Made by a program: the position numbers and the translations under genes. A DNA stretch of 64,000 nt from an uncultured Pelagibacteraceae bacterium (lineage in GTDB: Bacteria; Pseudomonadota; Alphaproteobacteria; Pelagibacterales; Pelagibacteraceae). Within the stretch, counting starts at the first letter, position 1; each line of letters opens with the position of its first letter. Below the pieces are notes generated by a model. That model was not told where the DNA came from. It saw only the letters and a list, made by a program, of their open reading frames with translations, and searched no databases. Where the stretch lies: contig CACBQD010000009.1 of the NCBI GenBank assembly GCA_902541285.1, positions 1 to 64,000 of the forward strand, in the 5' to 3' direction. Of this stretch, positions 1 through 64,000 are shown in pieces.

Positions 1-1085
1 GTCAACTGGATAAGAAACATCTCAACTAATAAATTTGGATTAGCAACTATATTTATTTCTTTTAAAGTTTTTAAAGTAAATTCCCAAAATAATAATAAAG
101 CGTTTGGATCTATTTCTTTTGATAAAGATTTGATTTTTTTGTAATCACTGTCATTCAAATCAAAATTATTTCCTTCATTTTGTATGTGTGATATATTCTT
201 TAAATAATATAATATTTCCAAGAAATCATTTAAAAATAAGTTAGGTTCAATGCCTGAATTGTATAAATTCCTGTAACAATCTATTATTTTTTTTTCACCA
301 CCTAAAAAGATTATTTCTAATAATTCTATGTATGCACTTTTATTGACATAGCCAAAGATTTTTTGAGCATCCTCAAATGTTAGCAAATTCTCATTATTAG
401 AAATAGTTGCTCTATCTAGTAAAGATAATGCATCCCTAACAGAGCCCTCTGATAATTTGACTATTAATTTAATTGCATTATCCTCAATATTCCTCTTTTC
501 TTTTCTTGTTATATTTTTTAAATAAACAAAAAGTTCTTCAGACCTAACTCTAGATAAATCATACCTTTGGCATCTGGATATAACAGTAATAGGAATTTTT
601 TTTACTTCAGTGGTTGCAAATATAAATTTTAAATACTTTGGAGGTTCTTCCAATGTTTTAAGTAATGCATTAAATGCTTGTTTGCTTAGCATATGCACTT
701 CATCAATTATAAAAATTTTAAACTTCGCAACTGTTGGTGGATATCTAGAAAATTCTATTAGCTCCCTAACATCATCAACTCCTGTTTTACTTGCTGCATC
801 TATTTCAAGAACATCAATATGATTAGAATTTGCTATTGGATCACATTGATTACATTTTTCTTTACACATATTCTCGATTGCATTTTGACAATTCAATGCT
901 TTAGCAACAATTCTGGCAAAGGTGGTCTTTCCAATTCCCCTAATGCCAGTAAACAAAAAAGCATTAGCTGAATTATTATTTTTAATTGAATTATAAATTG
1001 TTGTGGCAATTTCTTCTTGTCCAATCAAATCATTAAATGTTTGAGGTCTATATTTTAATGCCAGAATTTGAGATTTTATTGTCAT
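1..1085 (-). CDS. dnaX: DNA polymerase III subunit gamma/tau (5' part; C-terminus outside window)
   Basis: Clamp-loader ATPase of the replicative polymerase. The reading frame opens at the ATG at 1085 and runs off the left edge without a stop, giving about 361 codons. The translation begins MTIKSQILALKYRPQTFNDL, the usual DnaX opening. It then shows a Walker A (GIRGIGKTT), a four-cysteine zinc module (C-x6-C-x3-C-x2-C, roughly 860-895), a DEVHMLS Walker B region and a sensor-1 stretch (FATTEVKK). The missing part would hold the tau-specific C-terminus. The start lies only 4 nt after the SRP RNA 3' end, so the two probably share a transcript. Identity is secure; whether tau and gamma are both made cannot be seen here. 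Confidence 0.96.
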   Translation of the reverse strand, partial: MTIKSQILALKYRPQTFNDLIGQEEIATTIYNSIKNNNSANAFLFTGIRGIGKTTFARIVAKALNCQNAIENMCKEKCNQCDPIANSNHIDVLEIDAASKTGVDDVRELIEFSRYPPTVAKFKIFIIDEVHMLSKQAFNALLKTLEEPPKYLKFIFATTEVKKIPITVISRCQRYDLSRVRSEELFVYLKNITRKEKRNIEDNAIKLIVKLSEGSVRDALSLLDRATISNNENLLTFEDAQKIFGYVNKSAYIELLEIIFLGGEKKIIDCYRNLYNSGIEPNLFLNDFLEILYYLKNISHIQNEGNNFDLNDSDYKKIKSLSKEIDPNALLLFWEFTLKTLKEINIVANPNLLVEMFLIQL

Positions 1086-1089
1086 AACA

Positions 1090-1177
1090 GGAGACCTACC
1101 AACCTGGAAAAAACTCATTACCCTTGCTCTTTTTCAAGTCTGGGGGAGTTCATGGTGATCCCACCTGGAAGGCCTCC
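1090..1177 (-). ncRNA. ffs: Signal recognition particle RNA (4.5S type)
   Basis: Short bacterial SRP RNA that, with Ffh, targets membrane proteins. Read on the minus strand, the 5' end (GGAGGCCTTCC) pairs with the 3' end (GGTAGGTCTCC) apart from a wobble and one mismatch. The conserved domain IV hairpin carries CCCCCAG on one side and AGCAAGGGTAA on the other, as in other alphaproteobacteria. The apical loop reads CTT-GAAA-AAG, so the tetraloop is GAAA closed by A-U pairs rather than the common GGAA closed by G-C pairs. It lies between pheA and dnaX, a typical alphaproteobacterial place. Ends were set by the terminal pairing and are approximate to a few bases. Confidence 0.9.
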
Positions 1178-1183
1178 AAATGT

Positions 1184-1213
1184 ATTATAACAATAATTTT
1201 TTCTAATCTACAA
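1184..1213 (-). promoter_or_regulatory. Candidate sigma-70 promoter of the SRP RNA
   Basis: On the minus strand a perfect TATAAT lies at 1184-1189, six bases before the predicted first base of the SRP RNA at 1177. Upstream is TTGTAG at 1208-1213 with an 18-nt spacer. The site fills the short gap between the pheA stop and the RNA gene, so the SRP RNA and probably dnaX can be transcribed independently of pheA. The -10 is convincing; the -35 is a weak match. Confidence 0.5.
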
Positions 1214-1222
1214 TAAAGTTAA

Positions 1223-2053
1223 TTATTTTTTTTCTCTGAAATTGTGAGCCTTATAAACACCTAGTACGTGCATGTCTTCACAATGAAAAGCCAATTCTTC
1301 TAAAGAATTTTTAATTTTTATTTCATCTAAATGTCCGTCGATATCACATAAAAAGAAAAATGATGAAAATGAATTTTTCTCAGGAAAACTTTGAAGCTTA
1401 GTCATATTTACTCCATTAATTGCGAAACCTGATAGAGCTGAATATAGAGCGGCAGGTTTATCTCTTAATTTAAATAAAAAAGAGGTAATATATTTATTTT
1501 TATCAATTTCAGGCTGTACGATATCTTTTCCCATTATTAAGAATCTTGTATAGTTGTCATTATCATCTTGGATATTCTCTTTTAAAATTTCAAGATTATA
1601 TATTTTAGCACTTAGTTTTGATGCTATTGCAGCCTTGCTTTTATCTTTTGCCTCTGAAATATATTTAGCAGATCCTGCAGTATCTGCTCTTACGTTACCA
1701 GATAGATTACTTTTTTTTAAAAATTCAGAAGCTTGGCTCAATGCTTGAGCATGTGAGTATACGTTTGTAATATCCTTTAATTTTGAACCTTTAATACCAA
1801 TTAGATTATGATTAATTGGAAAAAAGATTTCTTCATAAATATTTAATCTGTATTTAAATATTAAATATTCTACTCCAATATTTCCTGTTGTTTTGTTTGA
1901 CTCTGGTATAATTGCCCTAATATTACTATTTTCAACTGCCCTCTCAAAACATTCATCAAAAGTTTTACATGGAATGGTCTCAATGTTTGGATACAGATAT
2001 TTTGCACAACTCTCACTATAACTACCCGCAATACCTTGATAAACTATCTTCAT
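1223..2053 (-). CDS. pheA: Prephenate dehydratase
   Basis: Converts prephenate to phenylpyruvate in phenylalanine synthesis. The 276-aa protein is the monofunctional form, without a chorismate mutase domain. Residues 1-175 form the dehydratase domain, opening with VYQGIAGSYSE and ending with the catalytic TRF motif (169-171, in NYTRFLIMG). Residues about 187-265 form an ACT domain with GVNMTKLQSFP (214-224), where phenylalanine normally binds. The usual ESRP signature is altered to QSFP; similar changes occur in alphaproteobacterial PheA, so feedback control is plausible but not certain. It lies 4 nt downstream of kdsB on the same strand, suggesting one transcript. Confidence 0.95.
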   Translation of the reverse strand: MKIVYQGIAGSYSESCAKYLYPNIETIPCKTFDECFERAVENSNIRAIIPESNKTTGNIGVEYLIFKYRLNIYEEIFFPINHNLIGIKGSKLKDITNVYSHAQALSQASEFLKKSNLSGNVRADTAGSAKYISEAKDKSKAAIASKLSAKIYNLEILKENIQDDNDNYTRFLIMGKDIVQPEIDKNKYITSFLFKLRDKPAALYSALSGFAINGVNMTKLQSFPEKNSFSSFFFLCDIDGHLDEIKIKNSLEELAFHCEDMHVLGVYKAHNFREKK

Positions 2054-2057
2054 TACA

Positions 2058-2792
2058 TTATTTTTTAAATGATTTTATGTAATCTTCTAGATCTTTTTTT
2101 GTATCAATGCCACTAGAAAAATATTTCGCCAATATTACATTGATTTTTATATTATTATCAATAGCTCTTAGCTGCTCTAGTCTTTCTCTTGTTTCATTTT
2201 TACTTTTTTCAAAATTTACAAATTTTTTTAAAGCTGAATACTTATATAGATATATTCCAAAATGATGATAAATGTTCCTAGAGCTATTTTCTTTAATCAC
2301 TCTTCGAAAATTTAAAGCTTCTGATGCTGAATTATCAGATATCTTATTTTTTGTAATAACTTTTACAATGTTTTCATTATCATAATCTTCTTTTTTCTTA
2401 ATTTTGTATGCTAATGTTGAAATATTGAAGTTATTTTCTTTTGATAATTTATTTAAGTTTCTAATATCTAAGGGATTAATCATTGGTTCATCCCCTTGGA
2501 CATTCAAAATAAAATCTATATCTTTCAAATCTAATTTCTGAGAGGCCTCAAATACTCTATCTGTTCCAGTTGTGTGATTTGTGTCTGTCATTATAAATTT
2601 ACCTCCATTTTTTTTTACTTCTGTGGCAATTTCCTCATCACATGTTGCTACATAAACCTCTCCAATTTGGCTTTGTATAGCTTTTTCATATACATGCATA
2701 ATTAGAGTTTTATTATTAATTTTTATTAATGGCTTTTGAGGGAGTCTTGTTGCTGCTAATCTTGAGGGAATTATTATAATTGAATTGCTCAT
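2058..2792 (-). CDS. kdsB: 3-deoxy-manno-octulosonate cytidylyltransferase
   Basis: Activates KDO with CTP to give CMP-KDO for the lipopolysaccharide inner core, in the cytoplasm. The 244-aa length is normal. The N-terminus has the nucleotide-binding loop (IPSRLAATRLPQKPL, about 7-21). An ATCDEEIA stretch and the NVQGDEPMI metal/nucleotide motif (about 98-106) follow. It heads a two-gene minus-strand unit with pheA, and faces the cytochrome c gene across a 97-nt divergent spacer. A second KDO gene (kdsD) lies 5 kb away in another operon. Confidence 0.96.
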   Translation of the reverse strand: MSNSIIIIPSRLAATRLPQKPLIKINNKTLIMHVYEKAIQSQIGEVYVATCDEEIATEVKKNGGKFIMTDTNHTTGTDRVFEASQKLDLKDIDFILNVQGDEPMINPLDIRNLNKLSKENNFNISTLAYKIKKKEDYDNENIVKVITKNKISDNSASEALNFRRVIKENSSRNIYHHFGIYLYKYSALKKFVNFEKSKNETRERLEQLRAIDNNIKINVILAKYFSSGIDTKKDLEDYIKSFKK

Positions 2793-2806
2793 ATATTCAT
2801 ATTTTA

Positions 2807-2823
2807 TGCGTCTTTGAGACGCA
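2807..2823. promoter_or_regulatory. GC-rich palindrome in the kdsB / cytochrome c divergent spacer
   Basis: A perfect 7-bp inverted repeat, TGCGTCT-ttg-AGACGCA, stands out in an otherwise A+T spacer of 97 nt between two divergent genes. It lies 15 nt upstream of the kdsB start, so it could be an operator or a hairpin at the 5' end of the kdsB mRNA. Its right half, GAGACGCAAAT, recurs exactly at 52547-52557 upstream of gyrB. No known regulator site was recognised. Confidence 0.35.
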
Positions 2824-2889
2824 AATTTATAAATTAAATTTCTTATAAATTTTGTTTAACATGTTATACGACCATATTAAAAAAAAATA

Positions 2890-3429
2890 ATGGATTCATT
2901 TGAAATAAACAAAATTATTGCAGCTGTACTTCTTATTGCACTACTTGTGATTGGAATTGGCAAAATTTCAGATATTGCTTTTCACGTAGATAAACCGGAG
3001 AAATCAGCTTACAAAGTAGATATTCAGGAAAGCAGTCAAATTTCAAATTCAACAGCAGAAAAAATTGAGGAAAAAGTTGATATATCTGCATTACTTGCAT
3101 TAGGAGATGTTTCTCATGGAGAGAAAGTTTTCAAAAAATGTTCTGCTTGTCATTTAGTAAATAAAGGTGGAGAAAATAAAATTGGACCTGCTTTATATGG
3201 TGTAATAGGAAGAAAAGTTGCATCAAAACAAAATTATAAATATTCAAAAGCAATGGCGGCATATGACAAAAATTGGACATTTGAAGAGATGAATGGTTAT
3301 TTAAAAAAACCACAAAGTTATATTAAAGGAACTAAGATGGCATTCGCTGGATTAAGAAAAGAAAAAGACAGAGCATCGGTAATTTTGTATCTTAACCAAA
3401 ATTCAGACAATCCACTACCTTTACCTTAG
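2890..3429 (+). CDS. Membrane-anchored class I cytochrome c (CycM type)
   Basis: Electron carrier held on the periplasmic face by an uncleaved N-terminal helix (about residues 7-25, AAVLLIALLVIGIG). A polar linker of about 45 residues follows, then a mitochondrial-type cytochrome c domain. The heme site is CSACH (84-88) and the likely axial Met is M150 in GTKMAFAGL. Anchored cytochromes of this layout pass electrons from the bc1 complex to the aa3 oxidase in alphaproteobacteria; that role is inferred from the family. The stop overlaps the argF stop from the opposite strand by 9 nt. Length (179 aa) matches the CycM/c552 group. Confidence 0.9.
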   Translation: MDSFEINKIIAAVLLIALLVIGIGKISDIAFHVDKPEKSAYKVDIQESSQISNSTAEKIEEKVDISALLALGDVSHGEKVFKKCSACHLVNKGGENKIGPALYGVIGRKVASKQNYKYSKAMAAYDKNWTFEEMNGYLKKPQSYIKGTKMAFAGLRKEKDRASVILYLNQNSDNPLPLP

Positions 3430-4350
3430 TTTTCCAAAACAATACAATAGAATACTTTTTTGAACATGAACTCTGTTCAGTGCCTGTTGCCAGACATGGG
3501 AATTTTTCCCTAAAAATACACTCTCCTCAACTTCATCTCCTCTTGGCAAGCAATGCAAAAAAATACAATTTTTTTTTGTATATTTAAATATCTCTTTTTT
3601 AATTTTAAATTTTTGAAACTGCTGTTTTTTTCTTTTTTTGTTCACTTTATCATTTAGAGATATTACTTTGTCAGAAAAAATTACGTCTGCACCCATAGCT
3701 GCTTTTTTTGGATCATGATAAATAAAAATTTTTTTCTTATTTTTACTTACCCAATTTTTAACCTTCTTGCCTGGTGCAAATTTTTTTGGACACCCGATAC
3801 TTAATCTAAATGAAAACTTAACGGATGCAGCTATTAAGCTATCTAAAACATTATTGGAATCTCCAATCCAACAAATTTTTAATTTTGATATTGGTTTTTT
3901 TTTAATTTCCTCAACAGTGAAAATATCTGATAATACTTGAGTTGGATGAGATGATGGACTTAAACCATTTATTATTGGGATTGTTAAATGCTTTTGAAAA
4001 TCTTCAATTTTTTTATCATCATCAGTTCTCAACATGAAACCATCACCATACGTAGATAGAATTTTAGCGGTATCCGCAATCGTCTCACCACCTTGCCCGA
4101 GGTGAAGTTCGTTAGATCTAAGTGTCAATGTTCCGCCTCCAAGCTGTTTAATCGCTAAATAAAAGCTTATTCTTGTTCTTGAACTGGCTTTTTCAAACAT
4201 TTGTACTAGCATTTTGCCTTTAAGAGGTGATCCTTTGTCTGGTTCTAAAGTATTTAATTTTTTTCTTTGTTTTTTTCTTTGTTTTGCATCAACAATTATT
4301 TTTCTAAGATCTTTACTTGGAATATCTTTTAAATTTATAAAGTGTTTCAT
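3421..4350 (-). CDS. argF: Ornithine carbamoyltransferase
   Basis: Makes citrulline from ornithine and carbamoyl phosphate in arginine synthesis. The 309-aa protein has the carbamoyl-phosphate loop SSRTR (56-60; the usual form is STRTR), the HPTQ motif in the middle, and HCLPRG near the C-terminus, which carries the ornithine-site cysteine. The start ATG overlaps the argD stop by 4 nt (ATGA-type), so the two are translationally coupled. The product order acetylornithine to ornithine to citrulline matches the gene order, although the deacetylase step is not in the window. Confidence 0.96.
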   Translation of the reverse strand: MKHFINLKDIPSKDLRKIIVDAKQRKKQRKKLNTLEPDKGSPLKGKMLVQMFEKASSRTRISFYLAIKQLGGGTLTLRSNELHLGQGGETIADTAKILSTYGDGFMLRTDDDKKIEDFQKHLTIPIINGLSPSSHPTQVLSDIFTVEEIKKKPISKLKICWIGDSNNVLDSLIAASVKFSFRLSIGCPKKFAPGKKVKNWVSKNKKKIFIYHDPKKAAMGADVIFSDKVISLNDKVNKKRKKQQFQKFKIKKEIFKYTKKNCIFLHCLPRGDEVEESVFLGKNSHVWQQALNRVHVQKSILLYCFGKLR

Positions 4351-5510
4351 TTTATTTCATTACAAACTTTACTAATAATTTTTAAAGCTGTATTAATTTC
4401 TCTCTTTTTGACATTTAATGGGGGTAAAATTCTTATGACGTTTTCAGCTGCTCTAATAGTCAATAATTTATTTTCCATTAATTTTTTTATAAACTCAGTT
4501 TGGTCCTTAAAAAGTTGTAAACCAATTAATAGCCCTACTCCTCTAACTTCTTTAATTACCTTGGGATATTTAATTTTTATTTTATTAAGTTCATGAATAA
4601 AATATTTCGACATTTTATTTACATTAAATAATAAATTCTTATTTATTTGATCTAAAACAGCATTGCCTACTGCCATCGCAAGTGGGTTTCCACCAAATGT
4701 TGAGCCATGTGTACCTGGTACCATAGCTTTAGCAACTTTTTTTGTCATTAAAACTGCACCAATAGGAAAACCACCACCAATTCCTTTTGCTATGGGAACT
4801 ATATCAGGTTTTACATTTGCATACTCGAAGGCAAAAAATTTGCCAGATCTACCAATACCACATTGAACTTCATCTAGTATTAAAAGTATTTTATGTTTAT
4901 CACATAATTTTCTTAATTCTTTAATACAGAAGTCTGGGATTACCTTAATGCCCCCCTCACCGAGAACCGTTTCAATCATAATAGCTGCAGTATTTTTATT
5001 AATCAATTTTTTGAGTGTTTTATGATCACCAAATTCAAAATGATCAAAACCTGGAACTTTTGGTCCAAATCCTTCTGTCATTTTTTTTGATCCGCTTGCA
5101 TGTATTGCTGCAATTGTTCTTCCATGGAATGAATTTTTTATACAAATAATTCTATTTTTATGTTTTTTACCTAATGAGTAAAAATATCTTCTGGCAACTT
5201 TAATTGCTGCCTCTGTAGCTTCGGCTCCACTATTTTGGAAGATAACAGCGTCAGCAAAAGTTTTTTCTGCTAATCTCTTTGCTAATCTTTCTCCCTCTGG
5301 TATTTTAAAAGCATTAGATACATGCCAAAGTTTTTTTGATTGTTTATTTATTGCATTAATAAGTTTTTTATTTGTATGTCCAAGGGAATTTACTGCGATT
5401 CCTTGTACGAAATCTAAATATTTTTTACCATCTGATGCTACTAGAAAACTACCTTTGCCTTTGACAAAAGATAAATTTTTTCTTTTATAATTTGGTGCTA
5501 AAGCGCTCAT
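4347..5510 (-). CDS. argD: Acetylornithine aminotransferase
   Basis: PLP-dependent class III aminotransferase that converts N-acetylglutamate semialdehyde to N-acetylornithine. It may also serve in lysine synthesis as succinyl-diaminopimelate aminotransferase, which would suit the dapD/dapE genes in this window. The 387-aa protein has FQNSGAEATEAAIK (PLP phosphate binding), NSFHGRT, DEVQCGIGRSG and the Schiff-base lysine in PIAKGIGGG (about residue 240). It is first in the argD-argF pair and divergent from gcrA with 162 nt between. Confidence 0.95.
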   Translation of the reverse strand: MSALAPNYKRKNLSFVKGKGSFLVASDGKKYLDFVQGIAVNSLGHTNKKLINAINKQSKKLWHVSNAFKIPEGERLAKRLAEKTFADAVIFQNSGAEATEAAIKVARRYFYSLGKKHKNRIICIKNSFHGRTIAAIHASGSKKMTEGFGPKVPGFDHFEFGDHKTLKKLINKNTAAIMIETVLGEGGIKVIPDFCIKELRKLCDKHKILLILDEVQCGIGRSGKFFAFEYANVKPDIVPIAKGIGGGFPIGAVLMTKKVAKAMVPGTHGSTFGGNPLAMAVGNAVLDQINKNLLFNVNKMSKYFIHELNKIKIKYPKVIKEVRGVGLLIGLQLFKDQTEFIKKLMENKLLTIRAAENVIRILPPLNVKKREINTALKIISKVCNEIK

Positions 5511-5672
5511 ATTTACTTATAATTTTTTTTATTTTATTTGGAAGAGTAATTTACAACCTCAAGTTATAGAATCTTTATTTGTTGAAAAAAAAGAAAAAAA
5601 ACTTGTTTTAAATCAGAATTATGCAACATCATGTGATATAACTGTAATTAAATACTAAATATAGTAACAATA
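5511..5672. other. Spacer between argD and gcrA holding an ATG-less open frame
   Basis: A 162-nt divergent spacer, one of the longest in the window. One plus-strand frame stays open from about 5509 to a TAA at 5655-5657 (about 48 codons) and reads like ordinary protein (for example VIESLFVEKKEKKLVLNQ). It has no ATG, GTG or TTG in frame. It may be a remnant of a deleted gene, or chance. The argD and gcrA promoters must lie here too, but no clear -35/-10 pair was identified. Confidence 0.3.
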
Positions 5673-6167
5673 ATGAGTTGGACAGAAGAAAAAGTTAATA
5701 AATTAAAAGAGATGTGGGGCAAAGGACAAACGGCTAGTCAAATTGCTGAAATTATTGGTGGAGTTTCACGAAATGCAGTAATTGGAAAAGCGCATAGATT
5801 AAATTTATCTTCAAAAATAAAAACGAAGTCATCAAATGTAAACAAAAAAAATTATTCAAATCATAACAACACTCAAATTCAATTTAAGGGTAAAAGGAGT
5901 AAGTTTAAATCACTACTTCTAGACAAAAATTTTGAAGCTGCAAAAAATCTTACTCTAGAGGAACTTACCGAAGACACCTGCAAATATATGGAAGGTAATC
6001 CAAATGAAAAAGATGCTAGTTTTTGTGGAAGAAAAAATGTAGAAAAATTTTCATATTGTCCATTACATTTAATGGTTGTTTTTCAACCAAAAGGAAAAAA
6101 AGAAGAAGTAATAGATAAAGATGAAGAGATGCCTAAGTTTATAGAAAAAAAAATAAAATCAGCTTAG
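5673..6167 (+). CDS. gcrA: Cell-cycle transcription regulator GcrA
   Basis: Alphaproteobacterial regulator that works with sigma-70 RNA polymerase at promoters carrying GANTC sites methylated by CcrM. The N-terminus (SWTEEKVNKLKEMWGKGQ, then the VSRNAVIGKAHRL helix) is the DNA-binding domain. The C-terminal part has the family's cysteine/histidine pattern (CKYMEG, FCGR, YCPLH; about residues 107-145), which contacts RNA polymerase. A Lys/Asn-rich linker joins them. Length 164 aa is normal. It is single-gene, faces argD across 162 nt and overlaps the next minus-strand stop by 4 nt. Whether a CcrM methylase exists cannot be judged from this window. Confidence 0.94.
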   Translation: MSWTEEKVNKLKEMWGKGQTASQIAEIIGGVSRNAVIGKAHRLNLSSKIKTKSSNVNKKNYSNHNNTQIQFKGKRSKFKSLLLDKNFEAAKNLTLEELTEDTCKYMEGNPNEKDASFCGRKNVEKFSYCPLHLMVVFQPKGKKEEVIDKDEEMPKFIEKKIKSA

Positions 6168-6445
6168 TTTATTAATTTATTTTTAGCCTTTTTAAATTCA
6201 TCTTCAGTAATTACACCTTCATTTTTAAGCTTACTTAATTTAATTATTTCGTCCGAAATTTGTACTTTCTTATCGTTGTTATTTTCGACCTCTGAAACAT
6301 CAATATCTCCATTAAAATTTTCACCTTCAACATTATTTTGTATATTTCTTCTTGCTTCAATTCCCATGCTTATAGGTTTAATAGAAAAAAATATTACCGC
6401 AAAAAGTAAAAAGATACATAAACCAATTACTAGATAAGAAAGCAT
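6164..6445 (-). CDS. Small membrane protein with a C-terminal SHOCT domain
   Basis: A 93-aa protein. Residues about 4-24 form one hydrophobic membrane helix (YLVIGLCIFLLFAVIFF). A polar linker follows, and the last 28 residues (IIKLSKLKNEGVITEDEFKK) match the SHOCT short C-terminal domain, an oligomerisation module on many unrelated membrane proteins. Specific function unknown. It lies 1 nt downstream of the NDUFA9-like gene and is probably co-transcribed with it. Confidence 0.75.
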   Translation of the reverse strand: MLSYLVIGLCIFLLFAVIFFSIKPISMGIEARRNIQNNVEGENFNGDIDVSEVENNNDKKVQISDEIIKLSKLKNEGVITEDEFKKAKNKLIN

Positions 6446-6446
6446 T

Positions 6447-7406
6447 TTATTTTTTTATATTATTGTTAATTGCAAACTGTCCACCACTTCTCCAATTATA
6501 ACTATATTTATTGATTTCTTCATCAAAATTCTTTTTGGCATTAAAACCCAAGTCAAAGTTTGTTTTGTATAATCCTGTGCTAACATTATCATATTTTAAT
6601 AGCTTGAGCTGATCTTCAGTCAATAAGGGATTTGGCAACAACTGTAAAAATTTTGCAGTCAGTGATGCTATTTGAATTGGAACAGGTATGAGAAATCTTT
6701 TTTTTTGTATAGATATCAATATTTTTTCAATTATTTCTTTAAATGTCAAAATCTCTGGACCTATACATTCAAGAACTAAGTTGTTATTTTTATTCTCAAC
6801 CGTATTTAGTATTATATCCACTAAGTCACTAACATGAATTGGGTTAAACTTCGTATTTCCATTATAATACAAAGGCATTATTGGCAGTCTGCTTAGCAAT
6901 GTCATAAACTTGGTTGTAAATTTATCATCAACTGAATATACAATTGATGGTTTAAGAATTACAAATTTTTCAAAATTACTTTTAATTTTTATTTCTCCCT
7001 CCAATTTACTTTTTGCGTAATCACTATCTAAAGCATTTTCTATTGCTAAAGAAGACAAATGTATTAATTTTTGAATTCTATTTTTTTTCGCTAATTTCGA
7101 GAGTAAATTTGGAAAATCCGTATGAATTATTTTAAAATCATCCTTTTTTTTTTCATATAGAATTCCAATTAAATTTATACATATTGTGCAATTTTTCATT
7201 AAGTCTTCAATTTTTTTTGCGTCAAAATTTTTTAATTCTATTAATTCCAAATATCCTGGGTTAGCTTGTGTCTTTAGGATGTAACCTGCTCTATGAGTAT
7301 TTCTTGTAACTGCGGTGATTTTATAGTTATTTTGTGATAACTTTCTTATTAAATTTCTTCCGATTTGGCCAGTTGCACCGAAAAGTAGAATTTCTTTCTG
7401 TTTCAT
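6447..7406 (-). CDS. NAD(P)-binding Rossmann protein, complex I NDUFA9-like family
   Basis: Extended short-chain dehydrogenase family member. The nucleotide-binding loop is GATGQIGRNLIRKL (about 9-22). A typical atypical-SDR core follows (LIHLSSLA, then YAKSKLEGE with the Tyr-x3-Lys pair). Alphaproteobacterial proteins of this group resemble the mitochondrial complex I accessory subunit NDUFA9, which binds NADPH but has no known catalytic role. Assignment to that group is inferred from overall resemblance. Its start is only 16 nt from that of the divergent RNase D-like gene, so its promoter must reach into that gene. Confidence 0.8.
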   Translation of the reverse strand: MKQKEILLFGATGQIGRNLIRKLSQNNYKITAVTRNTHRAGYILKTQANPGYLELIELKNFDAKKIEDLMKNCTICINLIGILYEKKKDDFKIIHTDFPNLLSKLAKKNRIQKLIHLSSLAIENALDSDYAKSKLEGEIKIKSNFEKFVILKPSIVYSVDDKFTTKFMTLLSRLPIMPLYYNGNTKFNPIHVSDLVDIILNTVENKNNNLVLECIGPEILTFKEIIEKILISIQKKRFLIPVPIQIASLTAKFLQLLPNPLLTEDQLKLLKYDNVSTGLYKTNFDLGFNAKKNFDEEINKYSYNWRSGGQFAINNNIKK

Positions 7407-7422
7407 ATATATATTCTTAAAA

Positions 7423-8034
7423 ATGAATATAGATATTAAATTACACAGAGAAGATTTGCCAGATCAATTAAACCTGGGTGACAATATATCTGTTGATTGT
7501 GAATTTATGGGCCTGAATGTTGAAAGAGACAAACTTTGCTTGGTTCAAATCTCCGCAGGTAAAAATGATGCCCACATTATAAAACTTAACAGAGAGACCT
7601 ATAATGCTCCAAATCTAAAAAAAATTTTAGAGGATAAAAAAATTAATAAGATATTTCATTATGCTAGAGCAGACTTATTATTTATAAAAAAATATTTAAA
7701 TGTAGAAGTAGCGAATATAAACTGCACAAAAATAATGAGTAAGATTGCCAGGAGTTATAGTGATAAACACGGGTTAAAAGACTTAATTAAAGAATTTACA
7801 GGAAATGACATTAGTAAAAATTTACAATCATCTGACTTTGGAGGAGATTTAACTGAAAAACAATTAAATTATTGTGCTAAGGATGTAATTTATTTACATC
7901 AAATTTACAAAGGTCTAAGTAAAATCTTAATTAGAGAGAAAAGAAATGACTTATATAAAGATACTATAAAATTTATATATAGTAGAGTTAATTTAGATTT
8001 AGCATCTTACACTTCAGATATATGGTCCCATTAA
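7423..8034 (+). CDS. RNase D-like 3'-5' exonuclease
   Basis: DEDDy-type 3'-5' exonuclease of 203 aa. It has Asp and Glu of motif I in VDCEFMGL (about 24-31), Asp of motif II in FHYARADLLF, and a terminal Asp with Tyr in NYCAKDVIYL. It lacks the HRDC domain of full-length RNase D and is the single-domain form common in alphaproteobacteria. The substrate is presumably structured RNA such as tRNA ends, from family knowledge. The stop codon is immediately followed by the ATG of kdsD, so it starts a plus-strand run into the LPS genes. Confidence 0.9.
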   Translation: MNIDIKLHREDLPDQLNLGDNISVDCEFMGLNVERDKLCLVQISAGKNDAHIIKLNRETYNAPNLKKILEDKKINKIFHYARADLLFIKKYLNVEVANINCTKIMSKIARSYSDKHGLKDLIKEFTGNDISKNLQSSDFGGDLTEKQLNYCAKDVIYLHQIYKGLSKILIREKRNDLYKDTIKFIYSRVNLDLASYTSDIWSH

Positions 8035-9015
8035 ATGTACAAAGACAAAATTCAAAAAATTGCTAAAGAAGTTATTCATTTTGAAATAAACGCATTAAAG
8101 AATTTAAAGAATAATATAAACAATTCCTTTTCAAAGGTAGTGAAACTAATACTAAGCTGTAAACAAGGAAAAATAATAATCTCTGGAGTAGGAAAAAGCG
8201 GTATTATTGCCAGAAAATGGGCAGCTACATTATCATCAACAGGAACTTCCTCCTTTTTTCTAGATGCAACAAATGCAAGCCATGGCGATATGGGGCAGAT
8301 TACATCAAATGATATTGTTATCTTAATTAGTAATAGTGGAGAAAGTGATGAATTAAAAAATATAATCCAATATGTTTCAAGAAATAAAAATATTAAATTG
8401 ATTGGTATTACTTCAAAAAAAGATTCAGTTTTATATAAAAATTCAGATGTGAGTTTTCAAATGCCATCTATAAAAGAAGCTGGTCCAGAGAATATTGTTC
8501 CAACATCGTCAACTTCAGCTCAATTAGCATTGGGTGATGCAATCGCTATAGCTTGTATGAAATTTAAGAATTTTACTAAGTTTGATTTTAAAAAAATTCA
8601 TCCAAGTGGGACACTATCGGTTAAACTTAAAACCGTTGGAGACTTAATGATCATTGGAAACAAATTACCAGTTGTAAATGAAAATATTAAAATGAAAAAG
8701 GCTCTAAATGTAATAGATAATAAAAAGTTAGGTGTTTTAATAATACAAAAAAAGAATGGTAGAACGAGTGGAATCATTACTGATGGTGATTTTAAAAGAA
8801 TTGCAAAAAAATATCCAAAATTTGAAAGCTTGGAGTTAAAAAAAATTATGAAAAAAGATCCAATAAGTGTGGATAAGGATACACTTGCAGCATCAGCATT
8901 ATCAATAATGAATACAAAAAAAATTACATCGCTGTGTGTACATAAAGGAAAAAATCAGAAAAAAACTATTGGTTTAATTCATATGCATGACATTTTGAAA
9001 TCAAATATTAATTAA
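8035..9015 (+). CDS. kdsD: Arabinose-5-phosphate isomerase
   Basis: Interconverts ribulose-5-phosphate and arabinose-5-phosphate, the first step toward KDO. The 326-aa protein has an N-terminal SIS sugar isomerase domain (SGVGKSGIIARKWAATLSST; ISNSGESDEL; HPSGTLS) and two C-terminal CBS motifs (about 205-320, including GIITDGDFKR). It is followed directly, with a 1-nt overlap, by lptC and lptB, the standard alphaproteobacterial LPS order. kdsB, a later step of the same pathway, is elsewhere in the window. Confidence 0.95.
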   Translation: MYKDKIQKIAKEVIHFEINALKNLKNNINNSFSKVVKLILSCKQGKIIISGVGKSGIIARKWAATLSSTGTSSFFLDATNASHGDMGQITSNDIVILISNSGESDELKNIIQYVSRNKNIKLIGITSKKDSVLYKNSDVSFQMPSIKEAGPENIVPTSSTSAQLALGDAIAIACMKFKNFTKFDFKKIHPSGTLSVKLKTVGDLMIIGNKLPVVNENIKMKKALNVIDNKKLGVLIIQKKNGRTSGIITDGDFKRIAKKYPKFESLELKKIMKKDPISVDKDTLAASALSIMNTKKITSLCVHKGKNQKKTIGLIHMHDILKSNIN

Positions 9016-9743
9016 TGTCCGTTAAATCCTTGTTACAACTGATATTATTAATTTTAATTTTCATAATAATAGCAGGAATTTATTTTATATATTTTTATTC
9101 AGGATCTTTGAAAAGTGAAATACTTATTAATAAAGATTTAGATAAACTTGCAAAGAATAAAATTTATAAAGATGGTGTAGATCAAGAAATACTAGAAGAT
9201 TTAATAATATCAAAAAAAGAAGTTAATAATGAAAGTGATTTAAATGATAAAAATATAAATAAGAATAAAAATGCTAAAATAAAGAACGAAAATATTGTTA
9301 AAAGCGAGTCTAATAAAATAAAAAATCTCACAAAAGAAATTGAATACATAACTTCAAATAATGAGGGAGATATATTTAAAATTTTAGCGAAATATGGGAA
9401 AACAAATATTGAAAATACAAATATATTAGATTTAGAAAAAGTGGATGGAGTTATATCATCAACTAAAAGATCTCAAATATATATTACATCTGACTACGCT
9501 AAATATAATTATAATAATCAAAATTCACAATTTTCTGGAAATGTTGAAATAAAATATGATAATAAAATAATAACTTGCGATAATCTTGATTTACAAATTA
9601 ACCAAAATTATGCTATCGCTTACAATAATGTTGAAGTAAAAGATAATAATTCAGTTATGAAGGCTCAAATGGTAACGTTAAATCTCTTAACAAAAGATAT
9701 TCAAATAAATTCTAAAGAAAAAGTTAAAATAATTACAAATTAA
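9015..9743 (+). CDS. lptC: LPS export periplasmic protein, LptC-like (OstA fold)
   Basis: A 242-aa protein with one N-terminal membrane helix (about 7-29), a very Lys/Asn-rich stretch (about 65-115) and a C-terminal beta-rich part (about 150-240). The C-terminal part has the pattern of LptC/LptA, for example SDYAKYNYNN followed by FSGNVEIKYDN. LptC links the LptBFG transporter to the LptA bridge. Position between kdsD and lptB supports the call. No separate lptA follows, unlike the usual kdsD-lptC-lptA-lptB order, so either LptA is elsewhere or this protein covers both roles. The Asn/Lys linker is unusual for the family. Confidence 0.78.
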   Translation: MSVKSLLQLILLILIFIIIAGIYFIYFYSGSLKSEILINKDLDKLAKNKIYKDGVDQEILEDLIISKKEVNNESDLNDKNINKNKNAKIKNENIVKSESNKIKNLTKEIEYITSNNEGDIFKILAKYGKTNIENTNILDLEKVDGVISSTKRSQIYITSDYAKYNYNNQNSQFSGNVEIKYDNKIITCDNLDLQINQNYAIAYNNVEVKDNNSVMKAQMVTLNLLTKDIQINSKEKVKIITN

Positions 9744-10519
9744 TGGCTTTAATTAAAAAATTTAAGATTAAAAAATTTAGTAGTGAAGAAACAATTGTTG
9801 AAATAAATAATGTATCAGTATTTTACAATAAAAGACAAATTTTAAATAATTTAAATTTAAAAATAAAAAAACAACAAATTTTGGGGATACTAGGACCTAA
9901 TGGAGTTGGGAAATCCACAATCTTTAATTTAATTACTGGTTTAAAGAGTCCAAATTTTGGTGATATTATAATTGATGGAATAAATGTTACAAGACTTCCT
10001 ATTAATGAAAGATTTACAAAATTTAAACTTGGATTAGTGCCTCAATATGGTGGGTTAATTCATGACTTAACGATGATAGATAACCTTAAGTTAGTTGCTG
10101 AAATACATATTAAAGAGAAAGGTATGAGAGAAGAAAAAATTAATAAGCTTATTTCTCAGTTTGAGTTTGAAGCATTACTTAACATTAAAGCAATACATTT
10201 ATCAGGTGGCCAAAAGAAAAAGCTTGTTATAGCGATGGCACTTATAAACGATCCTAAAATTCTTTTGTTAGATGAACCATTTGCAGCACTCGATATATTA
10301 ACAATAAAAATGCTTCAGGAAATAATTCTTAATTTACAATCAACTGAAGAAATATCAGTAGTTATTTGTGATCACCAAGCAAGGGATCTTTTAAATTGTG
10401 TTGATACAGCTATAATATTATCAAATGGAAAGATAATTGCATCCGGAAGTCCGGATGAAGTAATTAGCGATAAAGATGCAAAAACACAATACTTTGGAGA
10501 TGAATTTAATATAAATTAA
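9743..10519 (+). CDS. lptB: LPS export ABC transporter ATP-binding protein
   Basis: ATPase that powers LPS extraction from the inner membrane. The 258-aa protein has Walker A GPNGVGKST (about 52-60), a Q-loop, the signature LSGGQKKKL, Walker B KILLLDEPFAALD and a switch His in VVICDHQARD. A short basic N-terminal extension precedes the ABC core. Its start overlaps the lptC stop. In many alphaproteobacteria rpoN follows lptB; here aroA follows after 7 nt instead, so no sigma-54 gene is present at this site. Confidence 0.95.
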   Translation: MALIKKFKIKKFSSEETIVEINNVSVFYNKRQILNNLNLKIKKQQILGILGPNGVGKSTIFNLITGLKSPNFGDIIIDGINVTRLPINERFTKFKLGLVPQYGGLIHDLTMIDNLKLVAEIHIKEKGMREEKINKLISQFEFEALLNIKAIHLSGGQKKKLVIAMALINDPKILLLDEPFAALDILTIKMLQEIILNLQSTEEISVVICDHQARDLLNCVDTAIILSNGKIIASGSPDEVISDKDAKTQYFGDEFNIN

Positions 10520-10526
10520 TTCATCC

Positions 10527-11852
10527 ATGAAAAATTATATCCAGATAAAAAGTATAATTAAACCATTTGATAAAAAAATTGAGGTTAGTGGTGATAAAAG
10601 TATATCGATAAGATGTGTATTACTAGCCTCTCAAGCAATTGGAAAATCAAGATTATATAACTTGCTTGAGTCTGAAGATGTAATAAATACATTAGCCTCT
10701 ATAAAAAAACTTGGAATTAAATTTAAAAAAACAAGAAGCTTCTACGAAATATATGGATACGGTTTAGATGGTTATGAAACAAAAAAAAAGCTTATACTTA
10801 ATGCAGGAAACTCTGGAACTTTAGCAAGACTTATATTGGGCCTTCTAATAAATTCAAGAACAGAAATTAAACTAATAGGAGATAAAAGTTTATCTAAAAG
10901 AGATTTTTCTAGGGTAACTAATCCATTAAAATTGTTTGGGGCAAATATTAGTTCTTATAAAAAGAGTTTACCCATAAAAATTACTGGAAGTGAATTTTTA
11001 AGGCCAATACAATACACCGAAAAACTCGGAAGCGCTCAATGTAAAAGTTCAGTTATGCTGGCAGCAATGAAAACTCATGGGAAAACACTTATAAAAGCAA
11101 AAAAATCTAGAAATCATACTGAATTGATTTTTAGATATCTTAAAATACCAATTAAAATTACAAAGAAAAAAGAATATGAAAATATTGAAATCAATGGTCC
11201 TGCTAACTTTAATGGATTTGATTATAGAATTCCTGGAGATATAAGTTCTAGCGCATTCTTTATAGTACTAACTATATTATCAAAAAACTCAAAAATAATT
11301 ATTAGAAATGTGAATGTAAATAATTCCAGAATAGGAATAATTAAAATTCTCAACAAAATGAACGCAAAAATATCATTAGTTAACAGAAAAATTTATAAAG
11401 GCGAAGATCAAGCTGATATAATAGTAAAAAGTAGATCAAATCTTAAAAGCATTAACTGTCCAAAAAATTTAAATAGTTATGCAATTGACGAATTTTTAGT
11501 AATATTTCTTGTTGCTGCAAAAGCTAAGGGTGTTTCAAGATTTGAGAATTTATCAGAACTCAACAAAAAAGAGAGTCCTAGACTGGAAATTGCTTTAGAG
11601 TTTCTAAATAAAATTGGAATAAAATTTTCAAGAAAAAGGGATAATATTAAAATTTATGGAAACCCAAACATAAATTTAAAAGGTACTTATGTTGTAAAAA
11701 ATTTTAGAAAAGACCATAGAGTCTTTATGATGTCATGCATTGCGGCATTGTCTTTTGGAGGAAATTGGAAAATAGAAGACAAAGATTCAATAAAGACTTC
11801 TTTTCCAACATTTATCAAATTATTAAAAAAATTAGGAGCTAAAATTATTTGA
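10527..11852 (+). CDS. aroA: 3-phosphoshikimate 1-carboxyvinyltransferase (EPSP synthase)
   Basis: Sixth step of the shikimate pathway. The 441-aa protein has the two-domain EPSP fold with GDKSISIR (phosphate/shikimate binding), NAGNSGTLARL (PEP loop), LGSAQCKSSVMLA, the IPGDISSSAFF motif and KKESPRLE toward the C-terminus. The gene order aroA-cmk-rpsA-ihfB is classic for alphaproteobacteria. The stop is overlapped by the TTG start of cmk. aroK and aroB, other steps of the same pathway, are at 44-45.6 kb. Confidence 0.96.
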   Translation: MKNYIQIKSIIKPFDKKIEVSGDKSISIRCVLLASQAIGKSRLYNLLESEDVINTLASIKKLGIKFKKTRSFYEIYGYGLDGYETKKKLILNAGNSGTLARLILGLLINSRTEIKLIGDKSLSKRDFSRVTNPLKLFGANISSYKKSLPIKITGSEFLRPIQYTEKLGSAQCKSSVMLAAMKTHGKTLIKAKKSRNHTELIFRYLKIPIKITKKKEYENIEINGPANFNGFDYRIPGDISSSAFFIVLTILSKNSKIIIRNVNVNNSRIGIIKILNKMNAKISLVNRKIYKGEDQADIIVKSRSNLKSINCPKNLNSYAIDEFLVIFLVAAKAKGVSRFENLSELNKKESPRLEIALEFLNKIGIKFSRKRDNIKIYGNPNINLKGTYVVKNFRKDHRVFMMSCIAALSFGGNWKIEDKDSIKTSFPTFIKLLKKLGAKII

Positions 11853-12514
11853 TTAAGATAAATAAAAAAATTAAGTTTAAAATAGCAGCCGATGGAGGTA
11901 GTGCATCAGGAAAAACTACAGGTTGCAAACTAATTGCAAAAAAGTTTAAAATGGATTTTCTCTCTAGTGGAACTCTTTATAGATATTGTGCTAAGAAAAT
12001 AATAGAAAATCAAAATTCTTTTAATTCAAAATTTATATATAAAATTACCAAATCTATAACTTTAAAAAAATTAAATAATAATAATCTTTATAATCCTGAA
12101 ATAACAACCCTATCCTCTTTAATAGCTAAAAGGCCTTTTGTCAGAAAGGCTCTAAAAAACTTTCAATTAAACTTAATAAAAAATTCAAGACTAGTTGTTG
12201 TTGAAGGAAGAGATATTGGATCAAAAATTATGCCAGATGCAGATTTAAAAATATTTTTTACTTGTTCAATAAAAAAAAAAGCAAAACGGAGACTCAAAGA
12301 GTTTAGGCTTATGAATAAAAATATTAGTTTAAAAAAAGTCGAAAAAGCCTTAATTAAAAGGGATAAAGAAGATACTAAAAGAAAAATAAGTCCCTTGATT
12401 ATGCCTAAAAATGCTGTATTAGTCGACACCACTAAATTAACTAAAAAACAGATGGAGGCAAAATTAATTAGTTTAGTTAAGAAATCAATAAAAAATAAAT
12501 ATGGATATTTATAA
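11849..12514 (+). CDS. cmk: Cytidylate kinase
   Basis: Phosphorylates CMP and dCMP for nucleotide supply. The 221-aa protein has a P-loop GGSASGKTT (about 16-24) and the NMP-binding signature VVEGRDIGSKIMPDA in the middle. A lid-like Arg-rich region (KRDKEDTKRK) follows. The start is a TTG overlapping the aroA stop (TTGA), and the 3' end overlaps the rpsA start by 14 nt. I saw no ATG that would give a better start. Confidence 0.94.
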   Translation: MIKINKKIKFKIAADGGSASGKTTGCKLIAKKFKMDFLSSGTLYRYCAKKIIENQNSFNSKFIYKITKSITLKKLNNNNLYNPEITTLSSLIAKRPFVRKALKNFQLNLIKNSRLVVVEGRDIGSKIMPDADLKIFFTCSIKKKAKRRLKEFRLMNKNISLKKVEKALIKRDKEDTKRKISPLIMPKNAVLVDTTKLTKKQMEAKLISLVKKSIKNKYGYL

Positions 12515-14231
12515 AGATCTAAATTCACCTGAGACGCAACAATTTGAAAAATTACTCAATAATCAACTGTCAAAAAATAAGATTGAAGAAGGAAAAATAA
12601 TTGATGGTAAAATTACTAAGATAACAGAAAAGTTTGTATTTATATTTATACCTGGACTTAAAAGTGAGCCAATTGTAGATATAAATGAGTTAAAAATAAT
12701 TGGTTTAAAAGATAAAATAGCAGTTGGAGAAAACATTCCAGTTTTATTGGAAAAAATTGAAGATAAAAATGGTGAAGTAATAGTTTCAGCATTAAAAGCT
12801 CAAAAAATTAAAGGTTGGTATAAACTTGAAAAAGCCTATGAGGATAATGAATCAATTATAGGTAAAATTACCACAAAATGCAAAGGTGGTGTTATTGTCG
12901 AACATATAGATACGGGCTCTTTAATGTTTTGTCCAGGCTCTCAAATAAGCGATAAACCTTTAAAAAATATTGATCATCTCATAGGAGTTGAACAAAAATT
13001 TGCGATTATCAAATTAGATAAATTAAGAGGAAATGCTTGCGTATCCAGAAGACAAATAGTTTCATCAAATAAAAGGGAAGATAAAGCAAAAATTATTGAA
13101 AAGTTTAAAGTTGGTGATTTAATAAAGGATGCAGTCGTTAAAGGATACTCATCATTTGGTTGTTTTTTTGAAGTAAATAACGAGATTGATGTACTAGTTC
13201 ATCTTCAAGAAATCTCATATTCTAGAGTTAATCACCCTGATGAAATATTTAATATAGGCGAAAAACACGATTTAAAAGTAATTTCAATTGACAAGGAAAA
13301 ATTGCAAATTGGATGTTCAATAAAACAATTGTCGCCAGATCCATTTGAGCATATATCAAACTACGAAATTGGTGGAAAATATAAAGTAAAAGTTGATAAG
13401 ATAACTGATTATGGATGTTTCTGCTCACTTGAACCAGGTCTAAGCACTTTGCTTCATAGCTCTGAAATGAGTTGGACTAAAAGAAATGTTTCTCCAAAAA
13501 AACTATTCAAAATTGGAGATTTAATTGATTGTGTAATTACCGAAATAGATAAAGATAAAAGACGTATAGCAATATCTCACAAATTAACATTAGAAAATCC
13601 TTACCAATCATTTATGGATAAGTACCCAGAAGGTAGTGAGATAGACGGGGTAGTTTCAACCACAAATGAATATGCTATTTATGTTACACTTGGCGAGTTT
13701 CAGATTGATGGTTTTCTACACTGTAATGATTTGAGTTATTTAGGCAAACCAGAAGAAGAACTTAAAAAATATAAAAAAGGTGACAAATTAAAAGTTAAAA
13801 TTCTAGAAATTAAAAAAGATGAACAGAAAATTCGAGTTGGTTTAAAACAAATGGGAACAGACCCATTTAGTTGGTTTGAAGGAAAGAAAATTAATGATAT
13901 TATAACAGTTCAAGTTGTTTCAACTGACAATAAAGGCTTAATGGTTAGACCTGAAAATTGTGAATTAGAGTTTTTAATAAAAAAATCAAATATTGCACTA
14001 AATGCATCAGACGCTAGACCGTCAAGATTTGTCGGAGGCGAAAGAATAGACGCAGCAATATCAGAACTCAATTTAGATAAAAGAAAGGTTAATCTAAGTA
14101 TTAAGTTACTTGAAGAATTACAAAATAAGGAAGCGGTATCAAAATTTTCAAGTCCTTTAAGCGGTAAAAATCTACCATTTTCGTCATTATCCCAGAAATT
14201 AGGAGATAAAAAAAAAAAAGATGATGAGTAG
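12501..14231 (+). CDS. rpsA: 30S ribosomal protein S1
   Basis: Large mRNA-binding ribosomal protein of 576 aa with six consecutive S1 (OB-fold) repeats. The later repeats are the clearest, for example VKGYSSFGCFFEV (repeat 3), VDKITDYGCFCSLEPG (repeat 4) and the HKLTLENPYQSF linker. A Ser/Lys-rich tail ends in a lysine run. It lies in the standard cmk-rpsA-ihfB context with a 14-nt overlap to cmk. S1 is important for translating mRNAs with weak Shine-Dalgarno sequences, which fits the lack of clear ribosome binding sites before several genes here. Confidence 0.97.
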   Translation: MDIYKDLNSPETQQFEKLLNNQLSKNKIEEGKIIDGKITKITEKFVFIFIPGLKSEPIVDINELKIIGLKDKIAVGENIPVLLEKIEDKNGEVIVSALKAQKIKGWYKLEKAYEDNESIIGKITTKCKGGVIVEHIDTGSLMFCPGSQISDKPLKNIDHLIGVEQKFAIIKLDKLRGNACVSRRQIVSSNKREDKAKIIEKFKVGDLIKDAVVKGYSSFGCFFEVNNEIDVLVHLQEISYSRVNHPDEIFNIGEKHDLKVISIDKEKLQIGCSIKQLSPDPFEHISNYEIGGKYKVKVDKITDYGCFCSLEPGLSTLLHSSEMSWTKRNVSPKKLFKIGDLIDCVITEIDKDKRRIAISHKLTLENPYQSFMDKYPEGSEIDGVVSTTNEYAIYVTLGEFQIDGFLHCNDLSYLGKPEEELKKYKKGDKLKVKILEIKKDEQKIRVGLKQMGTDPFSWFEGKKINDIITVQVVSTDNKGLMVRPENCELEFLIKKSNIALNASDARPSRFVGGERIDAAISELNLDKRKVNLSIKLLEELQNKEAVSKFSSPLSGKNLPFSSLSQKLGDKKKKDDE

Positions 14232-14235
14232 TTAA

Positions 14236-14526
14236 TTGTCTACAAAAAAGTCAGAAATTATTAATAAACTTGTAGAAAATTATCCTAACTTTATAAGAAA
14301 AGATTTAAAGAGATTTATAGAAATAATTATATCAGAAATAAAATATTCTTTAAAACGACATGAAAGAGTTGAGTTAAGAGATATTTTCTCATTGGAGCCA
14401 AGACTTCAAAAAAAGAGAGTTGCAAGAAATCCACGTACTAATGAAAAGGTAATTGTAAAAGAAAAGTACACCATAATTTTCAAATCTTCAAAACTATGGT
14501 TAGAAAAGATGAATTATGAAAAATAA
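14236..14526 (+). CDS. ihfB: Integration host factor beta-like DNA-binding protein
   Basis: A 96-aa HU/IHF family architectural DNA-bending protein. The N-terminal helical dimerisation part is followed by the beta-arm region carrying RNPRTNEKV (about 70-78), the IHF form of the family signature, with Pro at the arm tip for DNA intercalation. It follows rpsA by 4 nt, the usual place of ihfB, and uses a TTG start. No ihfA partner is in the window: in E. coli it sits after pheT, but here lepA takes that place. Confidence 0.9.
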   Translation: MSTKKSEIINKLVENYPNFIRKDLKRFIEIIISEIKYSLKRHERVELRDIFSLEPRLQKKRVARNPRTNEKVIVKEKYTIIFKSSKLWLEKMNYEK

Positions 14527-15187
14527 AATTTTCATAGCTTGCGATACAACGAGTACAAAAAGAGTAAAAAATATAATCAAAAACACACGTACAGACAAAT
14601 TAAAAGTGGGCTATAAATTTGGCTTAGAATTTTTAAACTCTAAAAATGGACGAAAATTTATAAAAAAACTAAAAAAACAAATAACATTTGGTGACTTTAA
14701 AATTTCTGACATACCAAATACATGTACCGCAACAATTAAATCTGTTAAAGATTTAAATTTTAATTATATAACAATCCATATTAATTGTGGGCTAGAGGCT
14801 TTAAAATCTGCAAAAAAGGTTGCGGGAAAGACTAAATTAATAGGCGTTACAATTCTTACATCTCTAAACAATAAATCTTTAAAAGAAATAGGATTTAGGG
14901 ATAATGTAAATAAAATAGTACTAAAGCAAGCCATATTAGCAAGAAAAGCAAATTTGGATGCTATAGTATGTAGTGCTCGAGAAGCAAAAATAGTTAAAAA
15001 AGTTTTTAAAAAAGAAATAATAACTCCTGGAATAAGATTTAGTTCAAGAATAAATGATCAAAAAAGAACTTTAGATCCTAGGCAAGCTTATAAAAATGGT
15101 GCAGATTGGTTAGTAATAGGAAGAGACATTACCAAAGGTAATATCAAAAAAAATGTTCAAACATTAATTGATCAATTAAACAAATGA
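14516..15187 (+). CDS. pyrF: Orotidine 5'-phosphate decarboxylase
   Basis: Last step of UMP synthesis. The 223-aa TIM-barrel protein has the substrate lysine in KVGYKF and the catalytic D-x-K-x-x-D array in GDFKISDIPNT (about 63-73). The phosphate-binding TPGIRFSS and a C-terminal GADWLVIGRDI also match the family. It overlaps ihfB by 11 nt and trpF by 4 nt, so all are likely in one transcript. Divergent in detail but with the catalytic set intact. Confidence 0.93.
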   Translation: MKNKIFIACDTTSTKRVKNIIKNTRTDKLKVGYKFGLEFLNSKNGRKFIKKLKKQITFGDFKISDIPNTCTATIKSVKDLNFNYITIHINCGLEALKSAKKVAGKTKLIGVTILTSLNNKSLKEIGFRDNVNKIVLKQAILARKANLDAIVCSAREAKIVKKVFKKEIITPGIRFSSRINDQKRTLDPRQAYKNGADWLVIGRDITKGNIKKNVQTLIDQLNK

Positions 15188-15801
15188 TTAAAGGTTTAAA
15201 AATTTGTGGGATCTCAGATCCTAAAACTTTAAACTATATTTTAAATCATAGACACAAACCTTTTATGATAGGTTTCATCACAAATTATGAAAAAAGTAGA
15301 AGATTTATTGAATATGAAAAATTACAACGTTTAATTAATATTGATAAAAAGGGGGTAAGCTTTGTCTCTGTTCTAGTGAGACCTAACGATGTAATTTTAG
15401 AAAAGATTAAAGATTTAAATTTTGACTATTATCAACTTTACGATGTAGATCCTAAAAGAACGGAAGAAATTAAATCAAAATATAAAATAAAAATAATAAC
15501 TGCTCTTACAATTTCTGAAGAAGCTGACGTAATTAAATATAAAAACTATCAAGAAATATCTGATATAATTTTATTTGACTCAAAAGGATACCATAAATCT
15601 GAAAGTTTTGATCATAAGCTGCTAGAAAATGTACCAAATGAATTAAATAAAATGATTGCAGGCAACATACAAATAGAAGATATTTCAAGTTTTAAAAATA
15701 AAAACTTTATTATTGATCTTAGTGGTGCATTAGAAGATGAAAATGGAAATAAAGATAAAAGTAAAATTGATAAATTATTAAACTTATCTGCAAAAATATG
15801 A
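15184..15801 (+). CDS. trpF: Phosphoribosylanthranilate isomerase, divergent
   Basis: By position and fold this is TrpF (Trp step 3). The 205-aa barrel keeps KICGI with the catalytic Cys (C8) and an Asp in ILFDSKG (D132), which is the candidate acid/base. Other signatures have drifted. The SPR motif reads SRR (38-40). The GGTG-type phosphate loop before FDW is YHKSESFDH (136-144). The usual AGG phosphate contact is AGN (159-161), and DVSSGVE is DLSGALE. It overlaps pyrF and trpB by 4 nt each. The fold call is good; full enzymatic competence is less certain because the phosphate-binding glycines are missing. Confidence 0.82.
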   Translation: MIKGLKICGISDPKTLNYILNHRHKPFMIGFITNYEKSRRFIEYEKLQRLINIDKKGVSFVSVLVRPNDVILEKIKDLNFDYYQLYDVDPKRTEEIKSKYKIKIITALTISEEADVIKYKNYQEISDIILFDSKGYHKSESFDHKLLENVPNELNKMIAGNIQIEDISSFKNKNFIIDLSGALEDENGNKDKSKIDKLLNLSAKI

Positions 15802-17042
15802 AACTTAAAAAAGGAATTCCTGTGATAGACCAAGGTAATAAACTCGGGTTCTGGGGAGGTAAATTTGGGGGAAACTTTGTTCCTGAAACATTAAAAAAAC
15901 CTATCGAAGATTTAGAAATACTATTTAATAAACTTAAAAAAGATAAACAATTTATACAAGAAAGAGATAAATATTTTAAAAATTGGATTGGCGTTCCTAC
16001 TCGATTTATTAAATTAGAGAATTTAACAAAACATGTTGGTGGAGCACAAATTTGGTCTAAAGTTGTTTCAGATGCAAATGGTGGGGCACACAAGATCTAC
16101 AATGCAACAGTCCATTGTTTACTTGCTAAACGCTCGGGTAAAAAGGTTATTTGTGGAGACACAGGTGCAGGTTATGCGGGTAAAATGTTAAGTATGGCTG
16201 CAAAAAAGTTTGGTCTTAAATGTAAAATATTCATGGGTGCAAAAGATATTGTAAGACAACAACCAAATGTAAAAGCGATGAAAAAAAATGGTGCCGAGGT
16301 AGTTCCAGTTTATTCAGGAAGTCAAACTCTTGTGGATGCTGTTTCAGAGTGTATGAGGTTCTGGGTTGCTAATTGTGATACAAGTGCCATGTGTGTGGGT
16401 AGTACGGTTGGTCCTGCTGTATTTGTACGTATATGTGGTTGGAGCACTAGTCAAATTTCGAGAGAACTTAAAGTTCAATTAATTGATGAGTTTGGATCAA
16501 TTCCAAAGAAACTTAAACTTTACAATTGTGTAGGTGGTGGAAGTTCGAGTTTTGGGTTTTGGAATGAGTTTATGGATTATGATAAAAAACAGTGTGAATT
16601 TATTGGTGTAGAAGCTGGGGGACCTGCAAAAAGTAAAAAACATGCAGCACCCTTAACTTATGGTTCGAAGATTGGAATTCTACATGGTGCAGCCCAATAT
16701 GTTAATCAAAACTCAGATGGACAAATAGTAGAGACCGAGTCTATTTCGGCAGGTTTGGATTATCCTGGAATTTCACCGTTACATTGTTTTTTAAAAGACA
16801 CAAAGCGAGCCAGATATACTGCAGCAAGTGATGAACAAGCATTGAATGCCTACAAAATTGTTACAAGATTTGAAAAATTAAGACCATCTCTTGAACCCAG
16901 CCACGCATTCGCTGTTGCAATATCTGAATCTAAAAAATTTAGCAAAGATACTATCGTGGTAGTTAATAGTTGTGGCGATGCATACAAGGACCGGGGAATT
17001 TTAGAAAAAAGATTAGGAAAAAAATATGTTAAATCCAATTAG
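15798..17042 (+). CDS. trpB: Tryptophan synthase beta chain, strongly divergent active site
   Basis: PLP enzyme expected to condense indole and serine. The 414-aa length, the trpF-trpB-trpA context and long family stretches (ISAGLDYPGISPLH, CVGGGSSSFG, LEPSHAFA) fix the family. The PLP lysine is K99 in GGAHK. Several near-invariant positions differ: E-T-G-A-G-Q-H-G is D-T-G-A-G-Y-A-G (121-128), so the catalytic Glu is Asp and the Gln-His pair is lost. REDLNHT before the lysine is replaced by KVVSDANG. The VVGPHPYP segment reads TVGPAVFV. The C-terminal NLSGRGDKD reads NSCGDAYKD, so the Ser near the PLP nitrogen is Cys. Family certain; catalytic equivalence open. Confidence 0.88.
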   Translation: MKLKKGIPVIDQGNKLGFWGGKFGGNFVPETLKKPIEDLEILFNKLKKDKQFIQERDKYFKNWIGVPTRFIKLENLTKHVGGAQIWSKVVSDANGGAHKIYNATVHCLLAKRSGKKVICGDTGAGYAGKMLSMAAKKFGLKCKIFMGAKDIVRQQPNVKAMKKNGAEVVPVYSGSQTLVDAVSECMRFWVANCDTSAMCVGSTVGPAVFVRICGWSTSQISRELKVQLIDEFGSIPKKLKLYNCVGGGSSSFGFWNEFMDYDKKQCEFIGVEAGGPAKSKKHAAPLTYGSKIGILHGAAQYVNQNSDGQIVETESISAGLDYPGISPLHCFLKDTKRARYTAASDEQALNAYKIVTRFEKLRPSLEPSHAFAVAISESKKFSKDTIVVVNSCGDAYKDRGILEKRLGKKYVKSN

Positions 17043-17826
17043 TGCAGCATTTGTGAAAGCAAAACAAGAAAATAGACCTGCTCTACTAACTTATACTGTT
17101 GCTGGTGATAGCTCGAAAAAACAATCTTTAAATATATTAAAATCTATTTCTAAAAATGCTGATATTTTAGAAGTAGGAATCCCCCACAACACCCCCGTGG
17201 CAGATGGAAGTCAAATTCAAACAAGCGCCTATAGATCAATTAAAAATGGAATTAAAGTAAATGATATTTTCAAAATTGTAAAAGACTTCAAAAAGTTTGA
17301 TTATAATAAACCTGTTATCTTAATGGGATATTACAATATGATCTTTCAATATGGTGAAAATAAATTCTTAAATAAATGTAAGTTATCTGGAGTTAATGGA
17401 TTGATAGTTGTAGATCTACCTTGGCCAGAAAATAGGGGTTTCGCAAAAAAATGTAAAAAAAAATCTATTTATTTTATTCAGCTTTTATCACCAACAACTA
17501 CAAAAATTAGGCTTAAAAAAATTATAAAAGACTCTCATCCGATGAGTTATTTCATTTCAATGTTAAGCACAACTGGTGGTAAACTAAAAGTATCACCGAG
17601 AGAGATAATAAAAAATTACATCAAAATAAAAAAAATCAATCCAAAAAAAAATGTAGTAATTGGCTTTGGAATCACAGAAAAAACAATTGATAAACTAAAA
17701 TCTGCAGACGGATTAGTTGTTGGAAGTGCTATTTGTAAGGAAATTAGCAGGAGTTTAAAACATAGACAAAATCCTGTCACAAATGTAAGTAACCTAGTAA
17801 AAAAATTAAAAAATAAAATTCTATGA
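17026..17826 (+). CDS. trpA: Tryptophan synthase alpha chain
   Basis: Cleaves indole-3-glycerol phosphate and passes indole to TrpB. The 266-aa barrel keeps both catalytic acids, E49 (ILEVGIP) and D60 (PVADG), in exactly the E. coli numbering. It also keeps LMGYYN and VVDLPW. The residue equal to E. coli Asp56, which contacts the beta subunit and helps couple the two sites, is Thr here (HNTPVADG). Loop 6 reads STTGGK in place of a VTG-type motif. It overlaps trpB by 17 nt and accD by 4 nt. The changes at the inter-subunit face go along with the divergent TrpB. Confidence 0.92.
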   Translation: MLNPISAAFVKAKQENRPALLTYTVAGDSSKKQSLNILKSISKNADILEVGIPHNTPVADGSQIQTSAYRSIKNGIKVNDIFKIVKDFKKFDYNKPVILMGYYNMIFQYGENKFLNKCKLSGVNGLIVVDLPWPENRGFAKKCKKKSIYFIQLLSPTTTKIRLKKIIKDSHPMSYFISMLSTTGGKLKVSPREIIKNYIKIKKINPKKNVVIGFGITEKTIDKLKSADGLVVGSAICKEISRSLKHRQNPVTNVSNLVKKLKNKIL

Positions 17827-18755
17827 ACTGGATAACAAAAGCTCTAAGTTTTGGTGAAAAAATTAAAAAAGTTTTAAAAAAAAGACCATCAAAAGAAGAT
17901 ATTGAAAATTCAGATTGGACTAGTTGTTGCAAAGGCCCAATTTTAAAAAAAGATCTTGAAGATAATCTATGGGTTTGCAACTCGTGTGGAAAACACCACA
18001 GAATTAATTGCCGACAAAGATTTGATATTATTTTTGGAAGAAATACCTATGAAATACTTGATACACCAATTCCTGCAGAAGATCCTCTTGAATGGGTAGA
18101 CACCAAATCTTATAAAGATAGACTAAAATCTGCAAGAAAGAAAACTGATCAAAATTCAGCTGTGATGATTGCTAAAGGTAGAATAAATGGAATCGAGGTA
18201 ACAGCAGGAGCTATAAATTTTGAGTTTATTGGTGGATCTGTTGGTGCTGCTGAAGGTGAAGCAATTATTTATGGTGTTCAACACGCTATTGACAATCAAA
18301 CACCATTTGTTTTCTTTCCTTGTGGTGGAGGACAAAGAATGTTTGAGTCTCCTATTGCGCTTGCAAATATGACAAGAACTACTCTTGCAATTAATGAACT
18401 TAAAAAAAATAATCTTCCTTATTTAGTTTGTTTTACAGATCCAACAGCTGGTGGAATTACTGCATCTTTTGCAATGTTAGGCGACATTCATTTTGCCGAA
18501 CCTGGTTGTTTAATAGCTTTTGCAGGAAAAAGAGTTATACAAGCTACAGTGAAGGAGGAGTTGAGTCCTGATTTTCAAACATCTGAATTTGTTGAAAAAC
18601 ATGGATTTGTTGACAGAATTGTAGAGCGAAAAGATTTAAAAACTGAAATAAGCTTAATATTATCAATATTGTTAAAAAAAGATAACGCGGTAAATGAAAA
18701 ACAAATAGATGAAACTTCAGACAATATTGAACCGCTTGCAAAAGCTGCATCCTAA
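17823..18755 (+). CDS. accD: Acetyl-CoA carboxylase carboxyltransferase subunit beta
   Basis: Transfers the carboxyl group from biotin to acetyl-CoA, first step of fatty acid synthesis. The 310-aa protein has an N-terminal zinc ribbon and a crotonase-fold domain (FEFIGGSVGAAEGEAI; FPCGGGQRMFE; DPTAGGITASFAMLGD). The ribbon is unusual: instead of two CxxC pairs there is an adjacent C35-C36 and a normal C52-x2-C55. Context trpA-accD-folC is standard for alphaproteobacteria. It overlaps trpA by 4 nt and folC by 47 nt. Confidence 0.95.
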   Translation: MNWITKALSFGEKIKKVLKKRPSKEDIENSDWTSCCKGPILKKDLEDNLWVCNSCGKHHRINCRQRFDIIFGRNTYEILDTPIPAEDPLEWVDTKSYKDRLKSARKKTDQNSAVMIAKGRINGIEVTAGAINFEFIGGSVGAAEGEAIIYGVQHAIDNQTPFVFFPCGGGQRMFESPIALANMTRTTLAINELKKNNLPYLVCFTDPTAGGITASFAMLGDIHFAEPGCLIAFAGKRVIQATVKEELSPDFQTSEFVEKHGFVDRIVERKDLKTEISLILSILLKKDNAVNEKQIDETSDNIEPLAKAAS

Positions 18756-19974
18756 AGAAATCGATCTAAGTCTAGATAGAGTTAAAAACCTTTGTAATAA
18801 ATTAGGCAATCCACAAAAGGATTTAAAATATATATCTGTAGTTGGTACAAATGGTAAGTATTCAACAATTCAAGGAGTAAGATCAATATTAAAAAATGCC
18901 AATATAAACTGCAATATATATACTAGCCCACATATTCAAAAAATTAATGAGAGATTTGTCTTTAACGACAAAGAAATATCTGATGATAAATTATCAGATT
19001 TATTAGAGGAAGTTGAAAATGTTAATAATGGCGAACAAATTACTTATTTCGAAATATTAACTGCAGCATATTTTCATCACGCAAGTAAATTCAAAGACAA
19101 AATAAATATTATAGAAAGTGGTCTATTTCATAGATTTGATGCAACTAATATTATTGATACCAATTTATCAAGTATTGTTACTTCAATAGGTTTAGATCAT
19201 TTAGATTGGTTGCCAAAAAACGAGCAAAGTATTGAAAAAATTATTTATGAAAAAACCTCATCCCTACTAAATTCCACTATTGTAGTTAGCAAACAAAGCT
19301 CGGATGAAACTTTGAACTTAATAAAAAAAACAATTAATAATAATCAATCAAAAAAAATCATTTATAAAGATGATTTCAATTATTCATTAATTGAGAACGG
19401 TTTTATTTATTATGAAGATGAATATGGTGGTTTAAAATTACCAAAACCAAATCTTTTAGGTAATTTTCAAATTGATAATTGTGCGACTGCTATTGCTACT
19501 GTAAGAAATTTACAACTGGGAGTAAAAGATGAAAATGTTAAAGAAGGTATTACCAAGATAAAGAGTATTGCAAGACTTCAAGAAATTAAATCTGGAAAGC
19601 TTAAAAATATTTGTAAGAATAATAGATTATATTTAGACGGCTCACATAATCCTTTAGGAGCAAAAGTTTTGAATGAATATTTAAATACTCTTGATTGTAA
19701 AAAGCATTTAATTCTTGGAATGATGTCTAATAAAGATCACGAGGAATATCTGAGCAAATTTAATAATATATCTTCCATAACAACAATAGATATTCCTAAT
19801 CAACCGAATGCTATAAAAGGAATGGATTTAAAGGAAAAATTAAATAAATATCACAATGTTAATTACAAAAAATCTATTGAAGAAGCTCTTGACTCTCTAA
19901 ATCTAGAGAAAGATGATTTGATAATGATAACTGGGTCTTTGTATCTTGCTGGAGAGCTACTTAATTTGAACTAA
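18709..19974 (+). CDS. folC: Dihydrofolate synthase / folylpolyglutamate synthase
   Basis: ATP-dependent ligase that adds glutamate to dihydropteroate and folates. The 421-aa protein has an N-terminal LHPKEIDLSLDRV region, the P-loop-like VVGTNGKYSTIQ (about 44-55; the usual GTNGKGS has Tyr for Gly), TSPHIQKINERF, an HLDWL motif and DGSHNPLGA. The start was chosen because the first residues resemble other FolC N-termini; it creates a 47-nt overlap with accD in a different frame. It ends the long plus-strand block and overlaps the trxA stop by 4 nt on the opposite strand. Confidence 0.93.
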   Translation: MKLQTILNRLQKLHPKEIDLSLDRVKNLCNKLGNPQKDLKYISVVGTNGKYSTIQGVRSILKNANINCNIYTSPHIQKINERFVFNDKEISDDKLSDLLEEVENVNNGEQITYFEILTAAYFHHASKFKDKINIIESGLFHRFDATNIIDTNLSSIVTSIGLDHLDWLPKNEQSIEKIIYEKTSSLLNSTIVVSKQSSDETLNLIKKTINNNQSKKIIYKDDFNYSLIENGFIYYEDEYGGLKLPKPNLLGNFQIDNCATAIATVRNLQLGVKDENVKEGITKIKSIARLQEIKSGKLKNICKNNRLYLDGSHNPLGAKVLNEYLNTLDCKKHLILGMMSNKDHEEYLSKFNNISSITTIDIPNQPNAIKGMDLKEKLNKYHNVNYKKSIEEALDSLNLEKDDLIMITGSLYLAGELLNLN

Positions 19975-20291
19975 ATATTTTCTTTTATAAAAGCAACAAT
20001 ATCGCTTTTTGGTGTAGCTCCAACTTTTGTAGCTTTTAATTCGCCACCTTTAAATAAAAGCATTGTAGGAATTCCTCTAACACCATACTTAGTAGGCATG
20101 TTAGGTTCTGAGTCTATGTCGTGTTTTGCAATGACAATTTCATTTGCCATCTCCTCTGAAATTTCCTCTAAAATTGGACCAACCATTTTACACGGTCCAC
20201 ACCATTCAGCCCAAAAATCTACTAAAACAGGTTTCTTATTTTTTAGAACTTGTTCTTCAAATTTTTCGTCTGTAACTTTTAATGTTGCCAT
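19971..20291 (-). CDS. trxA: Thioredoxin
   Basis: Cytoplasmic dithiol reductant. The 106-aa protein has the canonical active site WCGPCK (about 30-35) in DFWAEWCGPCKMVGP, the cis-Pro motif GIPTMLLF, and the conserved FKGGE turn. The folC-trxA neighbourhood is typical for alphaproteobacteria, though here the two are convergent with a 4-nt tail overlap. It has its own upstream gap of about 66 nt, so an individual promoter is likely. Confidence 0.97.
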   Translation of the reverse strand: MATLKVTDEKFEEQVLKNKKPVLVDFWAEWCGPCKMVGPILEEISEEMANEIVIAKHDIDSEPNMPTKYGVRGIPTMLLFKGGELKATKVGATPKSDIVAFIKENI

Positions 20292-20357
20292 AAACTTTAT
20301 ATATAAATAAAAATTTTTTTATCAATAGTTAAAAGAGAAATGTTAAAATTATCCACA

Positions 20358-21791
20358 TTAAACATTTTCATACTTCTTCTGTATTGACATTGCATACTCA
20401 TTAAACTCGTCTAGCAGAACAAGTTTTTCGTTGTCATTCTCATTGGTATATTTTTCTCTCAGGGTATCAATTTCTGTGTAGAGTGTCGGAATTGTCCACC
20501 ATTTTTCTTTCTTTTCACTCAAAATCCGCTTTGCAATTTCTCGTTTTATTGTTTTAAGCATGCTCTCAGGCAGAACATTTGGTGCCTCTTGATATATGAT
20601 TTTTTTTCCAAATCCTACCAAACGATCATCCTCAAATTTATCTAGTAATTTAAGTTTATCTTTCCATGATGCCGCATGCCATGCGGGAAATAAAGCAGTG
20701 TCTTTGTTTGATGTAAATTTAGTATAAATACTTTCTTCAGCATATATATCTTCTTGTGTTTTAGACTGTTCTTTTTCTTCAGCTACTTCTCTTAATGCAT
20801 AAAGTATATTTTGAGAAAATTTCTCATTATTTTTTACAATATCTGCTCTTTTATTAATTAAAGACTTATCCATACCACTATAAGGTTCTACTTGCATACC
20901 GTATTTTGAATCTACAATAATTGGAGCCTTGTTAGATCTAATAGTTCTTAAGAACTTGGGAGACTTTTTCATTTCAACTTTTAGCTCATTTATTGATAAA
21001 TTTAATAAAGGTTCAATATCAATCCTTAAGTCAAATGCATAATACCAACCGGCATATATTGGATGCATACAATATTTTTGATGAAGGGGTGCAACTAGAT
21101 GAAGTCTAGATTTACCGTAGTAATACTCATTTAGAGTAATAATTTCCCCTTTCTTAATTATAGTTTCAGTGTCGGATTTATTCGCAGTTTTAAAAAAAGA
21201 CTCCCAAGTCTCTGGTTGTTTTTTTTTAACAATATTTAAAACTTTAGCTGTCATTATACTATCACTTAAAGCACTATGGGCGTCAGTTGAATCTATACCT
21301 TGCATTCTAGCTAGCGATTCTAATTTAAATACTGCATTATTTTTTTCATTAAATTCTACTTCTAAAATTGAAGAGTCTATTGCATAAGCTGCACGAGCAA
21401 TGTTAATACCATCATGTCTTTTATTTGGCGCTGCATTTGTTAAATATGGATATCTAATCCCTTTAAAAAACTCTTTTCTTATCATTTCATCATCAAATCC
21501 AATATTAGACCAACCAAGGAATACTGCGGGGCTCCACTTTTTAAATATTTTTTCAACTTCTGCTAACATTTGATAATGAGATAGATTTGTTTGAGTTAAT
21601 TGCTTTATTGATGTCTTATTAACAATAAGTGCCATAGCCTGAAAGATTTCTCCTTCAGGTAAACTGCATCTTAAATTAAATCTATCTTTTTCTTTAAAGT
21701 TCTCATCAACTAAAACTCCACCAATTTCGATAATGCTCCCGAAGTCAGTACTTGCACTCGATGATTCTATGTCCCAAATTGCTAAATTCAT
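20358..21791 (-). CDS. sbcB: Exodeoxyribonuclease I
   Basis: Single-strand-specific 3'-5' exonuclease used in recombination and mismatch repair. The 477-aa protein has a DnaQ-like exonuclease domain with the D7-x-E9 pair (IWDIESS), a conserved GWSNIGFDDEMIR stretch and a DAHSALSDSIMTAK motif for the later acidic residues. The ExoI-specific SH3-like and C-terminal helical parts follow (about 200-477). Length fits the family. It lies next to a RecB-like nuclease gene and rmuC, forming a small DNA-processing group. Confidence 0.93.
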   Translation of the reverse strand: MNLAIWDIESSSASTDFGSIIEIGGVLVDENFKEKDRFNLRCSLPEGEIFQAMALIVNKTSIKQLTQTNLSHYQMLAEVEKIFKKWSPAVFLGWSNIGFDDEMIRKEFFKGIRYPYLTNAAPNKRHDGINIARAAYAIDSSILEVEFNEKNNAVFKLESLARMQGIDSTDAHSALSDSIMTAKVLNIVKKKQPETWESFFKTANKSDTETIIKKGEIITLNEYYYGKSRLHLVAPLHQKYCMHPIYAGWYYAFDLRIDIEPLLNLSINELKVEMKKSPKFLRTIRSNKAPIIVDSKYGMQVEPYSGMDKSLINKRADIVKNNEKFSQNILYALREVAEEKEQSKTQEDIYAEESIYTKFTSNKDTALFPAWHAASWKDKLKLLDKFEDDRLVGFGKKIIYQEAPNVLPESMLKTIKREIAKRILSEKKEKWWTIPTLYTEIDTLREKYTNENDNEKLVLLDEFNEYAMSIQKKYENV

Positions 21792-21915
21792 TATTTAATC
21801 CTCAAATTAGCTAATATTTTATAGGTTTTTGGAAAGTTTTTTAAAGACTTAACCATTAGCATATAAACGATTAGCTCAGGGGTTAATCTTCCTTTTATGT
21901 ATAGGTTAACTAAAG

Positions 21916-22602
21916 TCAAGACATATTATTCAATTCATAAAACTTTTTAACCCTTCCTAAAAATAAATTTTGATACATTTCTAATTCTGCTCCTTCAATT
22001 TTAAATTCTTGAAACAAAATATCTTTAGTGCATAATAATATGATTCCTGCTTTCATTTTAGTACCATGAACAATATCATGTGCTAAAGTATAGGCTCCTA
22101 ATTGTAAAAAATAATCTTGAATGTAATCTACTTTTTTTGGTTTATTAGACTGTTTAAAATCTACTATAACATCTTTTCCTTCGTATACTGCAATCATGTC
22201 AGCAGTACCAGCATATTGATCTGGATAATATAATGTTTCTTCCATTCCATATACTTCATCAAGTCTTCCAGTAATTCCTTGTTGAATTATTTCCTTGGCC
22301 ATATTTTTGTACAGCTCATTGCTCTCAAAAAAACTCTCGTTAATCCTTCCTCTTAAGTAGTCCTCAATATAAGAATGCATAGAAGTACCCCTTGATGAAG
22401 CCTCCGTTTTAATTCTATTTGCTTCCTTAATTCCTACTCTCTCTTTCCAATTTGCAAGGGCTGCCTTCTCTTCTTCAGACTTTGTAGCGCTTAGAACAGT
22501 AGTAACACTTGGTAGTTTTTTCTCACCTAATAAATATTTTCTGTATCCATCTTCAATTGATCTTGAAGACTTGGGATAACTAAATTTATTATTCCACTTC
22601 AT
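21916..22602 (-). CDS. PD-(D/E)XK exonuclease of the RecB / MGME1-like type
   Basis: A 228-aa single-domain nuclease. Visible motifs are a PSVTTVLSAT N-terminal segment (31-40), H76 in GTSMHSYIE, GRLDEV (112-117), D135 in AGTADMIA, the catalytic D148-F-K150, and Q167-x3-Y171 in LQLGAYTLA. This is the RecB-family order of metal ligands. Small proteins of this form are known from phages and from mitochondria (MGME1), where they trim single-stranded DNA ends. The natural substrate here is unknown. It sits between rmuC and sbcB, which supports a role in DNA end processing. Nothing in base use marks it as recently acquired. Confidence 0.78.
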   Translation of the reverse strand: MKWNNKFSYPKSSRSIEDGYRKYLLGEKKLPSVTTVLSATKSEEEKAALANWKERVGIKEANRIKTEASSRGTSMHSYIEDYLRGRINESFFESNELYKNMAKEIIQQGITGRLDEVYGMEETLYYPDQYAGTADMIAVYEGKDVIVDFKQSNKPKKVDYIQDYFLQLGAYTLAHDIVHGTKMKAGIILLCTKDILFQEFKIEGAELEMYQNLFLGRVKKFYELNNMS

Positions 22603-22626
22603 TAAATTGTTTATTTTATAATAAAT

Positions 22627-23724
22627 TTAATTTTTTGCTTGTCTTGGAATATCCTCAAATTTTTCGACATTTTCTGTTTCAATAGCCTTTTCAATTTGCT
22701 CAGGATCTTTTATATTTTCTAATGTTCTTTTAATAGATCTAGCGTCTGTTCCAAATTTATCAACAGCTGTCATTGCCTCTTCTAATTTTTTTCTGAGATT
22801 GACAATTCCATCAAAGTGTTTTGTAAATCTAGTACTTATTGTTTTTAAATGATCATAAATTTCAGTTGCATGTTTTTGAACTTTTAAAGTTTGAAAACCC
22901 ATGTGTAATGATTGTAAATACCCAGATAAATTATTTGGCCCCATAACTGTTACTTTATATTTTTTCATTAATCCTTGGGTCAATAATTCCTTAGTATTTG
23001 GGTCTTGATAATTAGCTAACTCTAAAAACAAACTCTCAGTTGGCGCATAAACAATTGCAAAATCAGTAGTTTTAGGTGGAGCAATATATTTTTCATTTAC
23101 ACTCTTAGCTTTTTCTTTAAAAGCTTTTGCAAGTTTGGTTCTTGCATCTGCAATAGCTTTTTTATCGTCTTCTTGATGAGCATCTTGTATAGCTTTAAAT
23201 CTTTCAACAGGAAAATGGCTATCAACTGGAACCAATACACCCTCTTGAAGTTTAATAGCAAATTCCACGTTTTCACCAGTTTCCTCTTTCATTTTAATAT
23301 TTGAAAAATACTGTGAAGAAGGTAGTAAATCCTTAATAAGTGAACCCAAGCTGAACTCAGCTAATGTTCCATACCTTTTAACTCCAGCTAAAATTTTATT
23401 AATACCTTTTTGACTCTCATTTAAATTTTCGACTTGAGAATTAAAAGCTGCAACTTTTTCATCAACTTTCGTTAGAGCTGCTGTCATGTCTTTTGTAACA
23501 CCAGTTGAAAGATTATTAAATGATGAGGACATTGAATTTAGAGAAGTATTAATAGTAGTATTTAAACTATCTTTTAATTTAACTATTTCAGCATTAAGAT
23601 TTGCAATTTCGTCAGATTCTTTATTTAGATTATCTTTTTTCATTTTCGACTGAATATTTAAATAAAGGATAACTAAGGTAGCTATCAATATTAAAACTAA
23701 AATAATTATTAAAATCGTGTCCAT
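22627..23724 (-). CDS. rmuC: DNA recombination protein RmuC
   Basis: Putative nuclease that limits recombination between inverted repeats. The 365-aa protein has an N-terminal membrane helix (about 3-22), a coiled coil (about 25-115) and the RmuC domain with GTLAEFSLGSLI, VPVDSHFPVERF, TTDFAIVYAPTES and VMGPNNLSGYLQSLHMGFQ. The domain is distantly related to restriction endonucleases. It is 24 nt upstream of the RecB-like nuclease gene on the same strand, so the two are probably co-expressed. Confidence 0.94.
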   Translation of the reverse strand: MDTILIIILVLILIATLVILYLNIQSKMKKDNLNKESDEIANLNAEIVKLKDSLNTTINTSLNSMSSSFNNLSTGVTKDMTAALTKVDEKVAAFNSQVENLNESQKGINKILAGVKRYGTLAEFSLGSLIKDLLPSSQYFSNIKMKEETGENVEFAIKLQEGVLVPVDSHFPVERFKAIQDAHQEDDKKAIADARTKLAKAFKEKAKSVNEKYIAPPKTTDFAIVYAPTESLFLELANYQDPNTKELLTQGLMKKYKVTVMGPNNLSGYLQSLHMGFQTLKVQKHATEIYDHLKTISTRFTKHFDGIVNLRKKLEEAMTAVDKFGTDARSIKRTLENIKDPEQIEKAIETENVEKFEDIPRQAKN

Positions 23725-23754
23725 GATTCGTATGTTACACTTACTTAATGATTT

Positions 23755-24438
23755 TTAAAGTTTATTTAAAATACTTTTGAGAGTTTTTATTTGTCTATTT
23801 TTTTTTGATGTCATTAGGCAAGCCTGAGAATTAAGGATTATTCCGTCTTTTAATATCCTTAATTTATTAGCTTTTAAAGTTGCTCCCGTTGAAGTTATAT
23901 CTGTTATTATTTCAGACGATCCAGTGAATGGGTATATTTCTGTTGCACCGAGGCTCTTTACCAATTTAAATTGTGTAACTCCTCTAGAAAACATGAATTC
24001 TGTGGTTAGATTTGGATATTTTGTTGCTATGCGCAGCCTATTTCTTTTTTTTTCTTTAAATTCAAAAGCTATTTCTTCAAGATCAGGCATTGTCTGTACA
24101 TCTATCCAATCATCTGGAATTGCAACTACTAATGTAGCTTCTCCAAAACCGTACTTTTTTTTTACAATCACTTTTTTTTGAATGTTAATTTCGCTTTCCA
24201 TTAATAAATCATATCCAGAAAAGCCAATATCTAAAGATCCATCAGCAAGACGTTCTATTATTTCTCTAGCATGTAGATAATTAATAATAATATTTTTTTT
24301 TCCTTTAATAAATCCAAATAAATCTCTCTCACCTCTTTCAGAAAGAATTTTTAATTTGTTATTATTAAAAATATTTAATACTCCAGATCGTAAACGACCT
24401 TTGCTTGGAATCCCAATCTTTACAATATTGTTGTTCAT
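23755..24438 (-). CDS. hisG: ATP phosphoribosyltransferase catalytic subunit (short form)
   Basis: First step of histidine synthesis. The 227-aa length marks the short HisG that lacks the regulatory C-terminal domain and needs HisZ. Motifs include IGIPSKGRLRSG at the N-terminus, the LADGSLDIGFSGYDLL domain junction, and the PRPP loop region TSTGATLKANKL. Its start overlaps the hisZ stop by 4 nt, so equal synthesis of the two partners is likely. Confidence 0.95.
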   Translation of the reverse strand: MNNNIVKIGIPSKGRLRSGVLNIFNNNKLKILSERGERDLFGFIKGKKNIIINYLHAREIIERLADGSLDIGFSGYDLLMESEINIQKKVIVKKKYGFGEATLVVAIPDDWIDVQTMPDLEEIAFEFKEKKRNRLRIATKYPNLTTEFMFSRGVTQFKLVKSLGATEIYPFTGSSEIITDITSTGATLKANKLRILKDGIILNSQACLMTSKKNRQIKTLKSILNKL

Positions 24439-25490
24439 ATTTTATGTAAATTAACAGCAGCTCCAACAGCTGGAATATTTTTTCTAAAACCAAGATCTTT
24501 TATTAAAGAGTCGTATCTACCGCCTCTAATATTTAACTTCTCAGACTTTGATTTAATATCAATCTTAAAAACCAAACCAGTGTAATATTCAAGATGTCTT
24601 CCGAAAGAAGAGCTAAATCTAACATTTAATTTATTAATTTTATTTTTAGTTATTGGAAAATAATCATCTTGAACTCTAAGGTTAATTTTATTTTTCTTAA
24701 AAAATAAATTTAATTTTTTAGATGCTTGATTTATAGGACATTCAATATTTAAATACTCTTTTAAAATTTTTACAACATTACTACCTTTTTTAGTTCTTCT
24801 AGGATCTTTAATTTTAGAGTCAAATCTTAATATAATTTCCTCTATTGATCTTCCAGCAACTTCTTTTTTTTGATTTCCATTGATCATTCTAGAATATTTT
24901 CTTTTATCTATTTCAACAATTGTGGGGTCGATGTCAGAGTTAGTCTCCAATCTTTTTAATAAGTCATTAAAATATTTTTCTCTCCAAAAATGACGTTGCA
25001 ATCTTAATTTCCATCTTGCCGGACAATCCAATTTATCTAACAATAGCCTAAAAATTTCTATGTTACCTATTACTAAATTTCCTCTTTTATATTTAACTTT
25101 TGATAGTACTTTTAGCGAAGTTTCTATTATTTTTTTATCATCTTTTTTTTCAGAAAAAGATCCTAATATTTCAAAGCCAATTTGATTTCTGATAACAGAA
25201 TCTTTTTTATTTAATCCTTTTCTGAATGCTTGACCGCTATAAAAGATTTTTTCACTAGTTTTCTTATTTTGATTTAAATATCTAACGCAAGATGCAATTG
25301 TTAAATCAGGTCTTAAACAAAGTTCATTTCCTAATTGATCATTAAAAGAAAATATAAATCTTTTGAAATTTTCCCCTGACCTTTCTAATATTAAATTGGT
25401 GTCAATTACTGTATCAAGATCAATATATTTATATCCATTTGACTTAATAATTTTTAGAATATTTTCAGATAAATTTTTTGATTTCATCAA
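24435..25490 (-). CDS. hisZ: ATP phosphoribosyltransferase regulatory subunit
   Basis: HisRS-like protein without tRNA synthetase activity that makes the short HisG active and histidine-sensitive. The 351-aa protein has a class II core with LRPDLTIASCVRYL (motif 2 region) and SSFGRHLEYYTGLVFKI near the C-terminus (histidine-binding signature region). It begins at TTG 25490 or ATG 25487. It overlaps the 3' end of its paralogue hisS by about 26 nt, so hisS-hisZ-hisG is one unit headed by tRNA-His. Confidence 0.92.
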   Translation of the reverse strand: MMKSKNLSENILKIIKSNGYKYIDLDTVIDTNLILERSGENFKRFIFSFNDQLGNELCLRPDLTIASCVRYLNQNKKTSEKIFYSGQAFRKGLNKKDSVIRNQIGFEILGSFSEKKDDKKIIETSLKVLSKVKYKRGNLVIGNIEIFRLLLDKLDCPARWKLRLQRHFWREKYFNDLLKRLETNSDIDPTIVEIDKRKYSRMINGNQKKEVAGRSIEEIILRFDSKIKDPRRTKKGSNVVKILKEYLNIECPINQASKKLNLFFKKNKINLRVQDDYFPITKNKINKLNVRFSSSFGRHLEYYTGLVFKIDIKSKSEKLNIRGGRYDSLIKDLGFRKNIPAVGAAVNLHKI

Positions 25491-26895
25491 TCAAGTTCTC
25501 CTTATCAAATGTAATTTGTGTTTTTTCAGTTTTTTTCCATTCCTCTCTAGATAAATTTCTTGATGTTTCTTCTAAATTTGGGACTAATTTTTTTATAGTA
25601 ATTTTATTATTTTTAAATTCATCATCCCCACAAAGAATTACAGCTGGAGAACTTCTTTTATCTGCATATTTTAATTGAGATTTCAATCCTGAGTCTCCTA
25701 GATAAACTTCAGATCTTATATTTTGATCTCTCAGTTGTGATAACAATTTATAATAATTAGAGAGATATTTTTCATCTAAAACACATATTATTATTGGTGA
25801 ATTATTTTTTACATCAATTTTATTTAACTGAACTAATGCATATAACAGACGATCAAGGCCTATGGATACACCTGTTGCAGATAGGTCTACTTTTTTAAAC
25901 CGTGAAACTAAAGAATTATATCTTCCACCTCCACCAACTGAGCCAAACTCTACCTCTTGGTTTTTTTGATTTTTGACTTTAAATGTTAAATTTGCCTCAA
26001 ATATTGGGCCATCATAATATTCAAGTCCTCTTATAACTTCAGGAGAAAAAATTATTTGTTCAAAATTAGATGAGTAATTTAATCCATCTAATACTTGATT
26101 TAATTCATCAACTCCTTCTTCAACTAATTTGTTTGGTATAGCTGACTTAATTTCATCTAGAGATTTCATATTTATAAAACTAACTATTTCTTCAGCTTGA
26201 TTATCTGAGAGTTTTGCTCCAAGAGTTTTATCACCAGATTTGTCTTCACGTCCCGTAGTAAGTAATTGTTTAACACCATCAGTTCCGACTCTATCAAGTT
26301 TATCAATGGCTCTTAAAACAGTAAGTTGTTGTTTGCTTTCTGAAATTTTTAAATTTTCAGTAAGTCCCTGGATTAATTTCCTATTACTCAACTTAATTTG
26401 ATATTGATTTTTTTCTAAGCCACAAATGTACAATGTATCTGCTAAAAGATTACACATCTCAGCATCTGCTAAAGGATTATCAGATCCAACAATATCACAA
26501 TCGGCTTGGGTAAACTCTCTAAATCTCCCAGGTCCAGGTTTCTCATTTCGCCATACATTACCGATTTGATACCTTTTAAAAGGATTTGAGATATTTAAAT
26601 AATTTTGTGACACGTATCTTGCTAATGGAGCAGTTAAATCATAACGTAATGATATCCAACTATCGTTTTCCTCTTGAAAACCAAATACACCAGAACTTGG
26701 CCTATCTTCATCTGGTAAAAATTTTCCTATATTTTCTGATATTTCAAAACTTGGAGTTTCTAACTTAGAAAAACCAAACTTTAAAAAATTTTCTTCAATC
26801 TTAGCAATTAAATTTTCTTTTAATGCTAATTCTTTACCGTATCTATCAACAAAACCCGAAGGGTTATTGGCTGACAATTTTTTTTCTTTATTCAT
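25465..26895 (-). CDS. hisS: Histidyl-tRNA synthetase
   Basis: Class II synthetase charging tRNA-His. Motifs are SLRYDLTAPLARYV (motif 2 region), RYQIGNVWRNEKPGPGRFRE, and the histidine signatures GLEYYDGPIFEA and GGGGRYN; an anticodon-binding domain ends the protein. The frame is open 22 codons further upstream, but that part reads through the tRNA-His gene. I therefore place the start at the ATG at 26895, giving MNKEKKLSANNPSGF and 476 aa. Only 4 nt separate it from the tRNA 3' CCA, so there is no room for a normal leader or a Shine-Dalgarno outside the tRNA. Confidence 0.94.
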   Translation of the reverse strand: MNKEKKLSANNPSGFVDRYGKELALKENLIAKIEENFLKFGFSKLETPSFEISENIGKFLPDEDRPSSGVFGFQEENDSWISLRYDLTAPLARYVSQNYLNISNPFKRYQIGNVWRNEKPGPGRFREFTQADCDIVGSDNPLADAEMCNLLADTLYICGLEKNQYQIKLSNRKLIQGLTENLKISESKQQLTVLRAIDKLDRVGTDGVKQLLTTGREDKSGDKTLGAKLSDNQAEEIVSFINMKSLDEIKSAIPNKLVEEGVDELNQVLDGLNYSSNFEQIIFSPEVIRGLEYYDGPIFEANLTFKVKNQKNQEVEFGSVGGGGRYNSLVSRFKKVDLSATGVSIGLDRLLYALVQLNKIDVKNNSPIIICVLDEKYLSNYYKLLSQLRDQNIRSEVYLGDSGLKSQLKYADKRSSPAVILCGDDEFKNNKITIKKLVPNLEETSRNLSREEWKKTEKTQITFDKENLIDEIKKFI

Positions 26896-26899
26896 TTTT

Positions 26900-26976
26900 T
26901 GGTACACGGGGACAGATTCGAACTGTCGACCTTCGGTTCCACAAACCGCTGCTCTAACCAACTGAGCTACCCGTGC
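26900..26976 (-). tRNA. tRNA-His (GUG)
   Basis: Full cloverleaf on the minus strand: acceptor GCACGGG pairing with CCCGTGT (last pair G-U), D arm GCTC...GAGC, anticodon stem GCGGT/ACCGA-type with loop TTGTGGA (anticodon GTG), a TTCGAAT T loop, A73 and an encoded CCA (26900-26902). The base before G1 is A, so the universal G-1 is not encoded and there is no C73. This is the state reported for many alphaproteobacteria. It directly precedes hisS by 4 nt and probably shares its transcript. Confidence 0.96.
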
Positions 26977-27220
26977 TCATTCTAGTGTTTTATACTAAAT
27001 GTGGATAAAATTAAATTTATAAATAATTAAATAGCTAGCGTGCAGCCAGCATGAAAAAGATGTCTGTGAGTTTTTCTGTTTAATATCACGTTTTTATTCA
27101 TTGCTGTGGTAGTAGCATTTTTTTTCTTAAATGCAAGCAAGAAAAGATTTTGTACAGGAATAGTAATGTTTTTTAACATACCCTATTCCTATACAAATAT
27201 TTTTGATGAATTAAATTTTA
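26977..27220. other. Longest gene-free stretch (244 nt) between tRNA-His and cspA
   Basis: It must hold the tRNA-His/hisS promoter (minus strand, near 26977-27030) and the cspA 3' end. A near-palindrome at 27034-27050 (GCTAGC...GCCAGC, 6-bp stem with one G-U pair) stands out by its GC content. A long hairpin at 27149-27197 is listed separately. A plus-strand frame of 60 codons that runs into cspA has no support. The part 27051-27148 is unexplained; no known RNA family was recognised. Confidence 0.5.
27149..27197 (-). terminator. Hairpin downstream of cspA, probable terminator
   Basis: Long inverted repeat 23 nt after the cspA stop. The arms TTTGTAcAGGAATAG and CTATTCCTaTACAAA pair with one mismatch, and an inner TGTT/AACA pair flanks a T4 loop. 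On the minus strand it is followed by AATCTTTTC, a broken U tract. It may end cspA transcription or shield the 3' end of the cspA mRNA. It is the strongest hairpin I noticed in the window. Confidence 0.55.
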
Positions 27221-27433
27221 TTAACCTAATTTTTTCAAATTTACAGCGCTTGGACCTTTTTCGCCATCTTGGATTTCGAATTCTATAGCGTCGTTTTCAT
27301 TCAAAAATCTAAGCCCAGCTTCTCTAACTGCGCTCGCGTGAACGAAACAATCTTTCTCTCCGTCTTCTCTTTCAATAAAACCGTAGCCCTTCTTACCGTT
27401 GAACCACTTTACTTTGCCTTTTAATGTACTCAT
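27221..27433 (-). CDS. cspA: Cold-shock / RNA chaperone protein
   Basis: A 70-aa single cold-shock domain. It carries RNP1 (KGYGFIE, about 15-21) and RNP2 (DCFVHAS, about 28-34), with the [12 protein letters not shown] opening, and binds single-stranded RNA and DNA. Alphaproteobacteria carry several paralogues, so the symbol is generic. It lies downstream of infA and tRNA-Phe with a 114-nt gap. A TATAAT at 27457-27462 on the minus strand could give it a short-leader promoter of its own. Confidence 0.94.
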
Positions 27434-27456
27434 ACTTTAGTTACTCTTTCTTTGTT

Positions 27457-27462
27457 ATTATA
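27457..27462 (-). promoter_or_regulatory. Candidate -10 element of cspA
   Basis: TATAAT on the minus strand, 23 nt upstream of the cspA ATG, within AATTATATAATAAC. No good -35 is found 16-18 nt upstream, so this is only a partial promoter call. If real, the leader would be under 20 nt, unlike the long thermosensing leader of E. coli cspA. Confidence 0.3.
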
Positions 27463-27547
27463 TAATTAGCTATAAATAGCTGCTGGATAGGTATTAGATT
27501 TTAATTTTGAATGCAAGCATAATGATGGATATTAATATCACATGGTG

Positions 27548-27623
27548 TGGTGGCTTCGGCGGGACTCGAACCAGCGACACAAGCCTTTTCAGGGCTCTGC
27601 TCTACCAACTGAGCTACGAAGCC
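27548..27623 (-). tRNA. tRNA-Phe (GAA)
   Basis: Minus-strand cloverleaf: acceptor GGCTTCG/CGAAGCC, D arm GCTC...GAGC, anticodon stem GAGCC/GGCTT with loop CTGAAAA (anticodon GAA), T loop TTCGAGT, A73 and encoded CCA. In the T stem GCTGG faces CCCGC, which leaves a U-C mismatch at 51-63. It starts 3 nt after the infA stop, so it is almost certainly cut out of the infA mRNA. Confidence 0.95.
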
Positions 27624-27626
27624 ATA

Positions 27627-27842
27627 TTAGGATCTAAAAATTATACGACCTTTTGATAGGTCGTATGGAGAAACCTCCAATTTTACTCTATCACCTTGTA
27701 AAACACGAATACGATTTTTTCTTAGTTTTCCTGCTGTGTGAGCTGTAACGTTATGACCATTGTCTAGTTTAACTCTAAACATAGCATTAGGAAGAAGATC
27801 TGTTACTACACCTTCAAACTCCAACGTATCCTGTTTACTCAA
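27627..27842 (-). CDS. infA: Translation initiation factor IF-1
   Basis: OB-fold factor binding the ribosomal A site during initiation. The 71-aa protein matches IF-1 end to end ([46 protein letters not shown]). It is between hisD (4 nt upstream) and tRNA-Phe (3 nt downstream). In many alphaproteobacteria one or two small genes (UPF0262 and a phosphatase) separate hisD from infA; here they are missing from this site. Confidence 0.97.
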
Positions 27843-27846
27843 ATTA

Positions 27847-29115
27847 TTATCTCCTCATTCTAGATTTAATACTTTGAGCATGATTGTCTAATTCTTCATA
27901 CTCAGCGAGATGTGTAGCGGATTCTCCTAATTTCTCAATACCTTTTTTTGTAAGTGTTATATGGCTAATTTTTTTATAAAATTCACTAAGATTTAGTCCA
28001 GATGAAAATTTCGCTGATCCTAAAGTTGGCAATACATGGTTTGAACCAACATTATAATCTGAGACTGCCATTGGAGAATACTTTCCAATCATAATACTTC
28101 CTGCATTATGAATTTGATTTAAATATTTTTTATAATTAGCTACATTAATCTCTAAGTGTTCTGGAGCAACTTCATTAATTGCTTCTATTATTTGCTTATC
28201 ACTTTGGGCTAACACAATTAATCCATTACTTTTTAAACTTTTCAAAACAACTCTTTTTCTATGAACTTTTTTTATACTTTCTTTTATTTCTTCATTAAAT
28301 TTATTTACTAATTTTTTATCTTTTGTAATTAAAATGCACTGAGAGTTTACATCATGTTCTGCTTGTCCAATCATAGATGTTATAACTTGATTTAGATCAG
28401 TTTTACCATCTGCTAAAACACAAATTTCACTGGGTCCAGCAACCATTCCTTCAGTCCCAACATCACCAAAGACTTCGCGCTTGCTTCTTGCAACATAAAT
28501 ATTTCCAGGCCCAACAATTTTATTCACTTTCTGAATATATGCTAAACTTGCAATAGCTTGGGCACCACCCATTGAGTAAATTTCCTTAATTCCAATTTTT
28601 TTTGCTGCATAAAGAACAGCAGGATTTAGTTTTCCATTAAGTTTTGGATTGGCCAAAACAATTCTTTTTACACCAGAAATTTTTGCGGGCACTGCATTCA
28701 TTAATAATGTGGATGGTAAATTAGCTGGTACATAAATGCCTACAGACTGTAGTGGCACATGCTTATATTCAAGTTTATTTTTAAAATTATCTACATATTT
28801 AATATTTTTTGGTTTTTGTAGTGAATGAAACTTAAAAATTCTATTAAAGGCTAAATCGATACTTTTTTTGATCTTAGGTTCTAATGTATTAATTGCTTTG
28901 TTTACTTTATCTTTTGAAGGAACTATCTCTGTATTTCTACTAAATTTTTTCTCATACTTTAAAAGTGCTTTTCTTCCATTAATTTTGATGTCTTTTAAAA
29001 TTTTTGGGACTATCGACGTGTCTACTGATTTTCCTGATCTCCTTTTATCCAAAAAAGATACTAATTCTCTTTTATAATTTTTTTTCTTACAATTGATTAC
29101 TTTTATCATTTTCAA
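27847..29115 (-). CDS. hisD: Histidinol dehydrogenase
   Basis: Zn enzyme that oxidises L-histidinol to histidine in two NAD steps. The 422-aa protein has [17 protein letters not shown], the [11 protein letters not shown] motif and the metal-site [10 protein letters not shown] stretch, with VAPEHLEI further on. The start codon is uncertain: an ATG at 29115 and another 6 nt later are both possible. The listed start overlaps the DUF2948 gene by 29 nt. Other his genes in the window (hisG, hisZ) are in a separate operon 3.4 kb away. Confidence 0.95.
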
Positions 29116-29494
29116 TTTTTTGATCCTCTAATGTTACATCAATAACTTCTGTGGACAGAGTTATAATTCCGTTTTTTGAAAATAACAGAACTATTTCAAA
29201 ATTTTCTTTTTTTTTAAAAATATCAATTGCAAATAATTCTAAAGTTAAATCTGCATTGGACTGATTAATGTTTTTAGACTTGGAACTTTCAATAAATTCA
29301 AATTTTATAACACTATTAATAGGTTTGTTACTATCTGTCTCCTTATCTATTCTTAAAATAGAAAGTAAAAAAATTTTTGTAGATGGTAAATATTTTATAT
29401 CAGAAATTTTGACTTTAGACTCTGCGCATATTGCTGATATAATTTGTAAGTCATCTGGTGATTGAGCGATTACTTTCTTTAAAAAATTATTCAC
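29087..29494 (-). CDS. DUF2948 family protein
   Basis: A 135-aa protein of unknown function. The N-terminal half (SPDDLQIISAICAESKVKIS, then DIKYLPSTKIFLLSILRID) resembles the alphaproteobacterial DUF2948 family, and the C-terminal half has the LELFAIDIF and VTLEDQ segments expected there. The place between murA and hisD is the typical one for this family. No signal peptide, membrane helix or catalytic motif is seen. It abuts the murA stop with a 1-nt overlap. Confidence 0.82.
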   Translation of the reverse strand: MNNFLKKVIAQSPDDLQIISAICAESKVKISDIKYLPSTKIFLLSILRIDKETDSNKPINSVIKFEFIESSKSKNINQSNADLTLELFAIDIFKKKENFEIVLLFSKNGIITLSTEVIDVTLEDQKIENDKSNQL

Positions 29495-30756
29495 TAAGAT
29501 ATTCTTTTTATTTTTACTCCAATTTTTTTTAATTTATTTTCGATTTTTTCATAACCTCTATCTAAATGATATACTCTATTTATAATAGATGTTCCTCTTG
29601 AAATAAAAGCTGCTAAAACCAAAGCTACTGATGCCCTTAAATCACTAGACATTAACTCAGCTCCCTCTAGATTATTAATTCCTTCAATAATTGCCTTGTT
29701 ACCTTTAATATTTATTTTTGCACCTAATCTTTTTAATTCTGGAACATGCATAAATCTGTTTTCAAATATATTTTCTTCAATTGTACTTTTCCCATTTGCT
29801 CTTGTTAATAATACCATAATTTGAGCTTGCAAATCGGTGGGGAAGTTTGGATATTCCCCAGTTTTTAAAAAATCCAAACTTCTAATTTTTTTTGGTCCTT
29901 TAATTTGAATTGTATTTTTTGTAGTTTTAATCTTCGCGCCAATTTTTTTAAGTAAATTTATCTCTGTATTTATAATTTTTGGCTCGAAGTTTTTAATTTT
30001 TAAGTTTCCACCATTCAAACATGCAGCAACACAAAAAGTTCCTGCTTCAATTCTATCGTTCATGATTGAGTAAGTTATGCTTTTTAATGTTTTAACACCC
30101 TCTATTTTTAAAGTTCTTTTACCAATCCATTTGATCTTGGCGCCGGCTGTTTTAAGAAAATTTGTCAGATCTTTGATCTCAGGCTCTATAGCACAATTCT
30201 TTATTGTTGTGGTTCCTTTTGCAAGACAAGCAGCAAGAATTGAATTTTCGGTAGCTCCAACAGATATTTTTGAAAATCTTATTTCTGAACCAACTAATCC
30301 TTCGTTAGCTTTGGCATTAACATATCCTTTTTCAATTTGTATTTTAACACCTAACTTTGATATAGCTTTTAAATGTATATCTATTGGTCTTACTCCTATA
30401 CTGCAACCACCCGGGCTACTTACTTTTGCTTTTTTATGTTTTGCCAACAAAGGACCAAGGACTAAAATTCCTGCTCTCATTGTTTTAACTAGAGAATAAG
30501 GTGCATAAAAATTATTTTTTTTTCCTTTTGAGATTGTCGCGATTTTTTTATTGTCTTTAAATCTAATTTTTCTTCCTAGTGATTTTAGCAAATTAAGCAT
30601 TGTATCTATATCTTTAACTCGTGGAAGATTTTTAATTGTTACGTTTTTATCAAAAAGTAAAGTTGCAGCGAGTATTGGTAGAGCAGCATTTTTGCTTCCA
30701 GAAATTGATACCTCTCCTCTAATCTTGGAGGGACCATTTATTTTAAATTTATCCAT
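29494..30756 (-). CDS. murA: UDP-N-acetylglucosamine 1-carboxyvinyltransferase
   Basis: First committed step of peptidoglycan synthesis, transferring enolpyruvate from PEP to UDP-GlcNAc. The 420-aa protein shares its fold with AroA. It has GSKNAALPILAATLLF (PEP/substrate lysine), the catalytic cysteine loop SSPGGCSIGVRPID (about 112-125; Cys retained) and a typical C-terminal HLDRGYE. It starts 1 nt after the dcd stop. Confidence 0.96.
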   Translation of the reverse strand: MDKFKINGPSKIRGEVSISGSKNAALPILAATLLFDKNVTIKNLPRVKDIDTMLNLLKSLGRKIRFKDNKKIATISKGKKNNFYAPYSLVKTMRAGILVLGPLLAKHKKAKVSSPGGCSIGVRPIDIHLKAISKLGVKIQIEKGYVNAKANEGLVGSEIRFSKISVGATENSILAACLAKGTTTIKNCAIEPEIKDLTNFLKTAGAKIKWIGKRTLKIEGVKTLKSITYSIMNDRIEAGTFCVAACLNGGNLKIKNFEPKIINTEINLLKKIGAKIKTTKNTIQIKGPKKIRSLDFLKTGEYPNFPTDLQAQIMVLLTRANGKSTIEENIFENRFMHVPELKRLGAKINIKGNKAIIEGINNLEGAELMSSDLRASVALVLAAFISRGTSIINRVYHLDRGYEKIENKLKKIGVKIKRIS

Positions 30757-30757
30757 T

Positions 30758-31312
30758 TTAAATTTTGGGAAGCGTTACCCCTTTTTGACCCATATATTTT
30801 CCATTTCTGTCAGCGTATGAGACATCGGGTTTCTCATTCCCCTTTAAGAAAATAAATTGAGCTACACCCTCATTTGCATATATTTTGGCTGGTAAAGGAG
30901 TTGTATTAGAAAATTCGAGCGTCACATGGCCTTCCCATCCTGGTTCCAGAGGTGTTACATTAACAATTATTCCACATCTGGCATAGGTGGACTTACCTAA
31001 ACAAATAACTAAGACATCGCTTGGGATTTTAAAATATTCGACTGTTCTTGCTAAAACAAAAGAATTTGGTGGAATGATACATTCATCTGATTCTTTTGTT
31101 ACAAAATTTGATGATTTAAAATTTTTTGGATCTACAATTTCGGAGTTAACATTGGTAAATATTTTAAATTCATTAGATACTCTTGCATCATACCCATATG
31201 AGGAAACGCCAAAGGAAATTTTTCCTTCTCTTATTTGTTTATCTTCAAATGGTGAAATCATTGCGTGTTCTTTCGCCATTTTAATTATCCACTTATCTGA
31301 TTGTACTGACAT
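30758..31312 (-). CDS. dcd: dCTP deaminase
   Basis: Deaminates dCTP to dUTP for thymidylate supply. The 184-aa protein has [10 protein letters not shown] near the N-terminus, [20 protein letters not shown] with the catalytic Arg and Glu (about 110-130), and a C-terminal [10 protein letters not shown] trimer with the dUTPase fold is expected. The upstream 33-aa gene's stop is directly adjacent to its start codon, so coupling is very tight. Confidence 0.95.
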
Positions 31313-31414
31313 TTATTTATTTTTTTTATTTTTTCTTTGAAAAATTTTTCTTTTTCTTAAGTTTTTTCGCAAAGCTTCTTCGAGTTTAGCTTTTTTATCC
31401 TTCTTGCTGTTCAT
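31313..31414 (-). CDS. Small basic protein, 33 aa, in the dcd-murA operon
   Basis: Short frame running from ATG 31414 to TAA at 31313. It fills exactly the space between the 65-aa gene (5 nt upstream) and dcd (0 nt). The protein is mostly Lys and Arg, with a core EEALRKNLRKRKIFQRK. Tiny proteins with an LRxNLxRRK pattern occur near murA in other alphaproteobacteria, as far as I recall. Function unknown; nucleic acid or ribosome binding is only a guess from charge. Confidence 0.6.
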   Translation of the reverse strand: MNSKKDKKAKLEEALRKNLRKRKIFQRKNKKNK

Positions 31415-31419
31415 CTTAG

Positions 31420-31617
31420 TTACTTTTTGTCTGGATTAGTAAGGTGATCCAATGTTATTACTTGATCGATTGGTATTGTTTTATCCTCTGGTCTTTTGGG
31501 GTCACCTTGTTTGGCTATTTTTTTGGCTCTTTTTTCTGCAAGCTTTTTTTCTCTTTTAGCCTGCTTCTCCATAGCCTTAGCTCCTCTTGTCGATTTATAA
31601 TCGTAGTGAATTCCCAT
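31420..31617 (-). CDS. Small charged protein, 65 aa, first gene of the dcd-murA operon
   Basis: Not recognised. Residues 1-12 (MGIHYDYKSTRG) are followed by a strongly charged helix (about 16-38, MEKQAKREKKLAEKRAKKI). A conserved-looking tail follows with IPIDQVITLDHLTNP. There is no membrane helix or Cys. It heads the minus-strand unit 65-aa, 33-aa, dcd, murA, DUF2948, hisD, infA, tRNA-Phe, and is divergent from tRNA-Thr across 95 nt. Confidence 0.7.
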   Translation of the reverse strand: MGIHYDYKSTRGAKAMEKQAKREKKLAEKRAKKIAKQGDPKRPEDKTIPIDQVITLDHLTNPDKK

Positions 31618-31712
31618 ATCATTTACCTAATTTAGATATACCCGATTTTCGAAAAAAATTAAGGCATTTATTTGAAAAAAACAATTTTATACACTATTTG
31701 TATTTAAATAAT

Positions 31713-31786
31713 GCCCTCATAGTTAAATGGTATAACACATCCATGGTAAGGATGAATTTCCAGTTCAATTCTGGGTGAGGGCACCA
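31713..31786 (+). tRNA. tRNA-Thr (GGU)
   Basis: Plus-strand cloverleaf: acceptor GCCCTCA/TGAGGGC, D arm GTTA...TAAC, anticodon stem CATCC/GGATG with loop ATGGTAA (anticodon GGT), T stem TCCAG/CTGGG with loop TTCAATT, A73 and an encoded CCA. The 3' end is 1 nt from the stop of the convergent TVP38-like gene, so no terminator fits between them. The D stem is A-T rich. Confidence 0.95.
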
Positions 31787-31787
31787 T

Positions 31788-32504
31788 CTATCTGTAGAAT
31801 TTTTTTCTAATTATAAATCCAATTAAAACTAGGATTATCATACCAATTAATGGAAAATAAATATCTGGAGTTAAAATTATATCAAGCATATTTGGAAGTG
31901 CTTGATTGTTTTCAATTACTTTGTTTAGTCCTGCACCAAGTGAAGCTCCAACAAATAACTGAGGTGTCATTCCGATCACAGATCCGAAAAAGAAATTCTT
32001 AACCTTAACATTAAATAATGTTGGCAAAATGTTTGAAATAAAAAAAGGTATACCGCCAACAAATCTATATATTAAAAAAAAAATAAATTCGTTTTTTTTA
32101 AATTTTTCGGTAAGATTAGAAAATTTTGATGAAAATTTTTTTTTAATTAAATCTTTAAAAAAATAATTTGCACAAATATATAGAAGTGTTGCCCCGATAG
32201 ATAAACCAAATACTATAAGAATTGTTCCTATCCATTTTCCAAATACAAATCCTCCAACTAAAAAAACTGGCGAACCAAATCCTAAGAGCATAACCCAAAT
32301 AATCACTCCAATAAAAAATAATATGCTAGCAATTATTAAATTAGAATTTTTGATATCATTTAGTTTCTCTCTATTATTTTTTATAAGTTCAAAACTTGAA
32401 AAGTCATCAAATGAGAAATGGCTAAAAAAAAGCAACAAAAAGCCAGTAACTATTGAAAGATATATAATACCGAGAATAATTTTTAATTTATTTTCATTTT
32501 CCAT
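31788..32504 (-). CDS. TVP38/TMEM64 (DedA superfamily) membrane protein
   Basis: A 238-aa inner-membrane protein with about six hydrophobic segments (9-29, 57-74, 78-110, 139-160, 168-190, 213-232). The central VTT/SNARE-assoc domain shows GSPVFLVGGFVFGKWIGT and FRFVGGIPFF-like stretches (RFVGGIPFFISNILP), as in the family. Members are thought to move or scramble lipids; substrate unknown. Single gene, divergent from rpmH with 84 nt between. Confidence 0.85.
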   Translation of the reverse strand: MENENKLKIILGIIYLSIVTGFLLLFFSHFSFDDFSSFELIKNNREKLNDIKNSNLIIASILFFIGVIIWVMLLGFGSPVFLVGGFVFGKWIGTILIVFGLSIGATLLYICANYFFKDLIKKKFSSKFSNLTEKFKKNEFIFFLIYRFVGGIPFFISNILPTLFNVKVKNFFFGSVIGMTPQLFVGASLGAGLNKVIENNQALPNMLDIILTPDIYFPLIGMIILVLIGFIIRKKFYR

Positions 32505-32525
32505 TTTGATCTAATTTATTAAAAA

Positions 32526-32555
32526 TTGCTGTACTTATATACATTAAATTGTATA
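32526..32555 (+). promoter_or_regulatory. Candidate promoter of the rpmH-rnpA-yidC operon
   Basis: TTGCTG at 32526-32531 and TGTATA at 32550-32555 with an 18-nt spacer, in the 84-nt gap before rpmH. An alternative -10 is TATAAC at 32552-32557. The predicted leader would be about 27-30 nt. Both hexamers are imperfect. Confidence 0.35.
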
Positions 32556-32588
32556 ACTACCGAAATTTAACAAAAAAGAAGCCTTAAT

Positions 32589-32723
32589 ATGAAACGTACA
32601 TATCAACCTAGTACAAAAGTGAGAAAAAGAAGGCATGGTTTTAGGTCTAAGATGAAGACTAAAGGTGGAAGAAAACTAATTAAAAGAAGAAGAAGTAAGG
32701 GTAGAAAAAAACTCACTGTTTAA
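32589..32723 (+). CDS. rpmH: 50S ribosomal protein L34
   Basis: A 44-aa basic ribosomal protein matching L34 over its full length. It opens with [20 protein letters not shown] and continues with the R-rich [15 protein letters not shown]; the last residue before the stop is Val. Stop and rnpA start share an A (TAATG). rpmH-rnpA-yidD-yidC is the classical bacterial order, here continued by lysine and arginine genes. Confidence 0.97.
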
Positions 32724-33064
32724 TGCAGGTCAAATTAAAAAGTTTATCCAAAAATGAGGATTTTAAATTTATTTTAAATGGTAAAAAAATTTCAAATAAA
32801 TACTCAACAATTTTTTACAGGAGATTGGAAAACAAAAGTAATAGATATTTTAATATAAGTCTTATTACAAAAAAAAAGATTGGTACAGCTGTTATAAGAA
32901 ATAAAATTAAAAGAAGATTAAGAAATATGATGAATGAGGCTCTAAAAAAAATTAAAATTAATCTTAACTATAGTTATTTATTAATTGCTAGAAAATCTGT
33001 TTTAGAAGATGAGTATAATTTTATCAAAATAAAACTTTTTTGTGAGTTAAAAAAAATTAGATAG
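32723..33064 (+). CDS. rnpA: Ribonuclease P protein component
   Basis: Protein subunit of RNase P, which matures tRNA 5' ends. The 113-aa protein has the RNR signature in AVIRNKIKRRLRNMMNEA (about 54-71), with FNISLITKKKIGTAV just before it. It overlaps the rpmH stop by 1 nt. RNase P is needed to release the tRNAs embedded in mRNAs elsewhere in this window. Confidence 0.93.
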   Translation: MQVKLKSLSKNEDFKFILNGKKISNKYSTIFYRRLENKSNRYFNISLITKKKIGTAVIRNKIKRRLRNMMNEALKKIKINLNYSYLLIARKSVLEDEYNFIKIKLFCELKKIR

Positions 33065-33066
33065 TT

Positions 33067-33306
33067 ATGATTAAAAAAGGATTAATATATTTAATAAAAT
33101 TTTATAAATATTTCATTTCACCAGTTCTAGGTAATAATTGTAGGTATCTTCCAACTTGTTCAGAGTATTTTATTGATAGTTTAAATGAATCTGGTGTTTT
33201 GAAAGGTTGTTATAAAGGCATCAAAAGAATTTTATCTTGTCATCCTATAAAATTTTTGGGAGGAGGACATGGGTACGATCCGGTAAAGAAAAAGAATATT
33301 AAATAA
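33067..33306 (+). CDS. yidD: Membrane protein insertion efficiency factor YidD
   Basis: A 79-aa amphipathic protein helping YidC-dependent insertion. It has the family cysteine signature in NNCRYLPTCSEYFIDSL (about 24-40) and a further Cys in LSCHPIKFLGGGHGYDPV near the C-terminus. It sits in the standard place between rnpA and yidC, with a 2-nt gap upstream and a 1-nt overlap downstream. Confidence 0.95.
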   Translation: MIKKGLIYLIKFYKYFISPVLGNNCRYLPTCSEYFIDSLNESGVLKGCYKGIKRILSCHPIKFLGGGHGYDPVKKKNIK

Positions 33307-34988
33307 TGGACACAAGAAACGTAATAGCAGCAATTTCATTAAGTGCAGCAGTAATAATTCTCTATGGATTATTTTTTGCACCGCCCAATCCTGATCCAAA
33401 GCAGATAACTAATAATGATAAAAATAAGAACAACCTTCAACTAAACGAGGCACCAAAAATAGAGCAAAATATTGAGAATAATAAAATTTCTAGATCAGAG
33501 GCAATTAACAAAGTTGAAAGGATACTTTTTGAAAATGAAAATATTAAAGGTTCTATTTCTCTAGACGGATCTTTAATCGATGACCTAATTTTTAAGAAAT
33601 ACACTGAAACTTTAGACTCTAATGAAAATGTAGTTTTGCTTAATCCTAAAGAGTCTGAAAATGGTTATTATATAGAAACAGGTTGGGCTATAAATAATAA
33701 AGATATCGAAGTTCCTAATTCAAATACAAAGTGGGAAGTTGTTGGCAATAAATTTCTAACACCAAAAAATCCAATTAAATTAGTATGGAACAATGAGCAG
33801 AATATTACTTTTGAGAAAGAAATAAGTATAGATGACAAATTTTTATTTACTGTTAACCAAAAAATTACGAATAATACTCAAAATACTTATAACTTTTATC
33901 CCTACGGACAGATTATTAGAAACTTAGCTCCTGATGTAACTGATTTTTATATATTACATGAAGGTTTATTAGGTGTTTTTGATGATAATCTTGTTGAGGA
34001 AGATTACGATGATATTAAAGATAAGAAGTACTCTGTAAACGCCAATAAAGGATGGATGGGTATTACAGATAAATATTGGATAACAAGTTTAATCCCAGAA
34101 AGTAATAAAAGTTTTAGATCAGATTTTGATTATAAAAATAAATTTAAAGCTAACTTCATAGAGACTGCTGCAACAGAGGTCAGGGCTAATGAAAGTAAAA
34201 CTAATCAGGTAAAGGTGATTATTGCAGCAAAAGAAGTAGATGTTGTTGATGGTTACGCCGAGAAACTAAATATTAATAAATTTGATTTAGCGATTGATTG
34301 GGGTTTCTTATATTTTTTAACAAAACCCATATTTTTAATATCCGATTATTTTTTTAAATTAACTGGCAACTATGGAATTGCAATTATACTAATAACCGCG
34401 TGTATAAGAATATTATTTTTTCCTCTCGCTAACTACTCATTTAGATCAATGGCAAAAATGAAAGTTCTTCAACCCGAAATGGTAAGGCTCAAAGAACTTC
34501 ATAAGGAAGATAAAATGAAGTTACAGCAAGAAATGATGGCTCTTTACAAAAGAGAGAAAGTGAATCCTGTAAGTGGATGTTTACCTATTTTAATTCAAAT
34601 ACCATTCTTTTTTGCAATTTATAAAATGCTATTTGTTACAATTGAAATGAGACATCAGCCTTTTTTTGGTTGGATACATGATCTAAGTGAAAGAGATCCA
34701 ACAAGCTTATTTAATTTATTTGGTTTGTTACCATATGATGTTCCATCATTTTTAATTATTGGCGCTTGGCCAGTAGCGATGGGTGTAACAATGTGGATGC
34801 AACAAAAACTTAATCCAACACCGCCAGATCCGATTCAGCAAAAAATATTTATGTTTTTTCCTGTATTCTTAACAGTGATACTGGCACCTTTTCCATCAGG
34901 ATTAGTTATATATTGGACAATTAACAACGTGCTTACAATGGCACAACAGTATGTAATTATGAAGAGAACTTCAGTTAAAACAGTTTAA
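33306..34988 (+). CDS. yidC: Membrane protein insertase YidC
   Basis: Inserts and folds inner membrane proteins with or without Sec. The 560-aa protein is of the Gram-negative type: TM1 (about 5-23), a large periplasmic domain (about 50-340), then a conserved five-helix core starting near WGFLYFLTKPIF. It includes the C1 cytoplasmic coiled region (FRSMAKMKVLQPEMVRLKEL) and the QIPFFFAIYKML helix. The C-terminus is short and basic. argB follows directly; in many alphaproteobacteria engB (yihA) lies between them, and it is absent here. Confidence 0.96.
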   Translation: MDTRNVIAAISLSAAVIILYGLFFAPPNPDPKQITNNDKNKNNLQLNEAPKIEQNIENNKISRSEAINKVERILFENENIKGSISLDGSLIDDLIFKKYTETLDSNENVVLLNPKESENGYYIETGWAINNKDIEVPNSNTKWEVVGNKFLTPKNPIKLVWNNEQNITFEKEISIDDKFLFTVNQKITNNTQNTYNFYPYGQIIRNLAPDVTDFYILHEGLLGVFDDNLVEEDYDDIKDKKYSVNANKGWMGITDKYWITSLIPESNKSFRSDFDYKNKFKANFIETAATEVRANESKTNQVKVIIAAKEVDVVDGYAEKLNINKFDLAIDWGFLYFLTKPIFLISDYFFKLTGNYGIAIILITACIRILFFPLANYSFRSMAKMKVLQPEMVRLKELHKEDKMKLQQEMMALYKREKVNPVSGCLPILIQIPFFFAIYKMLFVTIEMRHQPFFGWIHDLSERDPTSLFNLFGLLPYDVPSFLIIGAWPVAMGVTMWMQQKLNPTPPDPIQQKIFMFFPVFLTVILAPFPSGLVIYWTINNVLTMAQQYVIMKRTSVKTV

Positions 34989-35840
34989 TTGATGGGATTA
35001 GACAAGATTATTCCAACAGATGGACCAAATATTAATGAAGTTGAAAAATATATAAACAAATATAAGTCTGAGGTAATAGTAATTAAATGTGGTGGATCTG
35101 TTTTATTAGATAAAAAACTATTTAATCAGTTCATAGAAGATATTTCAATAATAAATAAAATTGGTTTATCAGCAATAGTCGTTCATGGTGGGGGTAAAAA
35201 TATTAAAAAAAAATTAGATGAAAATAATATTGAAACAAGATTTATCAAAGGACTTAGAGTTTCAGACGAAAAAACAATTGGATATATAGAAGAGGCCTTA
35301 CTAGAGCTTAATTTAGAGATTTTGGATGAATTAAAATCTAAAAACACAAATGTTTGTTCAATATCACCTAAAGAAAATAATGTAATTAATATTATTCCTG
35401 AAAGTAAAGAATTGGGATATGTCGGGACACCAAAAAAAATTAACAAAGAGAAAATATTAAATTTTATCAATAATAAACAAATTCCAATTGTTGTTCCTTT
35501 AGGATTGGGTGATGATGGTAAAATTTATAATATTAATGCAGATATTGCCGCAGGTTCAATTGCTAAAGAGATCTATGCTAGACGACTTCTATTGATGACA
35601 GATGTTGAAGGGGTTCTTGATGAAAATCAAAAACTTATATCTGATATTAATCTCAATAGAGCCAATGAAATGTTAAAAAATAATATTATTTCTGGAGGTA
35701 TGATACCTAAAATAAACACTTGTCTGGATGCAATATCTAATGGTGTTAGAGGTGTAGTTATTGTTGATGGAAGAAAACCACATTCAATACTATTTGAGTT
35801 ATTTTCTGACAAGGGTGCGGGAACATTGATAAGAAAATGA
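34989..35840 (+). CDS. argB: Acetylglutamate kinase
   Basis: Second step of arginine synthesis. The 283-aa amino acid kinase has the nucleotide-binding VIKCGGSVLLD (about 31-41), VVHGGGKNI (substrate glycines), DIAAGSIAKEI and GGMIPKINTCLDAI. The start is TTG 34989 or ATG 34992, directly after the yidC stop; the ATG seems more natural. It overlaps the next gene by 4 nt. Confidence 0.95.
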   Translation: MMGLDKIIPTDGPNINEVEKYINKYKSEVIVIKCGGSVLLDKKLFNQFIEDISIINKIGLSAIVVHGGGKNIKKKLDENNIETRFIKGLRVSDEKTIGYIEEALLELNLEILDELKSKNTNVCSISPKENNVINIIPESKELGYVGTPKKINKEKILNFINNKQIPIVVPLGLGDDGKIYNINADIAAGSIAKEIYARRLLLMTDVEGVLDENQKLISDINLNRANEMLKNNIISGGMIPKINTCLDAISNGVRGVVIVDGRKPHSILFELFSDKGAGTLIRK

Positions 35841-36508
35841 ATAATTTAAAAAATATAAAAAATATCTTATTTGACTGTGATGGTGTTTTATATAGTGATT
35901 TAGAGGCAGTTTTTGGACAAGTTAGTAAGAGGATGACAAAATATATCTCAAATAAACTCAACCTAGATCTTGTAAAAGCTAAAGAATTACAAAGAAGTTA
36001 TTTTCACAAATACAACACAAGTTTAAATGGATTGATGATACATCATGATATACCACCGGAAGAATTCTTGGAGTATGTTCATGATATTGACCTTTCATTT
36101 ATGGAAAAAGATCTTGTCTTAAGAAATGAGCTTAAAAACATTAATTTAAATAAATTCGTATTTACAAACGGAAGTAGAGCTCACGTAAAAAATATAGTAA
36201 AAACTCTTGGTATTGAAGACCAATTTAAAGATATATTTGATATCGTAGACGCAAAATATCATCCTAAGCCTGAGGCCAGGGCCTTCGATCTTATGGTTAA
36301 TAAATTTAAGATCAATCCAAAAGAAACTCTTTATATCGAGGATATTGCTAAAAATTTATCAATAGGTAAAGAGCGGGGAACTATAACAGCTTGGCTTATC
36401 AATAATGAATACTGGGGTAAAAAAGAGTCTGATAAAGATTACATCGACTATAAAATCGAAAATCTCTCTTTATTTTTAAAAGAAATAAGGTTATTAAAAA
36501 ACTCATAA
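35837..36508 (+). CDS. HAD-family pyrimidine 5'-nucleotidase-like hydrolase
   Basis: A 223-aa HAD phosphatase. Motif I is FDCDGVLY (about 12-19; Asp nucleophile and Asp+2), motif II FTNGSRAH, and motif III/IV Lys in HPKPEARAF with YIEDIAKNL. The YHKYNTSLNGL-type cap segment and context argB-nucleotidase-dapD fit the PYR5NT/Sdt1-like group common in alphaproteobacteria. The exact nucleotide substrate is inferred from the family, not visible. Confidence 0.85.
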   Translation: MNNLKNIKNILFDCDGVLYSDLEAVFGQVSKRMTKYISNKLNLDLVKAKELQRSYFHKYNTSLNGLMIHHDIPPEEFLEYVHDIDLSFMEKDLVLRNELKNINLNKFVFTNGSRAHVKNIVKTLGIEDQFKDIFDIVDAKYHPKPEARAFDLMVNKFKINPKETLYIEDIAKNLSIGKERGTITAWLINNEYWGKKESDKDYIDYKIENLSLFLKEIRLLKNS

Positions 36509-36512
36509 AATT

Positions 36513-37340
36513 ATGAGTATTGAAAAAATTATAAATGAAGCTTGGGAAAATAAAGGCCAAGTAAACCAAAATTCAGATAAATCTTTAAATGATGCTGTTA
36601 ATCAAATTATTGATGATCTAGACAGTGGAAAAGTAAGAGTAGCTGAAAAGATCAATGGTGAATGGGTTACTCATCAACATCTAAAAAAAGCTATCATGTT
36701 AAGTTTTCGAATGCATGGAATGGATGTCATGGCGGGGCCATATTCAACATGGAGAGATAAGAGTCACTTATTAAAAGGTAAAACTGCTGGCTGGACGAAT
36801 GAAGATTTTGAAAAAGCTGGTTTCAGAATGGTCCCCAACACAGCAGCAAGACGTGGTTCCTTTGTTGCAAAAAATGCTGTTCTTATGCCATGTTATGTAA
36901 ATATTGGAGCCTACATAGACGAAGGTACTATGATGGATACATTCAGTCGTGCAGGAAGTTGTTGTCAGATTGGAAAAAATTGTCATATCTCGGCCGGGAC
37001 TGGGGTCGGTGGAGTATTAGAACCAGCCCAAGCATTACCAACAATTATTGAAGATAATGTTTTCTTAGGAGCAATGTCGGAAGTAGTAGAAGGTGTAATA
37101 GTTGGAGAAGGCTCTGTTCTAAGTATGGGAATGTATATTGGGCAATCAACAAAAATTGTTAATAGAAAAACTGGTGAAATAACTTATGGAAAAATTCCAC
37201 CTTACTCAGTGGTAGTTCCAGGATCTTTACCAGATAAAAAGAATCCTCAAGCACCATCTTTATATTGTGCAGTAATAATTAAACAAGTTGATGAAAAAAC
37301 TAGATCAAAGACATCTGTTAACGATCTTTTAAGAGAATAA
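36513..37340 (+). CDS. dapD: Tetrahydrodipicolinate N-succinyltransferase
   Basis: Succinylase branch of lysine and diaminopimelate synthesis. The 275-aa left-handed beta-helix protein has an N-terminal helical domain, hexapeptide repeats (about 110-235; for example GTMMDTFSRAGSC, GTGVGGVLEPAQA, VLSMGMYIGQSTKI) and a short C-terminal tail. It lies 4 nt after the nucleotidase and 4 nt before dapE, the next enzyme but one of the pathway. Confidence 0.96.
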   Translation: MSIEKIINEAWENKGQVNQNSDKSLNDAVNQIIDDLDSGKVRVAEKINGEWVTHQHLKKAIMLSFRMHGMDVMAGPYSTWRDKSHLLKGKTAGWTNEDFEKAGFRMVPNTAARRGSFVAKNAVLMPCYVNIGAYIDEGTMMDTFSRAGSCCQIGKNCHISAGTGVGGVLEPAQALPTIIEDNVFLGAMSEVVEGVIVGEGSVLSMGMYIGQSTKIVNRKTGEITYGKIPPYSVVVPGSLPDKKNPQAPSLYCAVIIKQVDEKTRSKTSVNDLLRE

Positions 37341-37344
37341 ACTA

Positions 37345-38487
37345 ATGAAAACTTATAATGAATTAAAGTTAGCTCAGGAGCTAATAAAATTTCAAACAAT
37401 TAAAACAGAAGATAAGGGTATTATGAATTTCCTTTCAAGGAAACTCTCATCAATAGGTTTTAAATGTCATATAATAAAATCAAAAGGTACAGGTGCTAAA
37501 CCCGCATTAAATTTATATGCAAAATTTGGTAAATCAAAACCTAACATTAATTATTTGGGTCACACAGATGTTGTTGCTAATCTCAATAATTGGGAGTTTC
37601 CTCCATTTAAAGCAGTAATAAAAAAAGGATATTTATATGGAAGAGGATCCCAGGACATGAAAGGTAGTGTGGCATGTTGGATAAGTGCTGTAAGTAACTT
37701 TATTAAAAATAAAAAATTTAAAGGTTCTATATCAATAATAATTACGGCAGATGAAGAAACTACAGGTCATGGTTGTCCAGCCGTTATGAAATATTTAAAG
37801 AAAAAAAAAGAAAAAATCGATTTTTCGGTAGTAGGCGAACCGTCATCAAATAAATCTGTTGGAGACGAAATCAGGATTGGAAGAAGAGGTTCTATGAATG
37901 GGACAGTAACAGTATATGGAAAAAGTGGACACTCTGCATTTTATGGGACATATATAAATCCATGTACTGCTCTCGCTAAAATAATATCTGAACTGAAAAG
38001 TGTTCAGTTAGACAAAGGAACAAAGTATATGCCGCCATCAAATTTAGAATTTACAAAAATGAATGTGGATAATATATCTGAAAATGTAGTTCCTCAATCT
38101 GCAAGTGCTAAATTTAATGTTAGATTTAATTCAACTTATAAATCAACATCTTTGAAAAAAAAACTTAGTAAAATTATTAATGGAGTTGCAAAAAAAGAAA
38201 ATTGCAAAACTAAAATAGATTATAAAGTAAGTGGAGAAGCATTTTACACAGAGCCAAATAAAGAAATTTATATGGTAAAAAAAGTTGTAAAAAAAATTAC
38301 AGGTAGAAATGCAAAATTAAATTGTAGAGGTGGCACAAGTGACAGCAGATTTTTAGGTTCAATACCACGTCTTGAGCTTGGGTTAAGAAATAATACTATT
38401 CATATGGTTAATGAAAGAACATCTATCTCAGATTTAAAAAAGTTAACTAAGATTTATAAGAACATTTTACATAATTATTTCGCTTGA
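37345..38487 (+). CDS. dapE: Succinyl-diaminopimelate desuccinylase
   Basis: Zn-dependent M20 peptidase-like enzyme releasing LL-diaminopimelate. The 380-aa protein has the metal ligands His in LGHTDVV (about 71-77), Asp in GRGSQDMKGS, and the Glu pair in TADEETTGHG. A dimerisation domain begins near KSGHSAFYG, and the C-terminal zinc-site region is CRGGTSDSRFL. It overlaps the next gene by 4 nt. Confidence 0.95.
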   Translation: MKTYNELKLAQELIKFQTIKTEDKGIMNFLSRKLSSIGFKCHIIKSKGTGAKPALNLYAKFGKSKPNINYLGHTDVVANLNNWEFPPFKAVIKKGYLYGRGSQDMKGSVACWISAVSNFIKNKKFKGSISIIITADEETTGHGCPAVMKYLKKKKEKIDFSVVGEPSSNKSVGDEIRIGRRGSMNGTVTVYGKSGHSAFYGTYINPCTALAKIISELKSVQLDKGTKYMPPSNLEFTKMNVDNISENVVPQSASAKFNVRFNSTYKSTSLKKKLSKIINGVAKKENCKTKIDYKVSGEAFYTEPNKEIYMVKKVVKKITGRNAKLNCRGGTSDSRFLGSIPRLELGLRNNTIHMVNERTSISDLKKLTKIYKNILHNYFA

Positions 38488-39413
38488 AAACTGCAATTAT
38501 AACATCTGAATCTTCAGAAAAACATATAACAGGCGATGGTCATCCAGAGCAACCGAAGAGAGTAGTTTCAATAATTGATACTTTAAAAAAAAATAAAAAA
38601 CTGCTTTGGGATAAGCCAGATGTTGTTCCTAATGATATTCTTAATATGACACATTCTGAAGATTATATTAATAATTTAAAAGTCTCATTTCCTAAAAGTG
38701 GCTTAAATTTTTTAGATGGTGACACTGTTGTATCGCCTGGAAGTAAGGATGCAGTGTTTCAAGCTGCAGGATCAGCTATAAGTGCAATAGATGGAATTGA
38801 GAATAAAAAATATAAAAATGCATTTTGTGTAGTACGACCACCAGGACACCATGCTGAAAAAAACAAATCAATGGGCTTTTGCTGTATTTCTAATGCAGGT
38901 GTTGCAGTTAATTATTTAATAAAAAAATATAATTATAAAAGAATTGCATGTGTAGATTTTGATGTTCATTGGGGAAATGGAAATTATGATGTAATGTATG
39001 ACAACAAAAATTCACTTTATATATCAACACATCAATATCCATTTTATCCAGGTGGTGGCTCAGAAAAAGACAAGGGAAAGTATAATAATTCTCTTAATAT
39101 ACCTCTTCCTGCTGGCACAAATTCTGAGGAGTATTTTAATGCTTATGATAGAGTTTTAGATAGGTTAATTGAATATAAGCCTGATTACTTAGTCTTTTCT
39201 GCTGGCTTTGATGCTCACAAGAACGATCCATTAGCTCAATTTGAACTTTCATCCAAAGATTTTTATGAAATAACAAGAAGAACACTAAAAGCCACTAATA
39301 AATTTACTAACGGGAAAGTGGTATCTTTATTAGAAGGTGGATACGACCTAAAAGCACTTGCTGAAAGCGCTAATTATCATGTAAATGCATTAATCGAGTC
39401 GGAAAATACATAA
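38484..39413 (+). CDS. Histone deacetylase-fold protein (HDAC / acetylpolyamine amidohydrolase family)
   Basis: Arginase/deacetylase-fold hydrolase of 309 aa. All catalytic features are present: the His pair in RPPGHHAEK (122-123), the zinc ligands D160 and H162 in DFDVHWGNG and D243 in SAGFDAH, and LLEGGYDL near the end with the transition-state Tyr. Bacterial members act on acetylated small molecules or proteins; the substrate is unknown. The start is a TTG overlapping the dapE stop. The next gene, 2 nt downstream, is a SET methyltransferase homologue, a suggestive protein-modification pair. Confidence 0.9.
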   Translation: MKTAIITSESSEKHITGDGHPEQPKRVVSIIDTLKKNKKLLWDKPDVVPNDILNMTHSEDYINNLKVSFPKSGLNFLDGDTVVSPGSKDAVFQAAGSAISAIDGIENKKYKNAFCVVRPPGHHAEKNKSMGFCCISNAGVAVNYLIKKYNYKRIACVDFDVHWGNGNYDVMYDNKNSLYISTHQYPFYPGGGSEKDKGKYNNSLNIPLPAGTNSEEYFNAYDRVLDRLIEYKPDYLVFSAGFDAHKNDPLAQFELSSKDFYEITRRTLKATNKFTNGKVVSLLEGGYDLKALAESANYHVNALIESENT

Positions 39414-39415
39414 TC

Positions 39416-39877
39416 ATGAAATTATATAAACAAAAATCATCAAATATTGATAACAGAGGACTGTTTGCATCTAAAAATATAAAAAAAGGAACTAAGATTA
39501 TTTACTACACAGGTAAAATAATTACAAAAAAACAAACCGAAAATAATCCAAAATTTGATAACGATAAAGCAATTTATCTTTTTAACATAAATAATAGGTA
39601 TGATTTAGACGGTGATTTTGCTTACAATACTGCAAGACTTATTAATCACTCTTGTAATCCAAACTGTGAAGTTGAAGGTAAAGGTTTAAAATTATGGATC
39701 AGTTCTATCAAAGATATAAAAAAAAATGAGGAACTAACTTATGATTATGGATTTAGTTTTGATGAAAATTATAAGGATTTCCCTTGTAAGTGTGGCTCCA
39801 AAAATTGTTGTGGTTACATAGTTAGAGAAGGATCAAGATGGAGAATAAAAAAGAAAAAAGAAAAATCTAATAAATAA
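39416..39877 (+). CDS. SET-domain protein, putative protein-lysine methyltransferase
   Basis: A compact 153-aa SET protein. It shows RGLFASKNIKKGTKI (SET-N), the NHSCNPNC SAM-binding pseudoknot motif (77-84), the ELTYDYGF catalytic tyrosine motif (106-113), and a post-SET zinc knot C124-x-C126-x4-C131, which with C80 can bind zinc. The catalytic set therefore looks complete. The target is unknown; ribosomal or DNA-binding proteins are candidates from other bacterial SET enzymes. It is 2 nt downstream of the deacetylase-fold gene and overlaps truA tail to tail by 11 nt. Confidence 0.9.
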   Translation: MKLYKQKSSNIDNRGLFASKNIKKGTKIIYYTGKIITKKQTENNPKFDNDKAIYLFNINNRYDLDGDFAYNTARLINHSCNPNCEVEGKGLKLWISSIKDIKKNEELTYDYGFSFDENYKDFPCKCGSKNCCGYIVREGSRWRIKKKKEKSNK

Positions 39878-40607
39878 TTTTCTCAAGATATAAACCATGC
39901 GCAGGTGCAATAGGAGCACAATTTTTTCTAGATTTTGATTTAAATATACTGGTAAATTTTTTTAAGTTCCATTTATTTTCACCAAGGTATTTGAGTGAAC
40001 CAACCATGGATCTAACTTGACTCTTAAGAAATGACTTTGACACAAATTGAATTTTTATAACATTTTTAACTTTGGTTATTTTTACTTTTTTCATGGTTCT
40101 TACTGGACTTTTTGCAGCACAATTAGATGCTCTAAAAGTTGAAAAATCGTGAGTTCCAATTAATTTTTTTGCTCCTTTTTTCATCAATTCAACATTAATT
40201 TTTTTTTTAATATGCCACTCTCTGTTAAAATTGATAACTGAAGGAGAAGCATCATTTCTAATTAAGTACGTATACCGTCTTTCTTTTGCAGAATATCTTG
40301 AATGAAAAAGTTTATTTTTTTTCTTTATTTTTAAAATAGATATTTTTTTTTTATTTAAAAAGAAGTTTAGTGAATTCAATAATTTATCTTTTTGAATAAT
40401 TTTGTTTTTAGTATCAAAGTGAGCCGATTGCTCTTTAGCATGAACTCCTGTGTCTGTTCGTCCAGACCCGTAAATTTTTATTTTTTCTTTAAGTAATTTA
40501 CTTAAGATAATCTCAATATTTTCCTGGATTGACTTACCTTTTTTTTGAATTTGCCAACCATTGTATAAAGTGCCTTCGTATTCTATTAGAATCTGATATC
40601 TATTCAC
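39867..40607 (-). CDS. truA: tRNA pseudouridine synthase A
   Basis: Modifies positions 38-40 of the anticodon arm. The 246-aa protein has the catalytic Asp in GSGRTDTGVHAKEQ (about 47-60), FHSRYSAKERRYTY and DFSTFRAS. The C-terminal SFLKSQVRSMVGSL is typical. Its start overlaps the fmt stop by 8 nt. The group def-fmt-truA is common in alphaproteobacteria next to dapE; here the two unusual genes stand between. Confidence 0.95.
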   Translation of the reverse strand: MNRYQILIEYEGTLYNGWQIQKKGKSIQENIEIILSKLLKEKIKIYGSGRTDTGVHAKEQSAHFDTKNKIIQKDKLLNSLNFFLNKKKISILKIKKKNKLFHSRYSAKERRYTYLIRNDASPSVINFNREWHIKKKINVELMKKGAKKLIGTHDFSTFRASNCAAKSPVRTMKKVKITKVKNVIKIQFVSKSFLKSQVRSMVGSLKYLGENKWNLKKFTSIFKSKSRKNCAPIAPAHGLYLEKIIY

Positions 40608-41514
40608 TTGTAATTATTGTTCCTTTTCTAACCTTATTCCCTAATAAAAATTCCTTAATTAATTGAGGATTCTTGCCCTCTTTTTGTACCTCAATAATAT
40701 TTATTGAATTTTCACCACATGCTATTGTCATTTGTTCGTCGATTACTTCACCGATTTTACCTGACTGCTTGTTTATTTCGGCTTTTAATATTTTATATCT
40801 TTTATTGTTAAGCTCAAACCATGCACCAGGTTTTGGATATAATCCATTTATTTGAGCAATTATTTTACGGGCACTGTTATTCCAATCTATCTTTCCCTCT
40901 TTTTTTTGAATTTTCTTTGCGTATGTAGCTTTTGCATGATCTTGCTCTTTAAATATTGCCTCTCCGTCTAAAACTTTTTGCACATTTTCTAAAATTTTTT
41001 CTGTACTCAAATTAGATAATTTTTCTGATAAAATTTCTGCGTTATCTTGATCAAGAATATCTATTGAATATTTATTACATACTGGTCCGGAATCTAATTT
41101 TTCATTAATTTTCATAAATGATATACCAGTTTTTTTTTCAATGTTTAAAATCGATCTTTGGATTGGAGCCGCCCCTCTCCATTTTGGTAATAATGAAGCA
41201 TGAATATTCAAAAAACCTTTTTTACTCAAATCAAGAATTTTTTTTGAAATTAATTGTCCGTATGCAACCACAATTACAAGATCTAAATTTAATTCTTTAA
41301 GATATTGATATTCTTCATCAATTTTTTTTGGGGTTTTAACTTTTAGATTAAGTTCCTCTGCACATATATTAATTGATGATTTCGTAAACTTTAGACCTCT
41401 ATTTGATTTACTTGGAGGCTGAGTAAATACACAGTTAATTTTATATTTTTGATTAATTTTTTTTAGAATAGGCACAGCAAACTGCGGGGTACCCATGAAT
41501 ACAATATTTGACAT
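40600..41514 (-). CDS. fmt: Methionyl-tRNA formyltransferase
   Basis: Formylates initiator Met-tRNA using 10-formyl-THF. The 304-aa protein has VFMGTPQFAVPIL at the N-terminus, the catalytic Asn-His-Asp region with NIHASLLPKWRGAAPIQ (about 105-121), and SGPVCN-type binding residues; a C-terminal OB-like domain follows. It is directly downstream of def with no gap, as usual, since deformylase removes the group that Fmt adds. Confidence 0.96.
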   Translation of the reverse strand: MSNIVFMGTPQFAVPILKKINQKYKINCVFTQPPSKSNRGLKFTKSSINICAEELNLKVKTPKKIDEEYQYLKELNLDLVIVVAYGQLISKKILDLSKKGFLNIHASLLPKWRGAAPIQRSILNIEKKTGISFMKINEKLDSGPVCNKYSIDILDQDNAEILSEKLSNLSTEKILENVQKVLDGEAIFKEQDHAKATYAKKIQKKEGKIDWNNSARKIIAQINGLYPKPGAWFELNNKRYKILKAEINKQSGKIGEVIDEQMTIACGENSINIIEVQKEGKNPQLIKEFLLGNKVRKGTIITSE

Positions 41515-42036
41515 TTAAACAACAACTCTATTAGAAGTTTTTTGTTTAGACAATTTTTTTATTATTAAATCTTTTTTTATTTTAGATAAATAATCAATGA
41601 TTAGTTTTCCATCTAAGTGATTTATTTCATGTTGTAAACATGTTGAGAGTAGTCCATCACATTCCATTTCTTTCTTATCACCATTTTCATCTATATAAGA
41701 TACGGTACAAATTTCTGGTCTATCTATCTCAATAAAGGTATTAGGTATTGATAAACAACCTTCCTCATATGTAGACATTTTTTCACTTAGATTTTTTATT
41801 TGTGGATTAATAAAACATAAAGGTTTTTTTTCATTTTCATTTTTTGAGACATCTAAAACAACTACTCTTTTAAGGATTCCAACTTGAACAGCTGCTAAAC
41901 CTATGCCATTGTGATGGTACATAGTTTCAAATAAATCTTTTATGAGCTTTTTTTCATTAACATCAACTTTATTTAATGGCTCAGATCTTTTTCTAAGAAT
42001 ATCATCGGGTACTGTGATTAGTTCTTTTACTGACAT
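41515..42036 (-). CDS. def: Peptide deformylase
   Basis: Metal hydrolase removing formyl from nascent N-termini. The 173-aa protein has all three motifs: GIGLAAVQVG (about 45-54), EEGCLSIP (about 91-98; metal Cys) and QHEINHLDG (about 135-143; metal His pair and catalytic Glu). It precedes fmt in the same operon. It lies 14 nt downstream of the 579-aa exported protein gene. Confidence 0.96.
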   Translation of the reverse strand: MSVKELITVPDDILRKRSEPLNKVDVNEKKLIKDLFETMYHHNGIGLAAVQVGILKRVVVLDVSKNENEKKPLCFINPQIKNLSEKMSTYEEGCLSIPNTFIEIDRPEICTVSYIDENGDKKEMECDGLLSTCLQHEINHLDGKLIIDYLSKIKKDLIIKKLSKQKTSNRVVV

Positions 42037-42050
42037 AATTTATTTATTTT

Positions 42051-43790
42051 TTAGACTTTTAAAGGCAAGACTTCTATTAGAATTTCGTTCCTTAAATCTA
42101 CATTTTTTAGCTCATTCATAGTTGAAACTAATAAATTCACAGTGTTTATATCTAGATCTTCAAGGTTACTTTCGCCAACAATATCTACTATTTTAATTAA
42201 TAATAAGCCTAACTCTCCATTTGATAGCATTTGTTTTATATCAGAGGAAAATTGAAAGTTGTATTCATAAAGGTTTGCGTATTTTTTATCTATTTTTACA
42301 CCATCTGATTTAAGCGATTCAATAAGAATCATATCTTTTGTGGAAAAAACATATTTTTTGTTTCTTTTAATTTTTTTCAAAATATCGTTTGTTTCCTTTT
42401 CAGCTTTAGGCAAACTAGTTTTATTTAAAAAGTAATTTAATAATTTTGACTGATGTATTTTTTTATTATTGAATTTTATCTTTCTCTCTTTTTTTAACTT
42501 ATTGTTAGTATGATTTTCATAAAAGGTAGTAAAATTTGAAGGAACATCATCTTTTTTTATTTTTTTTAATATTACTTTGATTTCACTATCAAACGCATTA
42601 TCTAATTTTTTTTTTTGGAAAGATTTATATAGTTCAGACGCCATACTTAATCTTTGCTCGACATCAACAGATAAAAGTAATCTTTGATATAATAAAGCTC
42701 TGCCCTCATAATCTGGAAGTAGCTTATAAGCTTCTTTGGCATTTAATAGTTGTGTTATATTAAATTGAAATTTTTTATATGTATCTAGTAGTTCTCTCTC
42801 ATCAAATACATTTTCGTGAGTTGCTCTTTCTAATAATCTTAAATCTTCTGGATTTTCAATATCAAAGGAATTTGAATTTTTAAGAATATTTGATGATGAC
42901 AAATAACTCCAGATATATCTAGGTGAGTCCATTTTTGGCTCATAATTGAAATCATTATTTGTTTTATGAGATAAGTGAAAATATAAAATATTTTTGTCAG
43001 AAATTATTTCATCTTTGCTTGCGTAACCCATTAATATATTAAACTTATTTTCAAAAAAAGTATCAATTTCATCCAATTCCTTTGACAAATCAAAAAGTAG
43101 TTGAGCTTGTTCTTTTTTATCCTCTAGAATTAAACAATAAATTTTAAAATTATTTAAATACTTATCAGAAATAGAACCACTAATATTAAATATTTCACAT
43201 GCTTTTTTTACTTCAGAGTTTGAAAGAAAATATTCTGAGTAAAATTTAATCAATTTATTTTTATTAGAAACTTCAGAATTATTGATTAAAAATTCTTTAA
43301 TTAATTCAAAATCTCTTTTATTTATTAAATGATTAAATTTAAACTCTAAAAATTCCTCTTCAGTAATATTATTTGTAGGAATATATGAATTTGTTAGTAA
43401 AGCTATGTCTAATATTTTTTTTGAAAATTCAGATAAGTTTCTATTTAAATTTTTATTTAATATACTTTTAATTAACTCACCATCACTATTTGACCACATG
43501 TCAATTTTTAGGCCGTTCTGTGCAGGATCATATAATCCAGCTAATTTTATAGTGGATGATTCAATTTCTTTATTTATCACTATCTCAGAACTAGTTTGAA
43601 CTGATAATGTTGTATTAGTATTTAGATTATTACTTGCATTTATATTTAAAGTAGAATTTTCTTTATTAATGACGTCTTTTTTTTCAATTTTCCAGATATC
43701 GATTGGTTCATTTGCAAAAGAGCAATTATAAAAAAATAAAATTAAGGTTATTTTGAAAATTATTCTACTTAATTGTTTTAAAATTTTCAT
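42051..43790 (-). CDS. Exported protein of unknown function, 579 aa
   Basis: Not recognised. Residues 1-26 form a signal peptide (basic start, IIFKITLILFFYNCSFA, likely cleavage before NEPIDIW). The Cys lacks a proper lipobox, so a soluble periplasmic protein is more likely than a lipoprotein. The rest is hydrophilic and rich in helix formers, with repeated patterns such as LLTNSYIPTNN, LILEDKKEQAQLLFDL and ALLYQRLLLS that suggest alpha-solenoid packing. It is upstream of def-fmt-truA and overlaps the preceding 46-aa gene by 26 nt. Confidence 0.75.
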   Translation of the reverse strand: MKILKQLSRIIFKITLILFFYNCSFANEPIDIWKIEKKDVINKENSTLNINASNNLNTNTTLSVQTSSEIVINKEIESSTIKLAGLYDPAQNGLKIDMWSNSDGELIKSILNKNLNRNLSEFSKKILDIALLTNSYIPTNNITEEEFLEFKFNHLINKRDFELIKEFLINNSEVSNKNKLIKFYSEYFLSNSEVKKACEIFNISGSISDKYLNNFKIYCLILEDKKEQAQLLFDLSKELDEIDTFFENKFNILMGYASKDEIISDKNILYFHLSHKTNNDFNYEPKMDSPRYIWSYLSSSNILKNSNSFDIENPEDLRLLERATHENVFDERELLDTYKKFQFNITQLLNAKEAYKLLPDYEGRALLYQRLLLSVDVEQRLSMASELYKSFQKKKLDNAFDSEIKVILKKIKKDDVPSNFTTFYENHTNNKLKKERKIKFNNKKIHQSKLLNYFLNKTSLPKAEKETNDILKKIKRNKKYVFSTKDMILIESLKSDGVKIDKKYANLYEYNFQFSSDIKQMLSNGELGLLLIKIVDIVGESNLEDLDINTVNLLVSTMNELKNVDLRNEILIEVLPLKV

Positions 43791-43905
43791 TAGGCAAAAT
43801 CACTTCAATTTTTTTGTTAGGAGACGGGAAATCAATCTGACTTAAAACAACAATAGACAAAATTAATATAAAAAAAATAATACCAGCTTTAATTGCAAAT
43901 TTCAT
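43765..43905 (-). CDS. Small single-pass membrane protein, 46 aa
   Basis: Frame from ATG 43905 to TAG at 43765. Residues about 5-22 are a membrane helix (IKAGIIFFILILSIVVLS), followed by a short periplasm-facing tail (IDFPSPNKKIEVILPNEN). It overlaps the start of the 579-aa exported protein by 26 nt in another frame, an arrangement typical of translational coupling. It is divergent from aroK with 96 nt between. Function unknown; its size and layout suggest a partner of the exported protein. Confidence 0.55.
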   Translation of the reverse strand: MKFAIKAGIIFFILILSIVVLSQIDFPSPNKKIEVILPNENFKTIK

Positions 43906-44001
43906 ATTATGTTATATTCCTATGTAGTATAATGTTTTAAAAGCATATAATTTTGTAAAATCAAAATAAGACATATTTGTGTTTTTTCAACTTAGAAATA
44001 T

Positions 44002-44526
44002 ATGGAATCAAATAAAAATCTAGTTTTAGTAGGTATGATGGGCTCAGGAAAGACATTAATAGGAAAATTGATTTCAAAAAAAACCAAACTTAAATTTATT
44101 GATATAGATAATAAAATTGAGGAAAAAGAAAAAATGAAAATTGCAGAAATTTTCAAAAAGAAGGGAGAAAAATTCTTCCGTGAATGTGAAGAAGATGTAA
44201 CATTATCATGTTTAAAAGGTGAGAAACAAATTTTATCACTAGGTGGAGGTGCATATATTAATACTAATATTAGGAAAGAATGTAAGAAGAGTTCTTTTAG
44301 TTTTTGGTTGAATTGGAAAAAAGATATAATAATTAAAAGAATAAATGGTAGCAAAAAAAGACCTCTAGCTATGGCATTAAGTGAAGTAGATCTAGAGAAA
44401 CTAATAAATGAAAGAGCTAAAATATATAGTTTAGCAGATTTCACAATTTATTGTGATCAGCTAAATAAAAACGAAATAGCAAATAAAATTATAAAAAAAT
44501 ATGAAACAAAAAATAATAAAGGTTAA
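44002..44526 (+). CDS. aroK: Shikimate kinase
   Basis: Phosphorylates shikimate. The 174-aa protein has the P-loop GMMGSGKTLIGK (about 12-23), DIDNKIEEKEKM with the DxD substrate motif, FRECEEDV, LGGGAYIN and the lid Arg in KKRPLAMA. It overlaps aroB by 26 nt, a typical aroK-aroB pair. aroA for the next step is at 10.5 kb. Confidence 0.95.
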   Translation: MESNKNLVLVGMMGSGKTLIGKLISKKTKLKFIDIDNKIEEKEKMKIAEIFKKKGEKFFRECEEDVTLSCLKGEKQILSLGGGAYINTNIRKECKKSSFSFWLNWKKDIIIKRINGSKKRPLAMALSEVDLEKLINERAKIYSLADFTIYCDQLNKNEIANKIIKKYETKNNKG

Positions 44527-45616
44527 AACTAAAAGTAAAAATTACGAAGTTCATATTGGTACCAATCTAATTCCAAAACTGAAAAATATTTTAAAAAAAA
44601 ATAAATTATTATTTTCAAAATGTTTAATTGTAGTTGACAGTAAAATACCAAAAAAATTTATAACATTACTTTTAAGAAATTTAAAAGATCAAAAAATTTT
44701 TACTTTAAATTTTAATGCAAATGAAAAAAATAAAAGTTACTTAAGTATCTATAAAATACACAATCTTTTATTTAAAAATAATTTTTATAGAGAGGACTGT
44801 ATAATTTCATTTGGTGGAGGCATTACAGGAGATGTGGCTGGATATGCGGCCAGCACATATAAAAGAGGAATAAAATTTATTAATATACCTTCCACTTTAT
44901 TAGCTCAAGTCGACTCTTCTATAGGCGGAAAAACAGGTATTAACAATAAATTTGGAAAAAATCTTGTAGGAAGTTTTTATCAGCCAGATTTAGTAATTTC
45001 AGATATTAATTTATTACATACACTCCCCAAAAGAGAAATTATATGTGGATATGCTGAAATATTAAAAAGTAGTTTAATTGATAGCAAAAAAAATTTTGTT
45101 TTTTTAGATAAAAATTTTAATAAGATTTTAAACTTAAAAAGAAATTTTATAATTAACGCAATTTTAAATAGCTGTTTATTAAAAAAAAGAATTATTGAAA
45201 AGGATGAAAAAGAAAAAAATTTAAGAAAATCTTTAAATCTTGGCCATACTTTTGCTCACGCATATGAGGCTACTCTTGGTTATTCAAAAAAATTAAATCA
45301 TGGAGAAGCTGTTATATTTGGTTTAATGAATGCTGTAAATTTTAGTAAAGAAAAAAAAATTATTTCAAATTCAATTTCAGAATTAATAAATAATCATATT
45401 AAAAAGATAAAAATTAAAAATAAATATAAAGATCTTTTTAATAAAAGGAAAATTACATCAATTCTAAGTTTTATGAAAAGTGATAAAAAAAATAAATCAG
45501 ACAGTATAAACTTAATATTAATAAGGAATTTTGGAAAATTAAACCTAAATTATCAGGCAAAATCTGGTGAATTGAACAAGTTTTTATTAAAAGAATTAAA
45601 TAAAGCTTATCTGTAA
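44501..45616 (+). CDS. aroB: 3-dehydroquinate synthase
   Basis: NAD- and metal-dependent cyclase, second step of the shikimate pathway. The 371-aa protein has GGGITGDVAGYAASTYKRG (NAD-binding), PSTLLAQVDSSIGGKTGIN, the metal-site Glu in GYAEILKSS, and the histidines in LNLGHTFAHAYEA and LNHGEAV. The start at 44501 overlaps aroK. The 3' end overlaps bolA tail to tail by 21 nt, the longest such overlap in the window. Confidence 0.95.
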   Translation: MKQKIIKVKTKSKNYEVHIGTNLIPKLKNILKKNKLLFSKCLIVVDSKIPKKFITLLLRNLKDQKIFTLNFNANEKNKSYLSIYKIHNLLFKNNFYREDCIISFGGGITGDVAGYAASTYKRGIKFINIPSTLLAQVDSSIGGKTGINNKFGKNLVGSFYQPDLVISDINLLHTLPKREIICGYAEILKSSLIDSKKNFVFLDKNFNKILNLKRNFIINAILNSCLLKKRIIEKDEKEKNLRKSLNLGHTFAHAYEATLGYSKKLNHGEAVIFGLMNAVNFSKEKKIISNSISELINNHIKKIKIKNKYKDLFNKRKITSILSFMKSDKKNKSDSINLILIRNFGKLNLNYQAKSGELNKFLLKELNKAYL

Positions 45617-45856
45617 AGAATGAATATCAGTTTTCAATTCTTCGCTTAAAATTTTGTAAATAATTTTATTAGACTGAATTCTGTTCGTTTTTTTCAATAT
45701 GTCAGAATTTATTTCTAATTTAATATGAAATTTGCCTTTCTGATGTGAATTGTGTTTTAAATGCTTATAAGTGTTGTCAATTATTTTTACATCTTTTATG
45801 GAAGTGTCTTTCAAAAGTTTATTTTCAATTTTTTTTGAAAGTTGATTAATATCCAT
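45596..45856 (-). CDS. BolA family protein
   Basis: An 86-aa BolA-fold protein, probably working with a monothiol glutaredoxin in iron-sulfur handling. The core is KIIDNTYKHLKHNSHQKGKFHIKLEI with the conserved His in the loop, followed by the RIQSNKIIYKIL helix and the IHSLQI strand. The frame is open 26 codons further upstream, but that part lacks family similarity and would overlap the divergent gene. I choose the ATG at 45856. Only 20 nt separate it from the J-domain gene's start. Confidence 0.88.
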   Translation of the reverse strand: MDINQLSKKIENKLLKDTSIKDVKIIDNTYKHLKHNSHQKGKFHIKLEINSDILKKTNRIQSNKIIYKILSEELKTDIHSLQISFI

Positions 45857-45876
45857 TAAACTTGATATTATATAAT

Positions 45877-46410
45877 ATGAAAAATATTTGTGAATGGAAT
45901 AATTGTAACGAAGAAGGACTTTACAAAGCTCCAAAAGAAAAGGATAACAGCAAAGAATATAGGCTTCTCTGTCTTGAGCATGTAAAAGAATTTAATAAAA
46001 GCTGGAATTATTTTTCAGGTATGAGTGATGAACAAGTAATCAACTTTTTAAAATCTGACATGACATGGCATAAGCCAACACAGAGTTTCGGCTCTTCAGA
46101 CAATTTTTTCAAAATATTGTGGAATAATACTTTAAAAGATGAAAATGGAAAATTTAAAGATTTTAGTAACTTGAATCATATGAATAAGTTTAAGTTTAAT
46201 AGTAATGATCTTAAGGCCTTTGAAATTTTGGGTGTTGGGGTCGGTTTAAAATGGGCCAAAATACAAGAAAAATTCAAAAGACTTGTGAAAAAATTTCACC
46301 CTGATATGAATGCTGGCAATAAAAAATTTGAAAATAAACTTAAAGTAATAACTTTAGCTTATACCCAATTAAAAAATACTTATAAGGACAAAATTGACAA
46401 CAAATATTGA
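45877..46410 (+). CDS. J-domain protein with N-terminal zinc-binding motif
   Basis: DnaJ-like co-chaperone of 177 aa. The N-terminus has a Cys/His pattern (CEWNNC at about 4-9, then LCLEHV), likely zinc. A central region ([17 protein letters not shown]-like [10 protein letters not shown]) is shared with alphaproteobacterial homologues. The C-terminus is a J domain with the HPD tripeptide in [16 protein letters not shown] take the ATG at 45877 over a TTG five codons earlier because similarity starts there. It overlaps cobS by 17 nt, so it probably assists the CobS/CobT complex. Confidence 0.88.
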
Positions 46411-47368
46411 ACAGACCCCAGATATTAAACTATCGATTAAACAAACATTCGGTATAGACTCAGAGATGGAAGTGGACGCATTTTCAAAAAAAACTGATTA
46501 TGTGCCAGATATTGATAAAACTTATAAATTTGATAAAGATACAACCTTAGCAATTCTCTCTGGATTTTCATTTAATAAAAGAGTCTTGGTGCAAGGTTAT
46601 CATGGAACAGGTAAATCAACTCATATAGAACAAATTGCAGCCAGATTGAACTGGCCATGTATCAGAATTAACTTAGATAGTCATGTAAGTAGAATAGATT
46701 TAATTGGGAAAGACTCAATTGTAATCAAAGATGGCAAACAAGTCACAGAGTTCAAAGAAGGAATTCTTCCTTGGTCGATACAAAATCCTGTGGCTTTAGT
46801 ATTTGATGAATATGATGCTGGTCGACCAGATGTTATGTTTGTAATTCAAAGAGTTTTAGAAGCCGAGGGAAATTTTACTTTATTAGACAAGAATAAAGTC
46901 ATTAAACAAAATAAATATTTCAGATTATTTGCAACTTCAAATACCGTTGGTTTGGGAGATACAACTGGCCTCTATCATGGAACACAACAAATTAACCAGG
47001 GGCAAATGGATAGATGGAATATAGTTACAACATTAAATTATTTAGCCTTAGAAAAAGAGATGGAAATTATTTTAGGAAAAAATAAATCTTTAGATAACAA
47101 TAAAGGTAAAGAGAGAGTTGCAAACATGATTAAAGTTGCGACACTTACAAGAAAAGGCTTTATGGCTGGAGATATTTCAACTGTAATGAGTCCTAGGACA
47201 GTATTACATTGGGCAGAAAATTCTGAAATATTTAAAGATGTGGGCTATGCGTTCAGAGTAACTTTTTTAAATAAATGTGATGATGTAGAAAAGAATACAA
47301 TCGCAGAATACTATCAAAGATGTTTTGGTGAAGAACTGCCAGAGTCAATGATAAATATTCAGGTTTAA
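46394..47368 (+). CDS. cobS: CobS-type AAA+ chelatase ATPase subunit
   Basis: A 324-aa MoxR-like AAA+ protein matching cobaltochelatase subunit CobS. The P-loop is GYHGTGKST (68-76), Walker B is [14 protein letters not shown] (about 135-148), and the sensor region is [15 protein letters not shown]. In cobalamin makers CobS and CobT drive cobalt insertion by CobN. No cobN or other cobalamin gene is in this window, and known SAR11 genomes lack de novo B12 synthesis, so another client is likely. Start TTG 46394, overlapping the J-domain gene; cobT follows by TAATG overlap. Confidence 0.92.
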
Positions 47369-49158
47369 TGAACAAAGATGATCTTATAAAAGAGCAATTT
47401 AAACAAGCTTTAAACTCAACAATTAAAGCTATTTCAGGCGAAACATATCCTTTAAAAGACAAAAAAAATTTAAAAGAATTTAATATTTCCAAGTTTGATA
47501 ATTTAAAAGATAAAGAAAACTTTATTAAATTAAGAGCCGAGGCAGATTCAGAAGCATTAAAAAGAAAATTTTCTGATAACTCCACTTTGGAACAAAATAT
47601 TCCAAAAACACCTACTTGCCATACACTTTATAAAATTTCCGAAAAAATAAGATATGAACTTTTAGGCTCACAAATGATGAGGGGAATTTCTAAAAATTTA
47701 ATGACAAAATATAACAATAAGATAAGTACGGCAAAATCTGAAAATATAAAAAAGAAAGAAGAAACTAACGTTTCTGAAGCTTTTGAATATTACATGCTTA
47801 ATAAAATAATGAACGTAAATTTAACTGAAAACGCTGAAAAAATTTTATCATACTGGAAAGATGATTTTGAAAAATCTTTAGATAAACACATACACTTTTT
47901 AAAAGAAAATGCGGAGAATCAGGACATATACAATTCTAAAATATCAGAAATTCTTCAGAATATGGAAATCTTCGAATCCGAAGAAGAAAATAAAAGGGAA
48001 GAGCAGAAAGAAGATGAGCAAGATAATAATAATTCAAAAGATGATCAAAAAACAGATAGTGGAGACTCACAGGAAAGAGAAGAGGAGGACAGTATTAATG
48101 AAGGAGTTGATAGTTCTGACGAAATGAATGAATTTAGACTTGATGAACAACTAGGAAATGATGATGCTGAAAATAATGAAATAGAAAATATTGTTCAGAA
48201 AAAAAATTTAGGAATAAGTAATAAAGAATATAAAATATATACTTCAGAATTTGATGAGACAGCAAAAGCAGAAACATTAGAAAATTCTGAAGAAATTTCA
48301 AAATTAAGAAAAAATTTAGATCAACAGCTAACTAGTTTCCAAGACATAATTACCAAACTTGCAAATAAATTACAAAGACAGTTACTTGCAAAACAAAATA
48401 GATCTTGGGAATTTGATCTTGAAGAAGGTTTATTAGATAGTTCAAAATTACCAAGAATAATAATTGATCCATATAATTCCCTTTCTTTTAAAAAAGAGAA
48501 AGATTTAGAGTTTAAGGATACAGTTGTGACTTTACTTATAGATAATTCTGGATCAATGAGAGGGAGGCCAATTACTATTGCAGCTCTTTGTGCCGATATA
48601 TTATCTAGAACACTAGAAAGATGTTCAGTCAAAGTAGAAATTCTTGGTTTTACCACAAAAAATTGGAAGGGTGGTAAGAGCAGAGAAAAGTGGAATAAAC
48701 TTGGAAAATTAAAAAATCCAGGGCGTTTGAATGATTTAAGACATATAATTTATAAATCTGCAGATACTCACTGGAGACAATCAAAAAAAAATTTAGGCCT
48801 AATGCTAAAAGAGGGTTTGCTTAAAGAAAATATTGATGGTGAAGCTATTACTTGGGCTTTCAATAGACTTAAGAAAAGAAAAGAAGAAAGAAAAATTCTT
48901 ATGGTTATTTCCGATGGAGCTCCAGTTGATGACTCAACATTATCTGTTAACTCAGGTGATTTTTTAGAAAAACATCTAAAGCAAACTGTAAAATCGATTG
49001 AAAACAAAAGTGATATCGAAATTCTTGCTATAGGTATAGGCCACGATGTTTCGAGATATTACAAAAAAGCAATAAAAATTGCTGATGTTCAAGAATTAGG
49101 TGATGTAATGATTGGTCAGCTTAGTGGATTGTTTGAAAATAATAAAAAATTACACTAA
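47368..49158 (+). CDS. cobT: CobT-type chelatase subunit with von Willebrand factor A domain
   Basis: A 596-aa partner of CobS. The N-terminal helical domain (1-200) is followed by a long acidic low-complexity stretch rich in Glu, Asp and Ser (about 210-275). A C-terminal VWA domain carries the MIDAS motif DNSGSMRG (about 391-398) and the typical [15 protein letters not shown] segment. The protein looks complete, so the CobS/CobT pair is under selection whatever its target is. Its 3' end overlaps regB tail to tail by 9 nt. Confidence 0.92.
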
Positions 49159-50430
49159 TTTTTTTAAATTTTTATTTTCCCATTCTATATTTACTTCGGC
49201 TCCACCTCTAGTTTCTGAATTTCTAATTGTTATTCTAGCAGAATTTTTTTCTAACAATGTTTTGCCTATAAAAATCCCTAAACCTAGTCCAGTTTTTTTG
49301 TTATCTTTGGGTTTAAGTGTCTTAATATAAGGCTCTCCAATCTTATTAAGTATATCTTTTGGTATACCAGGACCATCATCCTCTATTGTTATTTCAGTCT
49401 TTTGACTGTCACTTTTAATAGCAATATAAATATTTTCATTTGAAAATTTGTTAGCATTTCCAATAAAATTCCTCAAACCATAAACAATTTCAACAGATTT
49501 TAATATTTCAAATGAGTTAGAATCTTGCTCTTTATCAATATTGAAATTCTTATTAGAAATTTCCTTAAATGAGTTAACTATCTCATTAATATAATCATAA
49601 AGCGTTTTATTTTTGTCAATAAAATCATCTTCTATAGTAGGATTTAATGTTAATTTTTTTAAAATTTCATTACACCTATTAACCTGGCTAATTAATAGTT
49701 CGAGATCTTTTTTAACATCATTATTATCTTTAAATTGATCAAATAAATCGTGGGAAATAATTTTAATTGTAGACAATGGAGTACCAAATGAATGAGCTGC
49801 AGCTGCAGCCTGTCCCCCAAGCGAAACTAGCTCATGTTCTTTAGAAATTACTTCTTGGATTTTATCTAATGCATCTTTCCTAAGATTTGTTTCTTGTCCA
49901 AAAATAAATGCAAAATAATTTAAAAAAAATAATGCAATTATCAATGCAAGAGGAATTGCGTAGTAATAATACAAACTGATACTATATTCATCCAATGGTT
50001 TTGGCAATTCATAATGATAAAAAGTTAAAATTATAATCGATGCTAGAGTAATTAAAATTAAAGCAATATTTGTTTTAATATTTAAATTGGATGCAGCAAA
50101 TACACTTGGTATCAAAAGGAATATTGAAAATGGATTTAAAATACCCCCAGATAAGTAAAGTAAAGCGCTCAATTGAAGTATATCTAAAGATAAAAAATTA
50201 AAAGAAGTCGCGTTTGAAAGTACTGGTTTTTTATAAAAAAACATTAAGTAGAAGTTGCTTAAAGCTCCAATAAAAATTATTAGATTAGATAAAATAAAGT
50301 TGAACTCAAAACCAAAAATAAATTTGACTGTGTTTATAGTTATAAATTGACCTAAAATCCCAATCCATCGTAAATTGATATATGTTGACTTATTTAATGA
50401 TGCTGCCTTGACGGATTGTTTTAAATCCAT
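49150..50430 (-). CDS. regB: Redox sensor histidine kinase RegB/PrrB
   Basis: Membrane kinase of the RegBA redox system. The 426-aa protein has about six N-terminal membrane helices (20-178). The quinone-sensing motif GGILNPF (95-101) lies in the loop of a TM helix pair. The H-box is [15 protein letters not shown] with phospho-acceptor H213. A cysteine at C253, exactly 40 residues after it, matches the His225/Cys265 spacing of Rhodobacter RegB, whose Cys is redox-active. The ATPase part has IGNANKFS (N box), DDGPGIP (G1) and [11 protein letters not shown] (G2). No regA response regulator lies in the window. Confidence 0.92.
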
Positions 50431-52658
<2,228 letters not shown>

Positions 52659-52748
52659 TGGCGGAGAGAATGGGATTCGAACCCATGATAGAGTTTCCCC
52701 TATACACGCTTTCCAAGCGTGCGCCTTCAACCACTCGGCCACCTCTCC
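52659..52748 (-). tRNA. tRNA-Ser (GGA)
   Basis: Class II tRNA on the minus strand with a long variable arm (TATAGGGGAAACTCTA type). Acceptor GGAGAGG pairs with the 3' strand; the anticodon stem CACGC/GCGTG carries loop TTGGAAA (anticodon GGA). The T loop is TTCGAAT, position 73 is G, and CCA is encoded at 52659-52661. It starts 7 nt after the lepA stop, so it is likely processed from the lepA mRNA. Confidence 0.95.
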
Positions 52749-52755
52749 AAAATAC

Positions 52756-54564
52756 CTACTCTTTGTTTATCCTTAAAACACCTATAAATGCTTCTTGAGG
52801 AATCTCAACTTTTCCAAATTGCTTAGCTCTAGCTTTACCTTTTTTCTGTTTTTCAAGCAGTTTTCTTTTTCTATCTGTCGCCCCACCTCCATGAATTTTC
52901 GTTAATACATCTTTTTTAAAACCTTTAATAGTTTCTCTAGCGATAATTTTACCACCAATAGCTGCTTGAATTGGTATCATAAAGTTGTGTCTTGGAATTA
53001 AGTCTTTTAATTTTTCACAGACCTCTCTACCTGTAGTTTGAGCAAAATCTTTATGTATCATCATTGCAAGAGCATCAACAGGTTCTGAATTTACAAGTAT
53101 ATTCATTTTTACTAGATCTCCTTCTTTGTGATCAATAATTTCATAATCAAAACTAGCATATCCACTTGTCATAGATTTAAGACGATCATTAAAATCAAAT
53201 ACGACTTCATTTAAAGGTATCTCATAATTAATTACTGCACGATTTCCTGAATAACTTAAATTAGTTTGAATACCTCTTTTATTTTGACACAACTTAATAA
53301 TTGATCCCAAGTATTGGTCTGGAGTGATAATTGTGGCTTTAATCCATGGTTCTTCAATATATTTTATATAAGTAGGATCTGGTAAATTTGATGGATTTTG
53401 AAGTTCGATAATTTCACCATTATTTAAGTGAACTTTATAAACAACACCAGGTGTTGTAGTTAATAAATTTATATCAAATTCTCTTTCAAGTCTTTCTGTA
53501 ATTATTTCAAGGTGTAAAAGACCTAAAAATCCACATCTAAATCCAAGTCCTAAGGCAGATGATGATTCTGCTTCATAAGAAAAACTTGCATCATTTAATT
53601 GTAATTTAGCAAGTCCATCTTTTAACTTTTGATATTCAGAACTATCTACAGGAAATAAACCACAAAAAACTACTGGTTTACTTGGTTTGAAACCTGGTAA
53701 TGCATCTTGTAGAGGATTTTCTGCATCGCATATAGTATCTCCAACTTTAGTTTCTGATAAAATTTTAATACCAGTTGTAATAAAACCTATTTCTCCAGCA
53801 TTAAGTTCACTCACATCTTTTGCCTTAGGAGTAAAAACACCAACTTTTTCTACAATATATTCTTGATTTGTAGACATCATTTTTATTTTCATATTTTTTT
53901 TTAGTTTTCCATCTATAATTCTAACCAATATAACTACTCCAAGATAAGTGTCATACCAGCTATCAACTAATAAACATTTTAATTTGCTATTTTTTTCTCC
54001 TTTGGGTCCAGGTAAAGAGTTAATGATTTGCTCAAGAATTTCATCTATTCCTTGTCCAGTTTTTCCAGAGCAAGGAACAGAATTAGATGTGTCTATGCCA
54101 ATAACATCTTCAATTTGATTATTTGTTCTTTCAAGATCGGATGCTGGTAGATCAATTTTATTTAACACTGGAATAATCTCATGATTTATATCAAGTGCTT
54201 GATATACATTTGCAAGAGTTTGAGCTTCTACGCCTTGTGTACTATCTACAATTAATATTGAGCCCTCGCACGCATAAAGGCTTCTACTAACTTCATAACT
54301 AAAATCTACATGGCCTGGGGTATCTATAATATTTAAAATATAATTTTTACCATTTTTAGCTTTATAATTTAATTTAACTGTTTGTGCTTTAATTGTTATC
54401 CCTCTCTCTCTTTCTATATCCATAGAGTCAAGCACTTGAGATTTCATTTCTCTGTCACTCAAACCTCCACATTTATGAATTATTCTGTCAGCTATAGTTG
54501 ATTTACCATGATCTATATGAGCTATAATTGCAAAATTTCTAATGTTGTCTATTGTATCACCCAT
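52756..54564 (-). CDS. lepA: Elongation factor 4 (LepA)
   Basis: Ribosome-bound GTPase that back-translocates or helps 30S maturation. The 602-aa protein has G1 [13 protein letters not shown] (about 15-27), G2 [13 protein letters not shown]3 DTPGHVDF and G4 NKIDLP. The LepA-specific C-terminal domain ends near the basic [22 protein letters not shown]. It follows pheT by 2 nt, where E. coli has ihfA instead, and is followed by tRNA-Ser. Confidence 0.96.
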
Positions 54565-54566
54565 TT

Positions 54567-56975
54567 TTAGGATCTAATTTTTGCGCCAGACTTTGACTCA
54601 ACAGAAGAGATAATTAGTTTATTAATATTGTCCAGATCATTTTCATTTAATGTTTTTTCTTCTGACTGAATAGTTACATTAACAGCTATAGATTTTTTTC
54701 CCTCAGGTATATTTTCTCCCTCAAAAACATCAAATACTCTTACTGACTTTATTAATTTGTTATCAACAGATTTAATTATATTAACTAATTCTTGAGATTT
54801 AAAATTTTTATTAATAATAAATGCAAAATCTCTCTCTGATTTTTGGAAATCAGAAAATTTATATTCAGATTTTGAATCTTTTATCTTTTGTTTTGACGCT
54901 CTTATATAATCAAGACAAATTTCAAATATTGCCAAACCTTCAGTTTTTATATCTAATTTTTTTATTATGTTTGGATGTATTTCACCAAAATATGCTATAG
55001 CATTTTTTTCGTTTTTATTTTGGTACACTCCTCCAGATTTTCCTGGATGATAGTAAGAAGGAGCTCTATCGTCTATAATAATATCATCTTTATTAATCCC
55101 TGCTTCACAAAGACTTTGTATCACATCTTTTTTTACATCGAATGTGTCTACAATTCTCTCTTTATCATTCCAAGACAATCTTGAAACCTTTCCTGCTCTT
55201 ACAGCACCTATCACTGTCAGTTGATCTCCGGGATTTTTTCCTTTAAAAGCAGGACCAATTTCAAATAAAGAAATATCTTTAAATCCTCTATCTAAATTTT
55301 TCTTCAAATAAAATAATAAATTTGGAAAAATAGAATTTCTTAAAACATTTAGATCTGAACTAATCGGATTTACAATTGGTATTTCTTCATCATTTTCTTT
55401 AAATAATTGATTAATTTTAGAATCAGTAAATGACCATGTCACGGTCTCTAAATAACCTTTAGACGCGACAGATCTTTGTAAAAAATGAAATAATTTCTGA
55501 TAATAATTAAGTGTTGGCTTTAATCTTGTCTTAATAGGTTCTGAAGTATTAATATGTTCATAACCCTTTATTCTCACTATTTCTTCAACAATATCAATTG
55601 GTAGAGTTATATCAGGTCTCCATGAAGGTATTACTAGTTTTAAAATTTTTTTATTCTTAGATACATTAAAACCTAGCTTTTCTAGTATTTTGATTAATTC
55701 TTTATTTTCAACATTAAATCCAGTCGTTTTTTCAAAAAGAAATGGATCAAAATTTATTATTGTTTTTTTATAATTTTCAATTTTTTTTACATCTAAATTG
55801 CTTATTTCACCTCCGCAAATTTGTTTTATTAGTTCAGAAGCTTTTATTAATCCTTCTTCAATTGAAAGGGGATCTATGCCTCTTTCGAATCTGAATTTTG
55901 CATCTGTATCTATATTTAATTGTTTAGAGGTTTTTCTTATTGAACGTGGTAAAAAATAAGCAGATTCTAATAATATATTTTTAGTCGAATATTCTGTTCC
56001 AGATCTTGTCCCGCCAATTATGCCACCAAGACCAAGGACTCCTGATCTGTCAGAAATAACGCACATATCATTTTCTAAAATATATTTTTTATTATCTAAG
56101 GCTTCGAAGCTTTCTCCTTTAGAAGAACTTCTAACAATAATTTCATTATCTATTTTATCTGCATCATAAGCGTGTAATGGTCTATTTAAATCAAACATTA
56201 CATAATTAGTAATATCGACTATCGCAGATATTGGTTTTTGGCCTAAAGATTTAATTTTATCTTTTAGCCATTTTGGACTCTCTTTATTTGTTACACCTTT
56301 TATTAAACAACTTCCAAATGTTGTGCATCCTTGAGCCTTTTCTTTTTTTATTGTTACGTTTATATTTTGATTACCTTTATAATTTAAATTGGATTTTTTA
56401 TTAATTTTTAATTTACCAGCACCAGCAGCAGATAAATCTCTAGCAATTCCTCTTACTCCTAAACAATCTGGTCTATTGGGCGTAATTGATAAATCTATTA
56501 CTTTTTCAGAAGTGTTTTTAAAATATTTTTCTCCAATTTTATTTGCATATTTATTGTTTTTTAATTCTATAATTCCATCACTTTCATTGGATAATAGTAA
56601 TTCTGACTCAGAACAGAGCATTCCATATGATGTTACACCTCTTATTTTACTTACAGATAATTTCATCTGATTTTTAGGAATAATCGATCCTGGAGGTGCA
56701 TAAACAGTCAAAAGACCATTTTTTGCATTTGGGGCTCCACATACTACTTCAATTGTTTTGTCGCTACCTATATCAACATCACATAATTTCAATCTGTCAG
56801 CATTTGGATGAGTTTTAGCATTTATAATTTTTGCAACAATAAAAGTATCTAATTCAGATGTAGAACTCTCGAAACTTTCTACTTCTAGACCAATATTAGT
56901 TAATTTATCTATTATTTGATTATTATTAAATTTTGTATCAAGATGGTTTTTTAACCAGTCAATTGTGAACTTCAT
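54567..56975 (-). CDS. pheT: Phenylalanyl-tRNA synthetase beta subunit
   Basis: The 802-aa beta chain of the (alpha-beta)2 enzyme. The N-terminal tRNA-binding OB domain (about 38-150) has [20 protein letters not shown]3/B4 editing and B5 domains follow ([17 protein letters not shown]), with the inactive class II core. The C-terminal ferredoxin-like anticodon domain has [13 protein letters not shown]. Length is normal. It overlaps pheS by 4 nt for balanced synthesis of the two subunits. Confidence 0.96.
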
Positions 56976-58039
56976 CTACTCAGTCCTCTATAATTTGAAG
57001 GGACATCCAATGGATCGAAGCCAAAGTGACTTAACCATCTATAATCAGTCTCAAAAAAGGCTCTTAAATCATTAATTCCATATTTTAACATTCCAAGTCT
57101 GTCTATGCCAATTCCAAAGGCATATCCTTGATATTTACTTGGATTAACATTTACATTTTTTAAAACATTTGGATGAACCATTCCACAGCCTAGAATTTCT
57201 AACCATTTATTACCTTCGCCAATTACTATCTTTCCATTTTTAATTTCATATCCTATATCTACTTCTGCCGAAGGTTCCGTAAATGGAAAATGACTTGGTC
57301 TGAATCTCATTTTAATTTTATCAACTTCAAAAAACTCCTTAATAAAATAATTTAAACATCCTTTTAAATGTCCCATATTTATATTCTTATCTATATGAAG
57401 TCCCTCAACTTGATGAAACATCGGAGCATGGGTTTGATCACTATCTGATCTGTAAGTTCGTCCCGGAGCAATAATTTTAAAAGGAGGTTTACCTTTTAGC
57501 ATAGTTCTTACCTGAACTGGAGATGTGTGAGTTCTCAAAAGTAATTCCTTATTATTATCAAGGTAAAAAGTATCATGCATATCTCTAGCTGGATGGTTAT
57601 CTGGTGTATTTAATGCTGTAAAATTATTATATTCATTTTCCACATCTGGGCCTTCCTCAACACTAAATCCTATTTCAGAAAATATAGATGAAATTTCATC
57701 TATTACCTGGGAGACTGGATGAATTTTACCAATTTCAATATTTCTTTCTGGAAGAGTTACATCAATTTTTTCTTTCTCAAGCTTTAAATTAATTTCTTTA
57801 GTTTCAATTTCTTGAATTTTTATTGATATTTTATTTTGAAGTTCATCTTTAATATTATTTAAATCTGAGGCTAATTTTTTTCTTTCCTCTACAGAAATCG
57901 AACCTAATTTTTTAAATTCGTTCGATATAATTCCATTTTTTCCAAATAGTTCTGATTTGATGTTATTTACTTTTTCAATGTTATTTTCTGTGTTAAGCTT
58001 ATCGATATAATCATCTTTTATTTTTTTAATATCAGACAT
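56972..58039 (-). CDS. pheS: Phenylalanyl-tRNA synthetase alpha subunit
   Basis: Catalytic class II subunit of 355 aa. An N-terminal coiled coil (about 1-100) binds tRNA. Motif 1 lies near [10 protein letters not shown], and motif 2 contains [14 protein letters not shown] and [12 protein letters not shown]. Motif 3 is [13 protein letters not shown] with [10 protein letters not shown] before it. A 43-nt gap separates it from rplT. No pheM-like leader peptide or attenuator hairpin was seen in that gap, so the E. coli attenuation mechanism is probably absent. Confidence 0.96.
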
Positions 58040-58082
58040 TTTAATAGAATATTTGTTAAAGAAAGAAAAACAATAGTCTTGA

Positions 58083-58439
58083 TTAATTTAATGCTGCTTG
58101 AGCCTTTTTAACTATAGTTTTGAATGCTTCGGGGTTATCGTAAGCAATTTCTGCAAGAATTTTTCTATCTAATTTAATTCCTGATTTGCTTAAACCATTA
58201 ATAAACTTTGAATATGTTATACCTTCGGATCTGACACCAGCATTAATTCTTTGTATCCACAGTGATTTGAAATCCCTTTTTTTATTTCTTCTATCTCTAT
58301 AAGCATACTGCATAGCTTTTTCCATTGCTTGTCTTGCAACTCTTATCGTATTTTTTCTTCTTCCCCACTGACCTTTAACAGCTTTTAAAACTTTTTTATG
58401 TTTAGCTCTGCTTGTAACTCCTCTTTTAACTCTTGCCAT
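58083..58439 (-). CDS. rplT: 50S ribosomal protein L20
   Basis: A 118-aa ribosomal protein matching L20 throughout ([59 protein letters not shown]). It lies 1 nt after rpmI. In E. coli L20 represses its own operon through an mRNA pseudoknot; no equivalent leader is visible here because the rpmI upstream gap is only 52 nt. Confidence 0.97.
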
Positions 58440-58440
58440 T

Positions 58441-58647
58441 TTATCCTCTTAAGCTGTAAGGCATATAAGATTTTACTATCTTACCATCTTGTTTGGATAA
58501 AACAGTCGTGCCTCTTTGTTTTCTAATTTGTGAATTCGTTCTTTTAATCATGCCGTGTCTTTTTCCAGCCTGTGGGGTAATAACTTTACCTTTAGCTGAA
58601 ATTTTAAATCTTTTTTTAGCTGAACTTTTTGTTTTTAACTTGGGCAT
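58441..58647 (-). CDS. rpmI: 50S ribosomal protein L35
   Basis: A 68-aa basic ribosomal protein. It matches L35: [20 protein letters not shown], then [19 protein letters not shown], ending with an [10 protein letters not shown] stretch. It sits between infC and rplT as in most bacteria, with 52 nt to infC. That gap may carry its own translation signals but no strong hairpin was seen. Confidence 0.96.
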
Positions 58648-58699
58648 AATTGGCGGGGTTATACAAATATTAAATTAAATTTACAACTAGAAATATGGC

Positions 58700-59245
58700 T
58701 TATAAAGGCTGGATTACCATAATCATTTGCTTTCCATCAAATTTTGGCTGAAGCTCTACTCTCCCAATAGTCTCCATATCTGCCTTAATTTTATCCATTA
58801 ATTCATTGCCAAGGTTTGAATGTTGTAACTCTCTCCCTTTGAACCTTATTGTAAATTTGACTTTATCTCCTTTTGCCAAGAATTTCTGAGCATTTTTAAT
58901 TTTGAAAGTGTAGTCATGAACTTCTGTAACTGGCCTTAATTTTATTTCTTTTAATTCAATTTTCTTTTGTTTTTTTTTTGCTTTGTTAGCTTTTTTTTGT
59001 GCATCGTATTTATATTTACCCATATCCATAATTTTACAGACAGGTGGTTTTGCATTTGGAGCAATTTCAATTAAATCTAAACCTTCATTTTTTGCTTTAT
59101 TTATAGCTTCATTTAAATTTAAAATTCCTAAATTTTCTCCGTCACTTGCAATAACTTGAACTTCATTTGATGTAATCCTGTTGTTAGACCTTGGGCCTCT
59201 TGCTTTAGTTCTTTTTTGAAAATAATTTTGTTTAAAATCTGCCAC
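58700..59245 (-). CDS. infC: Translation initiation factor IF-3
   Basis: Checks start-codon pairing and prevents subunit joining. The 181-aa protein has the N-domain (NRITSNEVQVIASDGENLGI), a Lys-rich linker helix (KKANKAKKKQKKIELKEIKL), and the C-domain (VTEVHDYTFKIKNAQKFLAKG; FKGRELQHSNLG). The start is a GTG placed directly after the thrS stop (TAAGTG), so there is no intergenic leader. E. coli infC uses the rare AUU, through which IF-3 controls itself; that device is not present in this form. Confidence 0.95.
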   Translation of the reverse strand: MADFKQNYFQKRTKARGPRSNNRITSNEVQVIASDGENLGILNLNEAINKAKNEGLDLIEIAPNAKPPVCKIMDMGKYKYDAQKKANKAKKKQKKIELKEIKLRPVTEVHDYTFKIKNAQKFLAKGDKVKFTIRFKGRELQHSNLGNELMDKIKADMETIGRVELQPKFDGKQMIMVIQPL

Positions 59246-61165
59246 TTAGATTGAAGGGGCTTTGTTTAGATCGGAGTATTTTTTTATAAATTCTTTTAAA
59301 GCCATATTTTCTTGTTTATTAGAATCCAATCTTCTAATAGTTACACTGTTGGAGTCAACTTCTTTTTTTCCACAAATCAATAACATTGGTACTTTTGTTA
59401 ATGAATGATCTCTTATTTTATAATTTAAATTGTGATTTTTAAGATCCACCTCGACAATCAAACCAATCCGTTTTAATTCCTTAGCTACACTTTTAGCATA
59501 TTCATCAAAATCACTTGAGATTGGAATAACTACTGCCTGTAAAGGTGATATCCAAAATGGCAGCTTGCCTGCATAATTCTCTATAAGGATACCTATGAAC
59601 CTTTCTAAAGATCCAAATAATGCTCTGTGTAACATTACAGGTACTTTTTTAGTTCCATCTTTATCAACAAAAGATGCTCCTAATCTACCTGGTAAATTTA
59701 AATCTACTTGCAAGGTTCCACACTGCCAATCTCTACCTATTGCATCTCTTAAAACAAATTCAATTTTTGGTCCATAAAATGCTCCCTCACCTTTATTAAT
59801 TGAGTACTCTAGCTTTGTCGCTTTGATTGCCTCTAACAACGCAGCCTCTGATTTATCCCAAACTTTATCGTCACCAACTCTTAAATCTGGTCTATCTGAA
59901 TATTTTAAAATAACATCTTCAAAACCAAGATCTTTATAAATTTCTAAAATTAAATTTGTTACACTCAAACATTCTTCGGTAATTTGTTCTTCTGTACAAA
60001 AAATATGTGCATCATCTTGGGTAAAGGCTCTTACACGTAATAATCCATGCAATGCACCTGAAGGTTCATATCTATGAACTTTTCCAAATTCTGACATCTT
60101 TAAAGGTAAGTCTCTATAACTTTTAAGTCCTTGATTAAATACTTGTACACACCCAGGACAATTCATGGGTTTAATTGCAAATACTTTTTCATCTGGTGTA
60201 GTTGAAGTATACATATTAGCTCCAAATTTTTCCCAGTGGCCAGATTTTTCCCACAAAGATCTATCAAGTATTTCTGGCGTATTTATCTCTTTATAACCAT
60301 CGTGATCTTGTTTCATTCTCATATATGAAACTAATTTTTGGAACAAATTCCATCCTTTCTGGTGCCAAAACACAGATCCAGGACTTTCTTCTCTAAAATG
60401 AAATAAATCCATCTCTTTTCCAATTTTTCTATGATCTCTTTTTTCTGCTTCTTCAATTCTCTGAAGATAAAGGTCTAATTCTTTTTGAGTTGCCCAACCA
60501 GTACCATATATTCTTTGAAGCATTTCATTTTTAGAGTCACCACGCCAATAAGCTCCAGATACTTTTGTCAGTTTAAAAGCTTTACCTATTTTACCAGAAG
60601 ATACTAAATGTGGACCTCTACATAAATCATGCCATGTTTCGCCATGATGATAAACCGTAAGTTCTTCGTTTTTAGGAATGCTCTCAATTATCTCAGCTTT
60701 GTATTTTTCTCCAATTTTTTTAAAATGACTTATTGCTTTATCTCTCTCCCAAACTTCTTTTCTTGTTTTTACATCTTTATCTATTATCTCTGACATTTTT
60801 TTTTCAATCTTTTTTAGATCATCGCTAGTAAAAGGCTCTTTTCTTGCAAAATCATAATAAAATCCATTTTCTATAACTGGCCCAATTGTTACCTGTGTGC
60901 CTGGGTATAGTTCTTGAACGGCCATAGCCATTATATGTGCAGTGTCATGTCTAATGACTTCTAAACCCTCAGGATCTTTAGCTGTAAATATTTTAATAGA
61001 ACAATCTTGATCAATAAGAGTATATAAATCTTTAAGTTCACCGTTTATGCTCATCACCAAAGCTTGCTTACCTAAAGACTTGCTAATTTTTTCAGCAACC
61101 TCTGTGCCTGTTATACTTTTTTCAAAGTTTAATTTTTTTCCGTCAGGTAATGTAATATTTGGCAT
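59246..61165 (-). CDS. thrS: Threonyl-tRNA synthetase
   Basis: A 639-aa class II synthetase. An N-terminal TGS domain (1-60) is followed by the editing domain (HDTAHIMAMAVQELYPG; CRGPHL with zinc-like His/Cys residues). The catalytic core has MNCPGCVQVF (zinc Cys), RVRAFTQDDAHIFC, and DLNLPGRLGASFVD. The anticodon-binding domain starts near SPLQAVVIPIS. It follows the glycosyltransferase gene by a TAATG-type overlap and leads the thrS-infC-rpmI-rplT-pheS-pheT-lepA block. Confidence 0.97.
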   Translation of the reverse strand: MPNITLPDGKKLNFEKSITGTEVAEKISKSLGKQALVMSINGELKDLYTLIDQDCSIKIFTAKDPEGLEVIRHDTAHIMAMAVQELYPGTQVTIGPVIENGFYYDFARKEPFTSDDLKKIEKKMSEIIDKDVKTRKEVWERDKAISHFKKIGEKYKAEIIESIPKNEELTVYHHGETWHDLCRGPHLVSSGKIGKAFKLTKVSGAYWRGDSKNEMLQRIYGTGWATQKELDLYLQRIEEAEKRDHRKIGKEMDLFHFREESPGSVFWHQKGWNLFQKLVSYMRMKQDHDGYKEINTPEILDRSLWEKSGHWEKFGANMYTSTTPDEKVFAIKPMNCPGCVQVFNQGLKSYRDLPLKMSEFGKVHRYEPSGALHGLLRVRAFTQDDAHIFCTEEQITEECLSVTNLILEIYKDLGFEDVILKYSDRPDLRVGDDKVWDKSEAALLEAIKATKLEYSINKGEGAFYGPKIEFVLRDAIGRDWQCGTLQVDLNLPGRLGASFVDKDGTKKVPVMLHRALFGSLERFIGILIENYAGKLPFWISPLQAVVIPISSDFDEYAKSVAKELKRIGLIVEVDLKNHNLNYKIRDHSLTKVPMLLICGKKEVDSNSVTIRRLDSNKQENMALKEFIKKYSDLNKAPSI

Positions 61166-62319
61166 TAGTTTATTAATTTTTTATACTCTGAATAAGTAGA
61201 AAAACACATTTTTTCAACATTAAATTTTGAAACGACATTTTTTCTACCTTCTATGCCCATTTGATTGATAGTCTGTTCATCTAAATTCATAATTTCTATT
61301 AATTTTTTTGAAAGATCGTCAGAGTTATTTGCTTCAAATAAAAATCCTGTTTTATTTTCATTTATAGTCTCTCTTGATCCCCCAATATTACTTGCAACAA
61401 TTGGTTTTTTCATTGCCTGAGCCTCAACGGATATTCTTCCAAAAGCTTCTGGTTCTATTGATGAAGAAACTACGATGTCTGAAACTTTGTAAGCTAGAGG
61501 CATATTTTTACAATGATCTATAAATTTTACTTGGTTAGTTAATCTATACTGTTCAACTAACCTAATAAGTTTCTTTTTGTAAAGTTCTCTTCCTTGATCG
61601 CTCCCAAGAATAATTACATTAAATACCTCGTGTCCTAAATTAATATTTACTTTATTAATAGCATCTAAAAACATTTCTTGGCCTTTCCATTCTGTTAATC
61701 TTCCGGGTAATAGAACAGTTTTTCTCTCAATTTTAAGTCCCCATGATTTAAATAATTCATCTTCCTCTGTTTCTATAGTAGTTGATGGATCAAAATAGTC
61801 AGTATTAATGCCTCTAAATATCACCAAAAATTTTTTTTTATCATTAAGGTATTCAGAGTAGTTTTCTTTAATATGTGAAAATATAAAATTAGACCCAGCA
61901 ATAATTAAATCTGATCTCAACATTACAGAGTTATATAATTTTTTTAATTTACTTTTAAAATTATATGTTCCATGAAATGTAGTTACAAATTTACGTCGTG
62001 TGATTTTGGTAGCTAGTAAACAAGACCATGCAGGTGCTCTACTTCTCGCGTGGACAATATTAATTCCATAAAATAAAATTATTAAAGAAATAATTATTGA
62101 ATTAAAAAAAACCAAAATGGGGTTTTTGGAATTAACAGGTAACCTTATATATTTAACTTTTTTTTTATCTATAAACTTTGTTAATTCACCGCCGTTGCAA
62201 ATTAAAAAAGATTTACAATCATTTTCATGTAGATAGTGTGCGATATCATAACAACCTGTTTCTGCGCCACCGTATCCAAGTTTTGGTATAACTTGCAGAA
62301 CTTTCAATTTTGGATGCAT
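61165..62319 (-). CDS. Glycosyltransferase family 4 protein
   Basis: GT-B fold retaining glycosyltransferase of 384 aa. The N-terminal domain opens with VLQVIPKLGYGGAETGCYD (acceptor side, GGAE motif). The C-terminal domain has LLPGRLTEWKGQEMF and the nucleotide-sugar motif EPEAFGRISVEAQAMKKPIV, with two Glu residues spaced as in GT4 enzymes. It probably acts in LPS or another surface glycan; donor and acceptor cannot be told. It is upstream of thrS on the same strand and divergent from the hydrolase with 42 nt between. Confidence 0.9.
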   Translation of the reverse strand: MHPKLKVLQVIPKLGYGGAETGCYDIAHYLHENDCKSFLICNGGELTKFIDKKKVKYIRLPVNSKNPILVFFNSIIISLIILFYGINIVHARSRAPAWSCLLATKITRRKFVTTFHGTYNFKSKLKKLYNSVMLRSDLIIAGSNFIFSHIKENYSEYLNDKKKFLVIFRGINTDYFDPSTTIETEEDELFKSWGLKIERKTVLLPGRLTEWKGQEMFLDAINKVNINLGHEVFNVIILGSDQGRELYKKKLIRLVEQYRLTNQVKFIDHCKNMPLAYKVSDIVVSSSIEPEAFGRISVEAQAMKKPIVASNIGGSRETINENKTGFLFEANNSDDLSKKLIEIMNLDEQTINQMGIEGRKNVVSKFNVEKMCFSTYSEYKKLIN

Positions 62320-62361
62320 ATGGTAGAGTTATAATATTTCAAATCAATTTTAATACTTTAT

Positions 62362-63123
62362 ATGAAAAAATTTAAATTTCTAAAAATTTCTAAAACAAAA
62401 AAACTAAGATATATAAGCAATTATTATAAGAAAAATCTTTATATTATATTTTTACCAGGTTTTGCATCCGATATAGAAGGAGATAAACCTAAAAGATTTT
62501 TAAACTATGCTAAGAAAAATAAATTGGGTTTTTTGGCACTAGAATATTCTGGATACGGAAAATCTTCAGGTGAATTTACAAAAGGGAATATTTCCACTTG
62601 GGCAAATGATGCAAAACAGACTATTAAGAATATAGTTAAAAAAAATGATATAATTTTAATAGGTTCTAGTATGGGTGCTTGGATTTCTTTATTATTATTT
62701 AAATCAATTAAGAAACAGATTAAAGGCTTTATGGGAATTGGCTCTGCTCCAGAATTTTTAACAAGAATAATGTGGAAAAAATTTTCAAAAAAGACGAAGA
62801 GTGAAATTATCAAAAAAGGTATTAGCAAAATTAAAAATGGTGGTTATGAGTATCTCATAACTAATCAATTAATTAAAGATGGAAGAAAAAAACAAAATAA
62901 AGTTTTGAATGTTAAAATTCCAATGAAAATATCTGTTACTATGGTCCATGGTCAAAAAGATGAAGTTGTACCAATTAAATACTCAAGAGAAGTTTTAAAA
63001 ATCTTCAGCAAAGCAAAAAAAAAATTAAATATAATTAAGAAGGGTGACCATAGTCTCTCTTCAAAAAAAAATCTAAATATTATTTGTAAAGAGTTAGATA
63101 ATATTATTAAAAATACTAACTAG
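62362..63123 (+). CDS. Alpha/beta hydrolase (ABHD10-like)
   Basis: A 253-aa serine hydrolase. The oxyanion region is FLPGFASDIEGDKP (about 32-45), the nucleophile elbow is GSSMGAW, the acid is in VHGQKDEVVP, and the catalytic His is in KKGDHSLSS. This layout resembles mitochondrial ABHD10-type thioesterases/esterases found widely in alphaproteobacteria; the substrate is not known. A plus-strand TATAAT at 62330-62335, 27 nt before the ATG, may be its -10. It overlaps gltB tail to tail by 8 nt. Confidence 0.88.
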   Translation: MKKFKFLKISKTKKLRYISNYYKKNLYIIFLPGFASDIEGDKPKRFLNYAKKNKLGFLALEYSGYGKSSGEFTKGNISTWANDAKQTIKNIVKKNDIILIGSSMGAWISLLLFKSIKKQIKGFMGIGSAPEFLTRIMWKKFSKKTKSEIIKKGISKIKNGGYEYLITNQLIKDGRKKQNKVLNVKIPMKISVTMVHGQKDEVVPIKYSREVLKIFSKAKKKLNIIKKGDHSLSSKKNLNIICKELDNIIKNTN

Positions 63124-64000
63124 CTTGACCGACTAATTTTTTATTTGATATAGGATTTTCTAACTTATCTAACATTTCTTTTGGACAAACTTGGACGAAA
63201 TTATTTATTTCATTTTCAAAATTCTCAACAATTTTTTTCGAGATTATTGAATTTGTTTCTATCGCATGCTCTTGAATTAATTTCCTTAGATGCTCAATCC
63301 AAAATTTAGTTTCTGGAGTTTGCCAAACTACACTTTCAGGATTTACTTTTTTATCAAATTGATTTTCAGGGTCATAAATAAATGCCATACCTCCTGTCAT
63401 GCCAGCCCCAAAATTATCACCAATATCTCCTAATATAATAATGTTTCCGCCTGTCATGTATTCACAACCATTTGAATCACAACCTTCTACTACTGCAGTT
63501 GCACCTGAATTTCTAACAGCAAATCTCTCTCCTGCTTGTCCTGCAGCTAATAATTTTCCAGAAGTAGCTCCATACAAAACAGTGTTTCCAATAATAGTAT
63601 TTTCATTTGAAACAAGGTTGCTTTCATCTTGTAATTTAATCACAATAGTTCCACCTGATAATCCTTTAGCAACATAATCATTTGCATCCCCTTTTAAAAT
63701 TAGTTTTAATCCTTTAATAGCAAAAGCACCAAAGGATTGGCCTGCTGAACCTTTAAAATTTAATTCGATCGAATTTTCATCAAGTTTGTTATTTCCAAAT
63801 TTTTTGTACAAATGATAAGAAATTCTAGTACCAACTGCTCTATCAGTATTTTGAATTTCAAATTCTTGATTTATTTTTTCTTTTTTATCTATTTTGTCTT
63901 CTATTTCTGGCCATAATTTTTGATCTAAAGTATCTGGAACAGAATTAATTTCAGGTTTCTCACAATATCTTTTATTTTTTCCAGGATCTGCCTGAACAAA
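63116..64000 (-). CDS. gltB: Glutamate synthase large subunit (C-terminal part; N-terminus outside window)
   Basis: The frame is open from the right edge to the stop at 63116, giving 294 codons without a true start. The sequence is the C-terminal right-handed beta-helix (GXGXG) domain of GltB: FKGSAGQSFGAFAIKGLKL, YVAKGLSGGTIVI, NTVLYGATSGKLLAAGQAGER, NSGATAVVEGC and YMTGGNIIILGDIGDNFGAGM. GltB converts glutamine and 2-oxoglutarate to glutamate with NADPH and is central to nitrogen assimilation. An internal ATG at 63811 is not the real start. Confidence 0.96.
   Translation of the reverse strand, partial: FVQADPGKNKRYCEKPEINSVPDTLDQKLWPEIEDKIDKKEKINQEFEIQNTDRAVGTRISYHLYKKFGNNKLDENSIELNFKGSAGQSFGAFAIKGLKLILKGDANDYVAKGLSGGTIVIKLQDESNLVSNENTIIGNTVLYGATSGKLLAAGQAGERFAVRNSGATAVVEGCDSNGCEYMTGGNIIILGDIGDNFGAGMTGGMAFIYDPENQFDKKVNPESVVWQTPETKFWIEHLRKLIQEHAIETNSIISKKIVENFENEINNFVQVCPKEMLDKLENPISNKKLVGQAS

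Follow-up and report, generated by a model that had tools for sequence, protein, structure and literature searches.

Substrate channelling and allostery have a reference case in tryptophan synthase. Departures from the canonical beta subunit, TrpB1, have been described: in TrpB2, Arg stands at D300 (P. furiosus numbering), and Lys at K162, which we set equal to position 167, is conserved in TrpB1 only (PMC1854888, available text); at 109, the position of the indole-activating Glu, eudicot TSB-like proteins have Ala or, in Solanaceae, Ser or Pro, and at 305 they have Glu. In the eudicot TSB/TSB-like proteins, tryptophan synthesis is abolished by changing E to A and restored, at a low level, by changing A to E, so that activity depends on a carboxylate at 109 (PMC12727527, available text). 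A distinct Pelagibacter/Sargasso Sea trpB1 cluster that includes HTCC1062 was noticed by Kagan (2008), and the gene was concluded to be functional (PMC2395257); the available text of that paper offers a tree and the gene order, without residues, alpha-beta coupling or swapped cassettes. In the open-licence literature we found neither the SAR11 TrpB residue pattern and its reach, nor an assay of any enzyme of this clade, nor E109D kinetics.

The window analysed here, a stretch of 64,000 nucleotides of SAR11 DNA, carries a trpFBA block that shares gene order and lineage with the Kagan cluster (Table 1). The three genes lie on the forward strand, trpF and trpB overlapping by 4 bases and trpB and trpA by 17 bases; an earlier note on this DNA had placed them correctly. 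The gene after accD is taken to be folC from its synteny. We conclude, with a probability of about 0.9, that the block provides SAR11 with its predicted working phosphoribosylanthranilate (PRA) isomerase and tryptophan synthase, the latter in a clade-wide, rewired variant.

Table 1. Features of the trpFBA region, in window positions (E. coli numbering for Lys87, Glu109 and Lys167)
Feature	Position	Strand	Basis
pyrF, conserved neighbour upstream	14516..15187	+	PF00215 105.4 bits, cut-off 27
trpF, SAR11-type phosphoribosylanthranilate isomerase (GGTG stretch reads KGYHKS; AGG reads AGN)	15184..15801	+	PF00697 74.5 bits; AF2 model
trpB, D109-type tryptophan synthase beta subunit	15798..17042	+	TIGR00263 368.7 bits; AF2 model
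PLP lysine codon, TrpB K99 (= K87)	16092..16094	+	alignment; K87 in 229/229 TrpBs
TrpB D121 replacing Glu109 (indole-activating carboxylate)	16158..16160	+	D in 122/135 SAR11, E in 94/94 others
TrpB V179 replacing Lys167 (partner of alpha Asp56)	16332..16334	+	V in 122/135 SAR11, K in 94/94 others
trpA, tryptophan synthase alpha subunit, Thr56 and Ser181	17026..17826	+	TIGR00262 203.8 bits; E49, D60 and T183 retained
TrpA T56 replacing Asp56	17191..17193	+	alignment with E. coli; beta167/alpha56 pair table
accD, conserved neighbour downstream	17823..18755	+	TIGR00515 277.7 bits, below cut-off 317.45; same position in HTCC1062 and G012
folC (presumed), after accD	18709..19974		named from synteny

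Alignment with E. coli TrpB bore out the departures reported in the earlier note. The PLP lysine is kept within a GAHK motif (H98-K99 of the window protein), as are, in E. coli numbering, H86, K87, R141, N145, D305 and E350; the changes are E109D, Q114Y, H115A, R148A, K167V, S178V, N236S, S377C, R379D and D381Y. The motifs DTGAGYAG and NSCGDAYKD are present, the E. coli stretch REDLLH reads VVSDAN, and AAGPHPYP reads TVGPAVFV. With canonical TrpB1/TrpA the block shares the PLP Lys, His86, Arg141, Asp305, trpA in the operon, the TrpA catalytic residues and the fold: the AF2 model of TrpB (pLDDT 93.7) superimposes on P. furiosus TrpB (6cut) with Z 64.9 and rmsd 1.0 over 384 aligned residues. It differs from them by D109, Y114, A115, A148, V167, S236, D379 and Y381 in TrpB, and by T56 and S181 in TrpA. 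Salmonella TrpB laboratory mutants (beta-K167T, Q114A, Q114N and S377A; 6duc, 6dzo, 2j9y and 6xe3, as far as these entries describe them) concern the same positions, but in SAR11 the positions are changed jointly, to other residues, and fixed in nature.

The protein scores 368.7 bits with the trpB equivalog TIGR00263, below its cut-off of 392.45; of 30 SAR11 genomes chosen by hand, most of them unusual, 25 match this family and 6 exceed the cut-off. Glu109 and Lys167, the latter specific to TrpB1, are Asp and Val here. The lack of the lysine at 167 recalls TrpB2 (PMC1854888), but the window TrpB adjoins trpA, reaches only 92.8 bits with TIGR01415 (TrpB2; cut-off 518.85) and keeps Asp305, where TrpB2 has Arg. 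A natural change at the indole-activating Glu is likewise found in eudicot TSB-like proteins (PMC12727527), which combine Ala, Ser or Pro at 109 with D305E; the window protein, in contrast, has D109 and D305 and is the sole TrpB found in its genome. Since Glu109 is replaced, we describe it as belonging to a divergent clade working like TrpB1 rather than as a canonical member. The D109-type TrpBs form a clade of their own, far diverged and closest to TrpB1; its long stem (1.32 changes per column by a quick method) makes its placement among TrpBs uncertain.

The window genome is not a peculiar case, an idea that we rejected: Asp109, Val167 and Ser236 occur together in 122 of the 135 aligned SAR11 TrpBs, where near-copies weigh heavily because many of the sequences come from the best 80 of 573 loci, and in none of 94 TrpBs from other Pseudomonadota. 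The earlier note had left room for these substitutions being common elsewhere; neither D109 nor V167 occurs in the 94. These controls comprise E. coli, two sets of 26 and 27 loci, each the closest among the matches listed, and 40 hand-picked sequences (35 + 5), other phyla being compared residue by residue in two PDB alignments only. Before counting, we removed duplicate loci (L003, L005, L171-L175, L249 and L291-L306) and any sequence that covered <75% of the query. D109, V167 and S236, as well as R141 and D305, are fixed in all 122 D109-type TrpBs (near-copies included). At 110 positions the 94 controls are at least 97% invariant, and 32 of these are lost (<3% keep the residue) in the D109-type proteins, which is more than chance would give. 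In five close trpB pairs dN/dS was 0.02-0.04, a sign of purifying selection.

No TrpB match was seen, among the matches listed, in 23 of the 298 genomes of the order. Twenty of these were checked: trpC is present in 19, and trpA gave no match in 18. In the remaining two, G186 and G294, the trpA match sits at a contig end, so an assembly gap is likely; loss of the trp block could be the alternative.

TrpA was as the earlier note had it in keeping E49 and D60 and in carrying D56T; aligned with E. coli, it also retains T183 and has G181S, and its TIGR00262 score exceeds the cut-off of 102.35. E49 and T183 are present in 137/137 SAR11 TrpAs, and position 60 is Asp or Glu in all of them. Beta position 167 and alpha position 56 were concordant in 219/219 pairs, Lys going with Asp/Glu and Val/Leu with Thr/Cys/Ala (10 of the 94 controls are outside the pairs, TrpA being absent from the fetched stretch). 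On the tree this amounts to two changes only, and a sign test on the coupling cannot reach significance because the TrpA tree has one or two independent pairs (66 rows per tree, out of 229 TrpBs and 221 TrpAs). These alignments support a predicted altered tryptophan synthase with joint change in its alpha and beta subunits.

GGTG and AGG are the phosphate-loop glycine motifs of PRA isomerase. The earlier note had remarked that TrpF keeps the Cys and Asp and lacks these glycines, and indeed both residues are kept, the GGTG stretch reads KGYHKS and AGG reads AGN. The protein is above the PF00697 gathering cut-off (22.7) and below the NCBIfam PRA isomerase equivalog cut-offs; the best PDB match of its AF2 model (pLDDT 94.2) is the PRA isomerase 1nsj (Z 24.7, rmsd 2.0, 197 aligned), the first match of another kind having Z 17.4. 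A D109-type TrpB is paired with a GG-type TrpF at five f2 loci (L030-L034), and a Lys167 TrpB with a KGYxKS TrpF at four G012-type loci. TrpF type thus does not track TrpBA type, and of the proposed co-evolution of all three proteins only the alpha-beta part stands.

The earlier note had also offered that the block serves another indole/serine chemistry, for which a canonical trpB elsewhere would speak; such a chemistry might be beta-substitution with another nucleophile, with tryptophan taken up from outside. No canonical trpB was found in the window's own genome (89% complete): of four PALP-family matches only one is TrpB-like, the others being, by eye, CysK-like, dehydratase-like and threonine-synthase-like. 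Genome G066, which we take to be HTCC1062 since its DmdA is identical over 369 residues to 3tfh, presumably a structure from that strain, has a TrpB of the window type (DTGAGYAG / GGGSS / NSCGDAKKD). At 1e-20 the window TrpB matches a single G066 gene, among the matches listed, the one in its trpFBA block, which is also its one TIGR01415 match (89.7 bits against 518.85). HTCC1062 was grown in AMS1 to which pyruvate, glycine, methionine and vitamins were added; tryptophan is not among the listed supplements, and the full recipe is not given in the available text of PMC13198564. The window's own genome carries trpC, as do 39 of 40 SAR11 genomes chosen by hand. In genome G012 a different trpBA lies between the SAR11 trpF and accD; its neighbours are 58-73% identical to those of the window, but TrpB only 36-38% and TrpA 30-32%, and we argue from the shared place that both cassettes do the same job. 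The altered 32 of 110 positions, and the acceptance of phenols by bacterial TrpBs in which Gly, Ala or Ser has been put in place of Glu105 (= 109) (PMC12727527, available text), are what another chemistry would have in its favour. Given the lack of a second TrpB in the search, the trpC, the purifying selection, the alternative trpBA and the growth of HTCC1062, together with the invariant TrpA residues, we consider it very improbable.

Even harder to credit is a pseudoenzyme that merely activates TrpA for indole release, as eudicot TSB-like does: the indole-activating Glu is indeed replaced, but a carboxylate remains at 109, where TSB-like has Ala/Ser/Pro, Asp305 (Glu in TSB-like) and Arg141 are kept in 122/122, and neither the window's own genome nor G066 yielded a second TrpB. 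That a streamlined lineage diverged fast and almost neutrally, with residues relaxed without functional meaning, seems unlikely, though less so. All seven neighbourhood genes have diverged from class controls (identity ratios 0.62-0.85, resting on 5 loci for rpsA, 10 for pyrF, 8 for trpF and 12 for each other gene), and since TrpB, at 0.62, is close to rpsA and trpF, at 0.68, part of its divergence may be general drift. However, the new residues are themselves fixed, the alpha and beta changes match, and when the window is compared with HTCC1062, TrpB turns out as the best conserved of the seven genes (76.8% identity, the others 50.9-70.7%).

In the favoured reading, a working tryptophan synthase, PLP on Lys99 would form the aminoacrylate from serine as usual, and the indole N-H would be held by the carboxylate of Asp121, whose shorter arm may be compensated by the nearby changes A108G, Q114Y and H115A; Arg153-Asp321 (R141-D305) could still close the beta site. 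We infer such a catalytic role for Asp at 109. Both partners have been lost from the Gln114-Arg148 contact of the closed state and from the ionic contact alpha56-beta167; the alpha-beta signal would therefore have to use other contacts, and allostery is probably altered. The changes probably arose on the clade stem and have since been kept by purifying selection. A stronger reading, which we hold only tentatively, is that SAR11 has a synthase without classical ionic alpha-beta coupling and the Gln114-Arg148 contact, a differently regulated, perhaps loosely coupled bienzyme in which a shorter Asp activates indole, and that the whole trpBA cassette has been repeatedly exchanged at one locus among lineages for others with other solutions (for example Leu141/Asn305). 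A large natural clade of abundant ocean bacteria in which signal-linked residues are replaced in both subunits would make it possible to ask how much of the textbook mechanism is required at all. SAR11 TrpBs are also unexplored starting enzymes for TrpB biocatalysis, a field in which changes at the indole-activating Glu (E105 in T. maritima) open new substrates (PMC12727527, available text).

Some differences from E. coli are ordinary. Ser377 to Cys was rejected as a departure, Cys377 being present in 49 of the 94 non-SAR11 TrpBs; Met occupies position 114 in 8 of these 94, and 25 of 26 class controls (aligned without sequences <350 aa) have Val at position 178. The combination Leu141/Asn305 was observed in the TrpB of genome G050.

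The residues that the earlier note had singled out in the window's trpFBA block were as described when aligned to the E. coli proteins (whose numbering is used here), with which TrpB shares 39% identity (153/391 aligned), TrpA 27% (70/259) and TrpF 20% (39/192). The SAR11 genome containing the window comprises 1.16 Mb in 32 contigs and is 89% complete. Six residues, E109, H115, K167, N236, R379 and D381, were each present in 94/94 non-SAR11 TrpBs, all from Pseudomonadota, and the window TrpB has replaced all six. Q114 was found in 86 and R148 in 89 of these 94 controls, the remaining 8 and 5 having Met and Lys, respectively. Among the controls, 110 TrpB positions have an invariance of 97% or more; 32 of these are lost in the D109-type TrpBs (SAR11 proteins with Asp109, Val167 and Ser236). 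For TrpA the corresponding loss is 5 of 31, D56 and G181 among them. H86, K87, N145 and E350 are invariant in all 229 TrpBs; the window protein also retains R141 and D305, as do 122/122 D109-type TrpBs. Cys377 and Val178 of the window TrpB were dismissed as departures, because 49/94 controls carry the former and 25/26 class controls the latter.

The AF2 model of the window TrpB (pLDDT 93.7) is like P. furiosus TrpB (6cut; Z 64.9, rmsd 1.0, 384 residues). Salmonella TrpB has been solved with the single mutations K167T, Q114A, Q114N and S377A, whereas in SAR11 the same positions differ jointly.

Table. Coordinates of trp features in the window and in other SAR11 loci (L, fetched locus; G, genome of the order)
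Feature	Location	Remarks
trpF, trpB, trpA (window)	15184-17826	overlaps of 4 and 17 bases; pyrF before, accD and folC after
trpF (window)	15184-15801	
Other trpBA between SAR11 trpF and accD	L249 (G012:C1:1079500-1092000), L149-L155	
TrpB with Leu141 and Asn305	L147, L305 (G050:C1:127879-129051)	
Third SAR11 TrpBA	L163-L166, L306 (G115, G306, G017, G220)	very long branch
SAR11 TrpB2	L307-L312; G314:C4:38165-39415; G045:C8:29583-30830	

The earlier note had proposed a co-evolved, altered tryptophan synthase or a turn to another chemistry. Among four PALP-family matches in the window genome, one is TrpB-like; the genome also has trpC, a gene that 39 of the 40 SAR11 genomes picked by hand share. 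G066 DmdA showed no difference from 3tfh over 369 aligned residues; 3tfh is presumably the HTCC1062 protein, which links G066 to that strain. The HTCC1062 TrpB reads DTGAGYAG, GGGSSAYG and NSCGDAKKD, and a profile search of this genome found no TrpB2. According to Kagan 2008 (PMC2395257), HTCC1062 trpB is single copy and the gene order is that of the window's trp neighbourhood; the strain is cultured in AMS1 to which pyruvate, glycine, methionine and vitamins are added (PMC13198564). With one TrpB-like gene, trpC, and the type, copy number and medium of HTCC1062, the D109-type TrpB therefore very probably supplies the cell's tryptophan. Glu109 is described as the carboxylate holding the indole N-H (PMC9512447), and Asp could in principle do the same. 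In eudicots, TSB lacking a position-109 carboxylate is inactive, and restoring it in TSB-like gives low activity (PMC12727527).

Exchange of the cassette bears on the same question. In G012, rpsA, pyrF, trpF, accD and folC are 58-73% identical to those of the window, versus 36-38% for TrpB and 30-32% for TrpA. Since trpBA has been swapped for another between the same neighbours, the two cassettes most likely do the same work. At the G012-type loci L149-L155, the TrpB motif is ESGAGQH, Lys167 is paired with alpha Glu56, and Asp305 is replaced by Gln or Thr.

In tryptophan synthases, alpha Asp56 of loop L2 touches a COMM-domain lysine; for M. tuberculosis the pair is described in PMC6608616, and we read its lysine as Lys167 of Salmonella. 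Beta Lys167 was paired with alpha Asp56 or Glu56 in 93 of 219 TrpA-TrpB pairs, and beta Val167 or Leu167 with alpha Thr56, Cys56 or Ala56 in 126; mixed combinations numbered 0/219. This agreement is striking but phylogenetically thin, because the TrpA tree has two such changes, each in both partners. The proposed co-evolution of three proteins is supported for alpha and beta (219/219 pairs matched, two tree changes) but not for TrpF, which lies outside the TrpBA pattern: five f2 loci (one set of SAR11 loci) join a D109-type TrpB to a GG-type TrpF, the other D109-type loci having KGYxKS (95) or neither (15), and 4/8 other-SAR11 EQHK loci join Lys167 TrpB to KGYxKS TrpF. The GGTG and AGG glycines are absent from TrpF of the window and of most SAR11 loci seen in the f1 set; in f2 (L030-L034) the GG stretch is retained. 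The first structure matches of the TrpF model (pLDDT 94.2) were PRAI (1nsj; Z 24.7, rmsd 2.0, 197 aligned), the first non-PRAI row having Z 17.4.

The trpB cluster itself was noticed in 2008 (PMC2395257); a search of open-licence literature found no published text on its active site or alpha-beta contact. The SAR11 enzyme bears on which pieces of the textbook mechanism are required.

A search with the window TrpB at 1e-20 gave matches in 275 of the 298 genomes from the order; by E-value, 263 carry this type (better than 1e-100, residues checked in part) and 12 another TrpB. D109, V167 and S236 occur together, by residue check, in 122 of 135 SAR11 TrpBs, many being near-copies. No TrpB above 45% identity appeared outside the order among the matches listed from 289 class and 397 phylum genomes drawn. 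In the tree, the D109-type TrpBs group as a single clade, whose stem measures 1.32 changes per column. Judged by identities, the change seems concentrated on this stem and held since: among seven neighbouring genes TrpB diverged most from class controls (42.4% vs 67.8% among controls, ratio 0.62; 0.68-0.85 for the other six), yet is the most conserved between window and HTCC1062 (76.8%). Five close trpB pairs gave dN of 0.012-0.051 and dS of 0.40-1.46.

Further TrpBs were seen in SAR11. That of G039 is canonical, and that of G050 has lost both Arg141 and Asp305 of the closed-state salt bridge. In G017, G115, G220 and G306 we found ETGASM, Lys141, Leu167 with alpha Thr56, and GSGES replacing GRGDK; accD (45%) and folC (30%) of G115 are likewise unlike the window's. 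TrpB2 occurs in 8 of 41 hand-picked genomes (TIGR01415 above cut-off), and in G020 and G024 the search turned up no TrpB1 beside it. Twenty SAR11 genomes without a trpB match (e.g. G112, G125, G182), up to 96% complete, mostly lacked a trpA match; 19 of them have trpC, and the two trpA matches lie at contig ends.
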